Shown here piece after piece: positions 1-52,086 of a stretch of 52,086 bases of DNA. The translations under genes and the position numbers were made by a program. The DNA is from a virus. Within the stretch, counting starts at the first letter, position 1. Each line of letters opens with the position of its first letter. The notes beneath the pieces are model-generated. The model was not told the origin of the DNA. It was given only the letters and a program-made list of their open reading frames with translations, and made no database searches. Location of the stretch: positions 20,240-72,325 of IMG/VR virus record IMGVR_UViG_3300002483_000007. One strand, 5' to 3'.

Positions 1-560
1 GCAACAATATTAGAACTTGTGCCGCCTCTCCAAGCACATACAACTTTATTTGCACTCGTATCATAATCAGCAGAAACTCTTAACACATTTCTACTATCCA
101 TTACCACTGCTGTTCCAACACTTGCTGAAGTTCCACTAACAGTTACAACTCTTGACGTTAGATAATAACTATTAGAGCCGTCAGGATAAAATATTACAAA
201 TTTGTCATTGTCTGGATCATATACAACTGAAGCGCCTTGAGCATTTACATTACTCTCAACGCCACCAACATGAACAGAAGAACCAAGCGTCACAGTACTT
301 CCAGAAATTGTTCCTGCTGTAATTCTAAGAGGATAGCCCCCGCCTGGACCAGTATGCATGATAAGAAAAGTTCCAGAATTACTTGTAGCTATTGCTATTT
401 GAGTTGATGTTTCTTCAGCAAATATAGTTGTAGCGTTAAAAGGCCCACCTGCAGTTCCATCTGCATTCATAAGCACTGGCTTACCATTAGAGATCGCGCC
501 ACTCGCTACGAATGGTTCTTGTCTTGAAACATTTTTATCATTGCCTATGACGCGCAACAT
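1..560 (-). CDS. Beta-propeller-repeat tail protein, 3' end outside window
   Basis: Minus-strand frame starting at the ATG 560-558 and still open at base 1, giving 186 codons of an unfinished protein that begins MLRVIGNDKN. A strong Shine-Dalgarno AGGAG (about 565-569) lies 6 bases before the ATG. The repeat seen here, with YDPDNDKFVIFYPDG followed by VVTVSGTSAS, is the same as in the neighbouring 865-residue protein, so the two are paralogues. It is probably a distal tail or fibre structural protein. The N-terminus differs from that of the neighbour. The family assignment rests on the shared repeats; the fold and the receptor role are inferred. Confidence 0.8.
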   Translation of the reverse strand, partial: MLRVIGNDKNVSRQEPFVASGAISNGKPVLMNADGTAGGPFNATTIFAEETSTQIAIATSNSGTFLIMHTGPGGGYPLRITAGTISGSTVTLGSSVHVGGVESNVNAQGASVVYDPDNDKFVIFYPDGSNSYYLTSRVVTVSGTSASVGTAVVMDSRNVLRVSADYDTSANKVVCAWRGGTSSNIV

Positions 561-569
561 TCTTTTCTC

Positions 570-827
570 CTACCCGTCTGAGTCGGGCTCTACCCAATCA
601 GGATTAGCTGACCAAGTTGTACCAGTTAATTTGTACTTGTTGCCAACCCAATCGCTTGGTGCGTTTGTTATATTTTCTGTGATGGTAGCAGTGCTGCTGT
701 TCATATCACCGATAATAAACTGTGGTGGATTACCTACAGTAATATTATCTGCTGTTGCAGTTATTGCTACGTCATCTGCAATCAAGTATTTACATAATTT
801 AGTTGATTTTTCTACGATAGTTTTCAT
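570..827 (-). CDS. Small conserved phage structural-type protein
   Basis: An 85-residue protein starting MKTIVEKSTKLCKYL, with a weak AAGGTTAAG ribosome site and only three bases after the stop of the beta-propeller gene, so it is probably coupled to it. Its middle part (NITVGNPPQFIIGDMN) and the C-terminal aromatic segment NKYKLTGTTW resemble short proteins found next to tail-fibre genes of marine T4-like phages. No catalytic motif, signal peptide or membrane segment is visible. I recognise the type but not a function; a fibre-associated or accessory virion protein is the best inference. An opposite-strand open frame over the same bases has no ribosome site. Confidence 0.7.
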   Translation of the reverse strand: MKTIVEKSTKLCKYLIADDVAITATADNITVGNPPQFIIGDMNSSTATITENITNAPSDWVGNKYKLTGTTWSANPDWVEPDSDG

Positions 828-830
828 TTC

Positions 831-3428
831 TTAACCTTTCACTATAAGTTCTGTAGAAGATATTGCAGTTCCTGCCGTAACGGAAGGACTCCCTGCTGTT
901 AAGCTTAACGCTCCCGCGCCAGTTACAAAGTATGTCTGGCCCGGTGTCAAGCTCGTCAAATTTCTCGCCACGTTGCAGGAAGAAAGTATTTCTCCTGTCG
1001 TTGTATCTAATATTGGTCCACTCGTAATGCCTATGAAGTTTTCTGAGGTGAGGTTTGAAGCATTGTGATCAGGTGTGTATGCTACAGCAGTTCCATGATC
1101 AGAGTTTGAACTGGCTCTATACACAATAATTATTTTTTTATTTACTGGATCCCATGCCTGATCATGATAGTATCCCTGTTCACCATTCAGTTGAGTCTCA
1201 CTGCCGAAAGTAATTGTCGTTCCACTGATAGTCGCTGTGGCAAATCTAATTATGTTACCATCTCCTGCATCTCTATAAACTATGACATTGTATCCAGCAT
1301 CAGGATGATGAAGAATATTTGTATTCGTAGTATTACCTGAGTTCAGTACCTGTTCAGATCCAAAGGTTACAGCTGTACCGCTTATTGTTCCAACTATAGC
1401 TGTGCCATAACTGTTGTTAGCTATATCTCTATAGTAGATCATTATCTTTTGAACTGTCGGATCATAGACTGTACTTATGTTGTCGGTTGAACCTGCATTG
1501 AAAACTGTTTCTGACCCCCAAGTAATTGCCGTTCCACTTATGGATCCAACACGAGCCGTACCATAACTAGAGTTTCCTTCGTCCTTATAAGCTACTATAA
1601 AATTTTCACTAGCTTCATCATAGGATGAGTGTATAGCTGGCCCTGTGGTTCCTGAGTTATAAATATACTGACTGCCCCAACTTATACTTGTTCCTGAGAC
1701 TGTTCCTACTTGAGACTTACCCTGGTCTGAAGTTGTTCTATACGAAACAACTACCTTTTGTGTTGCCGCGTGATAAATCAAATTCGCGTAGTTAACGTTT
1801 GCACTATTAAAAACAACGTGAGATCCAAAGGACACAGAACTACCTGATACTGTTGCTACGACCGATGTTCCATATCCAGAATTATCTCCATCATAATAAA
1901 CAATTACAAACTTCCCTGCATTGGTATCATAAATTACATCAGCAAAATTAGTGTTAGCGTTATGAAAAGTGGTTACGCTTCCATATGTAATAGATGTTCC
2001 AGAAATCGTCGCAACTACGCATTTACCTTTACCGCTATCACCGGCGTCACAATATATAATTAGCATTTTGTCATTTACAGGATCATAAGCAATCCTAGTA
2101 AAGTTAGATTCTGCAGATTCAAACACAGCTTTTGTACCAGTCACCGCAGAAACTGATGATTGACTAACACTACTTACAGTCCCATTAGCATTTACAATGA
2201 CGGGTGCACCAGCAGATATCGTGCCGCCAGATGCAGAGGAATAACCTGTTCTTATTACTTGTGCTAGACCGTTATCGCTTCCAGTACTATCTAAATAAGC
2301 AGCAACAACTCTTTTATTAGTACTGTCATATGCCACACCTGGCAATATAGTAACTCCCTCAACTGCTTTCATTACTGTTTCTGTATCAAATGAAATATCT
2401 GTTCCACTTACAGTACCCGATATAAATGTAGGTCTATTAGAGTTACCGCCATCTTTATAAACGATAGCTATTTTTCCTGCTTCAGTGTCATAAACCCCTC
2501 TGGTATATTCTGACTGACCTGTATTAAAAATAGCAGCACTTCCAAAACTTATGCTTGTACCACTGACAGTTCCTACATGAGCTGTACCTCTATCTGAGTT
2601 ACCACCATCTGCATAAAATATAACCATTTTGTTATTACTACTGTCAAAAACAAGTTCAATCATAGAAGCTGCACTTGAACTTACAACCACCTCTGAGCCA
2701 AAACTTATTGATGTTCCAGACACAGTTCCTACAACAGCAGTTGCCTGTTGACTTGCTGCTTGATCTCTATAAGCAATAACAACTTTATTTTGACTACTAT
2801 CAAACTCTGCTGCAATATTACTAGTATTTCCAGACTGAATAACAACAGGTGTACCAAAGCTTATATCTGTGCCTGACACTGTGCCAACAGCAGCAGTACC
2901 GTAATCTGAATTTCCTGCATCTTTGTAAGCAACAACAAACTTATTAGCATTACTATCAAAACAAGCATTAATATGTTGAGTGTTACCTGACTCAAAAGCT
3001 GCTTTAGTGCCAAAAGATATTGAAGTACCACTTACTGTTCCAACAATAGCCGTACCAGTTCTGTCGTTTGTGCTTGGATTATTTGTGTCTGTGTAAAAAA
3101 TAACAACTTTGTTTGCATTGCTATCAAAAACGCAATCCATTTGATCAGCAGTAATTTCACTATTTTGAAAAACTACTTCAGAACCAAAGCTTATGGAGTT
3201 ATTAGAAGAATCTACTGTCCCAACTATAGCTTTACCTTTTGATCCATCAGTGCCATCACTAAAAGCTACTACAACTTTTCCTGTGTTGGAATCAAAAGCA
3301 GCAGCAAAGCCAGTTGTAGAACCTGAGTTCATAGTTACTTCTGTGCCAATAGCTTGAGTAACAGTTAAAGCTTCACTGGCCACAGCTCTGATTATGGCGT
3401 CTTTAGTTAAGTTGCCAATTGTCTTCAC
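831..3428 (-). CDS. Tail protein with two seven-repeat beta-propellers
   Basis: 865 residues, initiated at a GTG (3428) seven bases after AGGAGA. The sequence is made of units of about 50 residues with the pattern FDSNANKFVVAYKD...GTAxVGTVSGTSISFG. I count seven units before a linker near SGGTISAGAP and seven after it, as expected for two seven-bladed beta-propellers in series. The last 70 residues (beginning FIGITSG, ending ELIVKG) form a separate domain common at the C-terminus of marine phage fibre proteins. It lies in the fibre cluster, followed by the 85-residue gene and a partial paralogue. The repeat count is read directly; the propeller fold and a glycan or receptor-binding role are inferred. 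Confidence 0.82.
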   Translation of the reverse strand: MKTIGNLTKDAIIRAVASEALTVTQAIGTEVTMNSGSTTGFAAAFDSNTGKVVVAFSDGTDGSKGKAIVGTVDSSNNSISFGSEVVFQNSEITADQMDCVFDSNANKVVIFYTDTNNPSTNDRTGTAIVGTVSGTSISFGTKAAFESGNTQHINACFDSNANKFVVAYKDAGNSDYGTAAVGTVSGTDISFGTPVVIQSGNTSNIAAEFDSSQNKVVIAYRDQAASQQATAVVGTVSGTSISFGSEVVVSSSAASMIELVFDSSNNKMVIFYADGGNSDRGTAHVGTVSGTSISFGSAAIFNTGQSEYTRGVYDTEAGKIAIVYKDGGNSNRPTFISGTVSGTDISFDTETVMKAVEGVTILPGVAYDSTNKRVVAAYLDSTGSDNGLAQVIRTGYSSASGGTISAGAPVIVNANGTVSSVSQSSVSAVTGTKAVFESAESNFTRIAYDPVNDKMLIIYCDAGDSGKGKCVVATISGTSITYGSVTTFHNANTNFADVIYDTNAGKFVIVYYDGDNSGYGTSVVATVSGSSVSFGSHVVFNSANVNYANLIYHAATQKVVVSYRTTSDQGKSQVGTVSGTSISWGSQYIYNSGTTGPAIHSSYDEASENFIVAYKDEGNSSYGTARVGSISGTAITWGSETVFNAGSTDNISTVYDPTVQKIMIYYRDIANNSYGTAIVGTISGTAVTFGSEQVLNSGNTTNTNILHHPDAGYNVIVYRDAGDGNIIRFATATISGTTITFGSETQLNGEQGYYHDQAWDPVNKKIIIVYRASSNSDHGTAVAYTPDHNASNLTSENFIGITSGPILDTTTGEILSSCNVARNLTSLTPGQTYFVTGAGALSLTAGSPSVTAGTAISSTELIVKG

Positions 3429-3439
3429 AACAACTCTCC

Positions 3440-3814
3440 TTATGAGATCTCTTCGTAACTCACTATTACTTCGAGATCACTTGCTGTACCCGCAGTAGCG
3501 GTAATGCTTTTATCTTCTTCTAGATATATAGCCGTGTTCTTATCTAAAACAACCAATGATGAATCAGCAGCAACAGATGCAGTAGATACTAGTGAGTACG
3601 CTGTTCCAGCTCCATCATCTGCTGAGTGAACATCAACAGTTACATCACATGAATTTGTACCATCTACGTTAGCAACTTGAATCATGTTTATCTTAAATAC
3701 TTTATTACTAGAAGCAGCGTTATTTACTAAAACGGTTGCGTTAGTTGTTGAAAGCGCGACGGTTGCGGTTTTTCCTGTAATCGTTGCGACATTTACTATA
3801 TTTGGTGCGGTCAT
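3440..3814 (-). CDS. Small beta-rich tail or fibre-associated protein
   Basis: 124 residues, preceded by a good GGGAGG ribosome site. It is rich in Val, Thr, Ala and Asp with no Cys apart from one, and contains FKINMIQVANVDG and EEDKSITATAGTASDLEVIVSYEE. Such all-beta proteins are frequent in T4-like marine phages beside tail fibres and are often annotated as virion structural proteins. It starts 14 bases after the stop of the 100-residue gene and is followed by the propeller gene, in the same transcription unit. No enzyme motif is seen. A decoration or fibre-joint role is inference. Confidence 0.7.
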   Translation of the reverse strand: MTAPNIVNVATITGKTATVALSTTNATVLVNNAASSNKVFKINMIQVANVDGTNSCDVTVDVHSADDGAGTAYSLVSTASVAADSSLVVLDKNTAIYLEEDKSITATAGTASDLEVIVSYEEIS

Positions 3815-3827
3815 AACTTAGCCTCCC

Positions 3828-4130
3828 TTACCCAAAAACAATAGCCATAGCTATGGCCTTACCAGTTGAAATTCCTGCAGCTCCGAACGTCAGTGTTCCT
3901 GAGCCATTTGTTAAAATTGCTTGGCCATTCGAACCATCAGATGTTGGATATGATAGCCCTCCGAGCGTTGCAGAGTCAGCCGTCAAGCCAACCGCTGTTC
4001 CTAATGCTACGGTTTTACCGCCTATTGTTACGAGAGTAGTGCCTTTGGCTTGTAAACCAAGTATGCCACTGGTATCGCCCGTGACGATCGCACCGCCAGT
4101 TGCCACATCTGCATTAATTGTTGTTGCCAT
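3828..4130 (-). CDS. Short fibre-tip-like protein
   Basis: 100 residues beginning MATTINADVATGG and containing ILTNGSGTLTFG, a signature seen in short phage tail-fibre proteins where gene products trimerise on a longer fibre. It is the first gene of a late transcription unit: an exact TATAAATA box lies about 30 bases upstream, and the ribosome site is in GGGGACGAAG. The upstream 50 bases are identical to those before the 130-residue fibre gene at 16290. No enzymatic motif. The opposite-strand frame over this gene is a low-complexity shadow. Confidence 0.7.
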   Translation of the reverse strand: MATTINADVATGGAIVTGDTSGILGLQAKGTTLVTIGGKTVALGTAVGLTADSATLGGLSYPTSDGSNGQAILTNGSGTLTFGAAGISTGKAIAMAIVFG

Positions 4131-4173
4131 CTTCGTCCCCTGACTATTAGCTTTATGTTATTTATATCACTTA
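4124..4173. repeat. Promoter-leader repeat, copy 1 of 2
   Basis: Fifty bases identical to 16676-16725. The unit spans the first codons of the fibre gene, its ribosome site (GGGGACG on the minus strand), the untranslated leader and a TATAAATA box. Sequence similarity ends sharply on both sides, so the promoter and leader were copied as a cassette. Confidence 0.95.
4159..4166 (-). promoter_or_regulatory. T4-type late promoter box
   Basis: Exact TATAAATA on the minus strand, about 29 bases before the ATG of the 100-residue fibre gene and just past the stop of the chaperone gene. In T4 this octamer (about -13 to -6) is read by the gp55 sigma factor with gp33 and the gp45 clamp. No -35 element is required. 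Confidence 0.8.
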
Positions 4174-4183
4174 AAATCTTTTA

Positions 4184-4753
4184 TTAAGGTTTTTCTGGCC
4201 AGTCTGCTTCTTCTAAGTGTGGCCAGTTTTTATGAGAAGATAGATCACGTAAAGCCTGACGATACGTTTTCCAAGCAGTTGAAACTGTTCCGCTTGTTTC
4301 AGTTGCTTTTACAACAACCCAATCAGTTTCTGTAAGTAAACCATCTCTCTTAGTGCGATTAGCTTCTGCTTCATTGCTATCAAGAACTTTTTGATATTCA
4401 GCCTCAGCTTCTGCTTTTGTTTGTATTACAACTTCTTTACCATCTGAGTCTTCGCCTTTTACATCAGCAAACATATCATATACTTCATAGTGAATCATCC
4501 AATTTCCAAGCTGCTCTACTCCGTCCGAGTCTTTTCCGAGAGCTTCTCTTCTTGGTTTAGATTCTTGTCTTACTTGCTGGTATTTACCAGGCACAGGTTG
4601 CGCGCCTTCAAGTACTGGAACCATATTATACTGCTGCATAATTGATTTTGTAATATTTTTAGGGAAAGATACGTTAGGATTATCTCTTCGTAAGTCTCCG
4701 ACTGTGTAAGGCCAAGTTGTTACTAGACCTGTAGTAGTTATTTTAGCAAACAT
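4184..4753 (-). CDS. Tail-fibre assembly chaperone (copy 1)
   Basis: 189 residues. The C-terminal half has the hallmarks of phage tail-fibre assembly proteins of the gp38/DUF4376 type: RDGLLTETDW, then WKTYRQALRDL, then ADWPEKP at the very end. The charged region around residues 115-135 (AEAEAEYQKVLDSNEAEANR) is probably helical. It follows the 652-residue adhesin gene by 29 bases, with AAGGAGAAC as ribosome site. A second copy at 12344 occupies the same place after the 869-residue adhesin. Family knowledge suggests it helps fold or trimerise the adhesin encoded just upstream; that pairing is inferred from gene order. Confidence 0.8.
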   Translation of the reverse strand: MFAKITTTGLVTTWPYTVGDLRRDNPNVSFPKNITKSIMQQYNMVPVLEGAQPVPGKYQQVRQESKPRREALGKDSDGVEQLGNWMIHYEVYDMFADVKGEDSDGKEVVIQTKAEAEAEYQKVLDSNEAEANRTKRDGLLTETDWVVVKATETSGTVSTAWKTYRQALRDLSSHKNWPHLEEADWPEKP

Positions 4754-4782
4754 GTTGTGTTCTCCTTATGTATTGCTTTGTG

Positions 4783-6741
4783 TTATGCGATTGCGTAGAA
4801 AATAAATTTATTACCACTACCGCCAAGTATATTGTCATGTAGAATAAATCCTGAATTATCAGGGTCTATATTATCTGAATGTGTAACTGCTGCTGTAGTG
4901 TCATTTAACTTTAAACGACTATCATTGCCAGAAACTATACCTCGCACACTATCCCAAAGATACCATTGATCTGATGCACTTGTTTTTTTCAAAAGCACAA
5001 ACCTAGCACCACTAGTAAAACCACAGTCAATTGTCATATCACTTCCAGTAGAAGTAAACGAACCAACCTTAGATACACCTGCTACGGTAGCGAAAAGGTA
5101 GGCTATGTACTTGCCACCAGATGCATTTACATCAGAATTTGTACTTATTGGGAATACCGTTGCGCTGTGGCTACTGACAGGTGTAAATTGTCCAGCACCT
5201 CCAAAGGCATTAGTAGCAGGTAAGAATGCCCCACGTTCATAACCATCCGCTTCAAAAGTATTAGCTGATGTTCCAACAATCCAACCCAAAGTGCTTGTTG
5301 TATCTCTTCGCTTCACCCATATCATCTCAGGTGGTACACCAAGGTTATGACTTATAGTTGTTGCGCTTCCTGTGCCTGTATATGCAACCACATCGAAAAA
5401 GCCAGGTGCACGTTTCCACATCCACCAACTAACAGTTTTGCTAGAGTTAAACAGTTGGACTCTTACTTTATCATCAAAATCAAATTGACATGGCCCTGGG
5501 CTGTTAGAATTATCAGCGCTAGTGTCATTTGTATTAAGGTCTATTTTTGCTCCGCGCAGACGGTCATAAGCATACCAAGAACCACTATGAGATGTTTCTT
5601 TACCAAGAGCAAAATCAACAGGAAAACCAGCAGTTGCGTAACGAGTAGTCTGATAACCCCCCGCTTGATTCACAGTAGCAAAAACCTGAGTCGCATCATC
5701 GGGTGTAGCCATGGGGCCTCTGCGTATTGCCATGTAAACGTAGGTTTGTCCATTACCATTTATTTCGTTATTGTTTTTAGTCACACGAAAACCATTCGAC
5801 AATAGTGTTCCCATAGCAGTACTATCATTTTCATCAGCTTGAGCTGAATCTGCCCTTAACACAGCATTTTGACTTTCTGCTATACCCCTCATATTATCTA
5901 ATATTAACCAACTGTCTGATGTAGATGATGTTTTTATCAAAACCCATTGAGGCTCAAATCCTAAATCAATTATTTTTGTTCCATTAGTGCTTCCATCACC
6001 AGTATAACTTCCACACTTTATAATATCTTGGTCACCAGTAGAACCAAACACACCGTCACTGTTATTGTGAGCAAATATATATAACACGTAAGTTGCGCCA
6101 TTAATATTCATGCCATACGTAGAACTTGTAGAACTTACACCAACTGTTGTTGAAGTCATACCCGCTTCATAATACGATCCATAACCTCCTTGAGCATCAG
6201 TCTGATTTAAACGTAAAAATTCATTATCAACCATAGCTGTGTGCCAAACCATCCAGTGAGCTGAAGTGGATGTGCTTTTACCTATAATCATACCCGGAGT
6301 TGAACCTAGATTATGCGATATCGTTCTATTAGAAGTTCCATCCCCAGTATAAGTCACAATGTCAAAGAACTTAGGCGCTTGGCGAAAGGTCCATCCTACG
6401 TACCGAGAACTACTAGCGTTAACCATATCGTCTGTGCCAAGGGAAAAGCCATTAGAGTTAAATGCAGTTACTGTTTGTGCTTCTGTAGCTTCACCACTGT
6501 CACCGCTTGACCTGAGATGTTTTGTTGCACCTCTTACTGTATCTTGTAGAGTATGCTGTGCAGAACCACTACGTTTCTTTATCCAAGTTAATCCACCTTC
6601 GCCACTAAGATTAATGCCGTTAGTAATTGTTCTTGCAGATCCGGACCCATCCCACACATTTATTTTAAACAAATCATCTGAATTTGCAGGTATTCCTTGT
6701 GTATTTCCAGCCGATCCAAGAACTCTTGCTACGTTACTCAT
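4783..6741 (-). CDS. Tail adhesin with two repeated domains
   Basis: 652 residues built of two similar units of about 300 residues, each running GLTWIKKR, DTVRGATKHL, FFDIVTYTG, SHNLGSTPGMI, YIFAHN, CGSYTGDGS and WVLIK. This is the repeated phage tail domain often labelled DUF7483. The C-terminal part (GARFVLL through FIFYAIA) and the middle block starting RRGPMATPDDATQVF match the 869-residue protein, not the three adhesins between them. Its ATG overlaps the stop of the 436-residue gene as ATGA, so translation is coupled. It precedes chaperone copy 1. A host-surface-binding role is inferred. Confidence 0.8.
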   Translation of the reverse strand: MSNVARVLGSAGNTQGIPANSDDLFKINVWDGSGSARTITNGINLSGEGGLTWIKKRSGSAQHTLQDTVRGATKHLRSSGDSGEATEAQTVTAFNSNGFSLGTDDMVNASSSRYVGWTFRQAPKFFDIVTYTGDGTSNRTISHNLGSTPGMIIGKSTSTSAHWMVWHTAMVDNEFLRLNQTDAQGGYGSYYEAGMTSTTVGVSSTSSTYGMNINGATYVLYIFAHNNSDGVFGSTGDQDIIKCGSYTGDGSTNGTKIIDLGFEPQWVLIKTSSTSDSWLILDNMRGIAESQNAVLRADSAQADENDSTAMGTLLSNGFRVTKNNNEINGNGQTYVYMAIRRGPMATPDDATQVFATVNQAGGYQTTRYATAGFPVDFALGKETSHSGSWYAYDRLRGAKIDLNTNDTSADNSNSPGPCQFDFDDKVRVQLFNSSKTVSWWMWKRAPGFFDVVAYTGTGSATTISHNLGVPPEMIWVKRRDTTSTLGWIVGTSANTFEADGYERGAFLPATNAFGGAGQFTPVSSHSATVFPISTNSDVNASGGKYIAYLFATVAGVSKVGSFTSTGSDMTIDCGFTSGARFVLLKKTSASDQWYLWDSVRGIVSGNDSRLKLNDTTAAVTHSDNIDPDNSGFILHDNILGGSGNKFIFYAIA

Positions 6742-8048
6742 GCTATGCCTTCTCCTGCTAATTTACCAAAGTAAGTTGTACCACCATCTATCGTAATAAA
6801 TGTATACACAGATTTTCCAGCATTTACAGTAGGTGCTGATCCTCCATGCCATTTTATTGAGCTAGGCCACGTTAATGCATAGGCTGAAGAGTTTTCTACT
6901 TCTAGAGAAAATCCAGTTGGTATGTCAGTTGCAGGTGGATTCGTAAATTCTACTATAGTTGCAGCAGTAGGCGTAAAACTAAATCTGTTTCCTGTTGATA
7001 AATCTAATATCTGTTTTGGCTCACTTTTTCGAATAGCTACATAAACATAAGGATGACCACTACCGTTTGTTCTATCATCAGATGTCATAGGTCTGAAACC
7101 AGTAGAAGTGAATTCTACGAGATCTTGGTTTGTTACTTCAGCATTAGTTGAGTTTGGCGACACATATGGATCATTGCCGCCAGTCGCCACACCTCTTACA
7201 TTATCCATTACGTGCCAGTTCTCAGAACCAAGATCTCTATTTTTAATCAATATCCACTGTGGTTCCCATCCAAGAGTTACAGCTGCACCTTCAGCGGATC
7301 CATTACCGGTGTAACCACCACAGTATATGCTACCAGTTGATGATGTGTCATGTCCAAAGAAGTAAGCAACATATGTTCTTCCAGATTGATTAATTGCTCC
7401 AGTATTAGCTTTTAAAGTAAACTGTGATGATGTAGGTGCCACAGGCCAATAGCCGTTGCCGCCTTCTGATCCAGTACTATTGAAAACAAGGCCATGACTA
7501 CTCGATGTTAAACTATTATGGTAAACATACCAATCGGTACCATTATTGCCTCTACATTTTACTATGACCATTCCTGGAGCTGAACCTAAACTGTGATTAA
7601 TAGTTTGCTGGCTGTTTGATCCGTTGTAAGTTACTACGTCAAAAAAGTTAGCAGCAGTTTTAAAAGTAAAGCTAACATAGTTTTGGCTATTAGCATTAAC
7701 GTATGTATTATTTACTGTAAACCCATTGTTGTTAAAAGATGTAAGTGAATTAGCCTGCGTTTCTTCGGCATTTGTACTATTGTCAAGTAATACAGTTGCA
7801 CCTCGTACTGTGTCATGAAAGAACCATGATTGAGTGGAAGTTCTACTTTTTGTCCAAATCATACCCTCATTACCAGCTGATAAATCAACTCCAGTAACGA
7901 TGTCTGTAGAAGTCTCATTACCAGTGTAAAGTGTAGTACTGAACAAACCATCTGGGCCAACGGCTCCACTATTAGTAGTGCCCGCAAAGTCTGGAAGTTT
8001 AGTAGCTTCTAAGCTATTTTTTACTTTAAAATTTTTGTTGTTAGCCAT
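6738..8048 (-). CDS. Tail adhesin, single repeated domain
   Basis: 436 residues. It opens with the leader MANNKNFKVKN, shared with the 435- and 759-residue neighbours, which probably docks the protein to a common fibre or baseplate site. One adhesin unit follows (FSTTLYTGNETS, GMIWTKSR, DTVRGATVLL, FFDVVTYNG, SHSLGSAP-type turn, YIYVAIRK-type end). The C-terminal 90 residues form a smaller beta domain (SFTPTAATIVEFTNPP to TYFGKLAGEG). The stop overlaps the start of the 652-residue gene. No catalytic motif was seen. The function as a receptor-binding protein is inferred from position and family. Confidence 0.78.
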   Translation of the reverse strand: MANNKNFKVKNSLEATKLPDFAGTTNSGAVGPDGLFSTTLYTGNETSTDIVTGVDLSAGNEGMIWTKSRTSTQSWFFHDTVRGATVLLDNSTNAEETQANSLTSFNNNGFTVNNTYVNANSQNYVSFTFKTAANFFDVVTYNGSNSQQTINHSLGSAPGMVIVKCRGNNGTDWYVYHNSLTSSSHGLVFNSTGSEGGNGYWPVAPTSSQFTLKANTGAINQSGRTYVAYFFGHDTSSTGSIYCGGYTGNGSAEGAAVTLGWEPQWILIKNRDLGSENWHVMDNVRGVATGGNDPYVSPNSTNAEVTNQDLVEFTSTGFRPMTSDDRTNGSGHPYVYVAIRKSEPKQILDLSTGNRFSFTPTAATIVEFTNPPATDIPTGFSLEVENSSAYALTWPSSIKWHGGSAPTVNAGKSVYTFITIDGGTTYFGKLAGEGIA

Positions 8049-8062
8049 GTTTCACTTTCCAC

Positions 8063-9370
8063 TTAGCTAAGGTTATCGCCAGACAAATAACCATAATATG
8101 ATGATCCAGAATCGTCTGTAGTAAATGTGTATAAGTCTGTTTCACCTATGGCCGGTGCCGTAGGAGTAATTCCAGCTGGCCATTTAACTGTTCCGGGCCA
8201 AGTAAGAGCAACATCAGTAGCTTCACGGATTGCTACATATATTATATTTTCACCGCTGTGATTTATTTGAGAACTATTATCTTTTATGTCAAAACCAGTG
8301 CTAGTTCGTGCAATTATAAGTGGTGATGTTGTGTCTTCGTTAGCATTGCTGTTTGCAAACAGCCCGTCTCTAGTCGCGGTTGAAGAAAAATCTCTTGCTG
8401 TATCAATTATTCTCCAATACGAAGATCTTTCTTCATTACGAATCATTAACCACTGAGGAGACCACCCTAAGTTAATAGAAGGACCAGACGCAGAGCCGTT
8501 ACCTGTAAAACTACCGCACTGTATCATACTGTCTGAACCAGTTTCATGACCAAATACGTAGGCTACATAATTGTTACCGTTGTTATTTACATGAGCATCT
8601 GCTCCAATGTTTAAAACACTACTAGTTACTGGAGTAGTTTGGTCCCAGTAACCTACAGAACTTGAAGCAGAACCCATTTCATTTAACTCTAATCTTCGGT
8701 TAACCGCCATACCTCTGTGATAAACTTGCCAACCATACGCACTAGATAGGTTTTTGTAGAGAACCATGCCTGGAACTGAGCCTAGATTATGGCTTATGGC
8801 TCTTGCAGTTCCATTTCCAGTCCATGTTACAACATCAAAAAAACTAGGAGCAGATTTCCATGTCCAAGCTACGAAGTTTTTACCGCTCTCTCCTGTCCAA
8901 CCTGACCCACCTTCAGTAAATCCATTACTATTAAATGCACTTAAACCAGTTGATCTAGTTCCTTCGGCATCAGTATCATCTGATACTAGCCATTTAGTTG
9001 CACCTCTAACAGTATCAAATAAGTTATGATTATAAGTACTGCCAGTTCCTCGTTTTTTAATCCAAACCAATCCTTCATTAGATCCAGATAGATCTATACC
9101 TGTGGTAACTGTATTAGAAGAACCTGTGCCGGTGTAAAGTGTAGTGCTAAATTTGTTTGCTACATCAGCGGCGGTGGCGGTTAATTCTAAATTAAACGTC
9201 TGTGCAGGACTTGGATTGCTGATTGTGTACGTAGCAACATTTGGTGAATCTTTAAAATAATTACCTGTGCTAAGATCGATATTGCTACCAGTAATAGTAC
9301 CAAGAGAAGTCTTTACGCTTCCACCAATTTCTAATGCATTTTTTACTTTAAAGGTTTTATCGTTAGCCAT
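8063..9370 (-). CDS. Tail adhesin, single repeated domain
   Basis: 435 residues with the leader MANDKTFKVKN, then about 60 residues of short beta repeats, then one adhesin unit (FSTTLYTGTGSS, GLVWIKKRG, DTVRGATKWL, FFDVVTWTGNG, SHNLGSVPGMV, GWSPQWLMIRN). It ends in a shortened tail domain, TDDSGSSYYGYLSGD, similar to the ends of the 436- and 759-residue proteins. Its ATG shares a base with the stop of the 759-residue gene (TAATG), indicating translational coupling. Paralogy with its neighbours is obvious by eye; the receptor is unknown. Confidence 0.78.
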   Translation of the reverse strand: MANDKTFKVKNALEIGGSVKTSLGTITGSNIDLSTGNYFKDSPNVATYTISNPSPAQTFNLELTATAADVANKFSTTLYTGTGSSNTVTTGIDLSGSNEGLVWIKKRGTGSTYNHNLFDTVRGATKWLVSDDTDAEGTRSTGLSAFNSNGFTEGGSGWTGESGKNFVAWTWKSAPSFFDVVTWTGNGTARAISHNLGSVPGMVLYKNLSSAYGWQVYHRGMAVNRRLELNEMGSASSSVGYWDQTTPVTSSVLNIGADAHVNNNGNNYVAYVFGHETGSDSMIQCGSFTGNGSASGPSINLGWSPQWLMIRNEERSSYWRIIDTARDFSSTATRDGLFANSNANEDTTSPLIIARTSTGFDIKDNSSQINHSGENIIYVAIREATDVALTWPGTVKWPAGITPTAPAIGETDLYTFTTDDSGSSYYGYLSGDNLS

Positions 9371-11649
9371 TACTTAGCTCCATCAATTGCATGTACAGCT
9401 TTATATGTTGCTCCACCATCAGATGTACTAAATGTAAGTACGTCTGTTTCACCGATTGGTGGACTAGTGGGAGCTGTGCCGCCGGGCCAATCAATTGTAT
9501 TATTATATGTCGTTACAGCCGCGTTTTCTTTAGCAATCGCAACGTAAACGTATTTATCGTTAGAACCATTGAGCTCACCAGCAGATGTAGCAAGACTAAA
9601 ACCAGTAGAAGTTACGTTTATTCTATCCAACCCGCTAGTCGCTTCAGCAGTTGAGGTGTTTGCATCTACATGCCTATCACCGGCGCCATCTGGTATACCT
9701 CTTACGGTGTCATAAATTTCCCAATTACCAGAACTAGTAGATGAACTTTTTATCATTATCCACTGAGGCTCAAAGCCACAATCAACAGAAGGGCCGGAAG
9801 CGTTGCCATTACCAGTATAACCGCCACAAGAAACAGTACTAGTATTATGTGACCACAGATAGGCAATAAATGTTTCTCCATCAGCATTCACATCTCCATT
9901 GCCGCCTACAGTAAACTCTGTTGAAGTAGGAGCAGTATCATTAAAGTTACCTGAATTATCAGACGTAGCTACAGTTGAATGTAACTTTAAAACATCAGTT
10001 TCTGGAGCAGTAGTGTTTGCTCTATGATATACCATCCAGTCACCACCACCGCTAGTTTTCTTAATTACAATCATGCCCGGAACTGCACCTAAATTATGAC
10101 TTATTGTTCTTACAGAGGCGTTACCCGTATATGTAACTATGTCAAAGAAATCAGGCGCCGATCTAAATGTAAAAGCGACATATGTAGCACCACCACCACC
10201 ACTGTTATTGAAGGTAGTACCTACTCCTAATGAAAATCCATCAGATCTAAAACCGGTCATTAAATCAGCTACTGTGCCTGATGCGGCATCTCTGTCAGTT
10301 CTTAACCTAACATTAGCACCTCTAACGGTGTCAAACATGTGTGGCGTAGTGCTGCCACTTCTGCCATGAAACCAAATCATACCTTCATTGTTAACTAAAT
10401 CTATACCAGTTGTAATATTTTGCTCGCCTCCAGGGTTACCATCTGCAGATCCTGTATAAAGTGTAGTTTGATACTTATCAGCTACACCTGCTGCATCTCC
10501 GCCGTTATACAATAACGTAGCCTGACTAACCGTACCACTTGGAGCAGGATTAGTAAGTTTTATTGATGTATTACCTGTTGGAGTGAAATTAAAAACTGAA
10601 CCAGTAGAAAGATCTAAGACTGATTCATTTACAGCCTTTTTCACGGCCATGTAGATGTAGGTACCACTAGAGTTATTCCACTCATTATCTGTAGTAACTA
10701 TTTGAAAACCTGAAGAATTAGTTTTTACTCTGTCAGCTGTTTGTCCTGCTCCATTATCATTAGCTCTTAATACACTTACACTACCACTTGTATCAAAACC
10801 ACGTTGTGAATCTACTATAGCCCAACCATCACCTGAATCTACTCTCTTTACTATTAACCATTGAGGCTCAAACCCTATATCAACAGTAGGACCGGTTGCA
10901 GAGCCGTTGCCTGAATATTCCCCACAAGAAATAGTATCAGTATTGTGAGCAAATAAGTAAGCTATGTATTCACCGCCTGCAGCATTCACGTGATTATTGC
11001 TTGCATTTACTGTAAAAACACTGGAAGTAGGCGCTGTGTTATTCATTGAGCCGGTGTCAGCATTTTCTGCACCATTAGTATTTAATCTTAATTGTTTACC
11101 AGCTCCACGAGTTCTGTGATGCACAAACCAAAAATCACCACTATCTATTCTTCTTATCCATATCATTCCTGGAACAGAACCTAAATTATGAGATATAGTT
11201 CTTAAAGTGTTATTACCGGTATAAGTTACTACGTCAAAATAATTAGCTGCTGATTTCCAAGTCCAAGAAACAAAGTTAGTTGAATTGGCATTCGATCCAC
11301 TTGCACTCCCTAAATTAAAACCAGTAGAAGTAAATGCAGTTAATGAATTAGCGTCAGTTGTTTGTGCACTAGCAGCATCATGGCTAATGAGATATTTAGT
11401 TGCGCCTCTGACTGTATCAAATAAATAGTTAGAACCACTAGCCCTGCTCTTTAACCAAACTAAACCCTCATTACCGCCTGATAGATCTACACCCGTAGCA
11501 ATACTTTGAGTGCCACCATTTCCTGTGTAAAGTGTAGTGCTGAATGAACCACTTGGCGTTGTAACATCAGCACCAATTGTCCCAAGGCTTTCGACGATAT
11601 TGGTTGCTTCAATACCGCTTTTGACTTTAAAGTCTTTGTTGTTTGCCAT
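9370..11649 (-). CDS. Tail adhesin with two repeated domains and FKVK leader
   Basis: 759 residues: leader MANNKDFKVKS, then two complete adhesin units (first FSTTLYTGNGGTQ to YIYMAVKKA, second YQTTLYTGSADG to YVYVAIAKE), separated by a linker that contains NFTPTGNTSIKLTNPAP, and an end domain close to that of the 435-residue protein. The double unit suggests an internal duplication or fusion of two single-unit genes, since the linker matches the C-terminal domain of the 436-residue protein. First of three coupled adhesin genes. Its ribosome site is AGTGAACC, weaker than that of its neighbours. Confidence 0.78.
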   Translation of the reverse strand: MANNKDFKVKSGIEATNIVESLGTIGADVTTPSGSFSTTLYTGNGGTQSIATGVDLSGGNEGLVWLKSRASGSNYLFDTVRGATKYLISHDAASAQTTDANSLTAFTSTGFNLGSASGSNANSTNFVSWTWKSAANYFDVVTYTGNNTLRTISHNLGSVPGMIWIRRIDSGDFWFVHHRTRGAGKQLRLNTNGAENADTGSMNNTAPTSSVFTVNASNNHVNAAGGEYIAYLFAHNTDTISCGEYSGNGSATGPTVDIGFEPQWLIVKRVDSGDGWAIVDSQRGFDTSGSVSVLRANDNGAGQTADRVKTNSSGFQIVTTDNEWNNSSGTYIYMAVKKAVNESVLDLSTGSVFNFTPTGNTSIKLTNPAPSGTVSQATLLYNGGDAAGVADKYQTTLYTGSADGNPGGEQNITTGIDLVNNEGMIWFHGRSGSTTPHMFDTVRGANVRLRTDRDAASGTVADLMTGFRSDGFSLGVGTTFNNSGGGGATYVAFTFRSAPDFFDIVTYTGNASVRTISHNLGAVPGMIVIKKTSGGGDWMVYHRANTTAPETDVLKLHSTVATSDNSGNFNDTAPTSTEFTVGGNGDVNADGETFIAYLWSHNTSTVSCGGYTGNGNASGPSVDCGFEPQWIMIKSSSTSSGNWEIYDTVRGIPDGAGDRHVDANTSTAEATSGLDRINVTSTGFSLATSAGELNGSNDKYVYVAIAKENAAVTTYNNTIDWPGGTAPTSPPIGETDVLTFSTSDGGATYKAVHAIDGAK

Positions 11650-11678
11650 AGGTTCACTTTCCCCTAATGAGCGTTATT

Positions 11679-12320
11679 TTAAATTTGACTTAGATTAGCC
11701 AGTGTAACGTAAGATCTTGCAGCAGAATCAGTTGCTGTAGCAAGAATACGAACATTTGCTCCTGAAATATCTACGTCATATGCTACGTGTTCTGAATCAT
11801 TTGTTGATATTGTTGCGTATTGCGTTGCCACTGCAGTTGAAGAATTGTTATGTGTAATCAGTAACTCAGTGACCATCCTAGAAGGTCTAGCGCTATCCCA
11901 GGCGGTGATAGTTGCCTTTATAGCACCATACGTAGCTTTAGCATATGATGCGATAGCAGTTTGAGTTATGTTTGTTGTAGTCGCAACTTGAGTATCTCCG
12001 CCTCCGCCGATAGCTCCCCATTCTCCGCCAGCATAACCTTCAAATGCATTATCTTCTGAATTGTAACGAAGCATTCCATTTACGGGCGATCCATCTCTTT
12101 GTGCTTGGGTACCGGACGGAAGCTTAACTGATGTTGTTCCCGAGAAAGTAATATTACCGGTTGCAGAAAGATTACCGGTTGCAGAAAGATTGCCACCAAT
12201 ACTAGCAGAATCTCCAACTGTCAGTATGCCGGAAGTCGTAAGAGTTGTTGTACCGGTAGAGTCCTCAGAGGTAAGCCCCGGAGCAACTATCCCATCCGTA
12301 CCATGTAATACTACTACCAT
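11679..12320 (-). CDS. Short tail-fibre protein
   Basis: 213 residues. It contains the fibre motif VNGMLRYNSEDNAFEGY followed by GGEWGAIGGGG, which recurs in the 130-residue protein at 16290 (AAGMFRYNSTAGAFEGY). The N-terminal third has NLSATGN repeated, encoded by an 18-base tandem duplication. The end, from SYAKATYGAIKATITAWDS, is a compact beta domain typical of a fibre knob. A TATAAATA box lies 21 bases upstream, so the gene starts a late unit. Function as a fibre tip is inferred from the motif and neighbours. Confidence 0.75.
   Translation of the reverse strand: MVVVLHGTDGIVAPGLTSEDSTGTTTLTTSGILTVGDSASIGGNLSATGNLSATGNITFSGTTSVKLPSGTQAQRDGSPVNGMLRYNSEDNAFEGYAGGEWGAIGGGGDTQVATTTNITQTAIASYAKATYGAIKATITAWDSARPSRMVTELLITHNNSSTAVATQYATISTNDSEHVAYDVDISGANVRILATATDSAARSYVTLANLSQI
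12153..12188. repeat. 18-base tandem duplication in a fibre gene
   Basis: Two perfect head-to-tail copies of attaccggttgcagaaag, in frame, each adding six residues (LSATGN on the minus strand) to the shaft region of the 213-residue fibre protein. A further, imperfect copy follows the second. Repeats of this kind can change copy number by slippage. Confidence 0.9.
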
Positions 12321-12340
12321 TGTTTGTCCTCTTTAATCTT

Positions 12341-12348
12341 TATTTATA
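12341..12348 (-). promoter_or_regulatory. T4-type late promoter box overlapping a stop codon
   Basis: Exact TATAAATA on the minus strand. Its TAA is at the same time the stop codon of chaperone copy 2 (GTA TAA). The ATG of the 213-residue fibre gene lies 21 bases downstream. Confidence 0.8.
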
Positions 12349-12847
12349 CGGGTTTCGTTGGCCAATCGGCCTCTTGTAAATTTGGCCAGTTATCATGTGT
12401 TGTAATATCACGAAGAGCTTTTCGATATGTTTTCATCTTAGCTGTCATTGTTACGTCTGACATTCCGGTCCAGTCTGTTTCTACAAGCAATCTATCTCGC
12501 TGTGCACGATTAGATTCAGCAGTTGCGGTGTCTAACGTTGCCTGATACGCGGCTTCTTGTTCTGCCTTACTTGTAGTCTTACCGTCTTTAGTATAGGCAG
12601 TAAACATATCTACAGCTACATGATTCTCAACCCAATTACCTTTAGAGTCTTGTTTAACTCCGTCTCGGATTGATACTTGGTATGAACCTGTAAGTTCTGC
12701 TGAAGGCATAGCAAATACTGGATCTAAGTTTAATCCGTCTAATGTTGCTTCTTTCCAGACACGAGGTAAAGACACATTAGAAAAATGCGCTCTCCATGCG
12801 CCTTGCGATTTAACTTCGCCTGTTGTTCTTTCTCTATATTCACCCAT
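12344..12847 (-). CDS. Tail-fibre assembly chaperone (copy 2)
   Basis: 167 residues, with the same C-terminal signature as the first copy: RDRLLVETDW, MKTYRKALRDI and EADWPTKPV. The N-terminal part (SLPRVWKEATLDGLNLDPVF) corresponds to SFPKNITKS... in copy 1 but has diverged. It directly follows the 869-residue adhesin, with a 27-base gap and an AAAGGATC ribosome site. Proteins of this family assist folding or attachment of fibre tips and are not always in the finished virion. Pairing with the adhesin just upstream is inferred, because the other copy has the same arrangement. Confidence 0.8.
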   Translation of the reverse strand: MGEYRERTTGEVKSQGAWRAHFSNVSLPRVWKEATLDGLNLDPVFAMPSAELTGSYQVSIRDGVKQDSKGNWVENHVAVDMFTAYTKDGKTTSKAEQEAAYQATLDTATAESNRAQRDRLLVETDWTGMSDVTMTAKMKTYRKALRDITTHDNWPNLQEADWPTKPV

Positions 12848-12874
12848 TCGATTGATCCTTTCTTATGAGTTTGA

Positions 12875-15484
12875 TTATGCGATTGCGTAGAAAATGTGAG
12901 TATAACCGTTTACGTTTACATTTGCATTATTATTTACTATAAAACCTGAACTATGAGGGTCTATCCAATCGCCAGTACCTGTAGCTGCTGATGTATTGAA
13001 TCTTAAATGTGGATCACTTCCAGTAACAATCCCTCTTTCAGTATCAAATACGAACCAATCACCTGTAGTACCTAAGAGTCTAATCAATACAAATCTAGCA
13101 CCACCAGTAAAGCCACAATCAACTACAAGACCGTCTGATCCATTTCCAGTATAGCTTCCCACCTTGGATACACCTGCGACTGTCGCAAAGAGGTAAGCTA
13201 TGTAGTTATATGTAGTATCACCATTAACTCCATTATGATCCCCAACAGTAAATTGAGTACTTGTAGGAGATGTGTTATTCCAAGCCCCTGAGTTTGTAAT
13301 TGCGTCGTCATCAGTATTTAATTTTAAATATTTAGTATTTCCTATTGCAGAATGATAAACATACCAATCAGCATTTGAACTTCTATTTTTTACCCATATC
13401 ATTTCTGGAACTACACCAAGATTATGGGTTGGTGCAAGACCTGCGATTGCTGTGCCTTTGTAAGTAACCACATCGAAAAAGCCAGGTGCACGTTTCCAAT
13501 TCCAACCTACCCAATTCCTATAATCAAAAGCAGTTGACGTGTGCATACCATCCATGTGATCAAATTGATCGTTATAGTTTTGGTGTGTTTCTGCACTAGT
13601 AGTATCACCACGTATCATTTGACCTTCACCACGTAGCCTATCTAAAAAGTAAGTAAACACATTACTAGCGCTATTGGTTCCATTTTTATATATGTGCGTA
13701 TCTACAGGAAAATTTGTAGGAAATGTAGATCCGTTAGTACCAGCATTTAAACCACCTGAAGGATTAAAAACCTTAGTCGCATCAGTAGGTGTAGCTAGTG
13801 GGCCTCTGCGTATTGCCATGAATATTGCATGTTTACTAGAACCCATGTTTGTAACATTAAATCCAGTTGGTGTAAGCGTAATGTAAGGAACTCCTGCTGT
13901 TTCTGCACCGTTTGCGTTAGGTTCAAGCAAAGCATCTACTGCACCAACAGGCAACCCACGCATTACGTCAAACACCATCCAATTTGAAACCGTTGCAGTT
14001 TGTTTCCACAATATCCACTGTGGTTCAAATCCAAGAGTGACTGTAGCGTTTTCACTTCCATCAGTAGTAAAATCTCCACACTCAATAATATCTTGGTCCG
14101 CATCCGGGCCGAACTCACCGTCATTATTGTTGTGTGCAAAAAGGTAGGCTATGTAGTTATTAGATCCACTATCAGATAAATCTGTTCCTATTGTAAATTG
14201 AGTGCTTGTAGGAGCAGTATTATTCCAATAAACAGCGCTTGTAATCTCTGCGCCAGTGGTAAATGCTAATGCTTTTGTTGCTCCTGATGATCTATGAAAA
14301 ATACGCCAATTACCTGCGCTGTCGGTTCTTTTTACCATTATCACACCAGGAGTAGAACCTAAATTATGGCTTAAAGTTTGTGCAGATCCGTTTCCAGAAT
14401 ATTGTACAATGTCAAAGAACTTTTCGGCTTTCCGAAATGTCCAACCAACGTATTCTTCATTGTTATCGTTATTATAAGACCAATTATATAATTGATAACC
14501 TGCTGCATTAAATGTTGCAGCATAGCTCGTTTGATTTACTTCTTGGCCAGTTGTATTAGTGCTAATCGTGTACTGAGCAGTCCTTGCTGTATCTAATAAA
14601 TAATGATGTTCATTAGAACCAGATGTTCTTTGTTTTGTCCAAACCAAACCGCCTGCACCTTCGTCGCCAGTAACATGACCAAATTCAGATGCTCGTACAT
14701 CATCCGAATTATAGCTATTCTGTGAAATACTGTGCGAGTTACCTGAAGCATCAACTAAAGGAGTATCACCTGATAAGCCTAAAAAGCTAGTGCCGGATAT
14801 AGAACTCAAATAAGACGTAGACGGTGTGAAATTAGAAGTATAAACCGCAGTTCCTTTTACAATGCGAAAGTCACTTATAAAACCAGTAGAGGCATTGTTT
14901 ACATTGTTTTGGCCTGTGAAAAATCGAGTACCAATATTAACTCCAGCTGTTGATGGATTTGGAAAGCTAGTGCCAGTGTAAGACATAGTAGTTTTAGCTA
15001 CTCCATTGACATATAAAACAATGTCACTTCCATTTCTTACACACGCCATGTGAACCCATTGCCCAACATAACCTGATATTGGTGTACTACTTGCTGTAGA
15101 AGTTTGAGAAGAAGAGCTTGTATTTACTAATATTCTTGGATTAGATGAACTTTGCCAACCAAAATCCCACCTTACACCAGTACTTTCACCCCAACTACAA
15201 ACAACAAAGTCACTATCTGCGGTTGGAAATACCCAGGCTTCTATTGTCCAGTTGCCAGTTCCAAACTGAAAACCAGCATGATCTGGAACAACAAGCCCGC
15301 TAGTTCCAGGAAATTTAGCTGATCCACCATCATGAGTATTACTTAACTTAATACCGTTGTCAATGATTTGTGAACCGGAATTTCCTGTCCATAAATTAGT
15401 AGCAAATACATCATCTACGTCAGTCGTTGCGCCGCCCGCAGCTGCCCCCGCGGCTGAAAGAAATAATTTCTTTTTAGTTGCCAT
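12875..15484 (-). CDS. Tail adhesin with LamG-like insert and repeated domains
   Basis: 869 residues, the largest adhesin here. Residues about 54-225 form a concanavalin/LamG-type lectin domain (GNWTIEAWVFPT, WVHMACVRNGSDIVLYVNG, GFISDFRIVKGTAVY). This domain interrupts the start of the first adhesin unit: the opening NGIKLS is at about 43-48 and the continuation GGLVWTKQR follows only after about residue 275. Two further unit cores follow, plus the block RRGPLATPTDATKVF and an end (GARFVLI to IFYAIA) shared with the 652-residue protein. The N-terminus is Ala-rich (AAGAAAGG). It pairs with chaperone copy 2. Carbohydrate binding is expected for LamG but unproven here. Confidence 0.8.
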   Translation of the reverse strand: MATKKKLFLSAAGAAAGGATTDVDDVFATNLWTGNSGSQIIDNGIKLSNTHDGGSAKFPGTSGLVVPDHAGFQFGTGNWTIEAWVFPTADSDFVVCSWGESTGVRWDFGWQSSSNPRILVNTSSSSQTSTASSTPISGYVGQWVHMACVRNGSDIVLYVNGVAKTTMSYTGTSFPNPSTAGVNIGTRFFTGQNNVNNASTGFISDFRIVKGTAVYTSNFTPSTSYLSSISGTSFLGLSGDTPLVDASGNSHSISQNSYNSDDVRASEFGHVTGDEGAGGLVWTKQRTSGSNEHHYLLDTARTAQYTISTNTTGQEVNQTSYAATFNAAGYQLYNWSYNNDNNEEYVGWTFRKAEKFFDIVQYSGNGSAQTLSHNLGSTPGVIMVKRTDSAGNWRIFHRSSGATKALAFTTGAEITSAVYWNNTAPTSTQFTIGTDLSDSGSNNYIAYLFAHNNNDGEFGPDADQDIIECGDFTTDGSENATVTLGFEPQWILWKQTATVSNWMVFDVMRGLPVGAVDALLEPNANGAETAGVPYITLTPTGFNVTNMGSSKHAIFMAIRRGPLATPTDATKVFNPSGGLNAGTNGSTFPTNFPVDTHIYKNGTNSASNVFTYFLDRLRGEGQMIRGDTTSAETHQNYNDQFDHMDGMHTSTAFDYRNWVGWNWKRAPGFFDVVTYKGTAIAGLAPTHNLGVVPEMIWVKNRSSNADWYVYHSAIGNTKYLKLNTDDDAITNSGAWNNTSPTSTQFTVGDHNGVNGDTTYNYIAYLFATVAGVSKVGSYTGNGSDGLVVDCGFTGGARFVLIRLLGTTGDWFVFDTERGIVTGSDPHLRFNTSAATGTGDWIDPHSSGFIVNNNANVNVNGYTHIFYAIA

Positions 15485-15490
15485 TATATA

Positions 15491-16279
15491 TTATCCTAAT
15501 GCTTGGCCTGCTGTAAATCCATACCAGTTCGTACCGCCGTCTCTTGTATAGAACACAAAGACGTCTTTAGCGCTTGCTGTTGCTGTAAGGGTTGGTGCTG
15601 TAGCTGCAGGCCAGTCTACAGTTCCTGGCCATGCTACAGTGTAACCACTTGCTGATCCGTCTTGTATAATCTCAAGGCTGAAGCTGAATGCCGTACCTGA
15701 TGAAGGCGGGTTACTAAAAGTAAACGTAGTGTTCTCTGTAAGAGTGTGACTAAAAGCGTTTCCAGCGTGACAGTCCACTGCAACTGCGTTTGAACTTGAT
15801 GTAACTGCTACATAAGTTTCATTATAACTATCTGCAATAAATTCACCCGTTATATCAGCACCAACTGAGGTTGTAGCAATTCTTGCAGTGTTATCGTAGT
15901 AAAGTGTTGCTGCACCATCAGTAGTAGCAGCAATCTTTGTTTCATTACCAGCTGCATTCATTACATTGAATTGATCTGCTTTAATATTTAAATTGCCTGT
16001 TCCATTGTCTAAAATTACAGAGTTTGAACCATCGTGAAAGATTTGCAAATCTGAACTATCACCTAGTACAATCTTATCGTTGTCACCAAACGATGTTGTT
16101 GTACCCGCAACTGTAAGATTACCTGTAACTGTAACACCACCTGCAAATGTTGCATCCTGTGCGCTATCAATTGTTAAAGCTGTTGTTGAACCATTCGTTT
16201 TAATTATAAGACGACCTGTGTTGTCAGCCGTATGGACGAGTGCGTCTGTTACTGTTGTTCCTGCTGAAATAATACTCAT
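15491..16279 (-). CDS. Tail-fibre protein
   Basis: 262 residues with a strong AAGGAGAACTC ribosome site. The first half is a string of short beta segments typical of fibre shafts (TVTGNLTVAGTTTSFGDNDKIVLGDSSDLQIFHDG). The rest contains HTLTENTTFTFSNPPSSGTAFSF and IIQDGSASGYTVAWPGTVDWP, a C-terminal module found at the end of many marine phage fibres and echoed in the 435- and 759-residue adhesins. It lies between the 130-residue fibre gene and the 869-residue adhesin in one unit. Distal fibre role inferred from repeats and context. Confidence 0.75.
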   Translation of the reverse strand: MSIISAGTTVTDALVHTADNTGRLIIKTNGSTTALTIDSAQDATFAGGVTVTGNLTVAGTTTSFGDNDKIVLGDSSDLQIFHDGSNSVILDNGTGNLNIKADQFNVMNAAGNETKIAATTDGAATLYYDNTARIATTSVGADITGEFIADSYNETYVAVTSSSNAVAVDCHAGNAFSHTLTENTTFTFSNPPSSGTAFSFSLEIIQDGSASGYTVAWPGTVDWPAATAPTLTATASAKDVFVFYTRDGGTNWYGFTAGQALG

Positions 16280-16289
16280 TGAGTTCTCC

Positions 16290-16682
16290 TTAGATTACTA
16301 CCCACCGCTGACCAGCAGCAACAGTTACACTTACACCGTTATTGACAGTAATTGGTCCTACGCTAAATCCGTTTGTTCCTGCAGGAAATACATATGTCTC
16401 TGAAGCTGTGCCAGTGTTAGTGTGTATCGCGCCACCGGCTTCCTGTCCACCGCCACCAATTGATCCCCATTCGTTGGTGTATCCTTCGAACGCTCCAGCT
16501 GTTGAGTTGTAACGAAACATACCAGCTGCTGGAGAACCGGTTCGTTGAGCTTCAGTACCAACTGGAACTTTAATATGTCCTGTGCTTGAGAGTGTTACGT
16601 CTCCAGCTGCTCCTACTGTACCTATGTTTGTGAGGTTACGGCTATCGTCAATAACCGTAGTATTTGAAACTTTAATTGCCAT
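16290..16682 (-). CDS. Short tail-fibre protein
   Basis: 130 residues beginning MAIKVSNTTVIDDSRNL, a leader common in marine phage fibres, followed by AAGMFRYNSTAGAFEGY and NEWGSIGGGG, the same motif as in the 213-residue protein. It ends in a compact beta segment (GVSVTVAAGQRWVVI). The gene opens a late unit: its leader and TATAAATA box are the second copy of the 50-base cassette found before the 100-residue gene. A frame within it on the same strand is a shadow. Confidence 0.75.
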   Translation of the reverse strand: MAIKVSNTTVIDDSRNLTNIGTVGAAGDVTLSSTGHIKVPVGTEAQRTGSPAAGMFRYNSTAGAFEGYTNEWGSIGGGGQEAGGAIHTNTGTASETYVFPAGTNGFSVGPITVNNGVSVTVAAGQRWVVI

Positions 16683-16725
16683 CTTCGTCCCCTGACTATT
16701 AGCTTTATGTTATTTATATCACTTA
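16676..16725. repeat. Promoter-leader repeat, copy 2 of 2
   Basis: Identical over 50 bases to 4124-4173. It covers the first two codons of the 130-residue fibre gene, its ribosome site, leader and late promoter box, and reaches into the stop region of the S74 fibre gene. Confidence 0.95.
16711..16718 (-). promoter_or_regulatory. T4-type late promoter box
   Basis: Exact TATAAATA on the minus strand, 29 bases before the ATG of the 130-residue fibre gene and immediately after the stop codon of the gene before it. Confidence 0.8.
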
Positions 16726-17528
16726 GATTTTAAATCTTCAATTTCTTGTTTGAGTTCTTTGATTGATTCTATAAGCAATCCAATTAAACCATCATAGTTA
16801 ACTGCTTTGTATCCATCTATTTCAGATACAACTTCTGGTGCTATTTCTTCCACCTCTTGAGCTATAACACCCATAGATGCTTTACCATTATTTTTCCAGT
16901 TAAATGTAACTCCACGAATCGAATCAACTTTATCGAGTGCACTATTAATTTGTTTAATATTATCTTTTAATTGAGAATCTGATGTTGAGTTGAAGTTTGG
17001 TGCAGATACGTCGCCTGTAAATGTGGCTCCTGAAATATTAGCAAGTTTTATCCAGTTACCGCCATGAGCAAAATATCCGTGACCTGTAGCATGAACATGC
17101 GCAAACATGCCATGATACGTACTTGCACTTGGTAAATCACCTTCATTTGAATAAACGTTAGCGAATAAAATCTTTCCTGTCGTAGTGATCTGGTTTGAAC
17201 CCATATCAAGTGGTTTATTAAAGTTCCACTTGTCACCACTTGAAGTATACGTTAACGTTGCGCTAGCGCCATTAATTGTAATACCAGCGCCGTCCGCTGC
17301 TGCGGCATCACCGGCTGAATCAGCTAAAACAATATTTTTATCGTTTACAGAAAGCGTAGTTGAGTTAATGGTTGTGGTTGTACCATTAACTGTTAAGTCA
17401 CCAGTGATTATAACATCACCACTAGAATCTTTCTCCACTTTAAAATTATTCAAATTCGAAAAGTTATTGTCAACTTCCGTATTCGTAAGTGGAGAGCCTT
17501 TGACAGCTCGCAGCGTTAGATTAGTCAT
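16719..17528 (-). CDS. Tail fibre with C-terminal S74 chaperone domain
   Basis: 269 residues. The N-terminus MTNLTLRAVKGSPLTNTEVDNNF is a widespread phage fibre leader; residues 40-170 are shaft-like beta repeats. From about residue 181 it is a peptidase S74 intramolecular chaperone: STSDSQLKDNI contains Ser183 and Lys188, the spacing of the known Ser-Lys dyad, then FNWKNNGKASMGVIAQEVEEI and a terminal coiled coil. In this family the domain trimerises, folds the fibre and then cuts itself off just before the Ser, so cleavage after Thr182 is expected. The ribosome site is AAAGGTAG. Confidence 0.85.
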   Translation of the reverse strand: MTNLTLRAVKGSPLTNTEVDNNFSNLNNFKVEKDSSGDVIITGDLTVNGTTTTINSTTLSVNDKNIVLADSAGDAAAADGAGITINGASATLTYTSSGDKWNFNKPLDMGSNQITTTGKILFANVYSNEGDLPSASTYHGMFAHVHATGHGYFAHGGNWIKLANISGATFTGDVSAPNFNSTSDSQLKDNIKQINSALDKVDSIRGVTFNWKNNGKASMGVIAQEVEEIAPEVVSEIDGYKAVNYDGLIGLLIESIKELKQEIEDLKSK

Positions 17529-17556
17529 GACAGGATACTACCTTTCGGATGTTAGA

Positions 17557-18006
17557 TTAGCTAATTGTAACAGTCCAAGTAATAGTTACTGAGTCGTCAG
17601 CTCCTTTGTTAACAGTGCTAAAAACAGTCCTACATAGCATAGTGCCGCTTGATGAAGCATTTAAAACTGCTGCTTCCGTAAGAGCACCTGTACCAGTTCC
17701 TGCTGGGAATGATGCGGTGTAAACTATTGTATTTGTTGAGGGTGCGCCTTCTCCGCCTGTAAGAGCAACTCGTGCTACCTCAGTGCCTAATGCTGTGTTA
17801 CCAGCTGCAGCTGCAGTATTGTTGGTACCAACTGCCATGTGCGACATATCTGTAGGTGAGCCAGAATCTGTCATTCTTGCTGCGATATAGACAAGCCCAG
17901 TAGTCACGACAAGATTCTTTTCTGTTCGTTCTTCCTTGACTTTTCCATTCTTATCCGTGACAACTATTTTTAGTTCTCCGGTTGGTTTTAGTGTTTCACT
18001 AATCAT
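17557..18006 (-). CDS. Conserved tail or fibre structural protein
   Basis: 149 residues starting MISETLKPTGELKIVV, with LVVTTGLVYIAARM, MAVGTNNTAAAAGNTALGTE and a beta-rich end. This family is frequent in T4-like and other marine phages, where it is usually called virion structural protein; it resembles short proteins that cap or join fibres. It has its own late promoter (TATAAATA, 41 bases upstream) and a GGAGATACC ribosome site. No enzyme motif or membrane segment. Exact role unknown. Confidence 0.72.
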   Translation of the reverse strand: MISETLKPTGELKIVVTDKNGKVKEERTEKNLVVTTGLVYIAARMTDSGSPTDMSHMAVGTNNTAAAAGNTALGTEVARVALTGGEGAPSTNTIVYTASFPAGTGTGALTEAAVLNASSSGTMLCRTVFSTVNKGADDSVTITWTVTIS

Positions 18007-18046
18007 CGGTATCTCCTGTTTATTCTAGTGACTCAATTATAGTATC

Positions 18047-18054
18047 TATTTATA
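18047..18054 (-). promoter_or_regulatory. T4-type late promoter box
   Basis: Exact TATAAATA on the minus strand in the 60-base gap between the repeat-rich stalk gene and the 149-residue gene. A second box with one mismatch (AATAAATA) lies at 18055-18062. Confidence 0.8.
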
Positions 18055-18066
18055 TATTTATTTTAA

Positions 18067-19386
18067 TTAAAAAGTTCTTGCTACTTTAGCATTATAAGCA
18101 TTATCTCCACTTAACACAACAAAATCAGCTGCAAAGTAATCTGTACTTGCAATACCACCGGCTTGTGATATGGCTGCTGAATCAGTAAGTGTTTGTGCAA
18201 TAGCAAAAACTGGAGATTCTGTCATATTAACAGTATCTGATGGGCCTTTATTTGTTAATGTAACGAGTGACTCAGCCGCGCTTACGCTATCACTTCTAGC
18301 TTTATTAAATGCCAATACATGCGCTTCTGAAATTGTAAGTGAATCTGAGAAAGATGTGCCACTGGTTATTACTGGAGAATCAGTTGCAGATACACTGTCT
18401 GATACATCTCTTCCTACAGCTAGATCTAGATCTTCAATAGCTGATGCTGAATCTGCAAAAGTTGGAAGTGATATAGCAAGAGCAGGTGTATCTGATGTAG
18501 TACCAGTATCGCCTATAACTTTGCCGATAGCGAATGGACCTAAAGATTCTGTTACAGTTTGAGTATCTGAAGGATTTTTACCAAAGCTTATAATATCATT
18601 GTCGCTTACAGATGCCGAATCAGCAGCGGGTCTAGATGTTGCCAGTGCAGGTGTATCTGATGTAGTACCAGTATCAGCAAGTACTTGTGCTAATGAATAG
18701 TTAAGTGATTCTGTTATTGTCGCGGTGTCGCTTGGATTAACACCAATAGCAAATACTAAGCCTTCTGTAGCCTGTGCTGAATCTTGAGGATTAACACCAA
18801 TGATATATAAAACATCAATGCTTTCAGTAGCCTGTGCTGAATCAGCTTGTGGAGTACTAAATCCAATAGAAGGAGAATCAACTGCCCTGATTACTATCTC
18901 ATCAGGAATTTGTGAAAGACTATATGCTAATGATTCATTTGCAGAAGCAGTATCCGCCGAGGCTTTGACGAACTGATAAGTAAGACCATCTGGCACTCCA
19001 ACAAGGTCTTCTGCGTTTGCCGTATCAGCAAAAACCTTTTGAGTATTAATATTAGTAACTAAGTCAGAAGCAGTGCTTGAATCACCAAAAATCTTTCCTA
19101 TGCTTAAGACATGATTCTCGCTGACGCCAGTAATATCTGTTATTGCTTTGTTAACAGCAAAAACAAATTGCGCATCAGCTAGTGTAAGATTATCTGCAAA
19201 GTATATTTCTAAAACAACGTCAATAAGTTCTGACGCTGTAGCAGAATCTGCATATTGCTGTACAACGTAATTAAGATCTCGAAAACTAACATACCGAGAT
19301 TCTTTAATATTAAATGGCTTTGATTTATTAGAGGATTTAGTCTTGCCGAATATTGATTGTATTTTGCCGCTGGAGATTATATCCAT
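18067..19386 (-). CDS. Repeat-rich stalk-like tail protein
   Basis: 439 residues, mostly degenerate repeats of 20 to 30 residues with the pattern ADSASATESLVxAIGxxPSD (for example SDTATITESLNYSLAQ, SDTQTVTESLGPFAIG, SDSVSAAESLVTL). Two units are nearly identical (DTGTTSDTPALA), encoded by a 29-base direct repeat. The composition is acidic, with many Asp, Ser, Thr and Ala and no Cys, as in extended virion stalks. The N-terminal 60 residues (KIQSIFGKTKSSNK, RYVSFRDLNYVVQQY) and the C-terminus (DYFAADFVVLSGDNAYNAKV) are not repetitive and may be docking ends. It follows the 111-residue gene by four bases. Function inferred only from repeat architecture and place. Confidence 0.72.
   Translation of the reverse strand: MDIISSGKIQSIFGKTKSSNKSKPFNIKESRYVSFRDLNYVVQQYADSATASELIDVVLEIYFADNLTLADAQFVFAVNKAITDITGVSENHVLSIGKIFGDSSTASDLVTNINTQKVFADTANAEDLVGVPDGLTYQFVKASADTASANESLAYSLSQIPDEIVIRAVDSPSIGFSTPQADSAQATESIDVLYIIGVNPQDSAQATEGLVFAIGVNPSDTATITESLNYSLAQVLADTGTTSDTPALATSRPAADSASVSDNDIISFGKNPSDTQTVTESLGPFAIGKVIGDTGTTSDTPALAISLPTFADSASAIEDLDLAVGRDVSDSVSATDSPVITSGTSFSDSLTISEAHVLAFNKARSDSVSAAESLVTLTNKGPSDTVNMTESPVFAIAQTLTDSAAISQAGGIASTDYFAADFVVLSGDNAYNAKVARTF
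18482..18510. repeat. 29-base direct repeat, copy 1
   Basis: Identical to 18647-18675 inside the stalk gene; encodes the DTGTTSDTPA unit. Most other repeats of this protein are conserved only in protein sequence, so this pair is a more recent duplication or conversion. Confidence 0.9.
18647..18675. repeat. 29-base direct repeat, copy 2
   Basis: Second perfect copy of the repeat at 18482-18510, in the same reading frame of the stalk gene. Confidence 0.9.
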
Positions 19387-19390
19387 TTGA

Positions 19391-19726
19391 CTACATACTT
19401 GTAACTGCTGGCGATACCGTTACAATTCCTTCAATGACTCTATATTTTTCACCAGCATCATTTTGAATTAAAACATCAAAAACATACCTGCCGGCTTTAA
19501 TTAAAGCTGTTTGCTCGTCTGTAAGACTAAGTCTAATTTGTCCTGCGTTTGTAGTTGTTTCAGCTGTGAAAGTTGCGGACACTGAAGAAGACGCGTAGTT
19601 CTTTTTCACCTGTGCAGCAAACGTATGTCCGGATAAGTCATAAGTTGACCCGTCATTAGATGTTAGATTTACTAAATATCTAAAGGTTGAACCTTGCTCA
19701 ATTTCAATGTCTTCGTAAAGGGCCAT
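19391..19726 (-). CDS. Small Ig-like baseplate or fibre-adaptor protein
   Basis: 111 residues: EIEQGSTFRYLVNLTSNDGSTYDLSGHTFAAQVKK, then RLSLTDEQTALIKAGRYVFDVLIQN and a final VIEGIVTVSP strand. The pattern matches the N-terminal beta-sandwich of phage baseplate upper proteins (BppU-like) and similar T4-like adaptors. It sits between an S74 fibre gene and the stalk gene, consistent with linking a fibre to the baseplate. There is no signal peptide. The fold is inferred from pattern only. Confidence 0.7.
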   Translation of the reverse strand: MALYEDIEIEQGSTFRYLVNLTSNDGSTYDLSGHTFAAQVKKNYASSSVSATFTAETTTNAGQIRLSLTDEQTALIKAGRYVFDVLIQNDAGEKYRVIEGIVTVSPAVTSM

Positions 19727-19740
19727 ATCGTCACTCTTTC

Positions 19741-20394
19741 TTAATCTAAGTCAACAACTGCTTTTATCTTTTGTATTTCTTTATGCTGTTCCTGGATAAC
19801 CTGGATGAGGAAAGGAATGATTTGTGTATAAGAAACAGATTTAACGCCTTCGTCATTTGTTGAAACAATATCTGGTAATATTTCTTCTACATCTTGAGCA
19901 ATAACACCATAAGCTTTATTTCCATTATCTTTCCATGTAAAGCTTACCGGTACAATTTTATTAATAACGTTAATTGCATCAACTAAAGATTCAATATTAT
20001 CTTTCTTGTTTTTATCTGATAAAGAATTATAGTCAGTTGAATTTAGTTGACCCGTTGACGGATTAAAGAATAGCTTCGTACTCGAAACATTTAACGCGTT
20101 ATCTGAACCAGATGTAATATTTGTAAGTGTAGGGTAGAAAGAAGCATTAGTTGCTGAGTCGTCTGCAATACTTGTATTCGCAGCGAATCCACCTGTACTT
20201 ATTGTTAAGCTTAAATAATCTGAATCAATGATTCCTTTTACATAATCCGAATCAATTGAGTTGAGGGCTGAAACTAGATTACTTTTGGTCGGTGTTGTAA
20301 GTTGAATAATGTCACCGACGTCGGATCCGACTTTATTAAAGTCAGTTACCCACGCTCCAAAAGTATCTAATAGACCAATGCTTGTGACTGCCAT
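19741..20394 (-). CDS. Short tail fibre with C-terminal S74 chaperone domain
   Basis: 217 residues. The C-terminal 95 residues are an S74 intramolecular chaperone: NSLSDKNKKDNI holds Ser126 and Lys131 in the spacing of the self-cleaving dyad, followed by FTWKDNGNKAYGVIAQDVEEILPDIV and a terminal coiled coil. The 120 N-terminal residues have TESL-free short beta motifs and the DSDY repeats NSIDSDYVKGIIDSDYLSL. The start overlaps the stop of the 74-residue gene. A perfect late-promoter octamer at 20543 inside that gene may add expression. Cleavage before Ser126 would release a chaperone of about 10 kDa. Confidence 0.82.
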   Translation of the reverse strand: MAVTSIGLLDTFGAWVTDFNKVGSDVGDIIQLTTPTKSNLVSALNSIDSDYVKGIIDSDYLSLTISTGGFAANTSIADDSATNASFYPTLTNITSGSDNALNVSSTKLFFNPSTGQLNSTDYNSLSDKNKKDNIESLVDAINVINKIVPVSFTWKDNGNKAYGVIAQDVEEILPDIVSTNDEGVKSVSYTQIIPFLIQVIQEQHKEIQKIKAVVDLD

Positions 20395-20618
20395 TATCGT
20401 TTCTCTACTAGTTGATGAAGTAGTTGTTTAATTTCACTCATATCATTCTTTAGAGAAGCAACTTCTTCTTTTATAATTTCTGTTTCATCATCTTTTCTTT
20501 TCCTCGCAGCCTTTACAGCACGAGCTTGTTCAATTTCATTACTATTTATATTCACGATAGCACCGGACCTTGCGTCTCTAGCTAATGACCGGTGCCCTTC
20601 TACTGGTATAAATTTCAT
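20394..20618 (-). CDS. Small coiled-coil protein conserved in T4-like marine phages
   Basis: 74 residues. The opening MKFIPVEGHRSLARDARSGAI is a conserved signature in many T4-like marine phages beside baseplate genes. The second half (EEVASLKNDMSEIKQLLHQLVEKR) is a predicted coiled coil. Start and stop both overlap neighbours by single bases, so it is translated with the large DUF4815-type protein upstream. Function unknown; a structural linker or assembly factor is plausible. Confidence 0.75.
   Translation of the reverse strand: MKFIPVEGHRSLARDARSGAIVNINSNEIEQARAVKAARKRKDDETEIIKEEVASLKNDMSEIKQLLHQLVEKR
20543..20550 (-). promoter_or_regulatory. Possible intragenic late promoter box
   Basis: Exact TATAAATA on the minus strand inside the 74-residue gene (codons around NINSN), about 150 bases before the S74 fibre gene. 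All other exact minus-strand copies noted here lie at or very near gene boundaries, so this one may be used or may be chance. Confidence 0.4.
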
Positions 20619-23600
20619 TATGTAGCCAGTGCAATTACTCTTAAGTCTTGAATGACAGGAACTTTTGCACTACTTGTTGATCTAAATACAATCTTCAATT
20701 GATATGTTGTAAATGGTGTAAGTGTACCATTTAATCCACCGACTAAGTAACGATACTCTCTGAAAATGTTTGGATTCTCGTCGGACGGTACTGAGTTTTC
20801 AGGATTAACTAAAGTGTAGTTTACATCACGAATGTTTGTACCTTCATCAGCAGTTCTAAAATAAACTTGGAAGTCAGCAACAGAAGGTTTATTTGCAGCA
20901 ATTAAGATACGTAAACCAACTGCAGTTTCTGCAAGTGAGATTGGAGTTGTAATGTGTTTAGCTAAATGCGAACCACCATCTGCATCAGTTTCATTTACAA
21001 AGATGAGAGGTGTGTTAAATCCAACCGTAGCTCTATCAGAATCTTGTTTATCAATTAAGTTATTAAATAAGCTAAGTGATGTACGTTGCATGTCTATAAC
21101 CGGAGACACATTAACATTATTCGTGGAGAGACGAAGATTTATAGTTGCTGATTTAGCACTGATGTTTGCGGTTTCAACTACTGAATGACCAATCATTTTT
21201 GGTGCAGTTGCTATATTATTCGTATTGATAGCCAGTGAAGAGAACGCAGTATCTTTTACAAATCTAGTCTCAGTGCCAGCAGGTGATCTACCAGAAGTAA
21301 ATTTACCAAATGCATTAAGTCTTGTTCCAGCCGAAGGAATCAAAGTTTGTACGTTTGGACTTACTACATCCCATAATACGTTACGAGTAGCTTCTACACC
21401 TGATCCACCAGCAACTATTGATGACGTGGCTGAGGAGTCGGCATACACTTTATATCCAAACTGATCTGGATGTGCAACTATTCTATTGCCCGTTATTGAA
21501 GAACCTAACATACCCGCAAAGGAACCAGCAGAATCTATACCACTAAAGTTAACTGTATCACCTGAATCAAAACCATGATACGGATGACTTACTGTAAATA
21601 TATTTGATCCTGAGTCAAAGTTAAACGGATCTGCAACTAATTCTCTTCTTGGTACTTGAGTATTTTCAAGAATTACTTCAGCTTCTTGATGCGAGAATCT
21701 TGCTTTAAATAATCTGAATGTCATATCTTTTGTTTGATCGGCTGACCATGTTCTACCATTTTGAGATTTAAACAAAGATCCTAATAATGGCTGGCGTGTA
21801 ATACGTTTTTCGGTTGAACCAATAATGAATTCACCAGGTTCAGCAACATAAACTGTGTAGTCAATTGTATCTGAAAGTAAACATAATGCATATTCCTCAC
21901 CACCAGCGAGATACACTGGTTCTTCAAATACAAAGTCTGTACCATTTGCTAACATTGAAGCTTCTGTATTGCTTGGAACAACTGTAACTTGGTTCGGTGT
22001 TAATACTCTTAATCCACCAGGAACTGCTGTGTTTGCAGATGGGTGACCGTTAACCATTGGTCTTATTTCCAAAGCAACTGGAGCCGGGTTAGCACCACCA
22101 GAAACATCTGGTTTCGATGCAAAGTATACTCTTGCTTTTGTTAAGAATATCCCAGTAGTTTCTGCTACAAAGAATGATTGCGCAAGTGGATCTTTACCAC
22201 CGGTACCACCACGATTTGTGACAGGTTCTGATGATCCGCCACCATCATCTGGATCATCAGGCACTGTAACTACAGGAGTGTTAGTAACCACAGTCGATGT
22301 GTCTACAACGACTGGATCTGGTCTAGGTGGTGGAGGTGGAGGAGTAGTGTCTACTACTGATCTTTCGCCACGTACCGTAATTACTCGAGTACTTTGAATT
22401 GTTTGTTCAACTGTTTCAATTACACCATTTGCTTCATAAAATCCAGATGCCAAGGATGTAGAGTTTGCTGCTCTAGCTGAGTTAGCATTTGAAAGTCTAA
22501 ACTCTCTACGTCCAGTTCTAAATCGAAGAGCATTCGTGTTAGGAATAAAGAACGAACCTTCAATTACACCATTTGCATCAGATGTTAAAGATGTAGCACC
22601 GTCTGGGTGTGCTGTTGTATTTTGAAATCTATTACCGAAATCTTCAGGATCATCTGACATACGAACGAATGTTTCTTCGCGAACAAAGTTATTAACATCT
22701 GTTTCGTCAAAGAAAGCAAAGTATTGCTGATTAGGTGTAAGACCAAACGCTCTAAAATGAATCATTCTAGATCTCATAAATGGTATGATAGCAACATCAA
22801 CCACTCTTTCACCTACTACTTCACGAATCGTCTCATCACTCACAACTCTATCAGTTGTAGTGGTTTGAATAAATCCTTGAGAAGTTGTTTCGGTTGCAAA
22901 CGTTGTTCCAGTTAGATCTTCTGAAGCTTCAGCTTGACCTTGCCAGTTCCATTGCCATTCGTTAAATAAGAGTGCGTTATCAGCAGCAAGTCTGTTTCCG
23001 CCATCAACTGCTCGTGGTGCAGTGAGTTCTGTTTCTCTCCACTCGTCTGATGCAGGTGAAAGTTCAATAACACCTTCGTTAATTGATACTGCAAATGGAT
23101 TAATATTTTCTACGCCAGATGCTTCATCTTGAAAGATAAATTCAGCATCAGTATGAGCGATGTAGATATTATCACCCTTCTTAACTGCTTGAGTACTTAA
23201 ATCTGAATCGTAAATTAAACGTACATTAGATTGAATAGCTTGAGGTCTTAATACTTTTGCTCTTGGATCAATAGCAGCAGAGTATACAGGATCTCTAATA
23301 TCTGAGAATCTATGGTCTGCAAAGTTATCTGCTAAGAAACCTGCTTTAGTTCTTGGCAGTCCCGAAGAGTCAAACACTTGAAGGGTGTTTGTGTTAATCT
23401 CAAGTAGGTTCAGTGCAGTAACTTCTTCAAGGGTATTGATTCGCTTATCTAGCTGACCAATGTCTTTCATAGTGTATCGTTTATTATCAATAAGTTGAGT
23501 ACCTAAGTCAGAATCATTTAATGTATTTGCATTTAAAGTAACTTTATATAGTTCTATAGCATTTGATGGTGTCTGTGGAAACTGTGGAGTAAAGTCTGCC

Positions 23601-25822
23601 GCACCTTGAATTAATTTAAGGTTTGCTTCCGTATCAACTACTAGTTTATCTTTACGACCTAAGTAGTATGTTGCATCAAGCGTAATTAAATCTGTGTTCT
23701 TTGGAAGTGAATTAACTTTAGCAGTAGCACCAGAGAATCCAGTTCCAGCATCATTAACTCTTGGACGGAAGTCTAATACATCTCTGAGTTGTACAATATC
23801 ACCATTAGCAAGAGTATGTGATGGAATATCTGCATAGTTAATTGAATATGAGTTGACAGAAAAGAAGTCACCAGCACCATGTGCAAAGTGTCTAAATCTT
23901 GCAAACACATTTCCTGAAGGTACACCACGTCCACTCTTAACTATAAGTTTACCTAAATCATAAAAGTTATCTCTTTGACCGTTATCAAACCTAAACGTAG
24001 ATGTTAGATCATCACCATTTGAATCTATAGCACGGATTCTTGAAACATCGAAGATGTCTGCTTTACCAAGATTTAAGAATTTAAGGCCAGCTCCATCTGA
24101 GTCTATTGTGCCTGTTACTGTAGTTTCGGTAAGTGTTTTTGCTCTTGATGTAGCAGCTGATTTATTTACAAACGCTAGAACTTCAAGGTTTGAGCTCGCT
24201 GCTCCTGTACCAGTAATTGTTGCTGTAGTTGTACCAGCACCAGATATTGTAACTGCACTTGAAATATTTTGACCCGATGAGTCAATAGCAACTACCCAAT
24301 CAGAAAGTCCTGCCCAGGTTTCTCCACCAGCTAATAATCCTGAACCAAGAGAAGCGTTACCGGCACCGTCAGTTGTGATAGTAAATCTTTTTTGTGCTTC
24401 GTATGAAATGTCGGCAAGTGTTTTAGGTCTTGTATTTGGAAGAGCAAAGAATAAATCATTGTTCGAAGCATCATTCAATACTGCAACATTGTTTGAAAGA
24501 ACAAGGTTACCATAGTTAGCTGAGTCTGCAGCAATACTTTTTACTGATCGGAAAGAGTTATTACCAGACATTTGTATATCGAATAAAGATAATTTATAAA
24601 GTACACCATCTTCTTCTACATTTCTAATTTTTGCAGTACCGATTGTAGTACCCTGGTTTGCAGCAGAATCTCTAAGATTCCATTGCTCCATTACATTTAC
24701 ATTTGGAGCACCTACTAATGAATCTACTTCAATAAAGTTTCCATAGTTAGCCGCAACTACTTCATTATTAATTGTAGATGATGCCGTAGGTTTTTGAAAA
24801 CGTATCTTTGTATGCTTATTGATAGCTGCTCTGTAACCATTAATATATGCAGTACCTTCACTTACATCAGCAATTAAATGTGTTGTAGCAGAATCTTCAT
24901 CAAACTTAAGTTTAAAAGGGCGAACGATATAGTTACCTGATTCTTCTTTAGTACGAAGAGCCATGACTTCATTTATCTCATTATAACCAGAAGTTGCAGT
25001 AGCTTCATCGACAATCACAGAATTTTTAATCTCAGCAAGATAAACAAACATCTCATCCGAATCAACATTTGCTTCATCAATGAGTGTTAAACGAATTCTA
25101 TATCTATCTGCACCAGGCGCTGAAGTGTTTGGTACATCACCCTGGTTATCAAATAAAGCATTATCGTCAGTAGAAGTTACAACATCTTCAACTGCTTTAA
25201 ATCCAATTGTGCCAGTAAAAGACGGAGAATACTTTTGTATGATTAATGATTGAGCATCCGCGAATACAAAATGGCCTTTTGCAAAGAAATCTCCACCAGC
25301 AATAGAGAAGCGTGTACCTCTACCAATTGCAGGATTTGATGATGTGTTTGTTGTTTGAACTGTAAGTGTATTCGTTCCATCTGTTATGTTTTCACCGGGT
25401 GTCAGTCTCAACACTGCAGATGCAGATGACGCATCACCAAGATATTGTACATATAAAGTTGCAGGATCAGATCCTGAAATTGCAACAGTTTCAAGAACCT
25501 TTACTCTTACGTTTGAAGATGCGCCAGTAAATATATTTCCAACTATGGAACCTGATGGAAGAGCATTTGAAGTTGTGTTTAATTTTACAAATTCATAGTT
25601 TGTATTTAAAAGTGGTCCGCCTGGATTAACAGCAGCGCCTTCATTAAAGATGTTACGACCAAAACGCGCAATCTCTCTTTGGATGATAGTTTGCATCTGT
25701 GTTAATTCACGAGCCTGTAATGCTTTACCGCTGTTAAATAGAATTCTATGATAGTTATCACTATCTGCAAAATCATCTTTGTACGTGGTTGCGAATATAT
25801 TTTGTGTTACTTTGCTGACCAT
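20618..25822 (-). CDS. Giant baseplate/tail structural protein, DUF4815-type
   Basis: 1734 residues, the largest protein of the window. The start (FADSDNYHRILFNSGKALQ, ARELTQMQTIIQREIARFG) is the conserved opening of the DUF4815 family found in T4-like marine phages. A long beta-rich body follows. Around residues 1155-1200 there is a proline-rich linker (DTTPPPPPPRPDP, then VPDDPDDGGGSS), which separates a second large globular part. In related phages this protein follows gp8 and is a virion component, in the place where T4 has gp9-gp12; correspondence to gp10 is possible but not shown. No catalytic site recognised. Ribosome site is weak (TAAGAG). Confidence 0.8.
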   Translation of the reverse strand: MVSKVTQNIFATTYKDDFADSDNYHRILFNSGKALQARELTQMQTIIQREIARFGRNIFNEGAAVNPGGPLLNTNYEFVKLNTTSNALPSGSIVGNIFTGASSNVRVKVLETVAISGSDPATLYVQYLGDASSASAVLRLTPGENITDGTNTLTVQTTNTSSNPAIGRGTRFSIAGGDFFAKGHFVFADAQSLIIQKYSPSFTGTIGFKAVEDVVTSTDDNALFDNQGDVPNTSAPGADRYRIRLTLIDEANVDSDEMFVYLAEIKNSVIVDEATATSGYNEINEVMALRTKEESGNYIVRPFKLKFDEDSATTHLIADVSEGTAYINGYRAAINKHTKIRFQKPTASSTINNEVVAANYGNFIEVDSLVGAPNVNVMEQWNLRDSAANQGTTIGTAKIRNVEEDGVLYKLSLFDIQMSGNNSFRSVKSIAADSANYGNLVLSNNVAVLNDASNNDLFFALPNTRPKTLADISYEAQKRFTITTDGAGNASLGSGLLAGGETWAGLSDWVVAIDSSGQNISSAVTISGAGTTTATITGTGAASSNLEVLAFVNKSAATSRAKTLTETTVTGTIDSDGAGLKFLNLGKADIFDVSRIRAIDSNGDDLTSTFRFDNGQRDNFYDLGKLIVKSGRGVPSGNVFARFRHFAHGAGDFFSVNSYSINYADIPSHTLANGDIVQLRDVLDFRPRVNDAGTGFSGATAKVNSLPKNTDLITLDATYYLGRKDKLVVDTEANLKLIQGAADFTPQFPQTPSNAIELYKVTLNANTLNDSDLGTQLIDNKRYTMKDIGQLDKRINTLEEVTALNLLEINTNTLQVFDSSGLPRTKAGFLADNFADHRFSDIRDPVYSAAIDPRAKVLRPQAIQSNVRLIYDSDLSTQAVKKGDNIYIAHTDAEFIFQDEASGVENINPFAVSINEGVIELSPASDEWRETELTAPRAVDGGNRLAADNALLFNEWQWNWQGQAEASEDLTGTTFATETTSQGFIQTTTTDRVVSDETIREVVGERVVDVAIIPFMRSRMIHFRAFGLTPNQQYFAFFDETDVNNFVREETFVRMSDDPEDFGNRFQNTTAHPDGATSLTSDANGVIEGSFFIPNTNALRFRTGRREFRLSNANSARAANSTSLASGFYEANGVIETVEQTIQSTRVITVRGERSVVDTTPPPPPPRPDPVVVDTSTVVTNTPVVTVPDDPDDGGGSSEPVTNRGGTGGKDPLAQSFFVAETTGIFLTKARVYFASKPDVSGGANPAPVALEIRPMVNGHPSANTAVPGGLRVLTPNQVTVVPSNTEASMLANGTDFVFEEPVYLAGGEEYALCLLSDTIDYTVYVAEPGEFIIGSTEKRITRQPLLGSLFKSQNGRTWSADQTKDMTFRLFKARFSHQEAEVILENTQVPRRELVADPFNFDSGSNIFTVSHPYHGFDSGDTVNFSGIDSAGSFAGMLGSSITGNRIVAHPDQFGYKVYADSSATSSIVAGGSGVEATRNVLWDVVSPNVQTLIPSAGTRLNAFGKFTSGRSPAGTETRFVKDTAFSSLAINTNNIATAPKMIGHSVVETANISAKSATINLRLSTNNVNVSPVIDMQRTSLSLFNNLIDKQDSDRATVGFNTPLIFVNETDADGGSHLAKHITTPISLAETAVGLRILIAANKPSVADFQVYFRTADEGTNIRDVNYTLVNPENSVPSDENPNIFREYRYLVGGLNGTLTPFTTYQLKIVFRSTSSAKVPVIQDLRVIALAT

Positions 25823-25835
25823 GTTTTAATAACTC

Positions 25836-27158
25836 TTATAGTTGTACAATAATTTTAATGTCTTGTAGTTCTCCAGCTGATCTTGTAACCGCCGAGCGAT
25901 TATCAACATAAAGAACCTCACCACTGTATCTATTTATTGTCGCAGGTTGATCTGAATCGAGTGTGGCAGAACCTGTAACCGTAGCTCCTAATGCGTTCTG
26001 AGCAGTTAATGATTCTCCAGCTTGGAATGTTTTAAATCCTGATGTTTCTGTTTGATGATAAAATACTCCGGCTGCTGAATCAGCAGAAGTTACATAAGCT
26101 TTTGCTCCAGATGTGGCACCAACCACAAACGTATCATTTGTAAATGCTGTTGCACCACCTTGGAATGTTAATTTACGAAGTGTTGAACCAGCGTTACCAG
26201 TAAAGTCTGAGTCGGTGGCTTTTATCTTTGGATCACGTATTAATCCCACTTGTCTAAAATCTTGATCAAGTAATAATGCACCATTCTCATCAGCATCTGG
26301 TCTACCGTTAAACATAAGTGCACTTGATCTTAAATCATTACGAGGATCTTTACCAATACCACCTGGAGTAGATAATATTGCTCTTGCTGAAGCTGCACCT
26401 GTTGAGAAGCTTACGTCAGCAAAACTATATCCAGATCCACGATTTGTCATTTCAAGCTTTACGACTTGACCGCCTGATATTGTAGCAGTCGCTTGTGCGG
26501 AATCTCCATCTCCAGTAATTGTAACTGTAGGTGTACCAGAATATCCTGATCCACCACCAGTCACAGCTAATCCTACAATCTCACCAGCAACTGCAGCATT
26601 TTGAACGTTTAACTGTAAAGTTTCAAGAGGATTTGACGCAGAGTCTAATAATTCTACTGGTTGAAAGTTGGCAGACAAGAATCGATTTGCTTTTAGAGCA
26701 GTGATTGAATACAAGTATTTCCATACATATCCATCAGCAGTTGTAAAAGGTGTAGTTAAAGTGCCAGTTGGTTCAATCGTAGAAGTTACAGCAGCACCAG
26801 CTGAGTTTTTACCCTGTTGCAAGCAAATATAAATTTGATTGGCATCTGTTTTTACATAGTAAGCATTTGACGGATAACTTGAAAAGTTATCGTCATAAGC
26901 GCTATATATTGAACCAGATGACCAATTGTAACGGGGAACAATATAAGAAACATCTTGTATTTTTTTAACGCCCTGTAATGATCGTCTAAATAAATCGATT
27001 GTTCTTGCTGATTGAACAGGTGTTACAACGTTATCTGAATCATCCCATAGTTCGGAACGACCAAGACCAACGTAGTATTCGCTACCTGCGCTATCAAAGT
27101 CAGATTTTATTTCTGCAAGAAGATCTCTTTTAAGTGTATCAGTAATAATTGCTGGCAT
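25836..27158 (-). CDS. 8: Baseplate wedge protein gp8
   Basis: 440 residues, against 334 in T4. T4 gp8 signatures are in order: YYVGLGRSELWDD, IPRR-like VPRYNW, QIYICLQQG, and ADGYVWKYLYSI. From about residue 195 there is a Gly-rich insertion absent in T4 gp8 (TGGGSGYSGTPTVTITGDG, NRGSGYSFADV). gp8 joins the inner wedge to the outer baseplate in T4. It lies between a fibre gene and the DUF4815-type gene, matching the order of T4-like marine phages. Assignment to gp8 is by recognisable motifs and position. Confidence 0.85.
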   Translation of the reverse strand: MPAIITDTLKRDLLAEIKSDFDSAGSEYYVGLGRSELWDDSDNVVTPVQSARTIDLFRRSLQGVKKIQDVSYIVPRYNWSSGSIYSAYDDNFSSYPSNAYYVKTDANQIYICLQQGKNSAGAAVTSTIEPTGTLTTPFTTADGYVWKYLYSITALKANRFLSANFQPVELLDSASNPLETLQLNVQNAAVAGEIVGLAVTGGGSGYSGTPTVTITGDGDSAQATATISGGQVVKLEMTNRGSGYSFADVSFSTGAASARAILSTPGGIGKDPRNDLRSSALMFNGRPDADENGALLLDQDFRQVGLIRDPKIKATDSDFTGNAGSTLRKLTFQGGATAFTNDTFVVGATSGAKAYVTSADSAAGVFYHQTETSGFKTFQAGESLTAQNALGATVTGSATLDSDQPATINRYSGEVLYVDNRSAVTRSAGELQDIKIIVQL

Positions 27159-27168
27159 ATTGTATCTC

Positions 27169-28104
27169 TTACGTAATTGTTAAGAAGTTGTCTGAATCAC
27201 CAAATAAGTGCCAATTGGAACCAGTCCAAATGCATTCAGCAGCTCCATTTTGGCTGAGTGTGAATGATGTACCTTGACCAAAGCTTGTAGGTGTAACTGT
27301 CGCTGCACCAGTATTAATATTTACAAACCTTTTAGATTCACCTACAACTACACCATTTGCCATTGTCATGGTCAAAGAACCAGTTGAGTTGAATAAAGTC
27401 AAAGGAACTAACAAAGAAACTGCACCAGAAGATGTTTTTGTTTCTGATGAGTAAGCAACTTTACGTGTATGGCGAATAGCACCAGTACCTTTAGCTGCAA
27501 GATCTAAATTTATATTTGGATCATCACCTACTGCTGCTATGATTGGTGATCCTGTCGTAGCGGCATTTGTGATTGAAATATCATTAACTGCTGATGATGT
27601 GGCTGTAAAGCGAATTATCTCTGCGCCATTAGCATCATTGATACCAGTATTAACGACTGGTGTACTTAATGTAGGTGATGTCAAAGTTTTATTTGTAAGT
27701 GTATCGGCTGTGGCTCTACCTACAAGTGTATCAGTTGATGTTGGTAATGTCAAAACTCCAGTATTTGATATGGTTGAAATAACTGGTGCAGTCAAAGTTT
27801 TATTTGTAAGTGTTTGAATTGCTGTAGTTAATATTACATCTCCTGATGAATCTGGAAGAGTAATGGTATTATCTTTTGTTGGATTTGTAACACCTAATGT
27901 TGTTTCATGAGCATTAGCGCTATCGCCTTCAAATATAATTCCAGCGGCTGTAAAACCTACGTTAGTAGATAAAGTAGCACTGTCTCCACCTAACTTTTCG
28001 TAAACTTCTATAAAGTTTTGATTAATCTTTTGAGCTGCATCGCGGAGCGTATCACCATCTCTGGCGTTTGCCGATGTGCCTCTACTAATCGCTTGTCTTG
28101 TCAT
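27169..28104 (-). CDS. Fibre-type virion protein between gp7-position gene and gp8
   Basis: 311 residues. The N-terminus (SRGTSANARDGDTLRDAAQKI, then NQNFIEVYEKLGG) is the docking leader of many T4-like marine fibre proteins. The middle is a shaft of repeated TLTNKTLTSP motifs (three copies), and the C-terminal knob has GVVVGESKRFVNI and AAECIWTGSNWHLFG, a common ending in phage particle proteins. It has its own late promoter. Position among wedge genes suggests a baseplate-attached fibre. Confidence 0.77.
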   Translation of the reverse strand: MTRQAISRGTSANARDGDTLRDAAQKINQNFIEVYEKLGGDSATLSTNVGFTAAGIIFEGDSANAHETTLGVTNPTKDNTITLPDSSGDVILTTAIQTLTNKTLTAPVISTISNTGVLTLPTSTDTLVGRATADTLTNKTLTSPTLSTPVVNTGINDANGAEIIRFTATSSAVNDISITNAATTGSPIIAAVGDDPNINLDLAAKGTGAIRHTRKVAYSSETKTSSGAVSLLVPLTLFNSTGSLTMTMANGVVVGESKRFVNINTGAATVTPTSFGQGTSFTLSQNGAAECIWTGSNWHLFGDSDNFLTIT

Positions 28105-28128
28105 GTTAGAATCCGTTTTTCTTTACAT

Positions 28129-28136
28129 TATTTATA
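28129..28136 (-). promoter_or_regulatory. T4-type late promoter box
   Basis: Exact TATAAATA on the minus strand in the 40-base gap between the gp7-position gene and the 311-residue fibre gene; 24 bases upstream of the latter's ATG. Confidence 0.8.
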
Positions 28137-28144
28137 ATAGATTT

Positions 28145-29107
28145 TTATGATATTTGAAGGGCATAGCCATCAGAATCACTATCCCAGAATTCATTTCTTG
28201 CTTGGTCTGTTGTTTCAACTGTATTAGACATTCTCATTGCAGCTGGTACAGTTGCTGCACTGTCTTCATCGAATGTAAATCCATCAGTAATCATAGTATC
28301 TTTAATGTTATTGTACATCGCAGCTGCTTGTTCGATTGACATAGTCTGATAAGAAGCAATCTGTTCGCCTATTGTAAATTTAACTTCTGAATCTGCAATT
28401 ATTCCAATACCCGCCATTTCAGCATCAGCAGTTAGTGAAGCTAAACCAGTAGCACTAAACAATGGATCAGCAGAATCAGCAAAATTATCAGGCATGGCAT
28501 TTACATCAAGATCACCAACACCAACTATTAGTGTTTGTGCACCGAGAAAAAATCCAGCAGGATGTACAAATGCTTTATATAGTTCTCTCCAAGTTGCAAT
28601 TGGTATTTCCGATTTTACAAGAATAGAAAGAATCTGATTTAGTGCGCCATCTTGAATAACTTTTTGATTTTCAAAACCAATTTCAGATTCACCTACAATA
28701 AATAAGTCTCGTTTCGGAAATGAAATTTCAACCTGTGAGTTAAAAAAAGCTCGAAAGAAACCTTCCGATGAATATAAAGAACCTTTGACTCGATAAAACT
28801 GTGATATAAGTGATGCTGCAAATCTTGGTTCTAAAAAGAAATTCTGATTTAAGATTCCTTGACCGAGTTCTTTTAAAATATTATCAAGAAAACTAATACT
28901 AGTGTCTTGAACATCACGAACATCATACATAGCATGAATTGCTGATGCAAAATTAAATGTTGCGTCTGAATCCATAAATTCATAATATTTATCAAGAAAC
29001 GTGATAAGTGTCGGATACTCTGATAGATAGTGTTCAGGTAAGACTTCGCTTACTTTACTTTCTCTAAAATTAAGAGGCTTTCTATCAAAGTCCGTTAAAG
29101 TTTTCAT
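28145..29107 (-). CDS. Putative baseplate wedge protein (gp7 position)
   Basis: 320 residues. The N-terminal 220 residues show the pattern of a conserved marine T4-like baseplate protein: EYPTLITFLDKYYEFMD, then DVQDTSISFLDNILKELGQ, FYRVKGSLYSSEGFFRAFFN and LFIVGESEIGFENQKVIQDG. It follows gp6 with an ATGA overlap, the place of gene 7 in T4, but it is much shorter than T4 gp7 (about 1030 residues), so it can correspond at most to part of it. The acidic C-terminal third (DSDSD-rich) is less conserved-looking. Wedge role is inferred from order and pattern. Confidence 0.72.
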   Translation of the reverse strand: MKTLTDFDRKPLNFRESKVSEVLPEHYLSEYPTLITFLDKYYEFMDSDATFNFASAIHAMYDVRDVQDTSISFLDNILKELGQGILNQNFFLEPRFAASLISQFYRVKGSLYSSEGFFRAFFNSQVEISFPKRDLFIVGESEIGFENQKVIQDGALNQILSILVKSEIPIATWRELYKAFVHPAGFFLGAQTLIVGVGDLDVNAMPDNFADSADPLFSATGLASLTADAEMAGIGIIADSEVKFTIGEQIASYQTMSIEQAAAMYNNIKDTMITDGFTFDEDSAATVPAAMRMSNTVETTDQARNEFWDSDSDGYALQIS

Positions 29108-30936
29108 GATAGAGCCGTCACCGTAGTTTCATAATCCAATACACCACGAGCTGATGTTCTATTCGGATCTAAGTCTAAGATATAATTTCTTAGCGGTTTA
29201 ACGGTTGATTGATTTGCTGGAACTGTTGTAAGTAAAATATCTGATCCAACTGAAATAGCAGTAGGAGCAAATCCAACTAGGTTTATTCTTCCTGTGTCTG
29301 GAAAGTACTGACCAATATTATCTACTTCAACATTACCGTCAATATCAAGAATTTGTAATTTAGTTGAACTTAATTCGTTTTGTATTGTACACAACTTTCC
29401 GTTGAATGTAAAGGTGTTTGTTGTTATTTTTGCTGTTGCAGAATCTGGACTAGCTATTGGCATCGGAAGATAAATGTCATACGTACGAACAGTGCTTAGC
29501 GCTGGTGTAAACGATTGTCTTACTGTTACATCCACTCTGCTGTTCAATACAGCTTCATCTAACTCATCAATGGTTGTAAGCAAGCTTGATCTTCTAAATA
29601 TTCCACCGAATACTTTTAGATTTGTTGTAAAGAAATTTTGTACAGCAGTAATAACCTGAGATTCAACGATATTAACAGGTGTTGTTGATAAATTAGGGTT
29701 ATAATTAAATGTTACGCTACAACCAATAAAAGCAGTAGTCGGATCCACAAACTTAGTATCAATTGACATGATTGATAAATTGTTTGTCAAATCATTTACA
29801 ATATCATCTTTTACAATTTGTTGAGCTGCGGCGTCTACACCATCAGCAAATCTTAAAGCAACGAATGCTTTACCGTATTCTGGTGGCTCGTTATCTTCAC
29901 CGCCCCAAGCAGATACGTCTGTTACAGATGAAAAGTTTTGTTTAATTAATCCTACATAGTCATTTGCAGTAACAAGTCTTTGTTGAGCTGCATATGCAAT
30001 AGGTGCATTTTGACGAATAGATTCTATACTTTCTTTTGCCGCTCCACCTGTAGCAACAACTGCTGTGGATGCATTAAGAGTAAATGGACTTCCATCCATA
30101 GAAATAGTATTTTGTGGTGAGAAAGCTGTAGCAGTATTTGCCAGTTCACCGTTTGAACTAAGATAAGTTACGACAACTTTATTACCCGCTGTTGGAGCAA
30201 GACCAGTAGTTCTACCATCACCAAAATGTAGTTCAAAGAAACCGTTTGGAGCTTCGTGTATATCCCAATAAGTTGAGCTAGAAGTAACAGCAGTTGCTAA
30301 GTCTATATCAGTATATTGCGTAAATAGACTTGAATTTGCACTTTCAAAAACTTTGACATCAAGAGTTGACGTGTCTGCATTAACGTCAGGAATTACGTGT
30401 ATCTGTCTTTCTGTAGATTCAGCTATGTAGAATGTTTTAGTAGTTGATACACCTTCAACAACAGGAATATTTAAAGATCCAGCTGTTGTTTTGAATTGAT
30501 ACACACCGTTGCCATCATCTGTAGCAGTGTGTGGAACTAATGTTTGAAACGTATATGAAACACCATCAACTGTTGCAGTAAACTGCGTGCCAGTTGGTAA
30601 AGTGGCAGTACCACTCCTACCGCCATTTGTATTTGTAATTTGTAAATTTAAAAATGCAGTGGCAGATGTTCTAGATCTTGGAGTATAACCAAGTGATTCT
30701 GCATGAGAAAGAACAGAGGATCTTAACTGCGCGGTAGTAAGGAAAGATTCATTTAAAGCAAAGTTTGCTATCAATCCATTGAAGTGTGTGTTATATGCCA
30801 TAACATCGAGCAAGTTAGAAAGACCAGCTGCTTCGAAATCATAATCCGCAAACTCTGACTGTTGAGCAAAAAACGTTTTTAATTTATTTTTGATACTATC
30901 AAAGTCGAGTTGGGTAGATGTAATGTTTGTTGCCAT
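29104..30936 (-). CDS. 6: Baseplate wedge protein gp6
   Basis: 610 residues; T4 gp6 has 660. The N-terminus FDSIKNKLKTFFAQQSEFADYDFEAAGLSNLLDVMAYN is split here only for length; key parts are YDFEAAGLSNLLDVMAYN, NESFLTTAQLRSSVLSHAE and SLGYTPRS, all typical of gp6/baseplate-J proteins. The later part has the DEPPEYGKAFVAL-type region (EDNEPPEYGKAFVALRF) and a C-terminal beta domain. In T4, gp6 dimers form the continuous inner ring that triggers sheath contraction. It follows gp25 by one base and overlaps the next gene, in the usual 25-6 order. Confidence 0.92.
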   Translation of the reverse strand: MATNITSTQLDFDSIKNKLKTFFAQQSEFADYDFEAAGLSNLLDVMAYNTHFNGLIANFALNESFLTTAQLRSSVLSHAESLGYTPRSRTSATAFLNLQITNTNGGRSGTATLPTGTQFTATVDGVSYTFQTLVPHTATDDGNGVYQFKTTAGSLNIPVVEGVSTTKTFYIAESTERQIHVIPDVNADTSTLDVKVFESANSSLFTQYTDIDLATAVTSSSTYWDIHEAPNGFFELHFGDGRTTGLAPTAGNKVVVTYLSSNGELANTATAFSPQNTISMDGSPFTLNASTAVVATGGAAKESIESIRQNAPIAYAAQQRLVTANDYVGLIKQNFSSVTDVSAWGGEDNEPPEYGKAFVALRFADGVDAAAQQIVKDDIVNDLTNNLSIMSIDTKFVDPTTAFIGCSVTFNYNPNLSTTPVNIVESQVITAVQNFFTTNLKVFGGIFRRSSLLTTIDELDEAVLNSRVDVTVRQSFTPALSTVRTYDIYLPMPIASPDSATAKITTNTFTFNGKLCTIQNELSSTKLQILDIDGNVEVDNIGQYFPDTGRINLVGFAPTAISVGSDILLTTVPANQSTVKPLRNYILDLDPNRTSARGVLDYETTVTALS

Positions 30937-30937
30937 G

Positions 30938-31381
30938 TTATCTTAACCTTGTTATTGTTGTTTCGAATACAACAATTTCTTCTGTATTGATTACTTGAAA
31001 TTCAAGAGTAATCTGAACATTATTATTATCCAAGTATGATTGAACTTTTAAACTACGTACTGTCGCTCTAGGTTCATAATTTTCAATTGCTTGCCTGATT
31101 CTAATATTAATATCTTCCGCAGTTTCATCATCAGCCAGTTCAAACAAGAGTCCTTGAACACCTGCACCGAATCTAGGTGCAAATGGTTTTTCATTAAAGT
31201 CAGTAAGAATTAAATTTTTAATTGCTTGTTTTACTGCCGCAGCTTCAGTCTTTTTATATACATCACCACTTGGACGATTTGCAAACGTCAGGTCGATATC
31301 TTTATAAATTTTATTTCTTGTCGTAACGAGTGCCTTTGCTGCAAGGTTACCGTCTTCGACTGAAAATGCTCTACTGACCAT
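30938..31381 (-). CDS. 25: Baseplate wedge protein gp25
   Basis: 147 residues, close to the 132 of T4 gp25. Typical motifs are DLTFANRPSGDVY, VKQAIKNLILTDFNEKPF, PRFGAGVQGLLFEL and, near the end, the EPR motif in ENYEPRATV. The family is also known as the GPW/gp25 fold and forms the core where sheath and baseplate meet. It has its own late promoter 24 bases upstream and is followed by gp6 with a one-base gap, as in related phages. Confidence 0.92.
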   Translation of the reverse strand: MVSRAFSVEDGNLAAKALVTTRNKIYKDIDLTFANRPSGDVYKKTEAAAVKQAIKNLILTDFNEKPFAPRFGAGVQGLLFELADDETAEDINIRIRQAIENYEPRATVRSLKVQSYLDNNNVQITLEFQVINTEEIVVFETTITRLR

Positions 31382-31404
31382 AAGATTCTCTTATTCTTTC
31401 GTAT

Positions 31405-31412
31405 TATTTATA
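31405..31412 (-). promoter_or_regulatory. T4-type late promoter box
   Basis: Exact TATAAATA on the minus strand in the 36-base gap before gp25; it would drive gp25, gp6 and the gp7-position gene. Confidence 0.8.
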
Positions 31413-31417
31413 ATGAT

Positions 31418-33379
31418 TTAGACAGCTTTAACTTCAATGAAATCACTGTTACTTTGCACAGCATTATTAAATCGTGTTTCTATTTGCCTATCAAAGGTTG
31501 CTGAATACGCCTCATTAATTTCTGGAACAGTAATAATGAGTTGTGCGCTAATAGATCCACTAGGAGAATAGTTATCATAATCAAGAATCATCTTATCATA
31601 TTGAACAAGATCTTTTAAATACACTGCAAGTTCAAATGTTTTTCTGTCATCTACCACACCGCTGCTATTATGAATTAACTCATATACAACAGCTCTTCCT
31701 TTTGTCGCTAAGTCTTTTATATCATCGCTTTCTAAGCTTTCTGTTAGAGCTGGTTCATAATAGCCTTCAACAACATTTAATGTGTAATCAGAAAATGCTC
31801 CAGAAGTTCTGTTGTTGTTTATCCATCTCATAATATAAGCATTTGCCTGTAAATTACGAGCAATCTTAGCTTTATCTAATTTCTTCGTCGTATTAAAATT
31901 ACTAGTTTCACCACTACCAGACAAGAAAGTAGCTACAGTTATACCTTCGGCTAATTTAGTTGCACTTGTTACGTTGTCAGTATTTGAAATGATAGTGCTT
32001 AAATTAGGTAAAAACCTTTTTATTGTAGAAATACTTGTTGGGGTAAAGTCTGAGAAAGTATTCGTTCCTCTATTTCCAATTTTAGTTTGACCTCTAAACT
32101 GTGTGCCAGATTTAGCAGCAATACGACCAACACCGGGTGGCGCAGCGTTTGAATATTCTGAATTTAATTTTCCAGTAGCAACGGCGTTTGATACAAATTC
32201 ATCGTTTGCTCGATTATTTGCATCTCTAAATTTAGATCTAATTTCATTTGTTGTCATTTCTAAGTCAGACAATCCGCCTGTAAATCTTGCTTTATTAAAT
32301 GCATTTATTAGTTCTGTTTCATCTATTGAAACATCCACGACACCTTTACTGCCTTGATTCAAGTAATCGGATAGAATAGTTGATGTTGGTGTAACAGTTG
32401 TAGGAGTAGATACAGACGTATGAGATCCAGCTGATCCTCCGCCTCCAAGTCCAGCTGTGCCAGCTCTTCCTGCTTGTGTAGCTGTTAACGCATTTCCGTT
32501 AAGCGAACCAGTAAATGTTGGTGCTGTTACGCCTTCGCCAAACGTAGCGCCTTTGCCGTATATCACTACGCCTTGACCACCTATAGTTCCGATTGAACCC
32601 ATAACTAATAAATTATCGGCTGCAATGTTTGCATTCGGAGAAGATATGTCTGTTGAAACTTTTCCAGACATGCGAAGAATATCTCCACTGTGTAATGAAA
32701 CTGCACCTTCACCTACAAGTTTTAATTCACCTTTTGTAATATTTGTATTGTTACCAAGAGTTGTAATTGAATTTGACTTAATTATAGTTTCAGATTTATT
32801 CTCTAGAACAACTGTGCCTTTGTTCTTTGTAACAGTTTCTCTATGGTTTCCTTTAATAGTTTCTGTAAGGTTACCTTTTAGATTCACATTCATATTTAAA
32901 GCTGATACGTTAAAATCACCAGCCACTTTAAAATCAACGTCACCTTTAAAATCATATGAAGCATTACCACTTACAACAATCGTCATATCATCTTTGATTG
33001 TCATAATGTGGCTTTTACCAACACTGATACCAATTGATCCGTCTGGTAAAATATCAATACCAGCACCGGTTTTATGTTTAATTAGGATACGTTCACCGCC
33101 TGGTGTGTCATTAAATTCTATTACATGACCAGATGGTGTAGTATTAATATCATTTTTAGTAGCTTCAGTAGGTAATTCTGGAGATGTGATCTTTAGATTT
33201 TTGCCGGCTGCGCCAAAATAACCTAGCTGTTTATTGTCAGCTCCTCTCCATCCTTTGTTTAAAGATGATTGATACCAATAGCTCTTTGGTGGAAAACTTC
33301 CACTTGGATCATCAAACGTACCTGGCGAAGCTTCACCTGGCTCATCGCCAATTAATTCATCATCTTTTTCTTCAGCCAT
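31418..33379 (-). CDS. Tail spike beta-helix protein, gp5 C-terminal part
   Basis: 653 residues. From about residue 90 to 270 the sequence has the short alternating repeats of a triple-stranded beta-helix (DVDFKVAGDFNV, NMNVNLKGNLTETIKGN, HRETVTKNKGTVVLENKS), as in the needle domain of T4 gp5. Residues 40-90 (SYWYQSSLNKGWRGADNKQ) match the linker before that needle. There is no OB fold or lysozyme domain; these are encoded separately at 34899. The C-terminal 330 residues, after a Gly-rich linker (GLGGGGSAGSHTS), form an extra domain I do not recognise. In T4, mature gp5C is made by cutting gp5; here a separate gene provides it. Confidence 0.8.
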   Translation of the reverse strand: MAEEKDDELIGDEPGEASPGTFDDPSGSFPPKSYWYQSSLNKGWRGADNKQLGYFGAAGKNLKITSPELPTEATKNDINTTPSGHVIEFNDTPGGERILIKHKTGAGIDILPDGSIGISVGKSHIMTIKDDMTIVVSGNASYDFKGDVDFKVAGDFNVSALNMNVNLKGNLTETIKGNHRETVTKNKGTVVLENKSETIIKSNSITTLGNNTNITKGELKLVGEGAVSLHSGDILRMSGKVSTDISSPNANIAADNLLVMGSIGTIGGQGVVIYGKGATFGEGVTAPTFTGSLNGNALTATQAGRAGTAGLGGGGSAGSHTSVSTPTTVTPTSTILSDYLNQGSKGVVDVSIDETELINAFNKARFTGGLSDLEMTTNEIRSKFRDANNRANDEFVSNAVATGKLNSEYSNAAPPGVGRIAAKSGTQFRGQTKIGNRGTNTFSDFTPTSISTIKRFLPNLSTIISNTDNVTSATKLAEGITVATFLSGSGETSNFNTTKKLDKAKIARNLQANAYIMRWINNNRTSGAFSDYTLNVVEGYYEPALTESLESDDIKDLATKGRAVVYELIHNSSGVVDDRKTFELAVYLKDLVQYDKMILDYDNYSPSGSISAQLIITVPEINEAYSATFDRQIETRFNNAVQSNSDFIEVKAV

Positions 33380-34002
33380 TATGCAGTTCCTTTTTGTCTT
33401 ACAGCTTCAGCAAGAAGTTCTGCTACACTTAATGATTGATCAGGATGCGGTGTAACGAATATATGTGCATCAAATTTATTATTGCAGTATTCAACCACGT
33501 CAAATCCTGGATCTATTTTGTTATTTGGATCTGTGTCATTATGACCAAATGCCTGTCCATATGGAAAAGCTTTGAAAAAAGAATCCATGAACGTATCAAA
33601 TGTTTTAAACTGTGCATCTGTCAAGCTATCAGCAGAAGCATGTCTTGAATTCAAAGCAACAGCTTGATAGCCACCGAGTCTTGATGCTTCTTCTGATGTT
33701 AAATTAATACCACCAACAAACGCTATACCAATTGAATGTTGATTTCTTCTAAGCGCATGAGCTCCTTGTTTATTAATGTCTCTTCCTCGTTGTAACGAAC
33801 CATCTCGTAAAATAATAAAATGATAACCTATTTCATTGAATCCACGATTTACATGTGCACGATTTATCTGCTCTGAATTTATATCTTGATCTATAAAGTT
33901 TGCAGTCCAATGTACAACAACTTCTGTGATCTCACGTGTAGCTGAAACAAGTGTAGAATCAAGTTCTTCTTGTGTTTCAATATAACTAAATTGATCTGCC
34001 AT
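33379..34002 (-). CDS. N-acetylmuramoyl-L-alanine amidase (Amidase_2, T7 lysozyme-like)
   Basis: 207 residues. The fold signature is clear: VVVHWTA with His31, GYHFIILRDGSLQRGR with Tyr60, HSIGIAFVGG, and GHNDTDPNNKIDPGFDV with His154, Lys162 and Asp164. By comparison with T7 lysozyme, His31, His154 and Asp164 would bind zinc (Asp in place of the T7 Cys, as in many family members), and Tyr60 and Lys162 would be catalytic. It cuts the bond between muramic acid and the peptide stem. No signal peptide. It lies between two baseplate-hub genes and overlaps the spike gene (TAATG), so a tail-associated role in entry is as likely as lysis. Confidence 0.9.
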   Translation of the reverse strand: MADQFSYIETQEELDSTLVSATREITEVVVHWTANFIDQDINSEQINRAHVNRGFNEIGYHFIILRDGSLQRGRDINKQGAHALRRNQHSIGIAFVGGINLTSEEASRLGGYQAVALNSRHASADSLTDAQFKTFDTFMDSFFKAFPYGQAFGHNDTDPNNKIDPGFDVVEYCNNKFDAHIFVTPHPDQSLSVAELLAEAVRQKGTA

Positions 34003-34011
34003 AGTATCCTC

Positions 34012-34899
34012 TTATAAAATAGTGCCACTTGTAGTTTTAGATGAAAGCGGTTTATCTTTAGCTACTTTATCTGCCATTGTTACTGGAATTGTATCAAGTA
34101 AATTTTCAATCTCAGTAAGAGATTTTGAAGAAAAAGGTTTAAGCTTTTCTGCAGCTTCAGCTCTTTTATTTTGTTCTAATAGTTGAGCAACATCTGGTTT
34201 CATGTTAGGAGGTAACTTACTACCTTCTGCAATATTATTTAAAACAGGACCAAGTTGGCCATTAAATTGTTCCGTAAGATTCTTTAGTTGACCTGTATAT
34301 CCATTTGTGTTGTTACCAATCTCTGCTTCAAGGCCAGCAGAAAATTTAGTTACTTCTTTCAGAAAACTATCTGCAACAGGTTTACCTTTACCTACAACTG
34401 TTTTTAATGCAGTAGATAAATCTGAAGAGCTTTGATTTGTTACAGGGTTCAATGCTGAAGATACTTTATCTAACGATTCTCCAGTTAATTCTTCAAGTGC
34501 TTTACTCATGGCCTCTGTAGTAGGAGAAGTTACTTTGAAATTAAGTAAACCTCCTCCGATTGTTGTACCAGAAAGTGTTTCTAAATCTGAATTACTTGAA
34601 GGAGAATCTTTAACTATATTTTTCAAACCAGATGCATTCCCTTTGAGAACGACTACACCTTTTGATGCAACTTTATCTGCTTCTTCCAATCCTTCAAGAT
34701 CGTCTAACTCTGTTGTAATAGATTCAAAACCAGCGCCTTCATTGCCAACTGCTGTGGCAAGTTTGCTTTCCCTTAAGGCTCTATGCTGTTTTACTATTTC
34801 TTGTGCTCGAGGAGATAAACCATCAATGTTTACTCTTCGAACCACACCGTCTAGTTCTCTGTTTAATGCATCATTACTTATTTCAGGTGTCTTAGCCAT
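34012..34899 (-). CDS. Hub-cluster protein of unknown function
   Basis: 295 residues with no recognised domain. It is rich in Leu, Lys, Ser and Glu and looks mainly helical, with KALEELTGESLDKVSSAL, LLEQNKRAEAAEKLKPF and FSAGLEAEIGNNTNGY. No Cys, signal peptide or membrane segment. The start overlaps the stop of the OB-lysozyme gene (TAATG), and the amidase follows nine bases later, so it is made with the two peptidoglycan hydrolases of the hub. It might be an adaptor or inhibitor of these enzymes, or a structural hub piece; nothing in the sequence decides. Confidence 0.7.
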   Translation of the reverse strand: MAKTPEISNDALNRELDGVVRRVNIDGLSPRAQEIVKQHRALRESKLATAVGNEGAGFESITTELDDLEGLEEADKVASKGVVVLKGNASGLKNIVKDSPSSNSDLETLSGTTIGGGLLNFKVTSPTTEAMSKALEELTGESLDKVSSALNPVTNQSSSDLSTALKTVVGKGKPVADSFLKEVTKFSAGLEAEIGNNTNGYTGQLKNLTEQFNGQLGPVLNNIAEGSKLPPNMKPDVAQLLEQNKRAEAAEKLKPFSSKSLTEIENLLDTIPVTMADKVAKDKPLSSKTTSGTIL

Positions 34900-35876
34900 T
34901 AAGAACCTCCAACCAATGCGTATGTATCAAATACATTTAATGCATTTGCGACTCTTTCATTTTCACCGGTTCTTTCCTTTACAACTCGTCCTGTTAAATC
35001 TGTAGGTGGATCTCTGTACCCACTAAAGTCAGCATCTGAAAATCCAGGTCTTTCATATTTTCTCATAAATGCAATTGCAGCATGATCTGCTCTCTTTGTA
35101 GCTTGCAGCGCGGTTTTAGCACTACTTTCGGTAGTTTCAAGTTCAGTTGTAACCCAAAATAGTTGAGACTTCAAAGTGTACGGATCTAGATTTGAACGAT
35201 AACATAGATCAAGGAAAGGTTGCCATCGAGGAGGATGCCACTGCGCAATGCCATGAGCCTTGCCTCCATCACCTCTTCTTTGAGTGTTAATTACATCATC
35301 AGCAAAATTAGCGCATTCAACAATTAGGTTTCCAATAATACCAGCTGATTGTTCTGGTGTATATCCTCCACCTATGTCAGAAAGGAACCAATTAAAAGCT
35401 TGTTCAACTTTGCTGTTACCAGCTGGTGTAGGTATGTCTCTAAGATATTCAGAAGAACCAGTTGTACCTGGTGGACCTTCTTCTTTTACATTTGCATAAT
35501 TATCTTCAAACGAACCACCTCGTTGTTCGCTTTGCCGAGTTTGTGTTTCGGTTGGTGTAAGTGTATAAGGAATTGATCCAATAACAAGAGGTTGCTGTGA
35601 CTGCGGACCATCTAAAAATATTCCAACAACTTGAGCACCTACGCCAATCCTTGGACCTCGACCATGTATAACACCAACTTCAGTTGTAGGAATAACAACG
35701 GAAGCCCAGGGTAAATCAGCATCTGTTATTTCTGGATGATCGTGGACTCCAACTATACGTACCTTAAGTCTGCCGAGACTTAAAGGATCACCGGTGTTAC
35801 GAATAACAGTACCTATAAACCACCGCGTAGTATCGCCGTAGAATCCAGTAGTTTGTATTGTTTTCATACCTTGCAT
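34899..35876 (-). CDS. Baseplate hub lysozyme, gp5 N-terminal part (OB fold + lysozyme)
   Basis: 325 residues. Residues 19-104 are the gp5 OB-fold (RWFIGTVIRNTGDPLSLGRLK, LPWASVVIPTTE, VGAQVVGIFLDG, PLVIGSIP), which in T4 sits on gp27. A linker with TETQTRQSEQRGG follows. Residues about 155-300 match the phage tail lysozyme family: YTPEQSAGIIGNLIVE with Glu187 as probable catalytic acid, then AHGIAQWHPPRW and a final FMRKYERPG. There is no beta-helix needle; this lies two genes downstream. The enzyme should open the cell wall during injection. Start chosen at the first ATG, seven bases after AGGA. Confidence 0.85.
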   Translation of the reverse strand: MQGMKTIQTTGFYGDTTRWFIGTVIRNTGDPLSLGRLKVRIVGVHDHPEITDADLPWASVVIPTTEVGVIHGRGPRIGVGAQVVGIFLDGPQSQQPLVIGSIPYTLTPTETQTRQSEQRGGSFEDNYANVKEEGPPGTTGSSEYLRDIPTPAGNSKVEQAFNWFLSDIGGGYTPEQSAGIIGNLIVECANFADDVINTQRRGDGGKAHGIAQWHPPRWQPFLDLCYRSNLDPYTLKSQLFWVTTELETTESSAKTALQATKRADHAAIAFMRKYERPGFSDADFSGYRDPPTDLTGRVVKERTGENERVANALNVFDTYALVGGS

Positions 35877-35885
35877 GTTATAATC

Positions 35886-37352
35886 CTAATATGGTCCTGA
35901 TGCATCAACATTATAAGCGTAGTTGTCTTGAGTATGTATTGTGTCTATTAGTTTTACGCCTGTTAGATGAGCCATGTATCCTTCTCGAGTAAAAGAGTGT
36001 CTAGCAGCATATATTAAATAGTCACCAGATTTTTTAGTATCTTCTTGAGTAGCGTTTTGCCCTTGAGTAGATGGTGCTAAGAATTGCAACTTATATTTAT
36101 TTCCAATTGTCATATTAGCAAGCCCGGAAATAAAGTTTCTACCTGGTACAGAAAAGTTTAGTGAATAGTTAACTACCCAGTGTCTCAATCCTTTTGAATC
36201 CAATCTTTCTACAAACTCACCAACTGATCTACTTTCTCCTATGGAATATATGTTTGCATCATATAAGTCTGATGAATATATATTTGAAACAAGATGAGAT
36301 GAATTACGCTGGTGGATTTGTACTTCTTGAGCATCTCCACCCTTTTCTTTTAAAGCAGCATTAATAGGATATGCATCTTGTAGATTAATAGGTTTTTCTC
36401 CTAAAGCTCTTCCAATCTGAGCTCTTGTTTCAAACATATCATAGGCTGTCCAACGGTTCTTGTCTTTATTGTTTCCAGATTGTCTATGACCTGGATATAT
36501 TACTTTGTTTCTCGTAACATCATGAAATGCAAATTGGCTATTTAAAAAACCATTTGAATTAATCTTTAAAAGTTCATCGTTACTGGGGTTACTATATTTT
36601 TCAATGTTATACGCATCTCTATCTATCGATGGATTTTCTGCATTTGTAAAAGCTTGAGAATATTTGTATGGTGAGGTTCTTGCGTTTACTGGTTCTCCTG
36701 ATAACATTTTAGATAAAGGCAAAAGGTGAAGTTTATCATTAGTAAGAGTAGAAAAGAAATAAAAAGGAGAAGCGTCTTCGGTAGTAATTCTATCCTTTAT
36801 CCAATCTGCCGCTTTAAGTGGTCTCATGTCTGGAATAACTACACCAAACTGGCCTTGTGCATCTTGACTTGTTTCATATTCAGGACCAGCATCTCTTGGT
36901 TGAGAAAGCTCTTTCCCTAAAAATTCTTTAACAATTGTTGAAATTATTTCATAACCCTTACCAAAGTAAGACTTATTAACGTTTTGCATTTCAGAAAGAT
37001 AACCGATGTCTTCAAGGAGATGAATAGTAATAACGCTTTGGCTATCATTTGTTCGAATACTCTTTACCACTTTTGATATGAAAAAGCTTTTTTCTATTGA
37101 TAAAGCTGCACTTTCTGGAAGTTTCACTCTTAAATCAAACTTTTCAACACCGTAAAAGTTTATTCGTTCATCTAAACTTTCTGGATCTAAGAAAGTAGCT
37201 ACTCCTGTAATGTATGGCTTATCTAAATGCTCATATACATCGATGTCAGTAATAACATCGGTAATAACAAATTCTTCTCCATTAGAAGCCGTTATCACTG
37301 CTTCTTCAAATACAATATCCGTTGCGGATGTTGACTGGACTTTTTTTTCCAT
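35886..37352 (-). CDS. Baseplate hub protein, gp27-like
   Basis: 488 residues (T4 gp27 has 391). The first half (FVITDVITDIDVYEHLDKPYI, VKLPESAALSIEKSFFISKV, TIHLLEDIGYLSEMQNVNKSYFGKGYEII) has the tail-tube-like beta-barrel pattern of hub proteins. The second half contains RHWVVNYSLNFSVPGRNFISGLANMTIGNKYKL and DYLIYAARHSF, the strands that typically end such hubs. It lies directly before the gp5-type OB-lysozyme gene and after gp53, the place expected for the gp27 partner of gp5. Similarity to T4 gp27 is by position and fold pattern, not by clear motifs. Confidence 0.75.
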   Translation of the reverse strand: MEKKVQSTSATDIVFEEAVITASNGEEFVITDVITDIDVYEHLDKPYITGVATFLDPESLDERINFYGVEKFDLRVKLPESAALSIEKSFFISKVVKSIRTNDSQSVITIHLLEDIGYLSEMQNVNKSYFGKGYEIISTIVKEFLGKELSQPRDAGPEYETSQDAQGQFGVVIPDMRPLKAADWIKDRITTEDASPFYFFSTLTNDKLHLLPLSKMLSGEPVNARTSPYKYSQAFTNAENPSIDRDAYNIEKYSNPSNDELLKINSNGFLNSQFAFHDVTRNKVIYPGHRQSGNNKDKNRWTAYDMFETRAQIGRALGEKPINLQDAYPINAALKEKGGDAQEVQIHQRNSSHLVSNIYSSDLYDANIYSIGESRSVGEFVERLDSKGLRHWVVNYSLNFSVPGRNFISGLANMTIGNKYKLQFLAPSTQGQNATQEDTKKSGDYLIYAARHSFTREGYMAHLTGVKLIDTIHTQDNYAYNVDASGPY

Positions 37353-37353
37353 A

Positions 37354-38076
37354 TTATGATCTCAATGCTTGATTGAATGCATTTACCACATCGCTTAAAG
37401 CTCTCGGTTTAATTACTTTAATAGATCTTAATGCATCGTTTGATGCTATGTGTCTATCTAAATGAGTTATTTCTGCAAGAGATGACGCATTACCTACAGC
37501 CGGATCAATGTCTACATACTGACCCGATGAATTCTCATAATGATGAACAGCATTATATTCTCGTGATGCTGCTGAAAGAGTTACCGATTGAACTGTATCG
37601 CCGACAGTTGACGTAATTACTTCGGTTGATGTAAATGTATGCGCACCTTCAACAATGATTTGCCCAAACTCAAGTCTGCGTTTTATAATAGTACCAGTTG
37701 CACCAGACGATGAACCGGATACTGTTTGTCCTGGTAAAAATATTCCAGTTAGAACATTAGTGGTTGTAAGAGTAGTATTCGGAAAATGTTCTTGCGCCAT
37801 TTCTTCAATCTTTATATTTCCTAGTGGCCAACCCTGATCTTTCAAAGTATCGTTTAGAAGATAAAAAGTCCAATGGTAGTGAGGTGATCCGTATAACTTA
37901 AATGATACGGTGTCTGGTCTATCGCCATCTAAAACGTTATAAAACTGGTAAAAGTTAACGTCATCTTTTATCTGATCAATAATATCTACATATGCAGAAA
38001 TATCTTGGAAAGCAGTTGCACTTTCTTCATTACCAAACTTATATGTTACATTAGGAAAGTTATAAAAGTATGCCAT
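37354..38076 (-). CDS. 53: Baseplate wedge protein gp53
   Basis: 240 residues; T4 gp53 has 196. The first 85 residues are diagnostic: YFYNFPNVTYKFG, DISAYVDIIDQIKDDVNFYQFYNV, GDRPDTVSFKLYGSPHYHWTFYLLND and WPLG. In T4, gp53 completes the wedge and links neighbouring wedges. The middle has an extra beta domain with GQTVSGSSSGATGTIIKRRLE, a sequence type common in marine phage gp53. The start overlaps the stop of gp48 and the stop lies one base before the start of the hub gene. Confidence 0.9.
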   Translation of the reverse strand: MAYFYNFPNVTYKFGNEESATAFQDISAYVDIIDQIKDDVNFYQFYNVLDGDRPDTVSFKLYGSPHYHWTFYLLNDTLKDQGWPLGNIKIEEMAQEHFPNTTLTTTNVLTGIFLPGQTVSGSSSGATGTIIKRRLEFGQIIVEGAHTFTSTEVITSTVGDTVQSVTLSAASREYNAVHHYENSSGQYVDIDPAVGNASSLAEITHLDRHIASNDALRSIKVIKPRALSDVVNAFNQALRS

Positions 38077-38990
38077 TAGAAACCCTCCACAATATCTTGT
38101 TTATTAAGCGTTCTTTCTTCTACGAATGCAAGTGTAATATCTACCTCTGAAGGTTTACCATCAACATGGAAACCCATATTCCCAGGGTTATATGTCGTAC
38201 TTATATCTTTAAGATAAACAGGTTTAATTTTTGTTGCCACTTGTTGATTATTATATGACATTTCAATATCAAATAAGTTAGGAAAGTTATATCCAATAAT
38301 TTCAGTACCGCCACCAGTTACTGAAGGATAAAGTTCAGTTCTAAAGAACTTAATAATTTTATCAATCTCTTCTGCTTCATCTGCGGAATTTGCAATCATT
38401 TTAAATTGAAACGCAAAGTTACGAATACCTACGGCTGTAAACAACGTACGTTTATTTGGATTAATTGTAGTTCTTAATGTAGACTGCGCCACCTGTCCAC
38501 CAGTTTCCCCAGCGAATCTTCGAGCAACTCTTGTCGCAGCCAGTCGTGCAGCTTCTTGATCGAGGCCTGTATTTCCAAGCATCAAATCATTAAAAGTTGA
38601 TAAACTTTGACGACCAGCAGCTGCTATTGTTTGTCCAATATTGTCTCCTTGATTAATACTAGCTTCAGCTGTACCACCTATAACACCGAGTGATGCGTCT
38701 GTGTATTCAGCATTGTCTCTAAATGAAATTGCTTGTGGCAAATATAAAGACACTCTCTGTCCTGAATAGTTTCTTTTATTTGATTGTACACCGTACTTAT
38801 AGTTATGTCTATCTCCAATTTCAACACCATCGTTTTGATTGGGATTTTCTGCATTAAACTCTTCAATAGTACTATTAACTAGCTTTTTAAAACCTACAAG
38901 GCTAACTTCAGGAACAGGTGGAGCAAAAGCACGAAATGTAATTCGTCCTTGATAATCTCGTTGATCGTCTTTTGGGAATCTTAGTGCCAT
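38076..38990 (-). CDS. 48: Baseplate tail-tube cap gp48
   Basis: 304 residues from the ATG at 38990 (MALRFPKDDQRDYQG). The frame is open for 44 more codons upstream, but those overlap the divergent gp4 gene and its promoter and have no ribosome site, so the shorter form is preferred. gp48-type features are the DYQGRITFRAF opening and the tube-like end (SADEAEEIDKIIKFFRTELYP, SYNNQQVATKIKPVYLKDIST, VDITLAFVEERTL). In T4, gp48 caps the hub and starts tube growth with gp54. It is the first gene of the long minus-strand baseplate operon, with a late promoter 36 bases upstream. Confidence 0.85.
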   Translation of the reverse strand: MALRFPKDDQRDYQGRITFRAFAPPVPEVSLVGFKKLVNSTIEEFNAENPNQNDGVEIGDRHNYKYGVQSNKRNYSGQRVSLYLPQAISFRDNAEYTDASLGVIGGTAEASINQGDNIGQTIAAAGRQSLSTFNDLMLGNTGLDQEAARLAATRVARRFAGETGGQVAQSTLRTTINPNKRTLFTAVGIRNFAFQFKMIANSADEAEEIDKIIKFFRTELYPSVTGGGTEIIGYNFPNLFDIEMSYNNQQVATKIKPVYLKDISTTYNPGNMGFHVDGKPSEVDITLAFVEERTLNKQDIVEGF

Positions 38991-38999
38991 ATTGTACCT

Positions 39000-39007
39000 A
39001 ATAAATA
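39000..39007 (+). promoter_or_regulatory. Late-promoter-like box for gp4
   Basis: AATAAATA on the plus strand, one mismatch from TATAAATA and fitting the looser late motif reported for T4-like cyanophages. It lies 36 bases before the GTG start of gp4, divergent from the gp48 promoter. Confidence 0.6.
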
Positions 39008-39025
39008 GTATGAAATCTTTAACAT

Positions 39026-39033
39026 TATTTATA
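39026..39033 (-). promoter_or_regulatory. T4-type late promoter box for the gp48 operon
   Basis: Exact TATAAATA on the minus strand, 35 bases before the ATG of gp48 (38990). It sits downstream of the plus-strand box, so the two transcripts would overlap at their 5' ends. Confidence 0.8.
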
Positions 39034-39043
39034 AGGAAACTCG

Positions 39044-39532
39044 GTGGCTTATTCTGGTCGTTATAAAGTAAAAAATCGCAAGAAGTATAATGGTAATCCA
39101 GACAGTGTAGTTTTTCGATCAATGTGGGAAAGACACTGCTTCAAGTGGTGTGATGAGAACTCAGAAATAAAAGCGTGGTCCAGCGAAGAGGTTGTGATAC
39201 CATATTTCTATGAAGTGGATAAAAAGTATCATAGGTACTTTATGGATTTAAAGATTACATTTAAAACAGGTAAAACTATTCTTGTTGAAATCAAACCAGA
39301 AAAAGAAACACAACCACCAAAAAGACCTGACAAGTCAAAGCGTTATATTAGTGAGGCAATGACTTATGTTAAGAATAGAAATAAATGGGAAGCGGCAAGT
39401 AAATATGCAAAAGATAATAACTGGGGATTCCAGATCTGGACTGAAAAGACTCTTACAAAGATGGGAATCATGCCAAAACAAATAAAGCCATTGAAGCCAC
39501 TTAAGCCTTACCGAAAGAAAAAGAAACAATGA
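39044..39532 (+). CDS. 4: Head completion protein gp4
   Basis: 162 residues, read from a GTG start six bases after AAGGAA; T4 gp4 has about 150. Key conserved parts are MAYSGRYKVKN, SVVFRSMWERHCFKWCD, AWSSEEVVIPYFYEVDKKYHRYFMD and TILVEIKPEKETQPP, then RRYI-type KRYISEAMTY and NNWGFQIWTEKTL. The fold is nuclease-like (Glu and Lys in VEIKPEK match the E-x-K signature), and in T4 the protein is needed to finish heads before tail joining. First gene of a five-gene plus-strand unit. Confidence 0.9.
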   Translation: MAYSGRYKVKNRKKYNGNPDSVVFRSMWERHCFKWCDENSEIKAWSSEEVVIPYFYEVDKKYHRYFMDLKITFKTGKTILVEIKPEKETQPPKRPDKSKRYISEAMTYVKNRNKWEAASKYAKDNNWGFQIWTEKTLTKMGIMPKQIKPLKPLKPYRKKKKQ

Positions 39533-39541
39533 TAAATCGGG

Positions 39542-39549
39542 TATAAATA
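39542..39549 (+). promoter_or_regulatory. Late promoter box directly before a start codon
   Basis: Exact TATAAATA on the plus strand ending five bases before the ATG at 39555. With T4 geometry (box at -13 to -6) transcription would begin at the A of that ATG, giving a leaderless mRNA. Confidence 0.65.
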
Positions 39550-39554
39550 CTGGT

Positions 39555-40139
39555 ATGAGTAACTTATTCCAAACATTAGAATTCGAAGCTTTTAGAGCTG
39601 GAATTACGCCAAGAACACAGGAATCTCGAGATTGGTTTCGTAAGAAAGCCCAAACAATGAGGCGTGTCAATCGTAATCAGTTAATGAAAGAAGATCCAAT
39701 TGAACTATCGAATCGTCAAGTCGTTGGTTCAATGTATATGTTTTTCTATGATCCTAAGCTTAAGAAAGAACTTCCATACTATGATTCATTCCCGTTGGTG
39801 ATTGTAATAGGACCAGCCGAAGGTGGATTCCTCGGCATGAATTTGCACTATCTACCTCCAATATTAAGAGCAAAGTTTTTGGATAGCTTGCTTGATGTTG
39901 CGAGTAATAATAAGTATGATGATACGACTAGGTTTAGAGTTTCATATTCAATATTAAAAAAAGCAGCAAAGTTTAAATACTTCAAGCCATGTGTTAAACA
40001 TTACCTTTCAAACAATGTTAAAAGTAGGCTTGCCCGTGTACCCGCGCCTGAGTGGGAGATCGCTACATTCTTACCAACAGCAGATTTTCAAAAATCAGGT
40101 AAATCTTCTGTATATAGAGATTCAAGGAAAATGATCTGA
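39555..40139 (+). CDS. Conserved T4-like protein of unknown function
   Basis: 194 residues; N-terminus SNLFQTLEFEAFRAGITPRTQESRDWF, with core SMYMFFYDPKLKKELPYYDSFP, LVIVIGPAEGGFLGMNLHYL and FKYFKPCVKHYLSNNVKSRLARVP, and EWEIATFLPTADFQK. I know this pattern from T4-like marine phages, where the gene lies near gp4 and tail genes, but not a confirmed function. It is basic (many Lys and Arg), so contact with DNA or a role in assembly is possible. There is no Shine-Dalgarno, but a late box just upstream. Its stop overlaps the next ATG (TGATG). Confidence 0.75.
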   Translation: MSNLFQTLEFEAFRAGITPRTQESRDWFRKKAQTMRRVNRNQLMKEDPIELSNRQVVGSMYMFFYDPKLKKELPYYDSFPLVIVIGPAEGGFLGMNLHYLPPILRAKFLDSLLDVASNNKYDDTTRFRVSYSILKKAAKFKYFKPCVKHYLSNNVKSRLARVPAPEWEIATFLPTADFQKSGKSSVYRDSRKMI

Positions 40140-40849
40140 TGTCAATTAACATAGAACAATTCAAAGGTGAAATATCTGCAAAGAATGGACCAGCAAGATC
40201 CAATCTTTTTATGATTGAACTACCAGCTTTTCCAGGAGCCACGACTCGAGCAGTTAACTTACTATGTAGAGATGTAAACTTGCCAGGAAGACAGGTAGCT
40301 ACATATGATAAAGAGATCGGAACAAAGAGAGAAAAAGTTGCTTACGGCGCGGTTAGCGATGATGTAAGCTTATCTTTTCTTTTATTGAATGATTATGGGA
40401 TAAAAGAATACTTTGAAAAGTGGCAACAAGCTGCATATAATCCGCACACATATCAAATCGGATATAAAAATGATTACGTTCGTAATGTTAGAATACACCA
40501 ACTTAAAAAGGGAGTGGGCTTACCGGTTTACTCAACGCCTCTAGGAATACCTAGATTGCCAGAAATCATACAGCAACGGTTACCTCGAATAGGACCATTT
40601 GATTTTGCTCAAGGTGAGTTCAATCTGGATTTCTTGCTTGGTGACAATAAAATTTATTCATGTCAACTCGAAAAAGCTTTCCCTGTAACTATGGAAGCAA
40701 TACCACTTAACAACGAATTAGACGGATTAGTAGAACTTAGAATTCAACTAGCATACACAAGATGGACTTCAAACTTTACTGATCAAAACCCACTTGAAAA
40801 CTTTGTACAAACTGCAATAGGAACAGTACTGACACGAATTTTTAACTAA
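40139..40849 (+). CDS. Baseplate tail-tube initiator, gp54-like
   Basis: 236 residues. The tube-protein pattern is seen in ARSNLFMIELPAFPGATTRAVNLLCRDVNLPGRQV, read as SNLFMIELPAFPG and LLCRDVNLPGRQV, then VSLSFLLLNDYGIKEYFEKWQ, and the closing strands LEKAFPVTMEAIPLNNELDG and VELRIQLAYTRW. gp19-fold proteins (gp19, gp54, gp48) share this arrangement. Because the main tube gene gp19 is normally beside gp18 in another part of such genomes, and this one lies between gp4 and gp26-gp29, gp54 is the more likely identity. A second tube paralogue cannot be excluded. Confidence 0.72.
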   Translation: MSINIEQFKGEISAKNGPARSNLFMIELPAFPGATTRAVNLLCRDVNLPGRQVATYDKEIGTKREKVAYGAVSDDVSLSFLLLNDYGIKEYFEKWQQAAYNPHTYQIGYKNDYVRNVRIHQLKKGVGLPVYSTPLGIPRLPEIIQQRLPRIGPFDFAQGEFNLDFLLGDNKIYSCQLEKAFPVTMEAIPLNNELDGLVELRIQLAYTRWTSNFTDQNPLENFVQTAIGTVLTRIFN

Positions 40850-40863
40850 AGGATGATATAGTT

Positions 40864-41577
40864 ATGGCACTACCTAAGATTAATGATACGCCAAATTATG
40901 AGATGACGATTCCATCTACTGGAAAAGGTGTTTCATTTAGACCGTTCTTAACAAAAGAACAAAAAATATTATTGATTGCACTTGAAACACAAGATCAAAG
41001 AAAGATACTTTCAGCGATTACTGACACGATTAAAGCATGTGCACCTGATATTGATGTAAATAGATTGACTACGTTTGATGTTGAATACGCATTCACACAG
41101 ATGAGAGCGAAATCAGTTGGAGAGAAATCACATGTTGGTTTGAAATGTAAAGAGTGTGAACACCAAAACGAAGTAACAATTGATCTGGAAGAAATAAAAG
41201 TAGATATTCCAGATAAAAAGAATATGATGATTGAGTTAAATGATACTTGGACTTTGAAGATGAAATATCCGAATTACGTTTCGGTATTAAATAACGATGC
41301 TATGATTAACAGTGACTCGCCAACTAATACAATTATGAATATGATTGCTAGTTGCTTGGATTCATTAATGAGTGAAGAAGACAATATCAAGTTTGCTGAT
41401 GAAAGCAAAAAGACGGTGAATGACTTTATTGATAATCTAAACGCTGAACAGTTTGAAAAGATTATGAATTTTGTTCAAGATATGCCACAGTTAAAACACG
41501 AAGTTAAATATGTTTGTGAAAAGTGCGAGACTGAAAATAATTTTACATTACAAGGAATGAATGATTTTTTCGCGTAA
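40864..41577 (+). CDS. 26: gp26 tail/baseplate assembly protein, zero-frame product
   Basis: 237 residues of the T4 gp26 type (T4_baseplate family): ALPKINDTPNYEMTIPSTGK, SFRPFLTKEQKILLIALET, and FDVEYAFTQMRAKSVGE. A zinc-ribbon-like pair of CxxC motifs is seen, Cys95/Cys98 (CKEC) and Cys218/Cys221 (CEKC). The gene ends GMNDFFA with TTT TTC GCG TAA, and the bases just before the stop form a -1 slippery heptamer that leads into an extension frame. It lies immediately before the tape-measure-like gene, like the frameshifted tail chaperones of other phages. In T4, gp26 is needed for hub assembly. Ribosome site AAAGGATG. Confidence 0.88.
   Translation: MALPKINDTPNYEMTIPSTGKGVSFRPFLTKEQKILLIALETQDQRKILSAITDTIKACAPDIDVNRLTTFDVEYAFTQMRAKSVGEKSHVGLKCKECEHQNEVTIDLEEIKVDIPDKKNMMIELNDTWTLKMKYPNYVSVLNNDAMINSDSPTNTIMNMIASCLDSLMSEEDNIKFADESKKTVNDFIDNLNAEQFEKIMNFVQDMPQLKHEVKYVCEKCETENNFTLQGMNDFFA
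41565..41571 (+). other. Slippery heptamer T_TTT_TTC, candidate -1 frameshift site
   Basis: Seven bases in the X_XXY_YYZ pattern, in register with the gp26 frame (GAT TTT TTC). Slipping back one base gives TTT TTT and then enters an open frame of 62 codons that ends at 41759. The gp26 stop follows three bases after the heptamer. Confidence 0.7.
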
Positions 41578-41759
41578 ACCTCTCACATGATTCGTTAGTG
41601 AATTACTATCAAGTGAATTTTAGATTGATGTACTCATTTAAATTATCACTAACGGAACTTGAAAATATGATGCCTTGGGAGAGGGAGGTGTACCTTACAT
41701 TATTAACACAAGAACTAGAACAAGAAAGACAAGCTGCTCAACAGCAACAATTTCGCTAA
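41571..41759 (+). CDS. gp26 extension frame reached by -1 frameshift
   Basis: Open frame of 62 codons after the heptamer (RVNLSHDSLVNYYQ..., ...SLTELENMMPWEREVYLTLL..., Gln-rich end) closed by TAA 12 bases before the tape-measure ATG. In this frame a TGA lies just before the heptamer, and there is no in-frame start with a good ribosome site near its beginning, so it is best explained as a C-terminal extension, giving a fusion of about 298 residues. The LTELENMMPWERE segment resembles the second domain of P2 E+E'-type tail chaperones. An independent start at the internal ATG pair near 41667 is the alternative. Confidence 0.65.
   Translation, partial: RVNLSHDSLVNYYQVNFRLMYSFKLSLTELENMMPWEREVYLTLLTQELEQERQAAQQQQFR
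41593..41654 (+). other. Inverted repeat downstream of the slippery site
   Basis: cgttagtga (41593-41601) pairs perfectly with tcactaacg (41646-41654), a nine-base stem around a loop of 44 bases that could form more structure. It begins 21 bases after the heptamer, somewhat farther than the usual 5 to 9 bases for a frameshift stimulator. Confidence 0.6.
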
Positions 41760-41771
41760 GGATAAAGAAAA

Positions 41772-43502
41772 ATGGCTTCATTAGACGCAGTCGTAGATCA
41801 GTTAAAGATACAGAATAAAATAACACTAGATCTAAGGAAATCTCTTGCAGGAAAATCTTCGGCTGATAGTCTTCAGGCGCTAGAAGATAAAAGTGAAGTA
41901 TTGCCTGGCTCTGCTGCAATGCAAAACTTTGAGGCTGGACAAAAAGTAGGAGAGAAATTTGATCTAGGATTTTTAATGAATCCTATGATATTACTTAAAC
42001 CTTTATTAGTGGCAGCTGCAGGTGTTGCAGCGGCATTCGCCGGCCTTAGAGGTTGGGAAGTAAAAGTTCTTAAAAATATTGATACGATAGGTGATGTTCT
42101 TAAAACAGCGTTTACTCCAATTACAAATATTGCTAATAAACTTACAACAAGTTTTACTAGTTTTGTTGATGATTTAACTCGTGGAACATTGGCTCGGTTT
42201 GGCATTGATCCAGAGACTGGTAAAATGGCAAGGGGCGCAAAAGGCCAATTTACTGGTAAAGAAGTAAAGACCACAGCGCAAATGATACAAGAATCAATGC
42301 AGGCTTTAAAGACTAGAGCATTTGGTTTCTTTGGTCTAGGTCCAGCTGGTGGATTAGCAGATGATGCTTTAAAAGCAGCTGACGGCACACCTTCAGCTAT
42401 ATCAAGAGTGACTGCAGCGTTTGGTAAGATTATGACTCCATTTAGAGCGATATACAGCGGAGTTGAAAATTTTATAACTGGACCCGGTGCAAAACTTTTT
42501 GGATTTCTTGATGGTGTCTTAGGTATCACTAAGATCGGTAGTGCGGCAGGCGGATTAGTAAAAGTTCTTGGTAAAGTTCTTTGGCCTATTGGTATTATAA
42601 TGTCATTGTTTGACGGTGTAGAAGCATGGAGGAGCGAAAATGGATCACAATACGACAAAATCACTGCTGGTATTGCTGCGACTGTTGGTGATTTTATTGG
42701 TGCTCCTTTGGATCTTTTAAAAGGATTACTAAGTTGGGTTCTTAGTAAGTTTGGGTTTGATGAAACTGCTAAGGCAATTCAAGACTTTAGCTTTGAAGAA
42801 AAGATTACCAACTTAATAAATGGCATCTTTGATTTTCCAGCAAAAGCAATAGAATGGGTTAAAACACTGTTTACTGATCCATCTGCAGCGTTAGGTGAGT
42901 TATGGACAAAACTAGTTGGTGAAGGTGGAATAATCGATATCTTATTTGCTCCAGCACGACTTGCAATTGATTGGATTACCAAGACACTTGGATTTAGAGA
43001 AGAAGATGCTCCAACATTCTCATTTGGTGCATTAATCCAAGAAGGTATTGATGGGGTAGTTGGAATGTTTAGAAAAGCGTTTGCTGCTCTTCCATCTTTT
43101 CAAGATATAAAAAATGCTATTGTTAACGCACTTCCAGCCTTCATGGTTCCAGATAGTTTTAAATCTGATGAGATGCGTATTCAAGAAAGAAAAGATGAAA
43201 TAGATGAGCATAGAGCTCAAATTGCTGAAGGTGATAACCGCTTTGGCCCTGGCAATTTATACTCAAGGGAAAAACGTATAGCTGCTTTACAAGCAGAAAT
43301 ACAAGATTTACAACCTGTGTTACAAGTTGGCGGTGGACTTACTGCTGATGAGATTGCTGCTGGTGTAAGAGAAAGACGAGCGCAAGTTGTTAATGTATAC
43401 AATAATATGAATGCAACTGGCGGAGGCGGAAATGGCGGAGGAACCGCAATGATTCTCCCCGCCACACCAACACTGGATCTTATGGATCCAGTTGCTCAGT
43501 AG
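41772..43502 (+). CDS. Tape measure / hub protein, gp29-like
   Basis: 576 residues, close to T4 gp29 (590). Hydrophobic segments such as PMILLKPLLVAAAGVAAAFAGL (about residues 71-92) and VLGKVLWPIGIIMSLFDG (about 269-286) occur between long helical stretches, as in tape-measure proteins. The C-terminal part has a charged helix (MRIQERKDEIDEHRAQIAEG, then KRIAALQAEIQDLQ) and a Gly-rich tail (NATGGGGNGGGT). It sits right after the gp26 frameshift unit, which is the classical place of a tape-measure gene. It should set tail length and pass the membrane during injection. Ribosome site AAGGAT. Confidence 0.78.
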   Translation: MASLDAVVDQLKIQNKITLDLRKSLAGKSSADSLQALEDKSEVLPGSAAMQNFEAGQKVGEKFDLGFLMNPMILLKPLLVAAAGVAAAFAGLRGWEVKVLKNIDTIGDVLKTAFTPITNIANKLTTSFTSFVDDLTRGTLARFGIDPETGKMARGAKGQFTGKEVKTTAQMIQESMQALKTRAFGFFGLGPAGGLADDALKAADGTPSAISRVTAAFGKIMTPFRAIYSGVENFITGPGAKLFGFLDGVLGITKIGSAAGGLVKVLGKVLWPIGIIMSLFDGVEAWRSENGSQYDKITAGIAATVGDFIGAPLDLLKGLLSWVLSKFGFDETAKAIQDFSFEEKITNLINGIFDFPAKAIEWVKTLFTDPSAALGELWTKLVGEGGIIDILFAPARLAIDWITKTLGFREEDAPTFSFGALIQEGIDGVVGMFRKAFAALPSFQDIKNAIVNALPAFMVPDSFKSDEMRIQERKDEIDEHRAQIAEGDNRFGPGNLYSREKRIAALQAEIQDLQPVLQVGGGLTADEIAAGVRERRAQVVNVYNNMNATGGGGNGGGTAMILPATPTLDLMDPVAQ

Positions 43503-43506
43503 TTAA

Positions 43507-44424
43507 TTAATCTTCGTTAGCTAATCGAGCAAAGTAGCTCATGGTATCTTCTTCATCAGTAGAAGATGCTGTTTCCATTACAGCCTCAGCTGTAGGCATA
43601 GCTGCTGGAGCTTCTGCCTTCTTTGGAAACTCAGGGATCTCATCATCTAATACGATTTCTTCTTTTACAGTACGAGGTGCTTGTTCACCTAACACTTGAG
43701 CTAACTTAACTTTGAGTTCATCATAAGACTTATAGTTCTTAGGATCAGAGAACTCGGATAGATCATATGCTTTGTTGTATACTGTTTCAAGCTTTTCTTC
43801 ATCACCGTCATATAGAGGGCTAGGACCACGGAACTCTGATTTATCATAGTTACGATAACCTTCAACCTGGCGAATCTTTAGTACAAAGTCTGCACCTTCC
43901 CAAAAGTTAAAAGGATCAACTGGTTTCTCATCTGGAAACTCGGGTTGTAGTTGGTCCATGATTTTATCAAAGATCTTTTTACCGAACTGATACATCATTA
44001 CTTTACCTTCATTGTCAGGAGCAGAAGGATCAGATACAACTAAGACATTGGCTACATAATGTAGACGGCGCTTACGTTGTCTTACTGTTTCCTTATCAGA
44101 CTCGACACCTGAGTTCCAAAGGCGTGTATTCATTTCAGATACTGGATCTTGTTGACCAATAGATGTAAGTGATCTTTCAATGTACCACTGACCTGTTGGT
44201 CCTTTGAAACCATGATCCCAATACCGAACCCAAGGTAACTCATTACCTTCAGTTGCTGGAAGGAACCTTAGGATAGCATAGCCATTGCCGGCTTTATCCA
44301 CTGTTGGTTTCCAAATACGATCATCGCCGTATTTCTTTTTCTGTTGTTCTCCACCTGCAGATTGTGCTGCTGCGACTAGTTTCGAAAAGTCGGTACGTGT
44401 ACGTTTTAAATTTGCAAAAGACAT
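43507..44424 (-). CDS. 32: Single-stranded DNA-binding protein gp32
   Basis: 305 residues, T4 gp32 has 301. The basic N-terminus (MSFANLKRTRTDFSKL) corresponds to the cooperativity region; the core has YAILRFLP, LPWVRYWDHGFKGPTGQWYIERSLT, LHYVANVLVVSDP and NFWEGADFVLKIRQVEGYRNYDKSEF; the end is acidic (STDEEDTMSYFARLANED) and would contact replication partners. There is no Cys at all, so the T4 zinc site is missing. It coats single strands during replication and recombination. Convergent with the gp29-like gene, four bases apart. A sigma70-like promoter and an AUGGAGAAUAU leader precede it. Confidence 0.93.
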   Translation of the reverse strand: MSFANLKRTRTDFSKLVAAAQSAGGEQQKKKYGDDRIWKPTVDKAGNGYAILRFLPATEGNELPWVRYWDHGFKGPTGQWYIERSLTSIGQQDPVSEMNTRLWNSGVESDKETVRQRKRRLHYVANVLVVSDPSAPDNEGKVMMYQFGKKIFDKIMDQLQPEFPDEKPVDPFNFWEGADFVLKIRQVEGYRNYDKSEFRGPSPLYDGDEEKLETVYNKAYDLSEFSDPKNYKSYDELKVKLAQVLGEQAPRTVKEEIVLDDEIPEFPKKAEAPAAMPTAEAVMETASSTDEEDTMSYFARLANED

Positions 44425-44483
44425 TTATATTCTCCATATGTTTTTATATTTGCTGAATTATCCACATTATTCATGATATGATT

Positions 44484-44512
44484 ATTATATACTAGTTTAC
44501 TCAATTGGTAAA
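44484..44512 (-). promoter_or_regulatory. Sigma70-like promoter for gp32
   Basis: On the minus strand TTTACC (44507-44512), a 17-base spacer and a perfect -10 TATAAT (44484-44489), about 60 bases before the gp32 ATG. The -35 part lies inside the end of the gp33-like gene. Confidence 0.7.
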
Positions 44513-44739
44513 CTGTTTTGTCGAGGTAAAAAGTTTAATCGCATTGCCTCGGCTTCAATTTTATTTTTTATAATTGGTGAAATGAATCTCTTCACTTCTT
44601 CGAGTTCCACCTCATGCTTTTCGCAGAGGTGGATGACTGCATCCATATAGGATGACTTATGGCTTTGGACGGTAGTTTCTATTTCCTTTGCGAAGTCGCT
44701 TTTGGTTAGAAAGGTTTTTTCTTGCTGCATAATCCTCAT
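44497..44739 (-). CDS. 33: Late transcription co-activator, gp33-like
   Basis: 80 residues from the ATG at 44739, eight bases after AGGA. An upstream ATG at 44811 would add 24 residues but lies deep in the preceding gene without a ribosome site. The core (FLTKSDFAKEIETTVQSHKSS, YMDAVIHLCEKHEVELEEV, FISPIIKNKIEAEAMRLNFLP) is the pattern of gp33 from T4-like cyanophages. gp33 bridges RNA polymerase and the sliding clamp and is needed with gp55 for late promoters. It sits next to gp32, as in T4. The C-terminus NFLPRQNSLPIE fits the family; T4 gp33 itself is longer (112). Confidence 0.72.
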   Translation of the reverse strand: MRIMQQEKTFLTKSDFAKEIETTVQSHKSSYMDAVIHLCEKHEVELEEVKRFISPIIKNKIEAEAMRLNFLPRQNSLPIE

Positions 44740-45247
44740 TTTCCATTTCCTGAGTATATTCTTCTCCGATGTCTGGATAGAATACACCAACTGTTCTTTT
44801 AGGTGTACCATCTGAATGGTATGCCATTGCTACACTACGATAACGAATACGGTTCTGTTTTTCTTCGCCGTAACGAAAATCTCGATACACACCGTCACCT
44901 AAGTATCTTTGTAAGTTAAAGATATAAGCCTCAGTATCAAAATAAGCTTGGCGCTCATTCTTATCCTTACTGTCTTTGAAACCTTTCATAGACTTAAGAA
45001 TATCTTTTTGATATTTTAGCCAGTCTTTTACTTTACTGGCATTTAGAGGATGATCAATTGGCAAGTCACGAATAGACTCGTCAATGGATAAGTTTTTAGC
45101 AGGACCACGTGCTTCACGAGCTTTTTTCATTCGCTCGACAAGAACAGCTTTCTGCTCATCGGTAAGCTTACGCTTCTTACGTTGCTTCTTTACTTCACCC
45201 ATAACGGTGCCTTTAACATCTTCTCTAAATTTATCACGCTTTGACAT
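44657..45247 (-). CDS. Basic protein of unknown function beside gp33
   Basis: 196 residues, strongly basic at both ends (KKQRKKRKLTDEQKAVLVERM near residue 20, KRLRKGNRNYRPKP at the C-terminus). The middle has DLPIDHPLNASKVKDWLKYQKDIL, AYFDTEAYIFNLQRYLGDGVYRDFRYG and KRTVGVFYPDIGEEY. It overlaps the gp33-like gene by 83 bases and shares its promoter. The place corresponds to gp59 or dsbA in T4, but I see no clear likeness to either. DNA binding is suggested by charge only. Ribosome site AAGGAG. Confidence 0.75.
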   Translation of the reverse strand: MSKRDKFREDVKGTVMGEVKKQRKKRKLTDEQKAVLVERMKKAREARGPAKNLSIDESIRDLPIDHPLNASKVKDWLKYQKDILKSMKGFKDSKDKNERQAYFDTEAYIFNLQRYLGDGVYRDFRYGEEKQNRIRYRSVAMAYHSDGTPKRTVGVFYPDIGEEYTQEMENEDYAARKNLSNQKRLRKGNRNYRPKP

Positions 45248-45275
45248 ATATGTAACTCCTTCAGTTTACTATTCT

Positions 45276-45304
45276 ATTCTACCACAGTCGTGAGAAAAAG
45301 TAAA
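45276..45304 (-). promoter_or_regulatory. Early sigma70-like promoter
   Basis: Minus strand: TTTACT (45299-45304), 17 bases, TAGAAT (45276-45281), about 30 bases before the basic-protein gene. An A-rich stretch upstream (GAAACAAAAAGG) could act as UP element. Serves the basic protein and gp33. Confidence 0.75.
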
Positions 45305-45344
45305 CCTTTTTGTTTCGTTTAGAAACAATCACTTACGTTTTTTT

Positions 45345-45557
45345 TCAATTATGAATTTCTTCGTCAAGAGGAATGAGTTCAATTTCACCGTCACGTCTTT
45401 GATAACGAACGAATCCACCTTCAACTAAATAGTCAATGGTATGCTTTATCGTATCGTCCTTATCACCTTCACCGTAGTATCTTCCAATCATGAAAGCACA
45501 ACCAGCAGCAGCGGCTAATAAGATCCACAATACAGTTTGTACTGAGATATAAAACAT
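45345..45557 (-). CDS. Small membrane protein
   Basis: 70 residues with a strong AGGAGGAAT ribosome site. Residues 5-24 (SVQTVLWILLAAAAGCAFMI) form one membrane segment; the rest is charged and soluble (GEGDKDDTIKHTIDYLVEGGFVRYQRRDGEIELIP), probably in the cytoplasm. This end, from about residue 35, looks like a small winged or beta unit and recurs in early small proteins of T4-like marine phages. A late-like box (AATAAATA, 45581-45588) lies upstream. No function is known to me. Confidence 0.75.
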   Translation of the reverse strand: MFYISVQTVLWILLAAAAGCAFMIGRYYGEGDKDDTIKHTIDYLVEGGFVRYQRRDGEIELIPLDEEIHN

Positions 45558-45586
45558 ACATTCCTCCTATAGCGTAGTACTATTTA

Positions 45587-45847
45587 TTATGTAAATGTAC
45601 AATCAAATGAGATAACACTATCGACTCGAAAAGATCGCCATTGCTCTGATGCTACATCAATTACACGAATGACATCATTGTTAAAGCTCTTGCTTTCTTT
45701 GTCGGTGTTTTCATCTTTGGATGTTGTAGGTATCCACTCTTCATGCAGAGTGCACAGCATATCACGCTCTTCGCCATTTGCTTTTTTAAAGATTACACGG
45801 CATTTACGTTTCCGCAACTCAGTAATCATTTCTTCACGATTCATCAT
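45587..45847 (-). CDS. WYL_2/Sm-like small beta-barrel protein
   Basis: 86 residues from ATG 45847, chosen because GGAGG lies eight bases upstream; longer starts are within the preceding gene. The pattern ELRKRKCRVIFKKANGEERDM, LCTLHEEWIPTT and IRVIDVASEQWRSFRVDSV is that of the small SH3-like family PF10902 (WYL_2, formerly DUF2693), common in large phages. Family members are thought to bind nucleic acid or act as regulators, but biochemical proof is thin. The start overlaps the stop of the coiled-coil gene. Confidence 0.8.
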   Translation of the reverse strand: MMNREEMITELRKRKCRVIFKKANGEERDMLCTLHEEWIPTTSKDENTDKESKSFNNDVIRVIDVASEQWRSFRVDSVISFDCTFT

Positions 45848-45992
45848 TAGATGATCCTCCATTAGAACGTCTTTCATTATCTGCAATTATCCTTTCCAAT
45901 AATTTTTCAGCACGACCTAAGCGATGATTGATCTTAGAGATCTTTTCGTTTAGATCATGCATTTTCATTTCTAATTGATTAGTCCCAGTCAT
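45834..45992 (-). CDS. Short coiled-coil protein
   Basis: 52 residues from ATG 45992, seven bases after AAGG; the longer frame to 46106 overlaps the preceding gene and lacks a ribosome site. HDLNEKISKINHRLGRAEKLLERIIAD is a good coiled coil. Start and stop overlap both neighbours by a few bases, so it is coupled to them. Function unknown. Confidence 0.65.
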   Translation of the reverse strand: MTGTNQLEMKMHDLNEKISKINHRLGRAEKLLERIIADNERRSNGGSSNDES

Positions 45993-46254
45993 TATCAAAC
46001 CTTGTAGTTTCATACATGACTTCGCCATAATATTCTTTAGCGTACTTCGAAGCATCAGTCCATGCATACATGTTTTCACCTTCTTTAGGTATTTGCATGA
46101 AGTCACGCTTAGCTTTTTTAGCTTTCTTTTTTACAACAGACGATTGAGCACGAACCTTAGCCATACGCTGTTTACGTGCTTCGTTTTGTTTTTTCGTTTC
46201 AGCGATTCTTTTGATTAGCGCCATACGATCGTCATAATTAGTTGCAACAGTCAT
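45979..46254 (-). CDS. Small basic protein of unknown function
   Basis: 91 residues from the ATG at 46254 (MTVATNYDDRMALI) with an excellent AAGGAG ribosome site; the five residues farther upstream would include that site. The first 55 residues are Lys- and Arg-rich and helical (KRIAETKKQNEARKQRMAKV, VVKKKAKKAKRDFM); the end is aromatic and acidic (MYAWTDASKYAKEYYGEVMYE). It might bind nucleic acid. First gene after an early promoter. Confidence 0.75.
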   Translation of the reverse strand: MTVATNYDDRMALIKRIAETKKQNEARKQRMAKVRAQSSVVKKKAKKAKRDFMQIPKEGENMYAWTDASKYAKEYYGEVMYETTRFDNDWD

Positions 46255-46280
46255 TATATTCTCCTTCAATTTCTATAACC

Positions 46281-46309
46281 TTTCTACCATAGTTAAAAAC
46301 AAATGTACA
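46281..46309 (-). promoter_or_regulatory. Early sigma70-like promoter
   Basis: Minus strand: TGTACA (46304-46309), 17 bases, TAGAAA (46281-46286), about 27 bases before the ATG of the 91-residue gene. Same geometry as the promoters at 45276, 47789, 48904 and 51763. Confidence 0.65.
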
Positions 46310-46342
46310 CCATTATTTTTCATTTATATAATACTGTATCAT

Positions 46343-46582
46343 TTATGTTACACCTCTCTTCTTATCTAAAACAAACGTTCCTTCGGATAAGTAAAAAGAT
46401 TTCATAAGTTTAAAATATGTTTCTGGTTTGAAAGTTACTACATCAAACTGTTTCATCTTTTCATTCCACTGGCGAATATGGCAATAGTCATCGTATAGCA
46501 ATGCTTGCACATCCTCGAGCTCACCAGTGTCATCCATCACTGTGATGGTGGTTTCATCCATATCAAATTCTACGGTAATCAT
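46343..46582 (-). CDS. Small acidic protein of unknown function
   Basis: 79 residues: MITVEFDMDETTITVMDDTGE at the start, then YDDYCHIRQWNEKMKQFDVV and MKSFYLSEGTFVLDKKRGV. It looks like a small alpha/beta protein. Its ATG overlaps the stop of the preceding gene (ATGA), indicating a real coupled gene. No family recognised. Confidence 0.7.
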   Translation of the reverse strand: MITVEFDMDETTITVMDDTGELEDVQALLYDDYCHIRQWNEKMKQFDVVTFKPETYFKLMKSFYLSEGTFVLDKKRGVT

Positions 46583-46794
46583 TCTTTTACATTCAGATTG
46601 TATGGATCGTACTGTTCTCCGTTATATTGAGATCCAGTCTTATTCTTGCCAGTTTCAACACCGCTGTCGCAACCAACGACAACAATGCCTAGAAAAATTA
46701 CGCTGTACATTACAACTCTTTTAGTCCACAGCATAAATTGATCAAAGGTTTTCTCAGCTTCTACTTGCGCAGATTCTTTAGGTGTCTGATTCAT
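46579..46794 (-). CDS. Small membrane protein or lipoprotein candidate
   Basis: 71 residues from ATG 46794 (MNQTPKESAQ), seven bases after AGGA; the ATG 15 bases upstream lies before that site. A hydrophobic segment (VVMYSVIFLGIVVVGCDSG, about residues 27-45) ends in VVGC, which resembles a lipobox, though it is farther from the N-terminus than usual. The C-terminal part is polar (GKNKTGSQYNGEQYDPYNL). Membrane location is likely; function unknown. Confidence 0.7.
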   Translation of the reverse strand: MNQTPKESAQVEAEKTFDQFMLWTKRVVMYSVIFLGIVVVGCDSGVETGKNKTGSQYNGEQYDPYNLNVKE

Positions 46795-47005
46795 TTGGTG
46801 TTCCTGCATAATAGCAGTTCAATTGAATTTTATAATATTCATTGTCTTCAAATTTAAGCCAATTTTCCGGAGCAATAAATTCACTGCATTCAGTTAATGT
46901 CATTGGTTCTTGATGGACGTATTGGTTACCAATATATGCCCATTCTCCTGTTGCGGTTTTACCCCACAATGTGATAACAAAGATCACCATATCTGTCATA
47001 TTCAT
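46778..47005 (-). CDS. Small conserved phage protein (LWGKTATGEW type)
   Basis: 75 residues. The core VIFVITLWGKTATGEWAYIGNQYV with EPMTLTECSEF and YYKIQLNCYYA is a type repeatedly seen among short early genes of T4-like marine phages; two or three Cys (40, 64) could pair. The first 15 residues are hydrophobic. It starts with a TAATG overlap from the 51-residue gene. No function known. Confidence 0.75.
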   Translation of the reverse strand: MNMTDMVIFVITLWGKTATGEWAYIGNQYVHQEPMTLTECSEFIAPENWLKFEDNEYYKIQLNCYYAGTPNESDT

Positions 47006-47160
47006 TATTCAGCCTCCACCCATGGATAACATGGTACTAAGATTGCTTGTTTACAATACTTGGCATTGTCCACTAATAAAAGTGGAACACCAAATATCAA
47101 GAAAGCTACAATAAGAAATGCCCAACCAAGACCTCTTGTAGTACAATAGTTTTCACTCAT
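47005..47160 (-). CDS. Very small membrane protein
   Basis: 51 residues (MSENYCTTRGLGWAFLIVAF..., ending CYPWVEAE), from the ATG at 47160 with AAGGA in front. One membrane segment (WAFLIVAFLIFGVPLLLV, about residues 13-30) is followed by a short loop with three Cys in total in the protein. Start and stop overlap both neighbouring genes, which supports it as a real gene despite the size. Confidence 0.7.
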   Translation of the reverse strand: MSENYCTTRGLGWAFLIVAFLIFGVPLLLVDNAKYCKQAILVPCYPWVEAE

Positions 47161-47376
47161 TTACCATTCCTTCCTATCGGTCTCATTATTATAACCATAA
47201 GTGTATTCTGTGATTTGGTCAGCAGACATGTCAGCTAACTCAACTCTTTTACCAATATAGGTACCTTCTGGCCAATAATGAGGATCGTAAGAACGACCAT
47301 AGTAACGATCAGAGGAGCCCCTGTCCATAGGGCCCCCATGTTTAGCATCGAAAATCATATCATAGAAATCTGGCAT
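47161..47376 (-). CDS. Conserved DRGSxDxYYGR protein
   Basis: 71 residues. It contains GGPMDRGSSDRYYGRSYDPHYWPEGT, of which DRGSSDRYYGR and PHYW are conserved in many marine phages and some bacteria in proteins of the same size. The rest (MSADQITEYTYGYNNE) is a helix. Role unknown. It begins exactly where the 127-residue gene ends, and its stop overlaps the 51-residue gene, so it belongs to the early operon behind the promoter at 47789. Confidence 0.8.
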   Translation of the reverse strand: MPDFYDMIFDAKHGGPMDRGSSDRYYGRSYDPHYWPEGTYIGKRVELADMSADQITEYTYGYNNETDRKEW

Positions 47377-47759
47377 TACGAACCTCTAAAAAGCTTACGG
47401 ATATTATTAATGTCTTCGAATCCAATATCCATTTTCCACAAAGCATGCTCAAAGTCCTGATCGCATTCAGGATCGCAACGCTCGTTTACAATAAGGAGAC
47501 GAAGAGCTAGCTTCCAGTTACATTTAAGAGAATTCATTTTTAAATGAATGTTGTGACGAAGAGTTGCAAGAGCTTCTGCTTCTTTTTCTTTTGCTACTTC
47601 GATACCTTCATCAAGTATATCGCAAAGCTCATCCCATAAAAGTTGCTTTTGAACTCGATTCATGCCGTTCCATTTTTCCATGAAACCTTGACGAGGACGA
47701 AAACCATAAGCATCTTTGTGCAAGTCAGAAATTAAATTATCGTCAAAACAAAAAGCCAT
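47376..47759 (-). CDS. Conserved phage protein (KDAYGFRP family)
   Basis: 127 residues with ISDLHKDAYGFRPRQGFMEKW, a signature of a small phage family found in many large tailed phages. Most of the rest is helical (QKQLLWDELCDILDEGIEVAKEKEAEALATL), ending with RCDPECDQDFEHALWKMDIGFED. Function unknown. First gene after an early promoter; ribosome site AAGGAG. Confidence 0.8.
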   Translation of the reverse strand: MAFCFDDNLISDLHKDAYGFRPRQGFMEKWNGMNRVQKQLLWDELCDILDEGIEVAKEKEAEALATLRHNIHLKMNSLKCNWKLALRLLIVNERCDPECDQDFEHALWKMDIGFEDINNIRKLFRGS

Positions 47760-47788
47760 ATCATATCTCCTTCATAACTTCTGGTACT

Positions 47789-47817
47789 ATTCTACCACAA
47801 GTAAATTAGAATGTACA
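47789..47817 (-). promoter_or_regulatory. Early sigma70-like promoter
   Basis: Minus strand: TGTACA (47812-47817), 17 bases, TAGAAT (47789-47794), 30 bases before the 127-residue gene. The 40 bases upstream resemble those upstream of the promoter at 45276, including acttacgttttttt on the plus strand in both. Confidence 0.75.
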
Positions 47818-47837
47818 CCTTTTTGTTTCATTTAAAA

Positions 47838-48068
47838 TCAACTACTTACGTTTTTTTCTTCTGGCTCTTCTTCTTTAGCGTTCTTGAGTTCAACAATAAT
47901 TTTATTTAATTCAATAACGTCTTGTTCAAGATGGCGTATCTTTTTCTTGAGATCAGTTGTGTTTTGCCACACCATTTTATCTACATGCTGGAGGTCGCTC
48001 CATACGGTGAAAACTACACCACCGATGAATAAAACTCCAAGTGCAAGTAAGATAGCCAACACATCCAT
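47838..48068 (-). CDS. Small membrane protein with coiled coil
   Basis: 76 residues: one N-terminal membrane segment (VLAILLALGVLFIGGVVFTVW, residues 3-23), then a long charged helix (TTDLKKKIRHLEQDVIELNKIIVELKNAKEEE), a probable coiled coil. The layout is like that of small phage membrane proteins that oligomerise, for example i-spanin-like or holin-associated ones, but no specific signature is present. Its ATG overlaps the stop of the preceding gene (TAATG). Confidence 0.75.
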   Translation of the reverse strand: MDVLAILLALGVLFIGGVVFTVWSDLQHVDKMVWQNTTDLKKKIRHLEQDVIELNKIIVELKNAKEEEPEEKNVSS

Positions 48069-48631
48069 TATGCGGCTACCTCAAACCATTCAGGTACATC
48101 ACGCTTTGACCATATCATATTAAAACGATCTTGCTTAGTTTGATAGTATTCTTGATAAGAACGAACAGGATCACCTTTATGTATACACTGTGGTTCATGA
48201 GTCATAGCAAGTGCAAAGTCTGTATACAGATTAGACCACTTAATATTGCTAGGAGGTTTAATTAATACATCACGCAACTTAGTATCTGTGCCATGAACTT
48301 TTCCGTAACGATATGTGTATTCATCGCACAATGCTACAAAGTGTTTGTAATGCCATTCGTAATTAGCATTTGTTTGCATAGTCCATACTGTACATGGATG
48401 ACCATGATGCACGGCTTTGTAAAGTATGTCTTCCATTTCTGGATTAGGATGCACCCAATAATTAATCATACGTTTGCCAGATTTTGACGGACGTTTTTCC
48501 GTGTAACCATCAAGCATACGATGAGCAGTGGATAACATTTGTGCAGACTCAACAATCATCTTGACAACATGCTTGTCGCATTGCAGTTGAGCTGCAGTTA
48601 TTGGATCACGATCTAAGACAAAAATATTCAT
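48068..48631 (-). CDS. Conserved phage protein (NIFVLDxDP family), possible DNA-repair relative
   Basis: 187 residues. MNIFVLDRDPITAAQLQCDKHVVKMIVESAQMLSTAH is a widely conserved opening in phages; read as NIFVLDRDP, then CDKHVVKMIVESAQML. Later parts are GHPCTVWTMQTNANYEWHYKHF and EYTYRYGKVHG. The arrangement, with an N-terminal strand, D-K-H-V-x-K, a helix with E-x-x-Q-M-L, and an H-P-x-x-x-W motif, recalls pyrimidine-dimer glycosylases of the Pyr_excise family, but the similarity is faint and an enzyme role is unproven. Several conserved His and Cys could bind metal. Confidence 0.8.
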   Translation of the reverse strand: MNIFVLDRDPITAAQLQCDKHVVKMIVESAQMLSTAHRMLDGYTEKRPSKSGKRMINYWVHPNPEMEDILYKAVHHGHPCTVWTMQTNANYEWHYKHFVALCDEYTYRYGKVHGTDTKLRDVLIKPPSNIKWSNLYTDFALAMTHEPQCIHKGDPVRSYQEYYQTKQDRFNMIWSKRDVPEWFEVAA

Positions 48632-48798
48632 TTGTTTAGCTTCTTTCTCATTTTAAAATGCATATCACAGTATTTTTCTGTGTTGCTAATTGACCAATCA
48701 AACTTTTTTGAGATACTCTCTACAAAACTTTCGTAGTTCTTCCCGTTCCAGTTCGATATCAACTCCCACAGGATCGCGTCTATCTGTATCCAGTTCAT
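48628..48798 (-). CDS. Small protein of unknown function
   Basis: 56 residues from ATG 48798 (MNWIQIDAILWELISNWNGK). It is Trp-, Asn- and Lys-rich and looks like a helix-turn-helix-sized bundle (FVESISKKFDWSISNTEKYCDMHFKM). It overlaps the preceding 58-residue gene by 101 bases and shares four bases (ATGA) with the following gene. The ribosome site is weak (GAGA). Reality is likely but less certain than for its neighbours. Confidence 0.55.
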   Translation of the reverse strand: MNWIQIDAILWELISNWNGKNYESFVESISKKFDWSISNTEKYCDMHFKMRKKLNK

Positions 48799-48874
48799 AT
48801 TTTTCTCGATCTTCGGCGTATTTCCTTTTGATGAACGCATGATAAGATTCATACTCCCTTTCTTTCTTAACCAT
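48698..48874 (-). CDS. Small highly charged protein
   Basis: 58 residues (MVKKEREYESYHAFIKRKYAE..., ending REYLKKV) from ATG 48874, about eight bases after AAGGAA. It is almost entirely charged and helical. An early promoter ends some 30 bases upstream, which supports this as the true first gene of the unit. No family recognised. Confidence 0.65.
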   Translation of the reverse strand: MVKKEREYESYHAFIKRKYAEDREKYELDTDRRDPVGVDIELEREELRKFCREYLKKV

Positions 48875-48903
48875 TGATTCGGTTCCTTACTCTATCTTCA
48901 TAT

Positions 48904-48932
48904 ATTCTATAACAAAACACACTAATTGTAAA
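48904..48932 (-). promoter_or_regulatory. Early sigma70-like promoter
   Basis: Minus strand: TTTACA (48927-48932), 17 bases, TAGAAT (48904-48909), 30 bases before the 58-residue gene. It lies in the 135-base gap after the small membrane protein at 49010. Confidence 0.78.
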
Positions 48933-49009
48933 CCCCAAAATGTCAATATTTAGTAAAGTAACCGCAAAAAAATTAGCGAAGAATAAACACGCCACATAAT
49001 CATACCATC

Positions 49010-49156
49010 TTAACTCCATATCAACGCAGGCAAAACAAAAATCAATAAGAATACTGCAACAACATACAAAGCCCATTTCTCTGGACCATCAATCCAAGGT
49101 TGCTTTTTAGATTCTTCCCATCCTGTTTTTAAAGCCTCTTTCCAATTCTTCTTCAT
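49010..49156 (-). CDS. Very small membrane protein following the lipase
   Basis: 48 residues (MKKNWKEALKTGWEESKKQP..., ending PALIWS). The first 25 residues are charged, with Lys and Trp; a single membrane segment follows (WALYVVAVFLLIFVLPALIW, about residues 28-47) and ends the protein, so it is tail-anchored in form. Its ATG overlaps the lipase stop (ATGA), so the two are coupled. A holin-like or lipase-associated role is possible but unproven. Confidence 0.72.
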   Translation of the reverse strand: MKKNWKEALKTGWEESKKQPWIDGPEKWALYVVAVFLLIFVLPALIWS

Positions 49157-49953
49157 TTCGGTTGTGCTGTCTCCATATCATTATTCCATTTCTCTAGATT
49201 TGCAACATAGTTAACCATGCTGTGATCTGAAAAGTTATCTACTCCACCTTTTTTCAATCCCATCCACATACCACGCCAACGATCTTTAACTCGTTGCCAT
49301 GAGGTAAGTTTACGTACATTACCATAAGCATTCATATAATGTTCCGTTCCATCATGGCGATATCCCATAGAAGCAAACGGAACTCTTGTCACGATGTCAT
49401 TGTTATTTACCCAACGATGATGTGTAACATTAAGATCTCTTACATATTTTTTCCATCCAGCTCTTGGTGATCCATAGGTATAAACCTCAACTGGATCTTG
49501 TAGATCCGGATCATGCATACAACGACCAGCCATAATTGTTGTCATTGCAGCGCCAAGAGAATGACCAGTAAACCATAAGTGTCTATTACCAAGTTTTGGA
49601 TTTGCAAGAATATCTTCCTTGACCATAGGCCAAAGATCGTCAACCTCCTGCTTGAATCCCTGATGCACTCTTGATACAGTCTCTGACTTGACAGGGAAAG
49701 CTTTTAAGTCTGCTTTCAAATCATTAAACTCTTTTGGTTCAGTGCCTCTGCAAACAATAACTACATCATCTTTATTCCAGATACGATAAGCCTGTGCTCC
49801 ATCTCTATCATAATATTCTACTTCAGTAAATCCAAGAGGCTTGATTTGTTGTGCCACTTTTCTCTTATCATTATAAGCAATTTGACTCAACTTAGCAAAA
49901 AGCAAACTTTTTTGCTTTAAGCTCATTTTTTCTATTGCAACTCTTGTTATCAT
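49153..49953 (-). CDS. Class 3 lipase
   Basis: 266 residues of the Lipase_3 alpha/beta-hydrolase family. The nucleophile elbow GHSLGAA holds Ser132; Asp186 in NNNDIVTRVP and His244 in SDHSMVNYV complete the triad at the usual spacing; VIVCRGTEPKEFNDLKADL gives the oxyanion region, and VYTYGSPRAG follows the elbow as in the family. There is no signal peptide or membrane segment, so it would act inside the infected cell on glycerolipids, unless released with help of the neighbouring membrane proteins. It may remodel or break the host membrane late in infection. All catalytic residues are present. Confidence 0.92.
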   Translation of the reverse strand: MITRVAIEKMSLKQKSLLFAKLSQIAYNDKRKVAQQIKPLGFTEVEYYDRDGAQAYRIWNKDDVVIVCRGTEPKEFNDLKADLKAFPVKSETVSRVHQGFKQEVDDLWPMVKEDILANPKLGNRHLWFTGHSLGAAMTTIMAGRCMHDPDLQDPVEVYTYGSPRAGWKKYVRDLNVTHHRWVNNNDIVTRVPFASMGYRHDGTEHYMNAYGNVRKLTSWQRVKDRWRGMWMGLKKGGVDNFSDHSMVNYVANLEKWNNDMETAQPK

Positions 49954-49956
49954 AGT

Positions 49957-50115
49957 TTATCCTGCTTTCCACAATGTCCAAGCGCCATAAACAATTGCAA
50001 CACCAGCAGCAATCTTTGCCAACGGTGCCATGAATAGTACAAGAAAGCCAAGCGCCATAAGTGCTACACCGTCAAGACTCGTTCTTTCTTTTAATCTATT
50101 TTTTAGCCAGTTCAT
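49957..50115 (-). CDS. Very small membrane protein before the lipase
   Basis: 52 residues (MNWLKNRLKERTSLDGVALM..., ending TLWKAG), from ATG 50115 with GGAG seven bases upstream. One long hydrophobic part (VALMALGFLVLFMAPLAKIA, about 17-36, continuing AGVAIVYGAWTLW) could make one or two membrane passes. It overlaps the end of the 95-residue gene by 20 bases and ends three bases before the lipase start codon. Holin-like size and form; function not shown. Confidence 0.72.
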   Translation of the reverse strand: MNWLKNRLKERTSLDGVALMALGFLVLFMAPLAKIAAGVAIVYGAWTLWKAG

Positions 50116-50383
50116 TTTCCAACTCCTTTAATCGTTGTTCTATGTTATCTATTTTCTTTGTCACTTTGGGGTATCTTTTTCTCCAAGCTTCAGGATCATC
50201 CTGTAACCAGTCCCAACCAAAGCGATCTACTAAATAATCTAAGTACGCGTCAAACTTTGCCATAAGATATAGCGCAGCATGTGTATTTCTAAACCACGCT
50301 AGAAAAGCTGCACCTACAATGGAACCTGCAATAGCTGTATATATCCATAAAGTATCACCAAACATTCTTGCAAATAAATCCAT
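50096..50383 (-). CDS. Membrane protein with coiled-coil tail
   Basis: 95 residues. Residues 11-31 (TLWIYTAIAGSIVGAAFLAWF) form a membrane segment; the region LYLMAKFDAYLDYLVDRFGWDWLQDDPEAW is amphipathic and aromatic; the end (KKIDNIEQRLKELENELAKK) is a coiled coil. It is the first of a group of coupled small membrane genes with the lipase. The layout resembles a phage membrane-anchored assembly or lysis regulator, without specific signature. Ribosome site AGGAGAC. Confidence 0.75.
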   Translation of the reverse strand: MDLFARMFGDTLWIYTAIAGSIVGAAFLAWFRNTHAALYLMAKFDAYLDYLVDRFGWDWLQDDPEAWRKRYPKVTKKIDNIEQRLKELENELAKK

Positions 50384-50392
50384 CGTAGTCTC

Positions 50393-50605
50393 CTAGTATA
50401 TTTTCTTAACAAAGTAATCAAAGGGAACAGATGTTCTAAACTCAACCTTGTGGCCTAAATCATCTATGCCTTTTAAATAATTATTGGTAATCTTTTTAAT
50501 TTCTCTTAAACGAATTTCTCTAGAAGAACCCTCATGATTTATTGTAACTACAAATAAGTCATTGAAAAGTCTGTATATGAATCCTCGTTCTTTATTCTTA
50601 CTCAT
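50393..50605 (-). CDS. Small protein of unknown function
   Basis: 70 residues: MSKNKERGFIYRLFNDLFVV, then NHEGSSREIRLREIKKITN and a final VEFRTSVPFDYFVKKIY. It looks like a small beta-barrel with basic patches. A late-promoter box lies upstream (50640-50647) in an overlapping, two-way arrangement with the EF-hand gene. It is followed nine bases later by the 95-residue membrane protein, so the late promoter may also serve the lipase group. No family recognised. Confidence 0.7.
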   Translation of the reverse strand: MSKNKERGFIYRLFNDLFVVTINHEGSSREIRLREIKKITNNYLKGIDDLGHKVEFRTSVPFDYFVKKIY

Positions 50606-50639
50606 TTTAAATTCCCTTCAAGAGCTTTCCATACATCAT

Positions 50640-50651
50640 TATTTATAAATA
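50640..50651. promoter_or_regulatory. Palindromic two-way late promoter
   Basis: The palindrome TATTTATAAATA contains TATAAATA on the minus strand (50640-50647) and on the plus strand (50644-50651), overlapping by four bases. The plus-strand box is 27 bases before the EF-hand ATG; the minus-strand box is 34 bases before the 70-residue gene. Confidence 0.75.
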
Positions 50652-50678
50652 TTCAATAAGGACATAAGGGAAATAAAA

Positions 50679-51050
50679 ATGGCTGCAGCGAAAACACTAC
50701 AACCGGATTCAATCTTTGCTGAATTAGATACAGATGGTGATGGAGTCATTACTGACGAAGAAATGGCTCGTGCAAAAGAGATTGCCGAGTATGAACACAA
50801 ACGTAAGATGCAAGAAAATGAAGATAAGAAAGAAGATCAAATACGCGCTATGGCTTGGTTTGCTCTCTGGGGCATGCTTCTATATCCAATTACAATCATT
50901 ATAACTTCTATGATGGGGAAAGATACAGCTGCGCAGTTAGTAAGTGACATTGCTCCGACTTACTTTGTCGCTATCGCTGGCTTAGTAGCAGCGTTCTTTG
51001 GTGCACAGGCTTACACTAAAGGTAAGGCAACACCTGAAAAGAAAACTTAA
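50679..51050 (+). CDS. EF-hand membrane protein
   Basis: 123 residues, the only plus-strand gene in this part. Residues 17-28 (DTDGDGVITDEE) are a perfect EF-hand loop, with Asp at 1, 3 and 5, Gly at 6, Ile at 8 and Glu at 12. A charged helix follows (AKEIAEYEHKRKMQENEDKK), then two membrane segments (about 57-79, AMAWFALWGMLLYPITIII, and 91-111, YFVAIAGLVAAFFGAQ). Calcium binding by the loop is expected; only one hand is present, so a dimer may be needed. Late box and AAGGGAAAT leader upstream. Its stop shares the bases TTAA with the stop of the opposite gene. Confidence 0.82.
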   Translation: MAAAKTLQPDSIFAELDTDGDGVITDEEMARAKEIAEYEHKRKMQENEDKKEDQIRAMAWFALWGMLLYPITIIITSMMGKDTAAQLVSDIAPTYFVAIAGLVAAFFGAQAYTKGKATPEKKT

Positions 51051-51247
51051 ACAGATATATCAAGATCTTTAGTTTTCCAATCTAAACAAGTGTAATTTAT
51101 TATAGTCCAACCATTTGTTTCAGCTGCAATAATTCCTTCACTTAACGATTCCAGGCATGCGTCCAAAGTCAGATATACATCTGGATTTGCTAAGTTTTTG
51201 CATGTGTCAAATTCTATACTACACGCCAGTACTATTGCAGCCCACAT
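51047..51247 (-). CDS. Small Cys-containing exported-type protein
   Basis: 66 residues from ATG 51247 (MWAAIVLACSIEFDTCKN), preceded by AAAGGAAAATA; the 13 residues before it in the open frame would contain that ribosome site. The N-terminus is hydrophobic but short (MWAAIVLAC); Cys at 9, 16, 31 and 54 could form disulphides. The pattern resembles the 75-residue LWGKTATGEW-type protein group. Function unknown. Confidence 0.65.
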   Translation of the reverse strand: MWAAIVLACSIEFDTCKNLANPDVYLTLDACLESLSEGIIAAETNGWTIINYTCLDWKTKDLDISV

Positions 51248-51248
51248 A

Positions 51249-51512
51249 TTATTTTCCTTTATATATTGTTTGTAGATGAGTTTCAAACTGCTCTACTTTT
51301 GCAAGTCTATTTGGCCAAAGAATATATTCTTTTTCAGGATTCTTTTTTAAATTGTTTAGCAGTGGCACAATAGCATTGTAAAGATTATCTAATCTTTCTT
51401 GCGTTGTAGTAGCAAGTTGTTCAGCATCACTGGCAAGTGCAGCTGTTTGCTGCACCGCCGAAAGTTCATCTTCATCGACTGCTGTAAAACCAAAGTCGAA
51501 TAACTCAGACAT
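51249..51512 (-). CDS. Conserved T4-like small protein (LLNNLKKNPEKEYI type)
   Basis: 87 residues. The second half, VPLLNNLKKNPEKEYILWPNR followed by KVEQFETHLQTIY, is highly conserved in T4-like marine phages. The first half is acidic and helical (VDEDELSAVQQTAALASDAEQL). It looks like a coiled-coil protein. It overlaps the preceding basic gene by eight bases. Function not known to me. Confidence 0.78.
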   Translation of the reverse strand: MSELFDFGFTAVDEDELSAVQQTAALASDAEQLATTTQERLDNLYNAIVPLLNNLKKNPEKEYILWPNRLAKVEQFETHLQTIYKGK

Positions 51513-51654
51513 GTTGTTTCCTTTTTTGCGACTTTCTTCGGAGGTTTCGAAGTTTGGTATAAAGTCGTTCGGTCTTTCCTAGTAATATTTCTTTTCTTTC
51601 TCTACGTTTTAATCTTGCGGCTTTAGAGCGCGCCATACGTTCAGATCTAATCAT
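51505..51654 (-). CDS. Very small basic protein after the tRNA
   Basis: 49 residues from ATG 51654 (MIRSERMARSKAARLKRRER..., ending KSQKRKQHV) with a strong GGAGG seven bases upstream. The frame is open further, but those codons are the 3' half of the tRNA. Nearly half the residues are Lys or Arg, so it probably binds nucleic acid. It would be made from the tRNA-leading transcript. Confidence 0.7.
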   Translation of the reverse strand: MIRSERMARSKAARLKRRERKEILLGKTERLYTKLRNLRRKSQKRKQHV

Positions 51655-51676
51655 TACTTTACCTCCGTTTGTTAAT

Positions 51677-51753
51677 TGGTCTCGATGGCTGGATTTGAAC
51701 CAACGACCTCTTGTACCCAAAACAAGCGCACTACCAAACTGTGCTACACCGAG
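51677..51753 (-). tRNA. tRNA-Pro (UGG)
   Basis: A full cloverleaf on the minus strand: acceptor CTCGGTG/CATCGAG (one G-U), D-stem GCAC/GTGC, anticodon stem CTTGT/ACAAG with loop TTTGGGT and anticodon TGG, T-stem GTTGG/CCAGC with TTCAAAT loop, and the CCA end encoded. It reads CCA (and by wobble other) proline codons. An early promoter lies directly upstream. Confidence 0.93.
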
Positions 51754-51762
51754 TTAAGTATT

Positions 51763-51791
51763 ATTCTATACTAAAGTTGGATAAATGTAAA
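51763..51791 (-). promoter_or_regulatory. Early sigma70-like promoter before the tRNA
   Basis: Minus strand: TTTACA (51786-51791), 17 bases, TAGAAT (51763-51768), ten bases before the mature 5' end of tRNA-Pro. The -35 touches the stop codon region of the nuclease gene. Confidence 0.78.
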
Positions 51792-52086
51792 CTACTTTTT
51801 TTCCTCCATTAGTTTTATCGCAGCGTTGTGCGCAGTGCGAGAGATGACACCTTCACGTAATAGCTTCTCTCTATTTGCCATATGCTTCATATGGATCTCT
51901 TCTTTGTTTCCACCAAAATATGCTACAGCATGACCTTCTTCAATAAGTACATCAGTAAGCTTTTCTTTCTTACCTTCTTGTCGTTCAATCCAAAAGTCTC
52001 CAAGAACACGACCAAACTTGCCTTTCATATCTTCACCATGTCTATCTTCAGTGGTGATAAGTCTTATGCTTCCAGTCATGAGTTCT
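51792..52086 (-). CDS. Staphylococcal-nuclease-like protein, C-terminal part
   Basis: The frame is still open at the right edge (codons for E and L precede the first visible Met at 52079), so the gene begins outside the window. The visible 97 residues match the C-terminal half of SNase/thermonuclease proteins of T4-like marine phages: GKFGRVLGDFWIERQEGKKEKL, then LIEEGHAVAYFGGNKEEI and a final helix with HMANREKLLREG. The expected N-terminal catalytic part (the DGDT region) is not in view. Such enzymes cut DNA or RNA with calcium. They may degrade host nucleic acid. Confidence 0.8.
   Translation of the reverse strand, partial: ELMTGSIRLITTEDRHGEDMKGKFGRVLGDFWIERQEGKKEKLTDVLIEEGHAVAYFGGNKEEIHMKHMANREKLLREGVISRTAHNAAIKLMEEKK

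Follow-up and report, generated by a model that had tools for sequence, protein, structure and literature searches.

Do T4-like phages make a short and a long tail assembly chaperone from one gene, by −1 frameshifting at the end of gene 26? We addressed this question starting from a 52,086-nt stretch of viral DNA (IMG/VR record IMGVR_UViG_3300002483_000007, positions 20,240 to 72,325), hereafter called the window, in which the gp26 gene ends on a slippery heptamer. The abstract of a 2022 article by Vladimirov, Gautam and Davidson (Virology 566:9-15) reportedly names genes 26 and 51 and describes frameshifting as conserved in several T4-like groups. Frameshifting of the G-T type had been described as widely conserved "except T4" (Atkins et al. 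2016, PMC5009743). Passages of two later papers cite Vladimirov et al. 2022 for separate short and fused chaperone genes in some T4-like phages (the PRFect paper, PMC10885494) and credit it with poly-T frameshift signals in T4-like TAC-N genes (PMC12846349). The core conclusion, a short/long chaperone pair in T4-like phages, is already published as these passages present it (Vladimirov et al. 2022); what is added here is its breadth, the coding constraint and a two-sided RNA signal. For this signal, a Shine-Dalgarno (SD)-like element combined with a helix, no prior description was found in a literature search that covered Vladimirov et al. 2022 through the passages citing it.

The gp26 locus and its −1 frame

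In the window, two overlapping frames are located between the tube and tape measure genes, giving the order tail tube, gp26, extension, tape measure (Table 1). The gp26 gene ends GAT TTT TTC GCG TAA, with T_TTT_TTC in register three bases before the stop, exactly as the first-pass annotation of this DNA had claimed. The −1 frame is coding from 41571 to 41756, followed by a stop codon at 41757-41759 and by 12 bases leading to the ATG at 41772; these coordinates agree with the 62 codons and the distance given in that annotation. Its description of a TGA just before the heptamer and of the absence of a good early start also held, the earliest candidate start in this frame being a GTG located 33 nt past the heptamer start. 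No start codon was observed in the window's −1 frame ahead of the conserved N-terminal motif. The same gp26/−1 frame layout is shared by five near-identical contigs.

Of the window's 59 open frames with 100 codons or more, three carry an in-frame slippery heptamer within their last 10 codons, and only the gp26 heptamer opens into an unannotated conserved frame. On the minus strand, gene 38076-39122 has a GGGTTTC heptamer at its end (38085), which opens into the 241-codon frame of the gene that follows (37354-38076); this site is probably an ordinary stop-start overlap.

Table 1. Features of the gp26 region, in window coordinates
Feature	Position	Strand	Basis
Tail-tube-like protein, upstream of gp26	40139..40849	+	PHROG 45 tail tube, 1.3e-31
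gp26, putative short chaperone form (TAC-N), 237 aa	40864..41577	+	PF12322, PHROG 150, T4 gp26 homology
SD-like AAGGA, internal, 8 nt upstream of slippery site	41552..41556	+	Window 8-mer energy −5.4
TGA closing the −1 frame, directly upstream of heptamer	41562..41564	+	Sequence
Slippery heptamer T_TTT_TTC	41565..41571	+	In register; T_TTT_TTN in 204/204 clusters
−1 frame extension (putative TAC-C), 62 codons + stop	41571..41759	+	PHROG 634, hhalign, dN/dS, AlphaFold2
TAA, 0-frame stop of short form	41575..41577	+	Sequence
5' arm of downstream helix, CCTCTCACA, 7 nt after heptamer	41579..41587	+	Pairing, covariation
Nested inverted repeat, arms 41586-41601 / 41646-41661, inside loop of long-range helix	41586..41661	+	Arms unchanged in five closest relatives
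3' arm of long-range helix, TGGGAGAGG, Trp-Glu-Arg codons	41676..41684	+	Pairing, covariation
Tape-measure-like protein, 576 aa	41772..43502	+	Tail length tape measure: PHROG 1535, 9.8e-7; PHROG 167, 2.6e-6

Conservation, coding constraint and homology to T4 genes 26 and 51

IMG/VR was scanned six times and, together with an isolate panel, provided 370 usable loci, corresponding to 260 distinct sequences and 204 clusters, i.e., gp26 lineages with a split frame and less than 80% mutual identity. As the scans were built on conserved gp26 peptides, very distant lineages are under-represented in this sample. The first-pass annotation had proposed asking whether the heptamer and the −1 frame are conserved across T4-like relatives, and this was indeed the case: all 204 clusters exhibited T_TTT_TTN at the gp26 end and a −1 extension of 56-69 codons. 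The first six T of the heptamer were invariant, the seventh base was C, T, A or G (100, 87, 13 and 4 clusters, respectively), and the codon preceding TTT TTN ended in T in every cluster. The T-run comprised 8 T in 55 of the 204 clusters, 7 T in 32, and only 6 T in 117, including the window. In the first 79 clusters, the expected rate of a T-ending preceding codon was 0.63 and that of TTT 0.71, with a naive product of about 1e-29 that is uncorrected for relatedness. Moreover, dN/dS was 0.069 for the extension, versus 1.18 when this DNA was read in the 0 frame.

The stop closing the −1 frame was located 3-48 nt upstream of the heptamer in the 79 clusters examined, most of which had no ATG ahead of the conserved LSHD motif in this frame. 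Several lineages exhibited ATG, GTG or TTG soon after the heptamer (offset 6-15 nt), and some separate initiation is therefore possible in these. Isolates carrying both heptamer and extension include P-SSM2, S-CAM1, Mosig, Melnitz-3, KVP40, phiN3, Ps15, LPCS28 and LG08. In S-WAM1, the gp26 start appears to be placed too far downstream.

Among the lineages tested, the heptamer was missing only from Tevenvirinae (T4, Cronus) and from the Ackermannviridae-like Det7, K475 and 1.255.O. The Ackermannviridae-like gp26 relatives keep the downstream −1 extension; their gp26 genes end ATT TTC ATT TAA in Det7 (L019:3220-3400), where the extension has no early start, CTT TTT GCG TAA in K475 (L023:3190-3405) and CTT TTT CGC TAA in 1.255.O (L027:3130-3340). 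As TAATG is present in the Vibrio phages of this set, restart or a single-tRNA slip is possible there.

In library searches, gp26 matched PF12322 (T4_baseplate, 1.2e-60) and PHROG 150 (4e-66), and the extension matched PHROG 634, the T4 gp51 family (1.4e-22). A profile of nine frameshifted fusions was compared with the T4 and Cronus proteins by hhalign. It aligned with gp51 over residues 15-281 (98.5%, E 1.9e-15) and with gp26 (99.7%, E 7.7e-26), T4 gp26 covering the N-terminal part, and T4 gp26 and T4 gp51 were homologous to each other (E 1.4e-12). The extension is a homologue of the C-terminus of T4 gp51. T4 and Cronus have 26 and 51 as separate genes; the window has no separate full-length gp51 gene, only the C-terminal part, in the −1 frame. 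As the fusion aligns full length with T4 gp51 and over its N-terminal part with gp26, gp26 and its extended form would be the short and long members of a tail assembly chaperone pair. Given also the homology between T4 gp26 and gp51, T4 gp51 appears to be a complete in-frame version of the long form, written as a gene of its own. The conserved heptamer and the two alignments support the −1 frameshifted chaperone pair proposed in the first-pass annotation. The latter had also related the extension to a remnant or precursor of the T4 gene after 26; the match to the gp51 family bears out the relationship, and "ancestral state" describes it more aptly than "remnant".

T4 gp26 retains an EFFELL ending without the slippery site (codons GAG TTC TTT). 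The gp26 proteins of T4 and Cronus (L018:5803-6429 and L025:2495-3121) end GLKEFF(E/R)LL, as at the frameshift-site peptide, and their TTC TTT codons may be what is left of a former slippery site. The model of a 182-aa viral protein (BFVD A0A8S0HX62) matched gp26 over 119 columns as well as the extension, at 48% identity; this protein is possibly a natural in-frame short/long fusion.

The AlphaFold2 model of gp26 had a pLDDT of 85, and that of the extension, a helical domain, a pLDDT of 86. When the gp26 model was compared with the PDB using Foldseek, the top probability among the matches listed was that of HK97 gp13 (2ob9), a solved tail assembly chaperone (0.44; E 0.88, not significant); among viral models, the named matches were mostly T4-like gp26 (baseplate hub) proteins. 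No significant match was obtained for the extension model alone with Foldseek. A PDB sequence search gave nothing significant, and the Rfam search returned no relevant family.

RNA elements flanking the slippery site

Upstream of the heptamer, the anti-SD pairing energy exhibited a sharp peak at a distance of 8 nt, with a mean of about −6.6 kcal/mol for 8-mers, as compared with a gene-wide mean of 0.03 (s.d. 2.0; 79-cluster set). Across the 204 clusters, the mean was −6.65 versus −5.17 in synonymous shuffles (p 3e-18), i.e., beyond the amino-acid requirement. Glu at codon −4 was encoded by GAG in 80 and by GAA in 37, with a gene-wide GAG usage of 28%. The AAGGA of the window is a probable stimulator of the frameshift.

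Downstream, folding energy 3' of the heptamer had a mean z of −1.98, versus −0.47 in control windows (p 1.6e-12). The onset of pairing was abrupt after a 7-nt spacer, and the 5' arm (positions 15-22 from the heptamer start) was paired at 0.91, versus 0.60 in synonymous shuffles (p 4e-32). In the largest group, Leu-Ser codons pair with Trp-Glu-Arg codons (positions 112-120) at a distance of about 95 nt. A neighbouring register, at about 41679-41688, competes in the window with the one given in Table 1; pairing is long-range in both, with a combined probability of about 0.93 at the core. It reached 0.99 in a relative of the window (L008).

In an unbiased scan of all column pairs, 15/120 came first and 18/117 third; the pair in second place rested on a single sequence. 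Both 15/120 and 18/117 join third codon positions, mostly synonymous, and the compensatory swaps associate CTC with GAG and CTT with GAA, and NNC with AGG and NNT with AGA. In the 109-cluster group, the two variable pairs were Watson-Crick in 94 and 80 clusters (56 and 46 expected, respectively), and phylogenetically independent contrasts on the gp26 tree gave 11:0 and 9:0, control pairs being about even; neither the 109-cluster set nor the tree contrasts involved selection by register. In a 60-sequence set, drawn from the Leu-Ser codon group with some members omitted (several of them predicted in another register), 97.9% of helix cells were paired versus at most 70.8% when the helix was slid, with covariation scores of 0.185 versus 0.099. 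In P-SSM2-type cyanophages, this helix was replaced by a local hairpin with an identical start, in which positions 13-23 pair with 33-43 and the pair 21-35 covaries. Overall, the helix nearly always started about 7 nt past the heptamer, and its 3' partner varied among lineages (registers 135, 56, 113 and 109). RNAalifold gave no consensus on 74 mixed sequences, because the groups pair with different partners; grouping resolved this.

The nine-base inverted repeat that the first-pass annotation had noticed 3' of the site is present (CGTTAGTGA/TCACTAACG). As a candidate for the primary stimulator it was rejected, a 111-nt fold lacking the 3' arm of the long-range helix being no better than shuffles (z −0.73). 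Such a role is also not likely because the repeat is nested in the longer-range helix, which has covariation support.

A stimulatory role is the best reading of both the SD-like element and the helix, since each keeps a fixed distance from the site even as the partner of the helix changes. We consider it likely that marine T4-like chaperone frameshifting is set by a three-part signal, namely the SD-like element, T_TTT_TTN, and a helix with a fixed start at about 7 nt and a moving 3' partner, which belongs to a local hairpin in cyanophages and consists of the Trp-Glu-Arg codons, at about 95 nt, in pelagic lineages. If so, a functional RNA structure would have been rebuilt from different partners, under synonymous selection, without a change in where it lies or what it does.

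Proposed mechanism, alternatives and known systems

Taken together, gp26 and its −1 extension very probably represent the short form (TAC-N) and the long form (TAC-NC) of the tail assembly chaperone, made by a −1 slip with stimulators on both sides, T4 having lost the site. Our data show the sequence anatomy, its conservation, the coding constraint, the homology to T4 26/51 and the covariation in the helix; frameshifting itself, its rate and the chaperone function are what we infer. The majority of ribosomes would terminate at the TAA following DFFA and produce the short form, while a minority would slip back one base at T_TTT_TTC, the tRNAs on TTT TTC re-pairing with TTT TTT. Reading would then continue as NDFF-RVNLSHDSL... 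for 62 residues, producing a fusion whose junction-spanning peptide would be NDFFRVNL... in the window phage and SFFRISMAHEDLESYYK in P-SSM2. The slip would most likely be promoted by AAGGA/GAGGGA pairing with 16S rRNA 8 nt upstream and by the mRNA helix beginning 7 nt downstream. By analogy with lambda gpG/gpGT, gp26 would coat the tape measure protein and the rarer fusion would recruit tail tube subunits, both forms departing before the virion is completed. In T4, the slippery site would have been lost, and the long form encoded as the separate, full-length gene 51.

Alternatively, the extension might constitute a small, independent gene (a stand-alone gp51), translated from a start and ribosome site of its own. 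Separate short gp51 genes are annotated in the public records of P-SSM2, C48C1 and Mosig, an ATG is found at an offset of 12-15 nt in P-SSM2-like cyanophages, KVP40 and Ps15, and a gp51 of about 20% of the T4 length is listed by Sullivan 2010 (PMC3037559). However, the annotated starts vary among relatives and often exclude the conserved LSHD/YY segment, S-CAM1 and S-WAM1 have no annotation there, and the window and many marine lineages lack a start codon before the conserved N-terminus. An independent gene would, moreover, leave the invariant heptamer of the 204 clusters unexplained, and we regard it as very improbable. Slippage of RNA polymerase on the T-run, i.e., a transcriptional rather than a ribosomal event, appears scarcely less so. 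The runs of 8 and 7 T (55 and 32 clusters) would suit it, but most clusters (117), including the window, have only 6 T, which is short for efficient transcriptional slippage; in addition, the codon register does not vary, and stimulators of the ribosomal type are located on both sides of the site, at canonical distances.

A reading that concerns only the helix, and which seems unlikely to us rather than negligible, is that it is real but has another role, such as hiding a start inside the extension or tuning tape-measure translation, instead of stimulating frameshifting. The alternative register and the nested repeat in the window's close relatives do indicate several folds, but a start about 7 nt past the heptamer combined with a variable 3' partner is what a slip stimulator requires, not a masking element. 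In favour of chance or an assembly error, one may note that this genome is A+T rich, but five near-identical contigs and hundreds of divergent ones are alike and the extension is under strong purifying selection; the conservation data refute this explanation, to which we attach practically no probability.

If the ribosomal frameshift we propose occurs in these more than 200 lineages, the T4 superfamily has the chaperone frameshift in common with most long-tailed phages, and the separate genes 26 and 51 of T4 are the exception. This would explain why cyanophage "gp51" seemed to be a fifth of T4 gp51 (PMC3037559), as well as the inconsistent starts or absent annotation of the extension in public genomes. 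The conserved two-sided RNA signal also constitutes a natural series, with hundreds of variants, for how helix position and topology set the frameshift rate.

In E. coli dnaX, the SD spacing is 10 nt. Like gp26, dnaX combines an SD-like element upstream, a slippery heptamer and a stem downstream (PMC4066793, PMC5600365, PMC7282821). It differs by its A_AAA_AAG site and local stem-loop, whereas in gp26 the SD spacing is 8 nt, the stem of the largest group is long-range (about 88-nt loop), and the partner changes by lineage. The dnaX-type ranges, with an SD-like element within about 8-14 nt and a structure within 5-9 nt, include both gp26 values (8 nt and a 7-nt spacer).

Lambda gpG/gpGT and P2 E/E+E' resemble the gp26 pair in having a short form and a rarer −1 fusion, directly before the tape measure gene, with the slip at the end of the short form (PMC5009743; Xu, Hendrix & Duda). 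In lambda, the short form acts by coating the tape measure protein, and the fusion by recruiting tube subunits (PMC5009743). Unlike these systems, gp26 comprises 237 aa, with a T_TTT_TTN site and a conserved two-sided stimulator; the likeness is one of layout, no library match pointing to lambda or P2. The TACs of Vandenendeviridae and Andersonviridae, as described in passages of PMC12846349, exhibit conserved −1 frameshifting as well, on a poly-T site at the TAC-N end, before the tape measure gene; these are other phage families, with a GTTTTT motif, and the same passages mention no stimulator. Among the closest systems are also T4-like gp26/gp51, which belong to the same gene family, the frameshifting T4-like groups having the same kind of poly-T site near the TAC-N end, as presented in that paper's passages (PMC12846349). 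T4 itself, unlike the window phage, has two separate genes.
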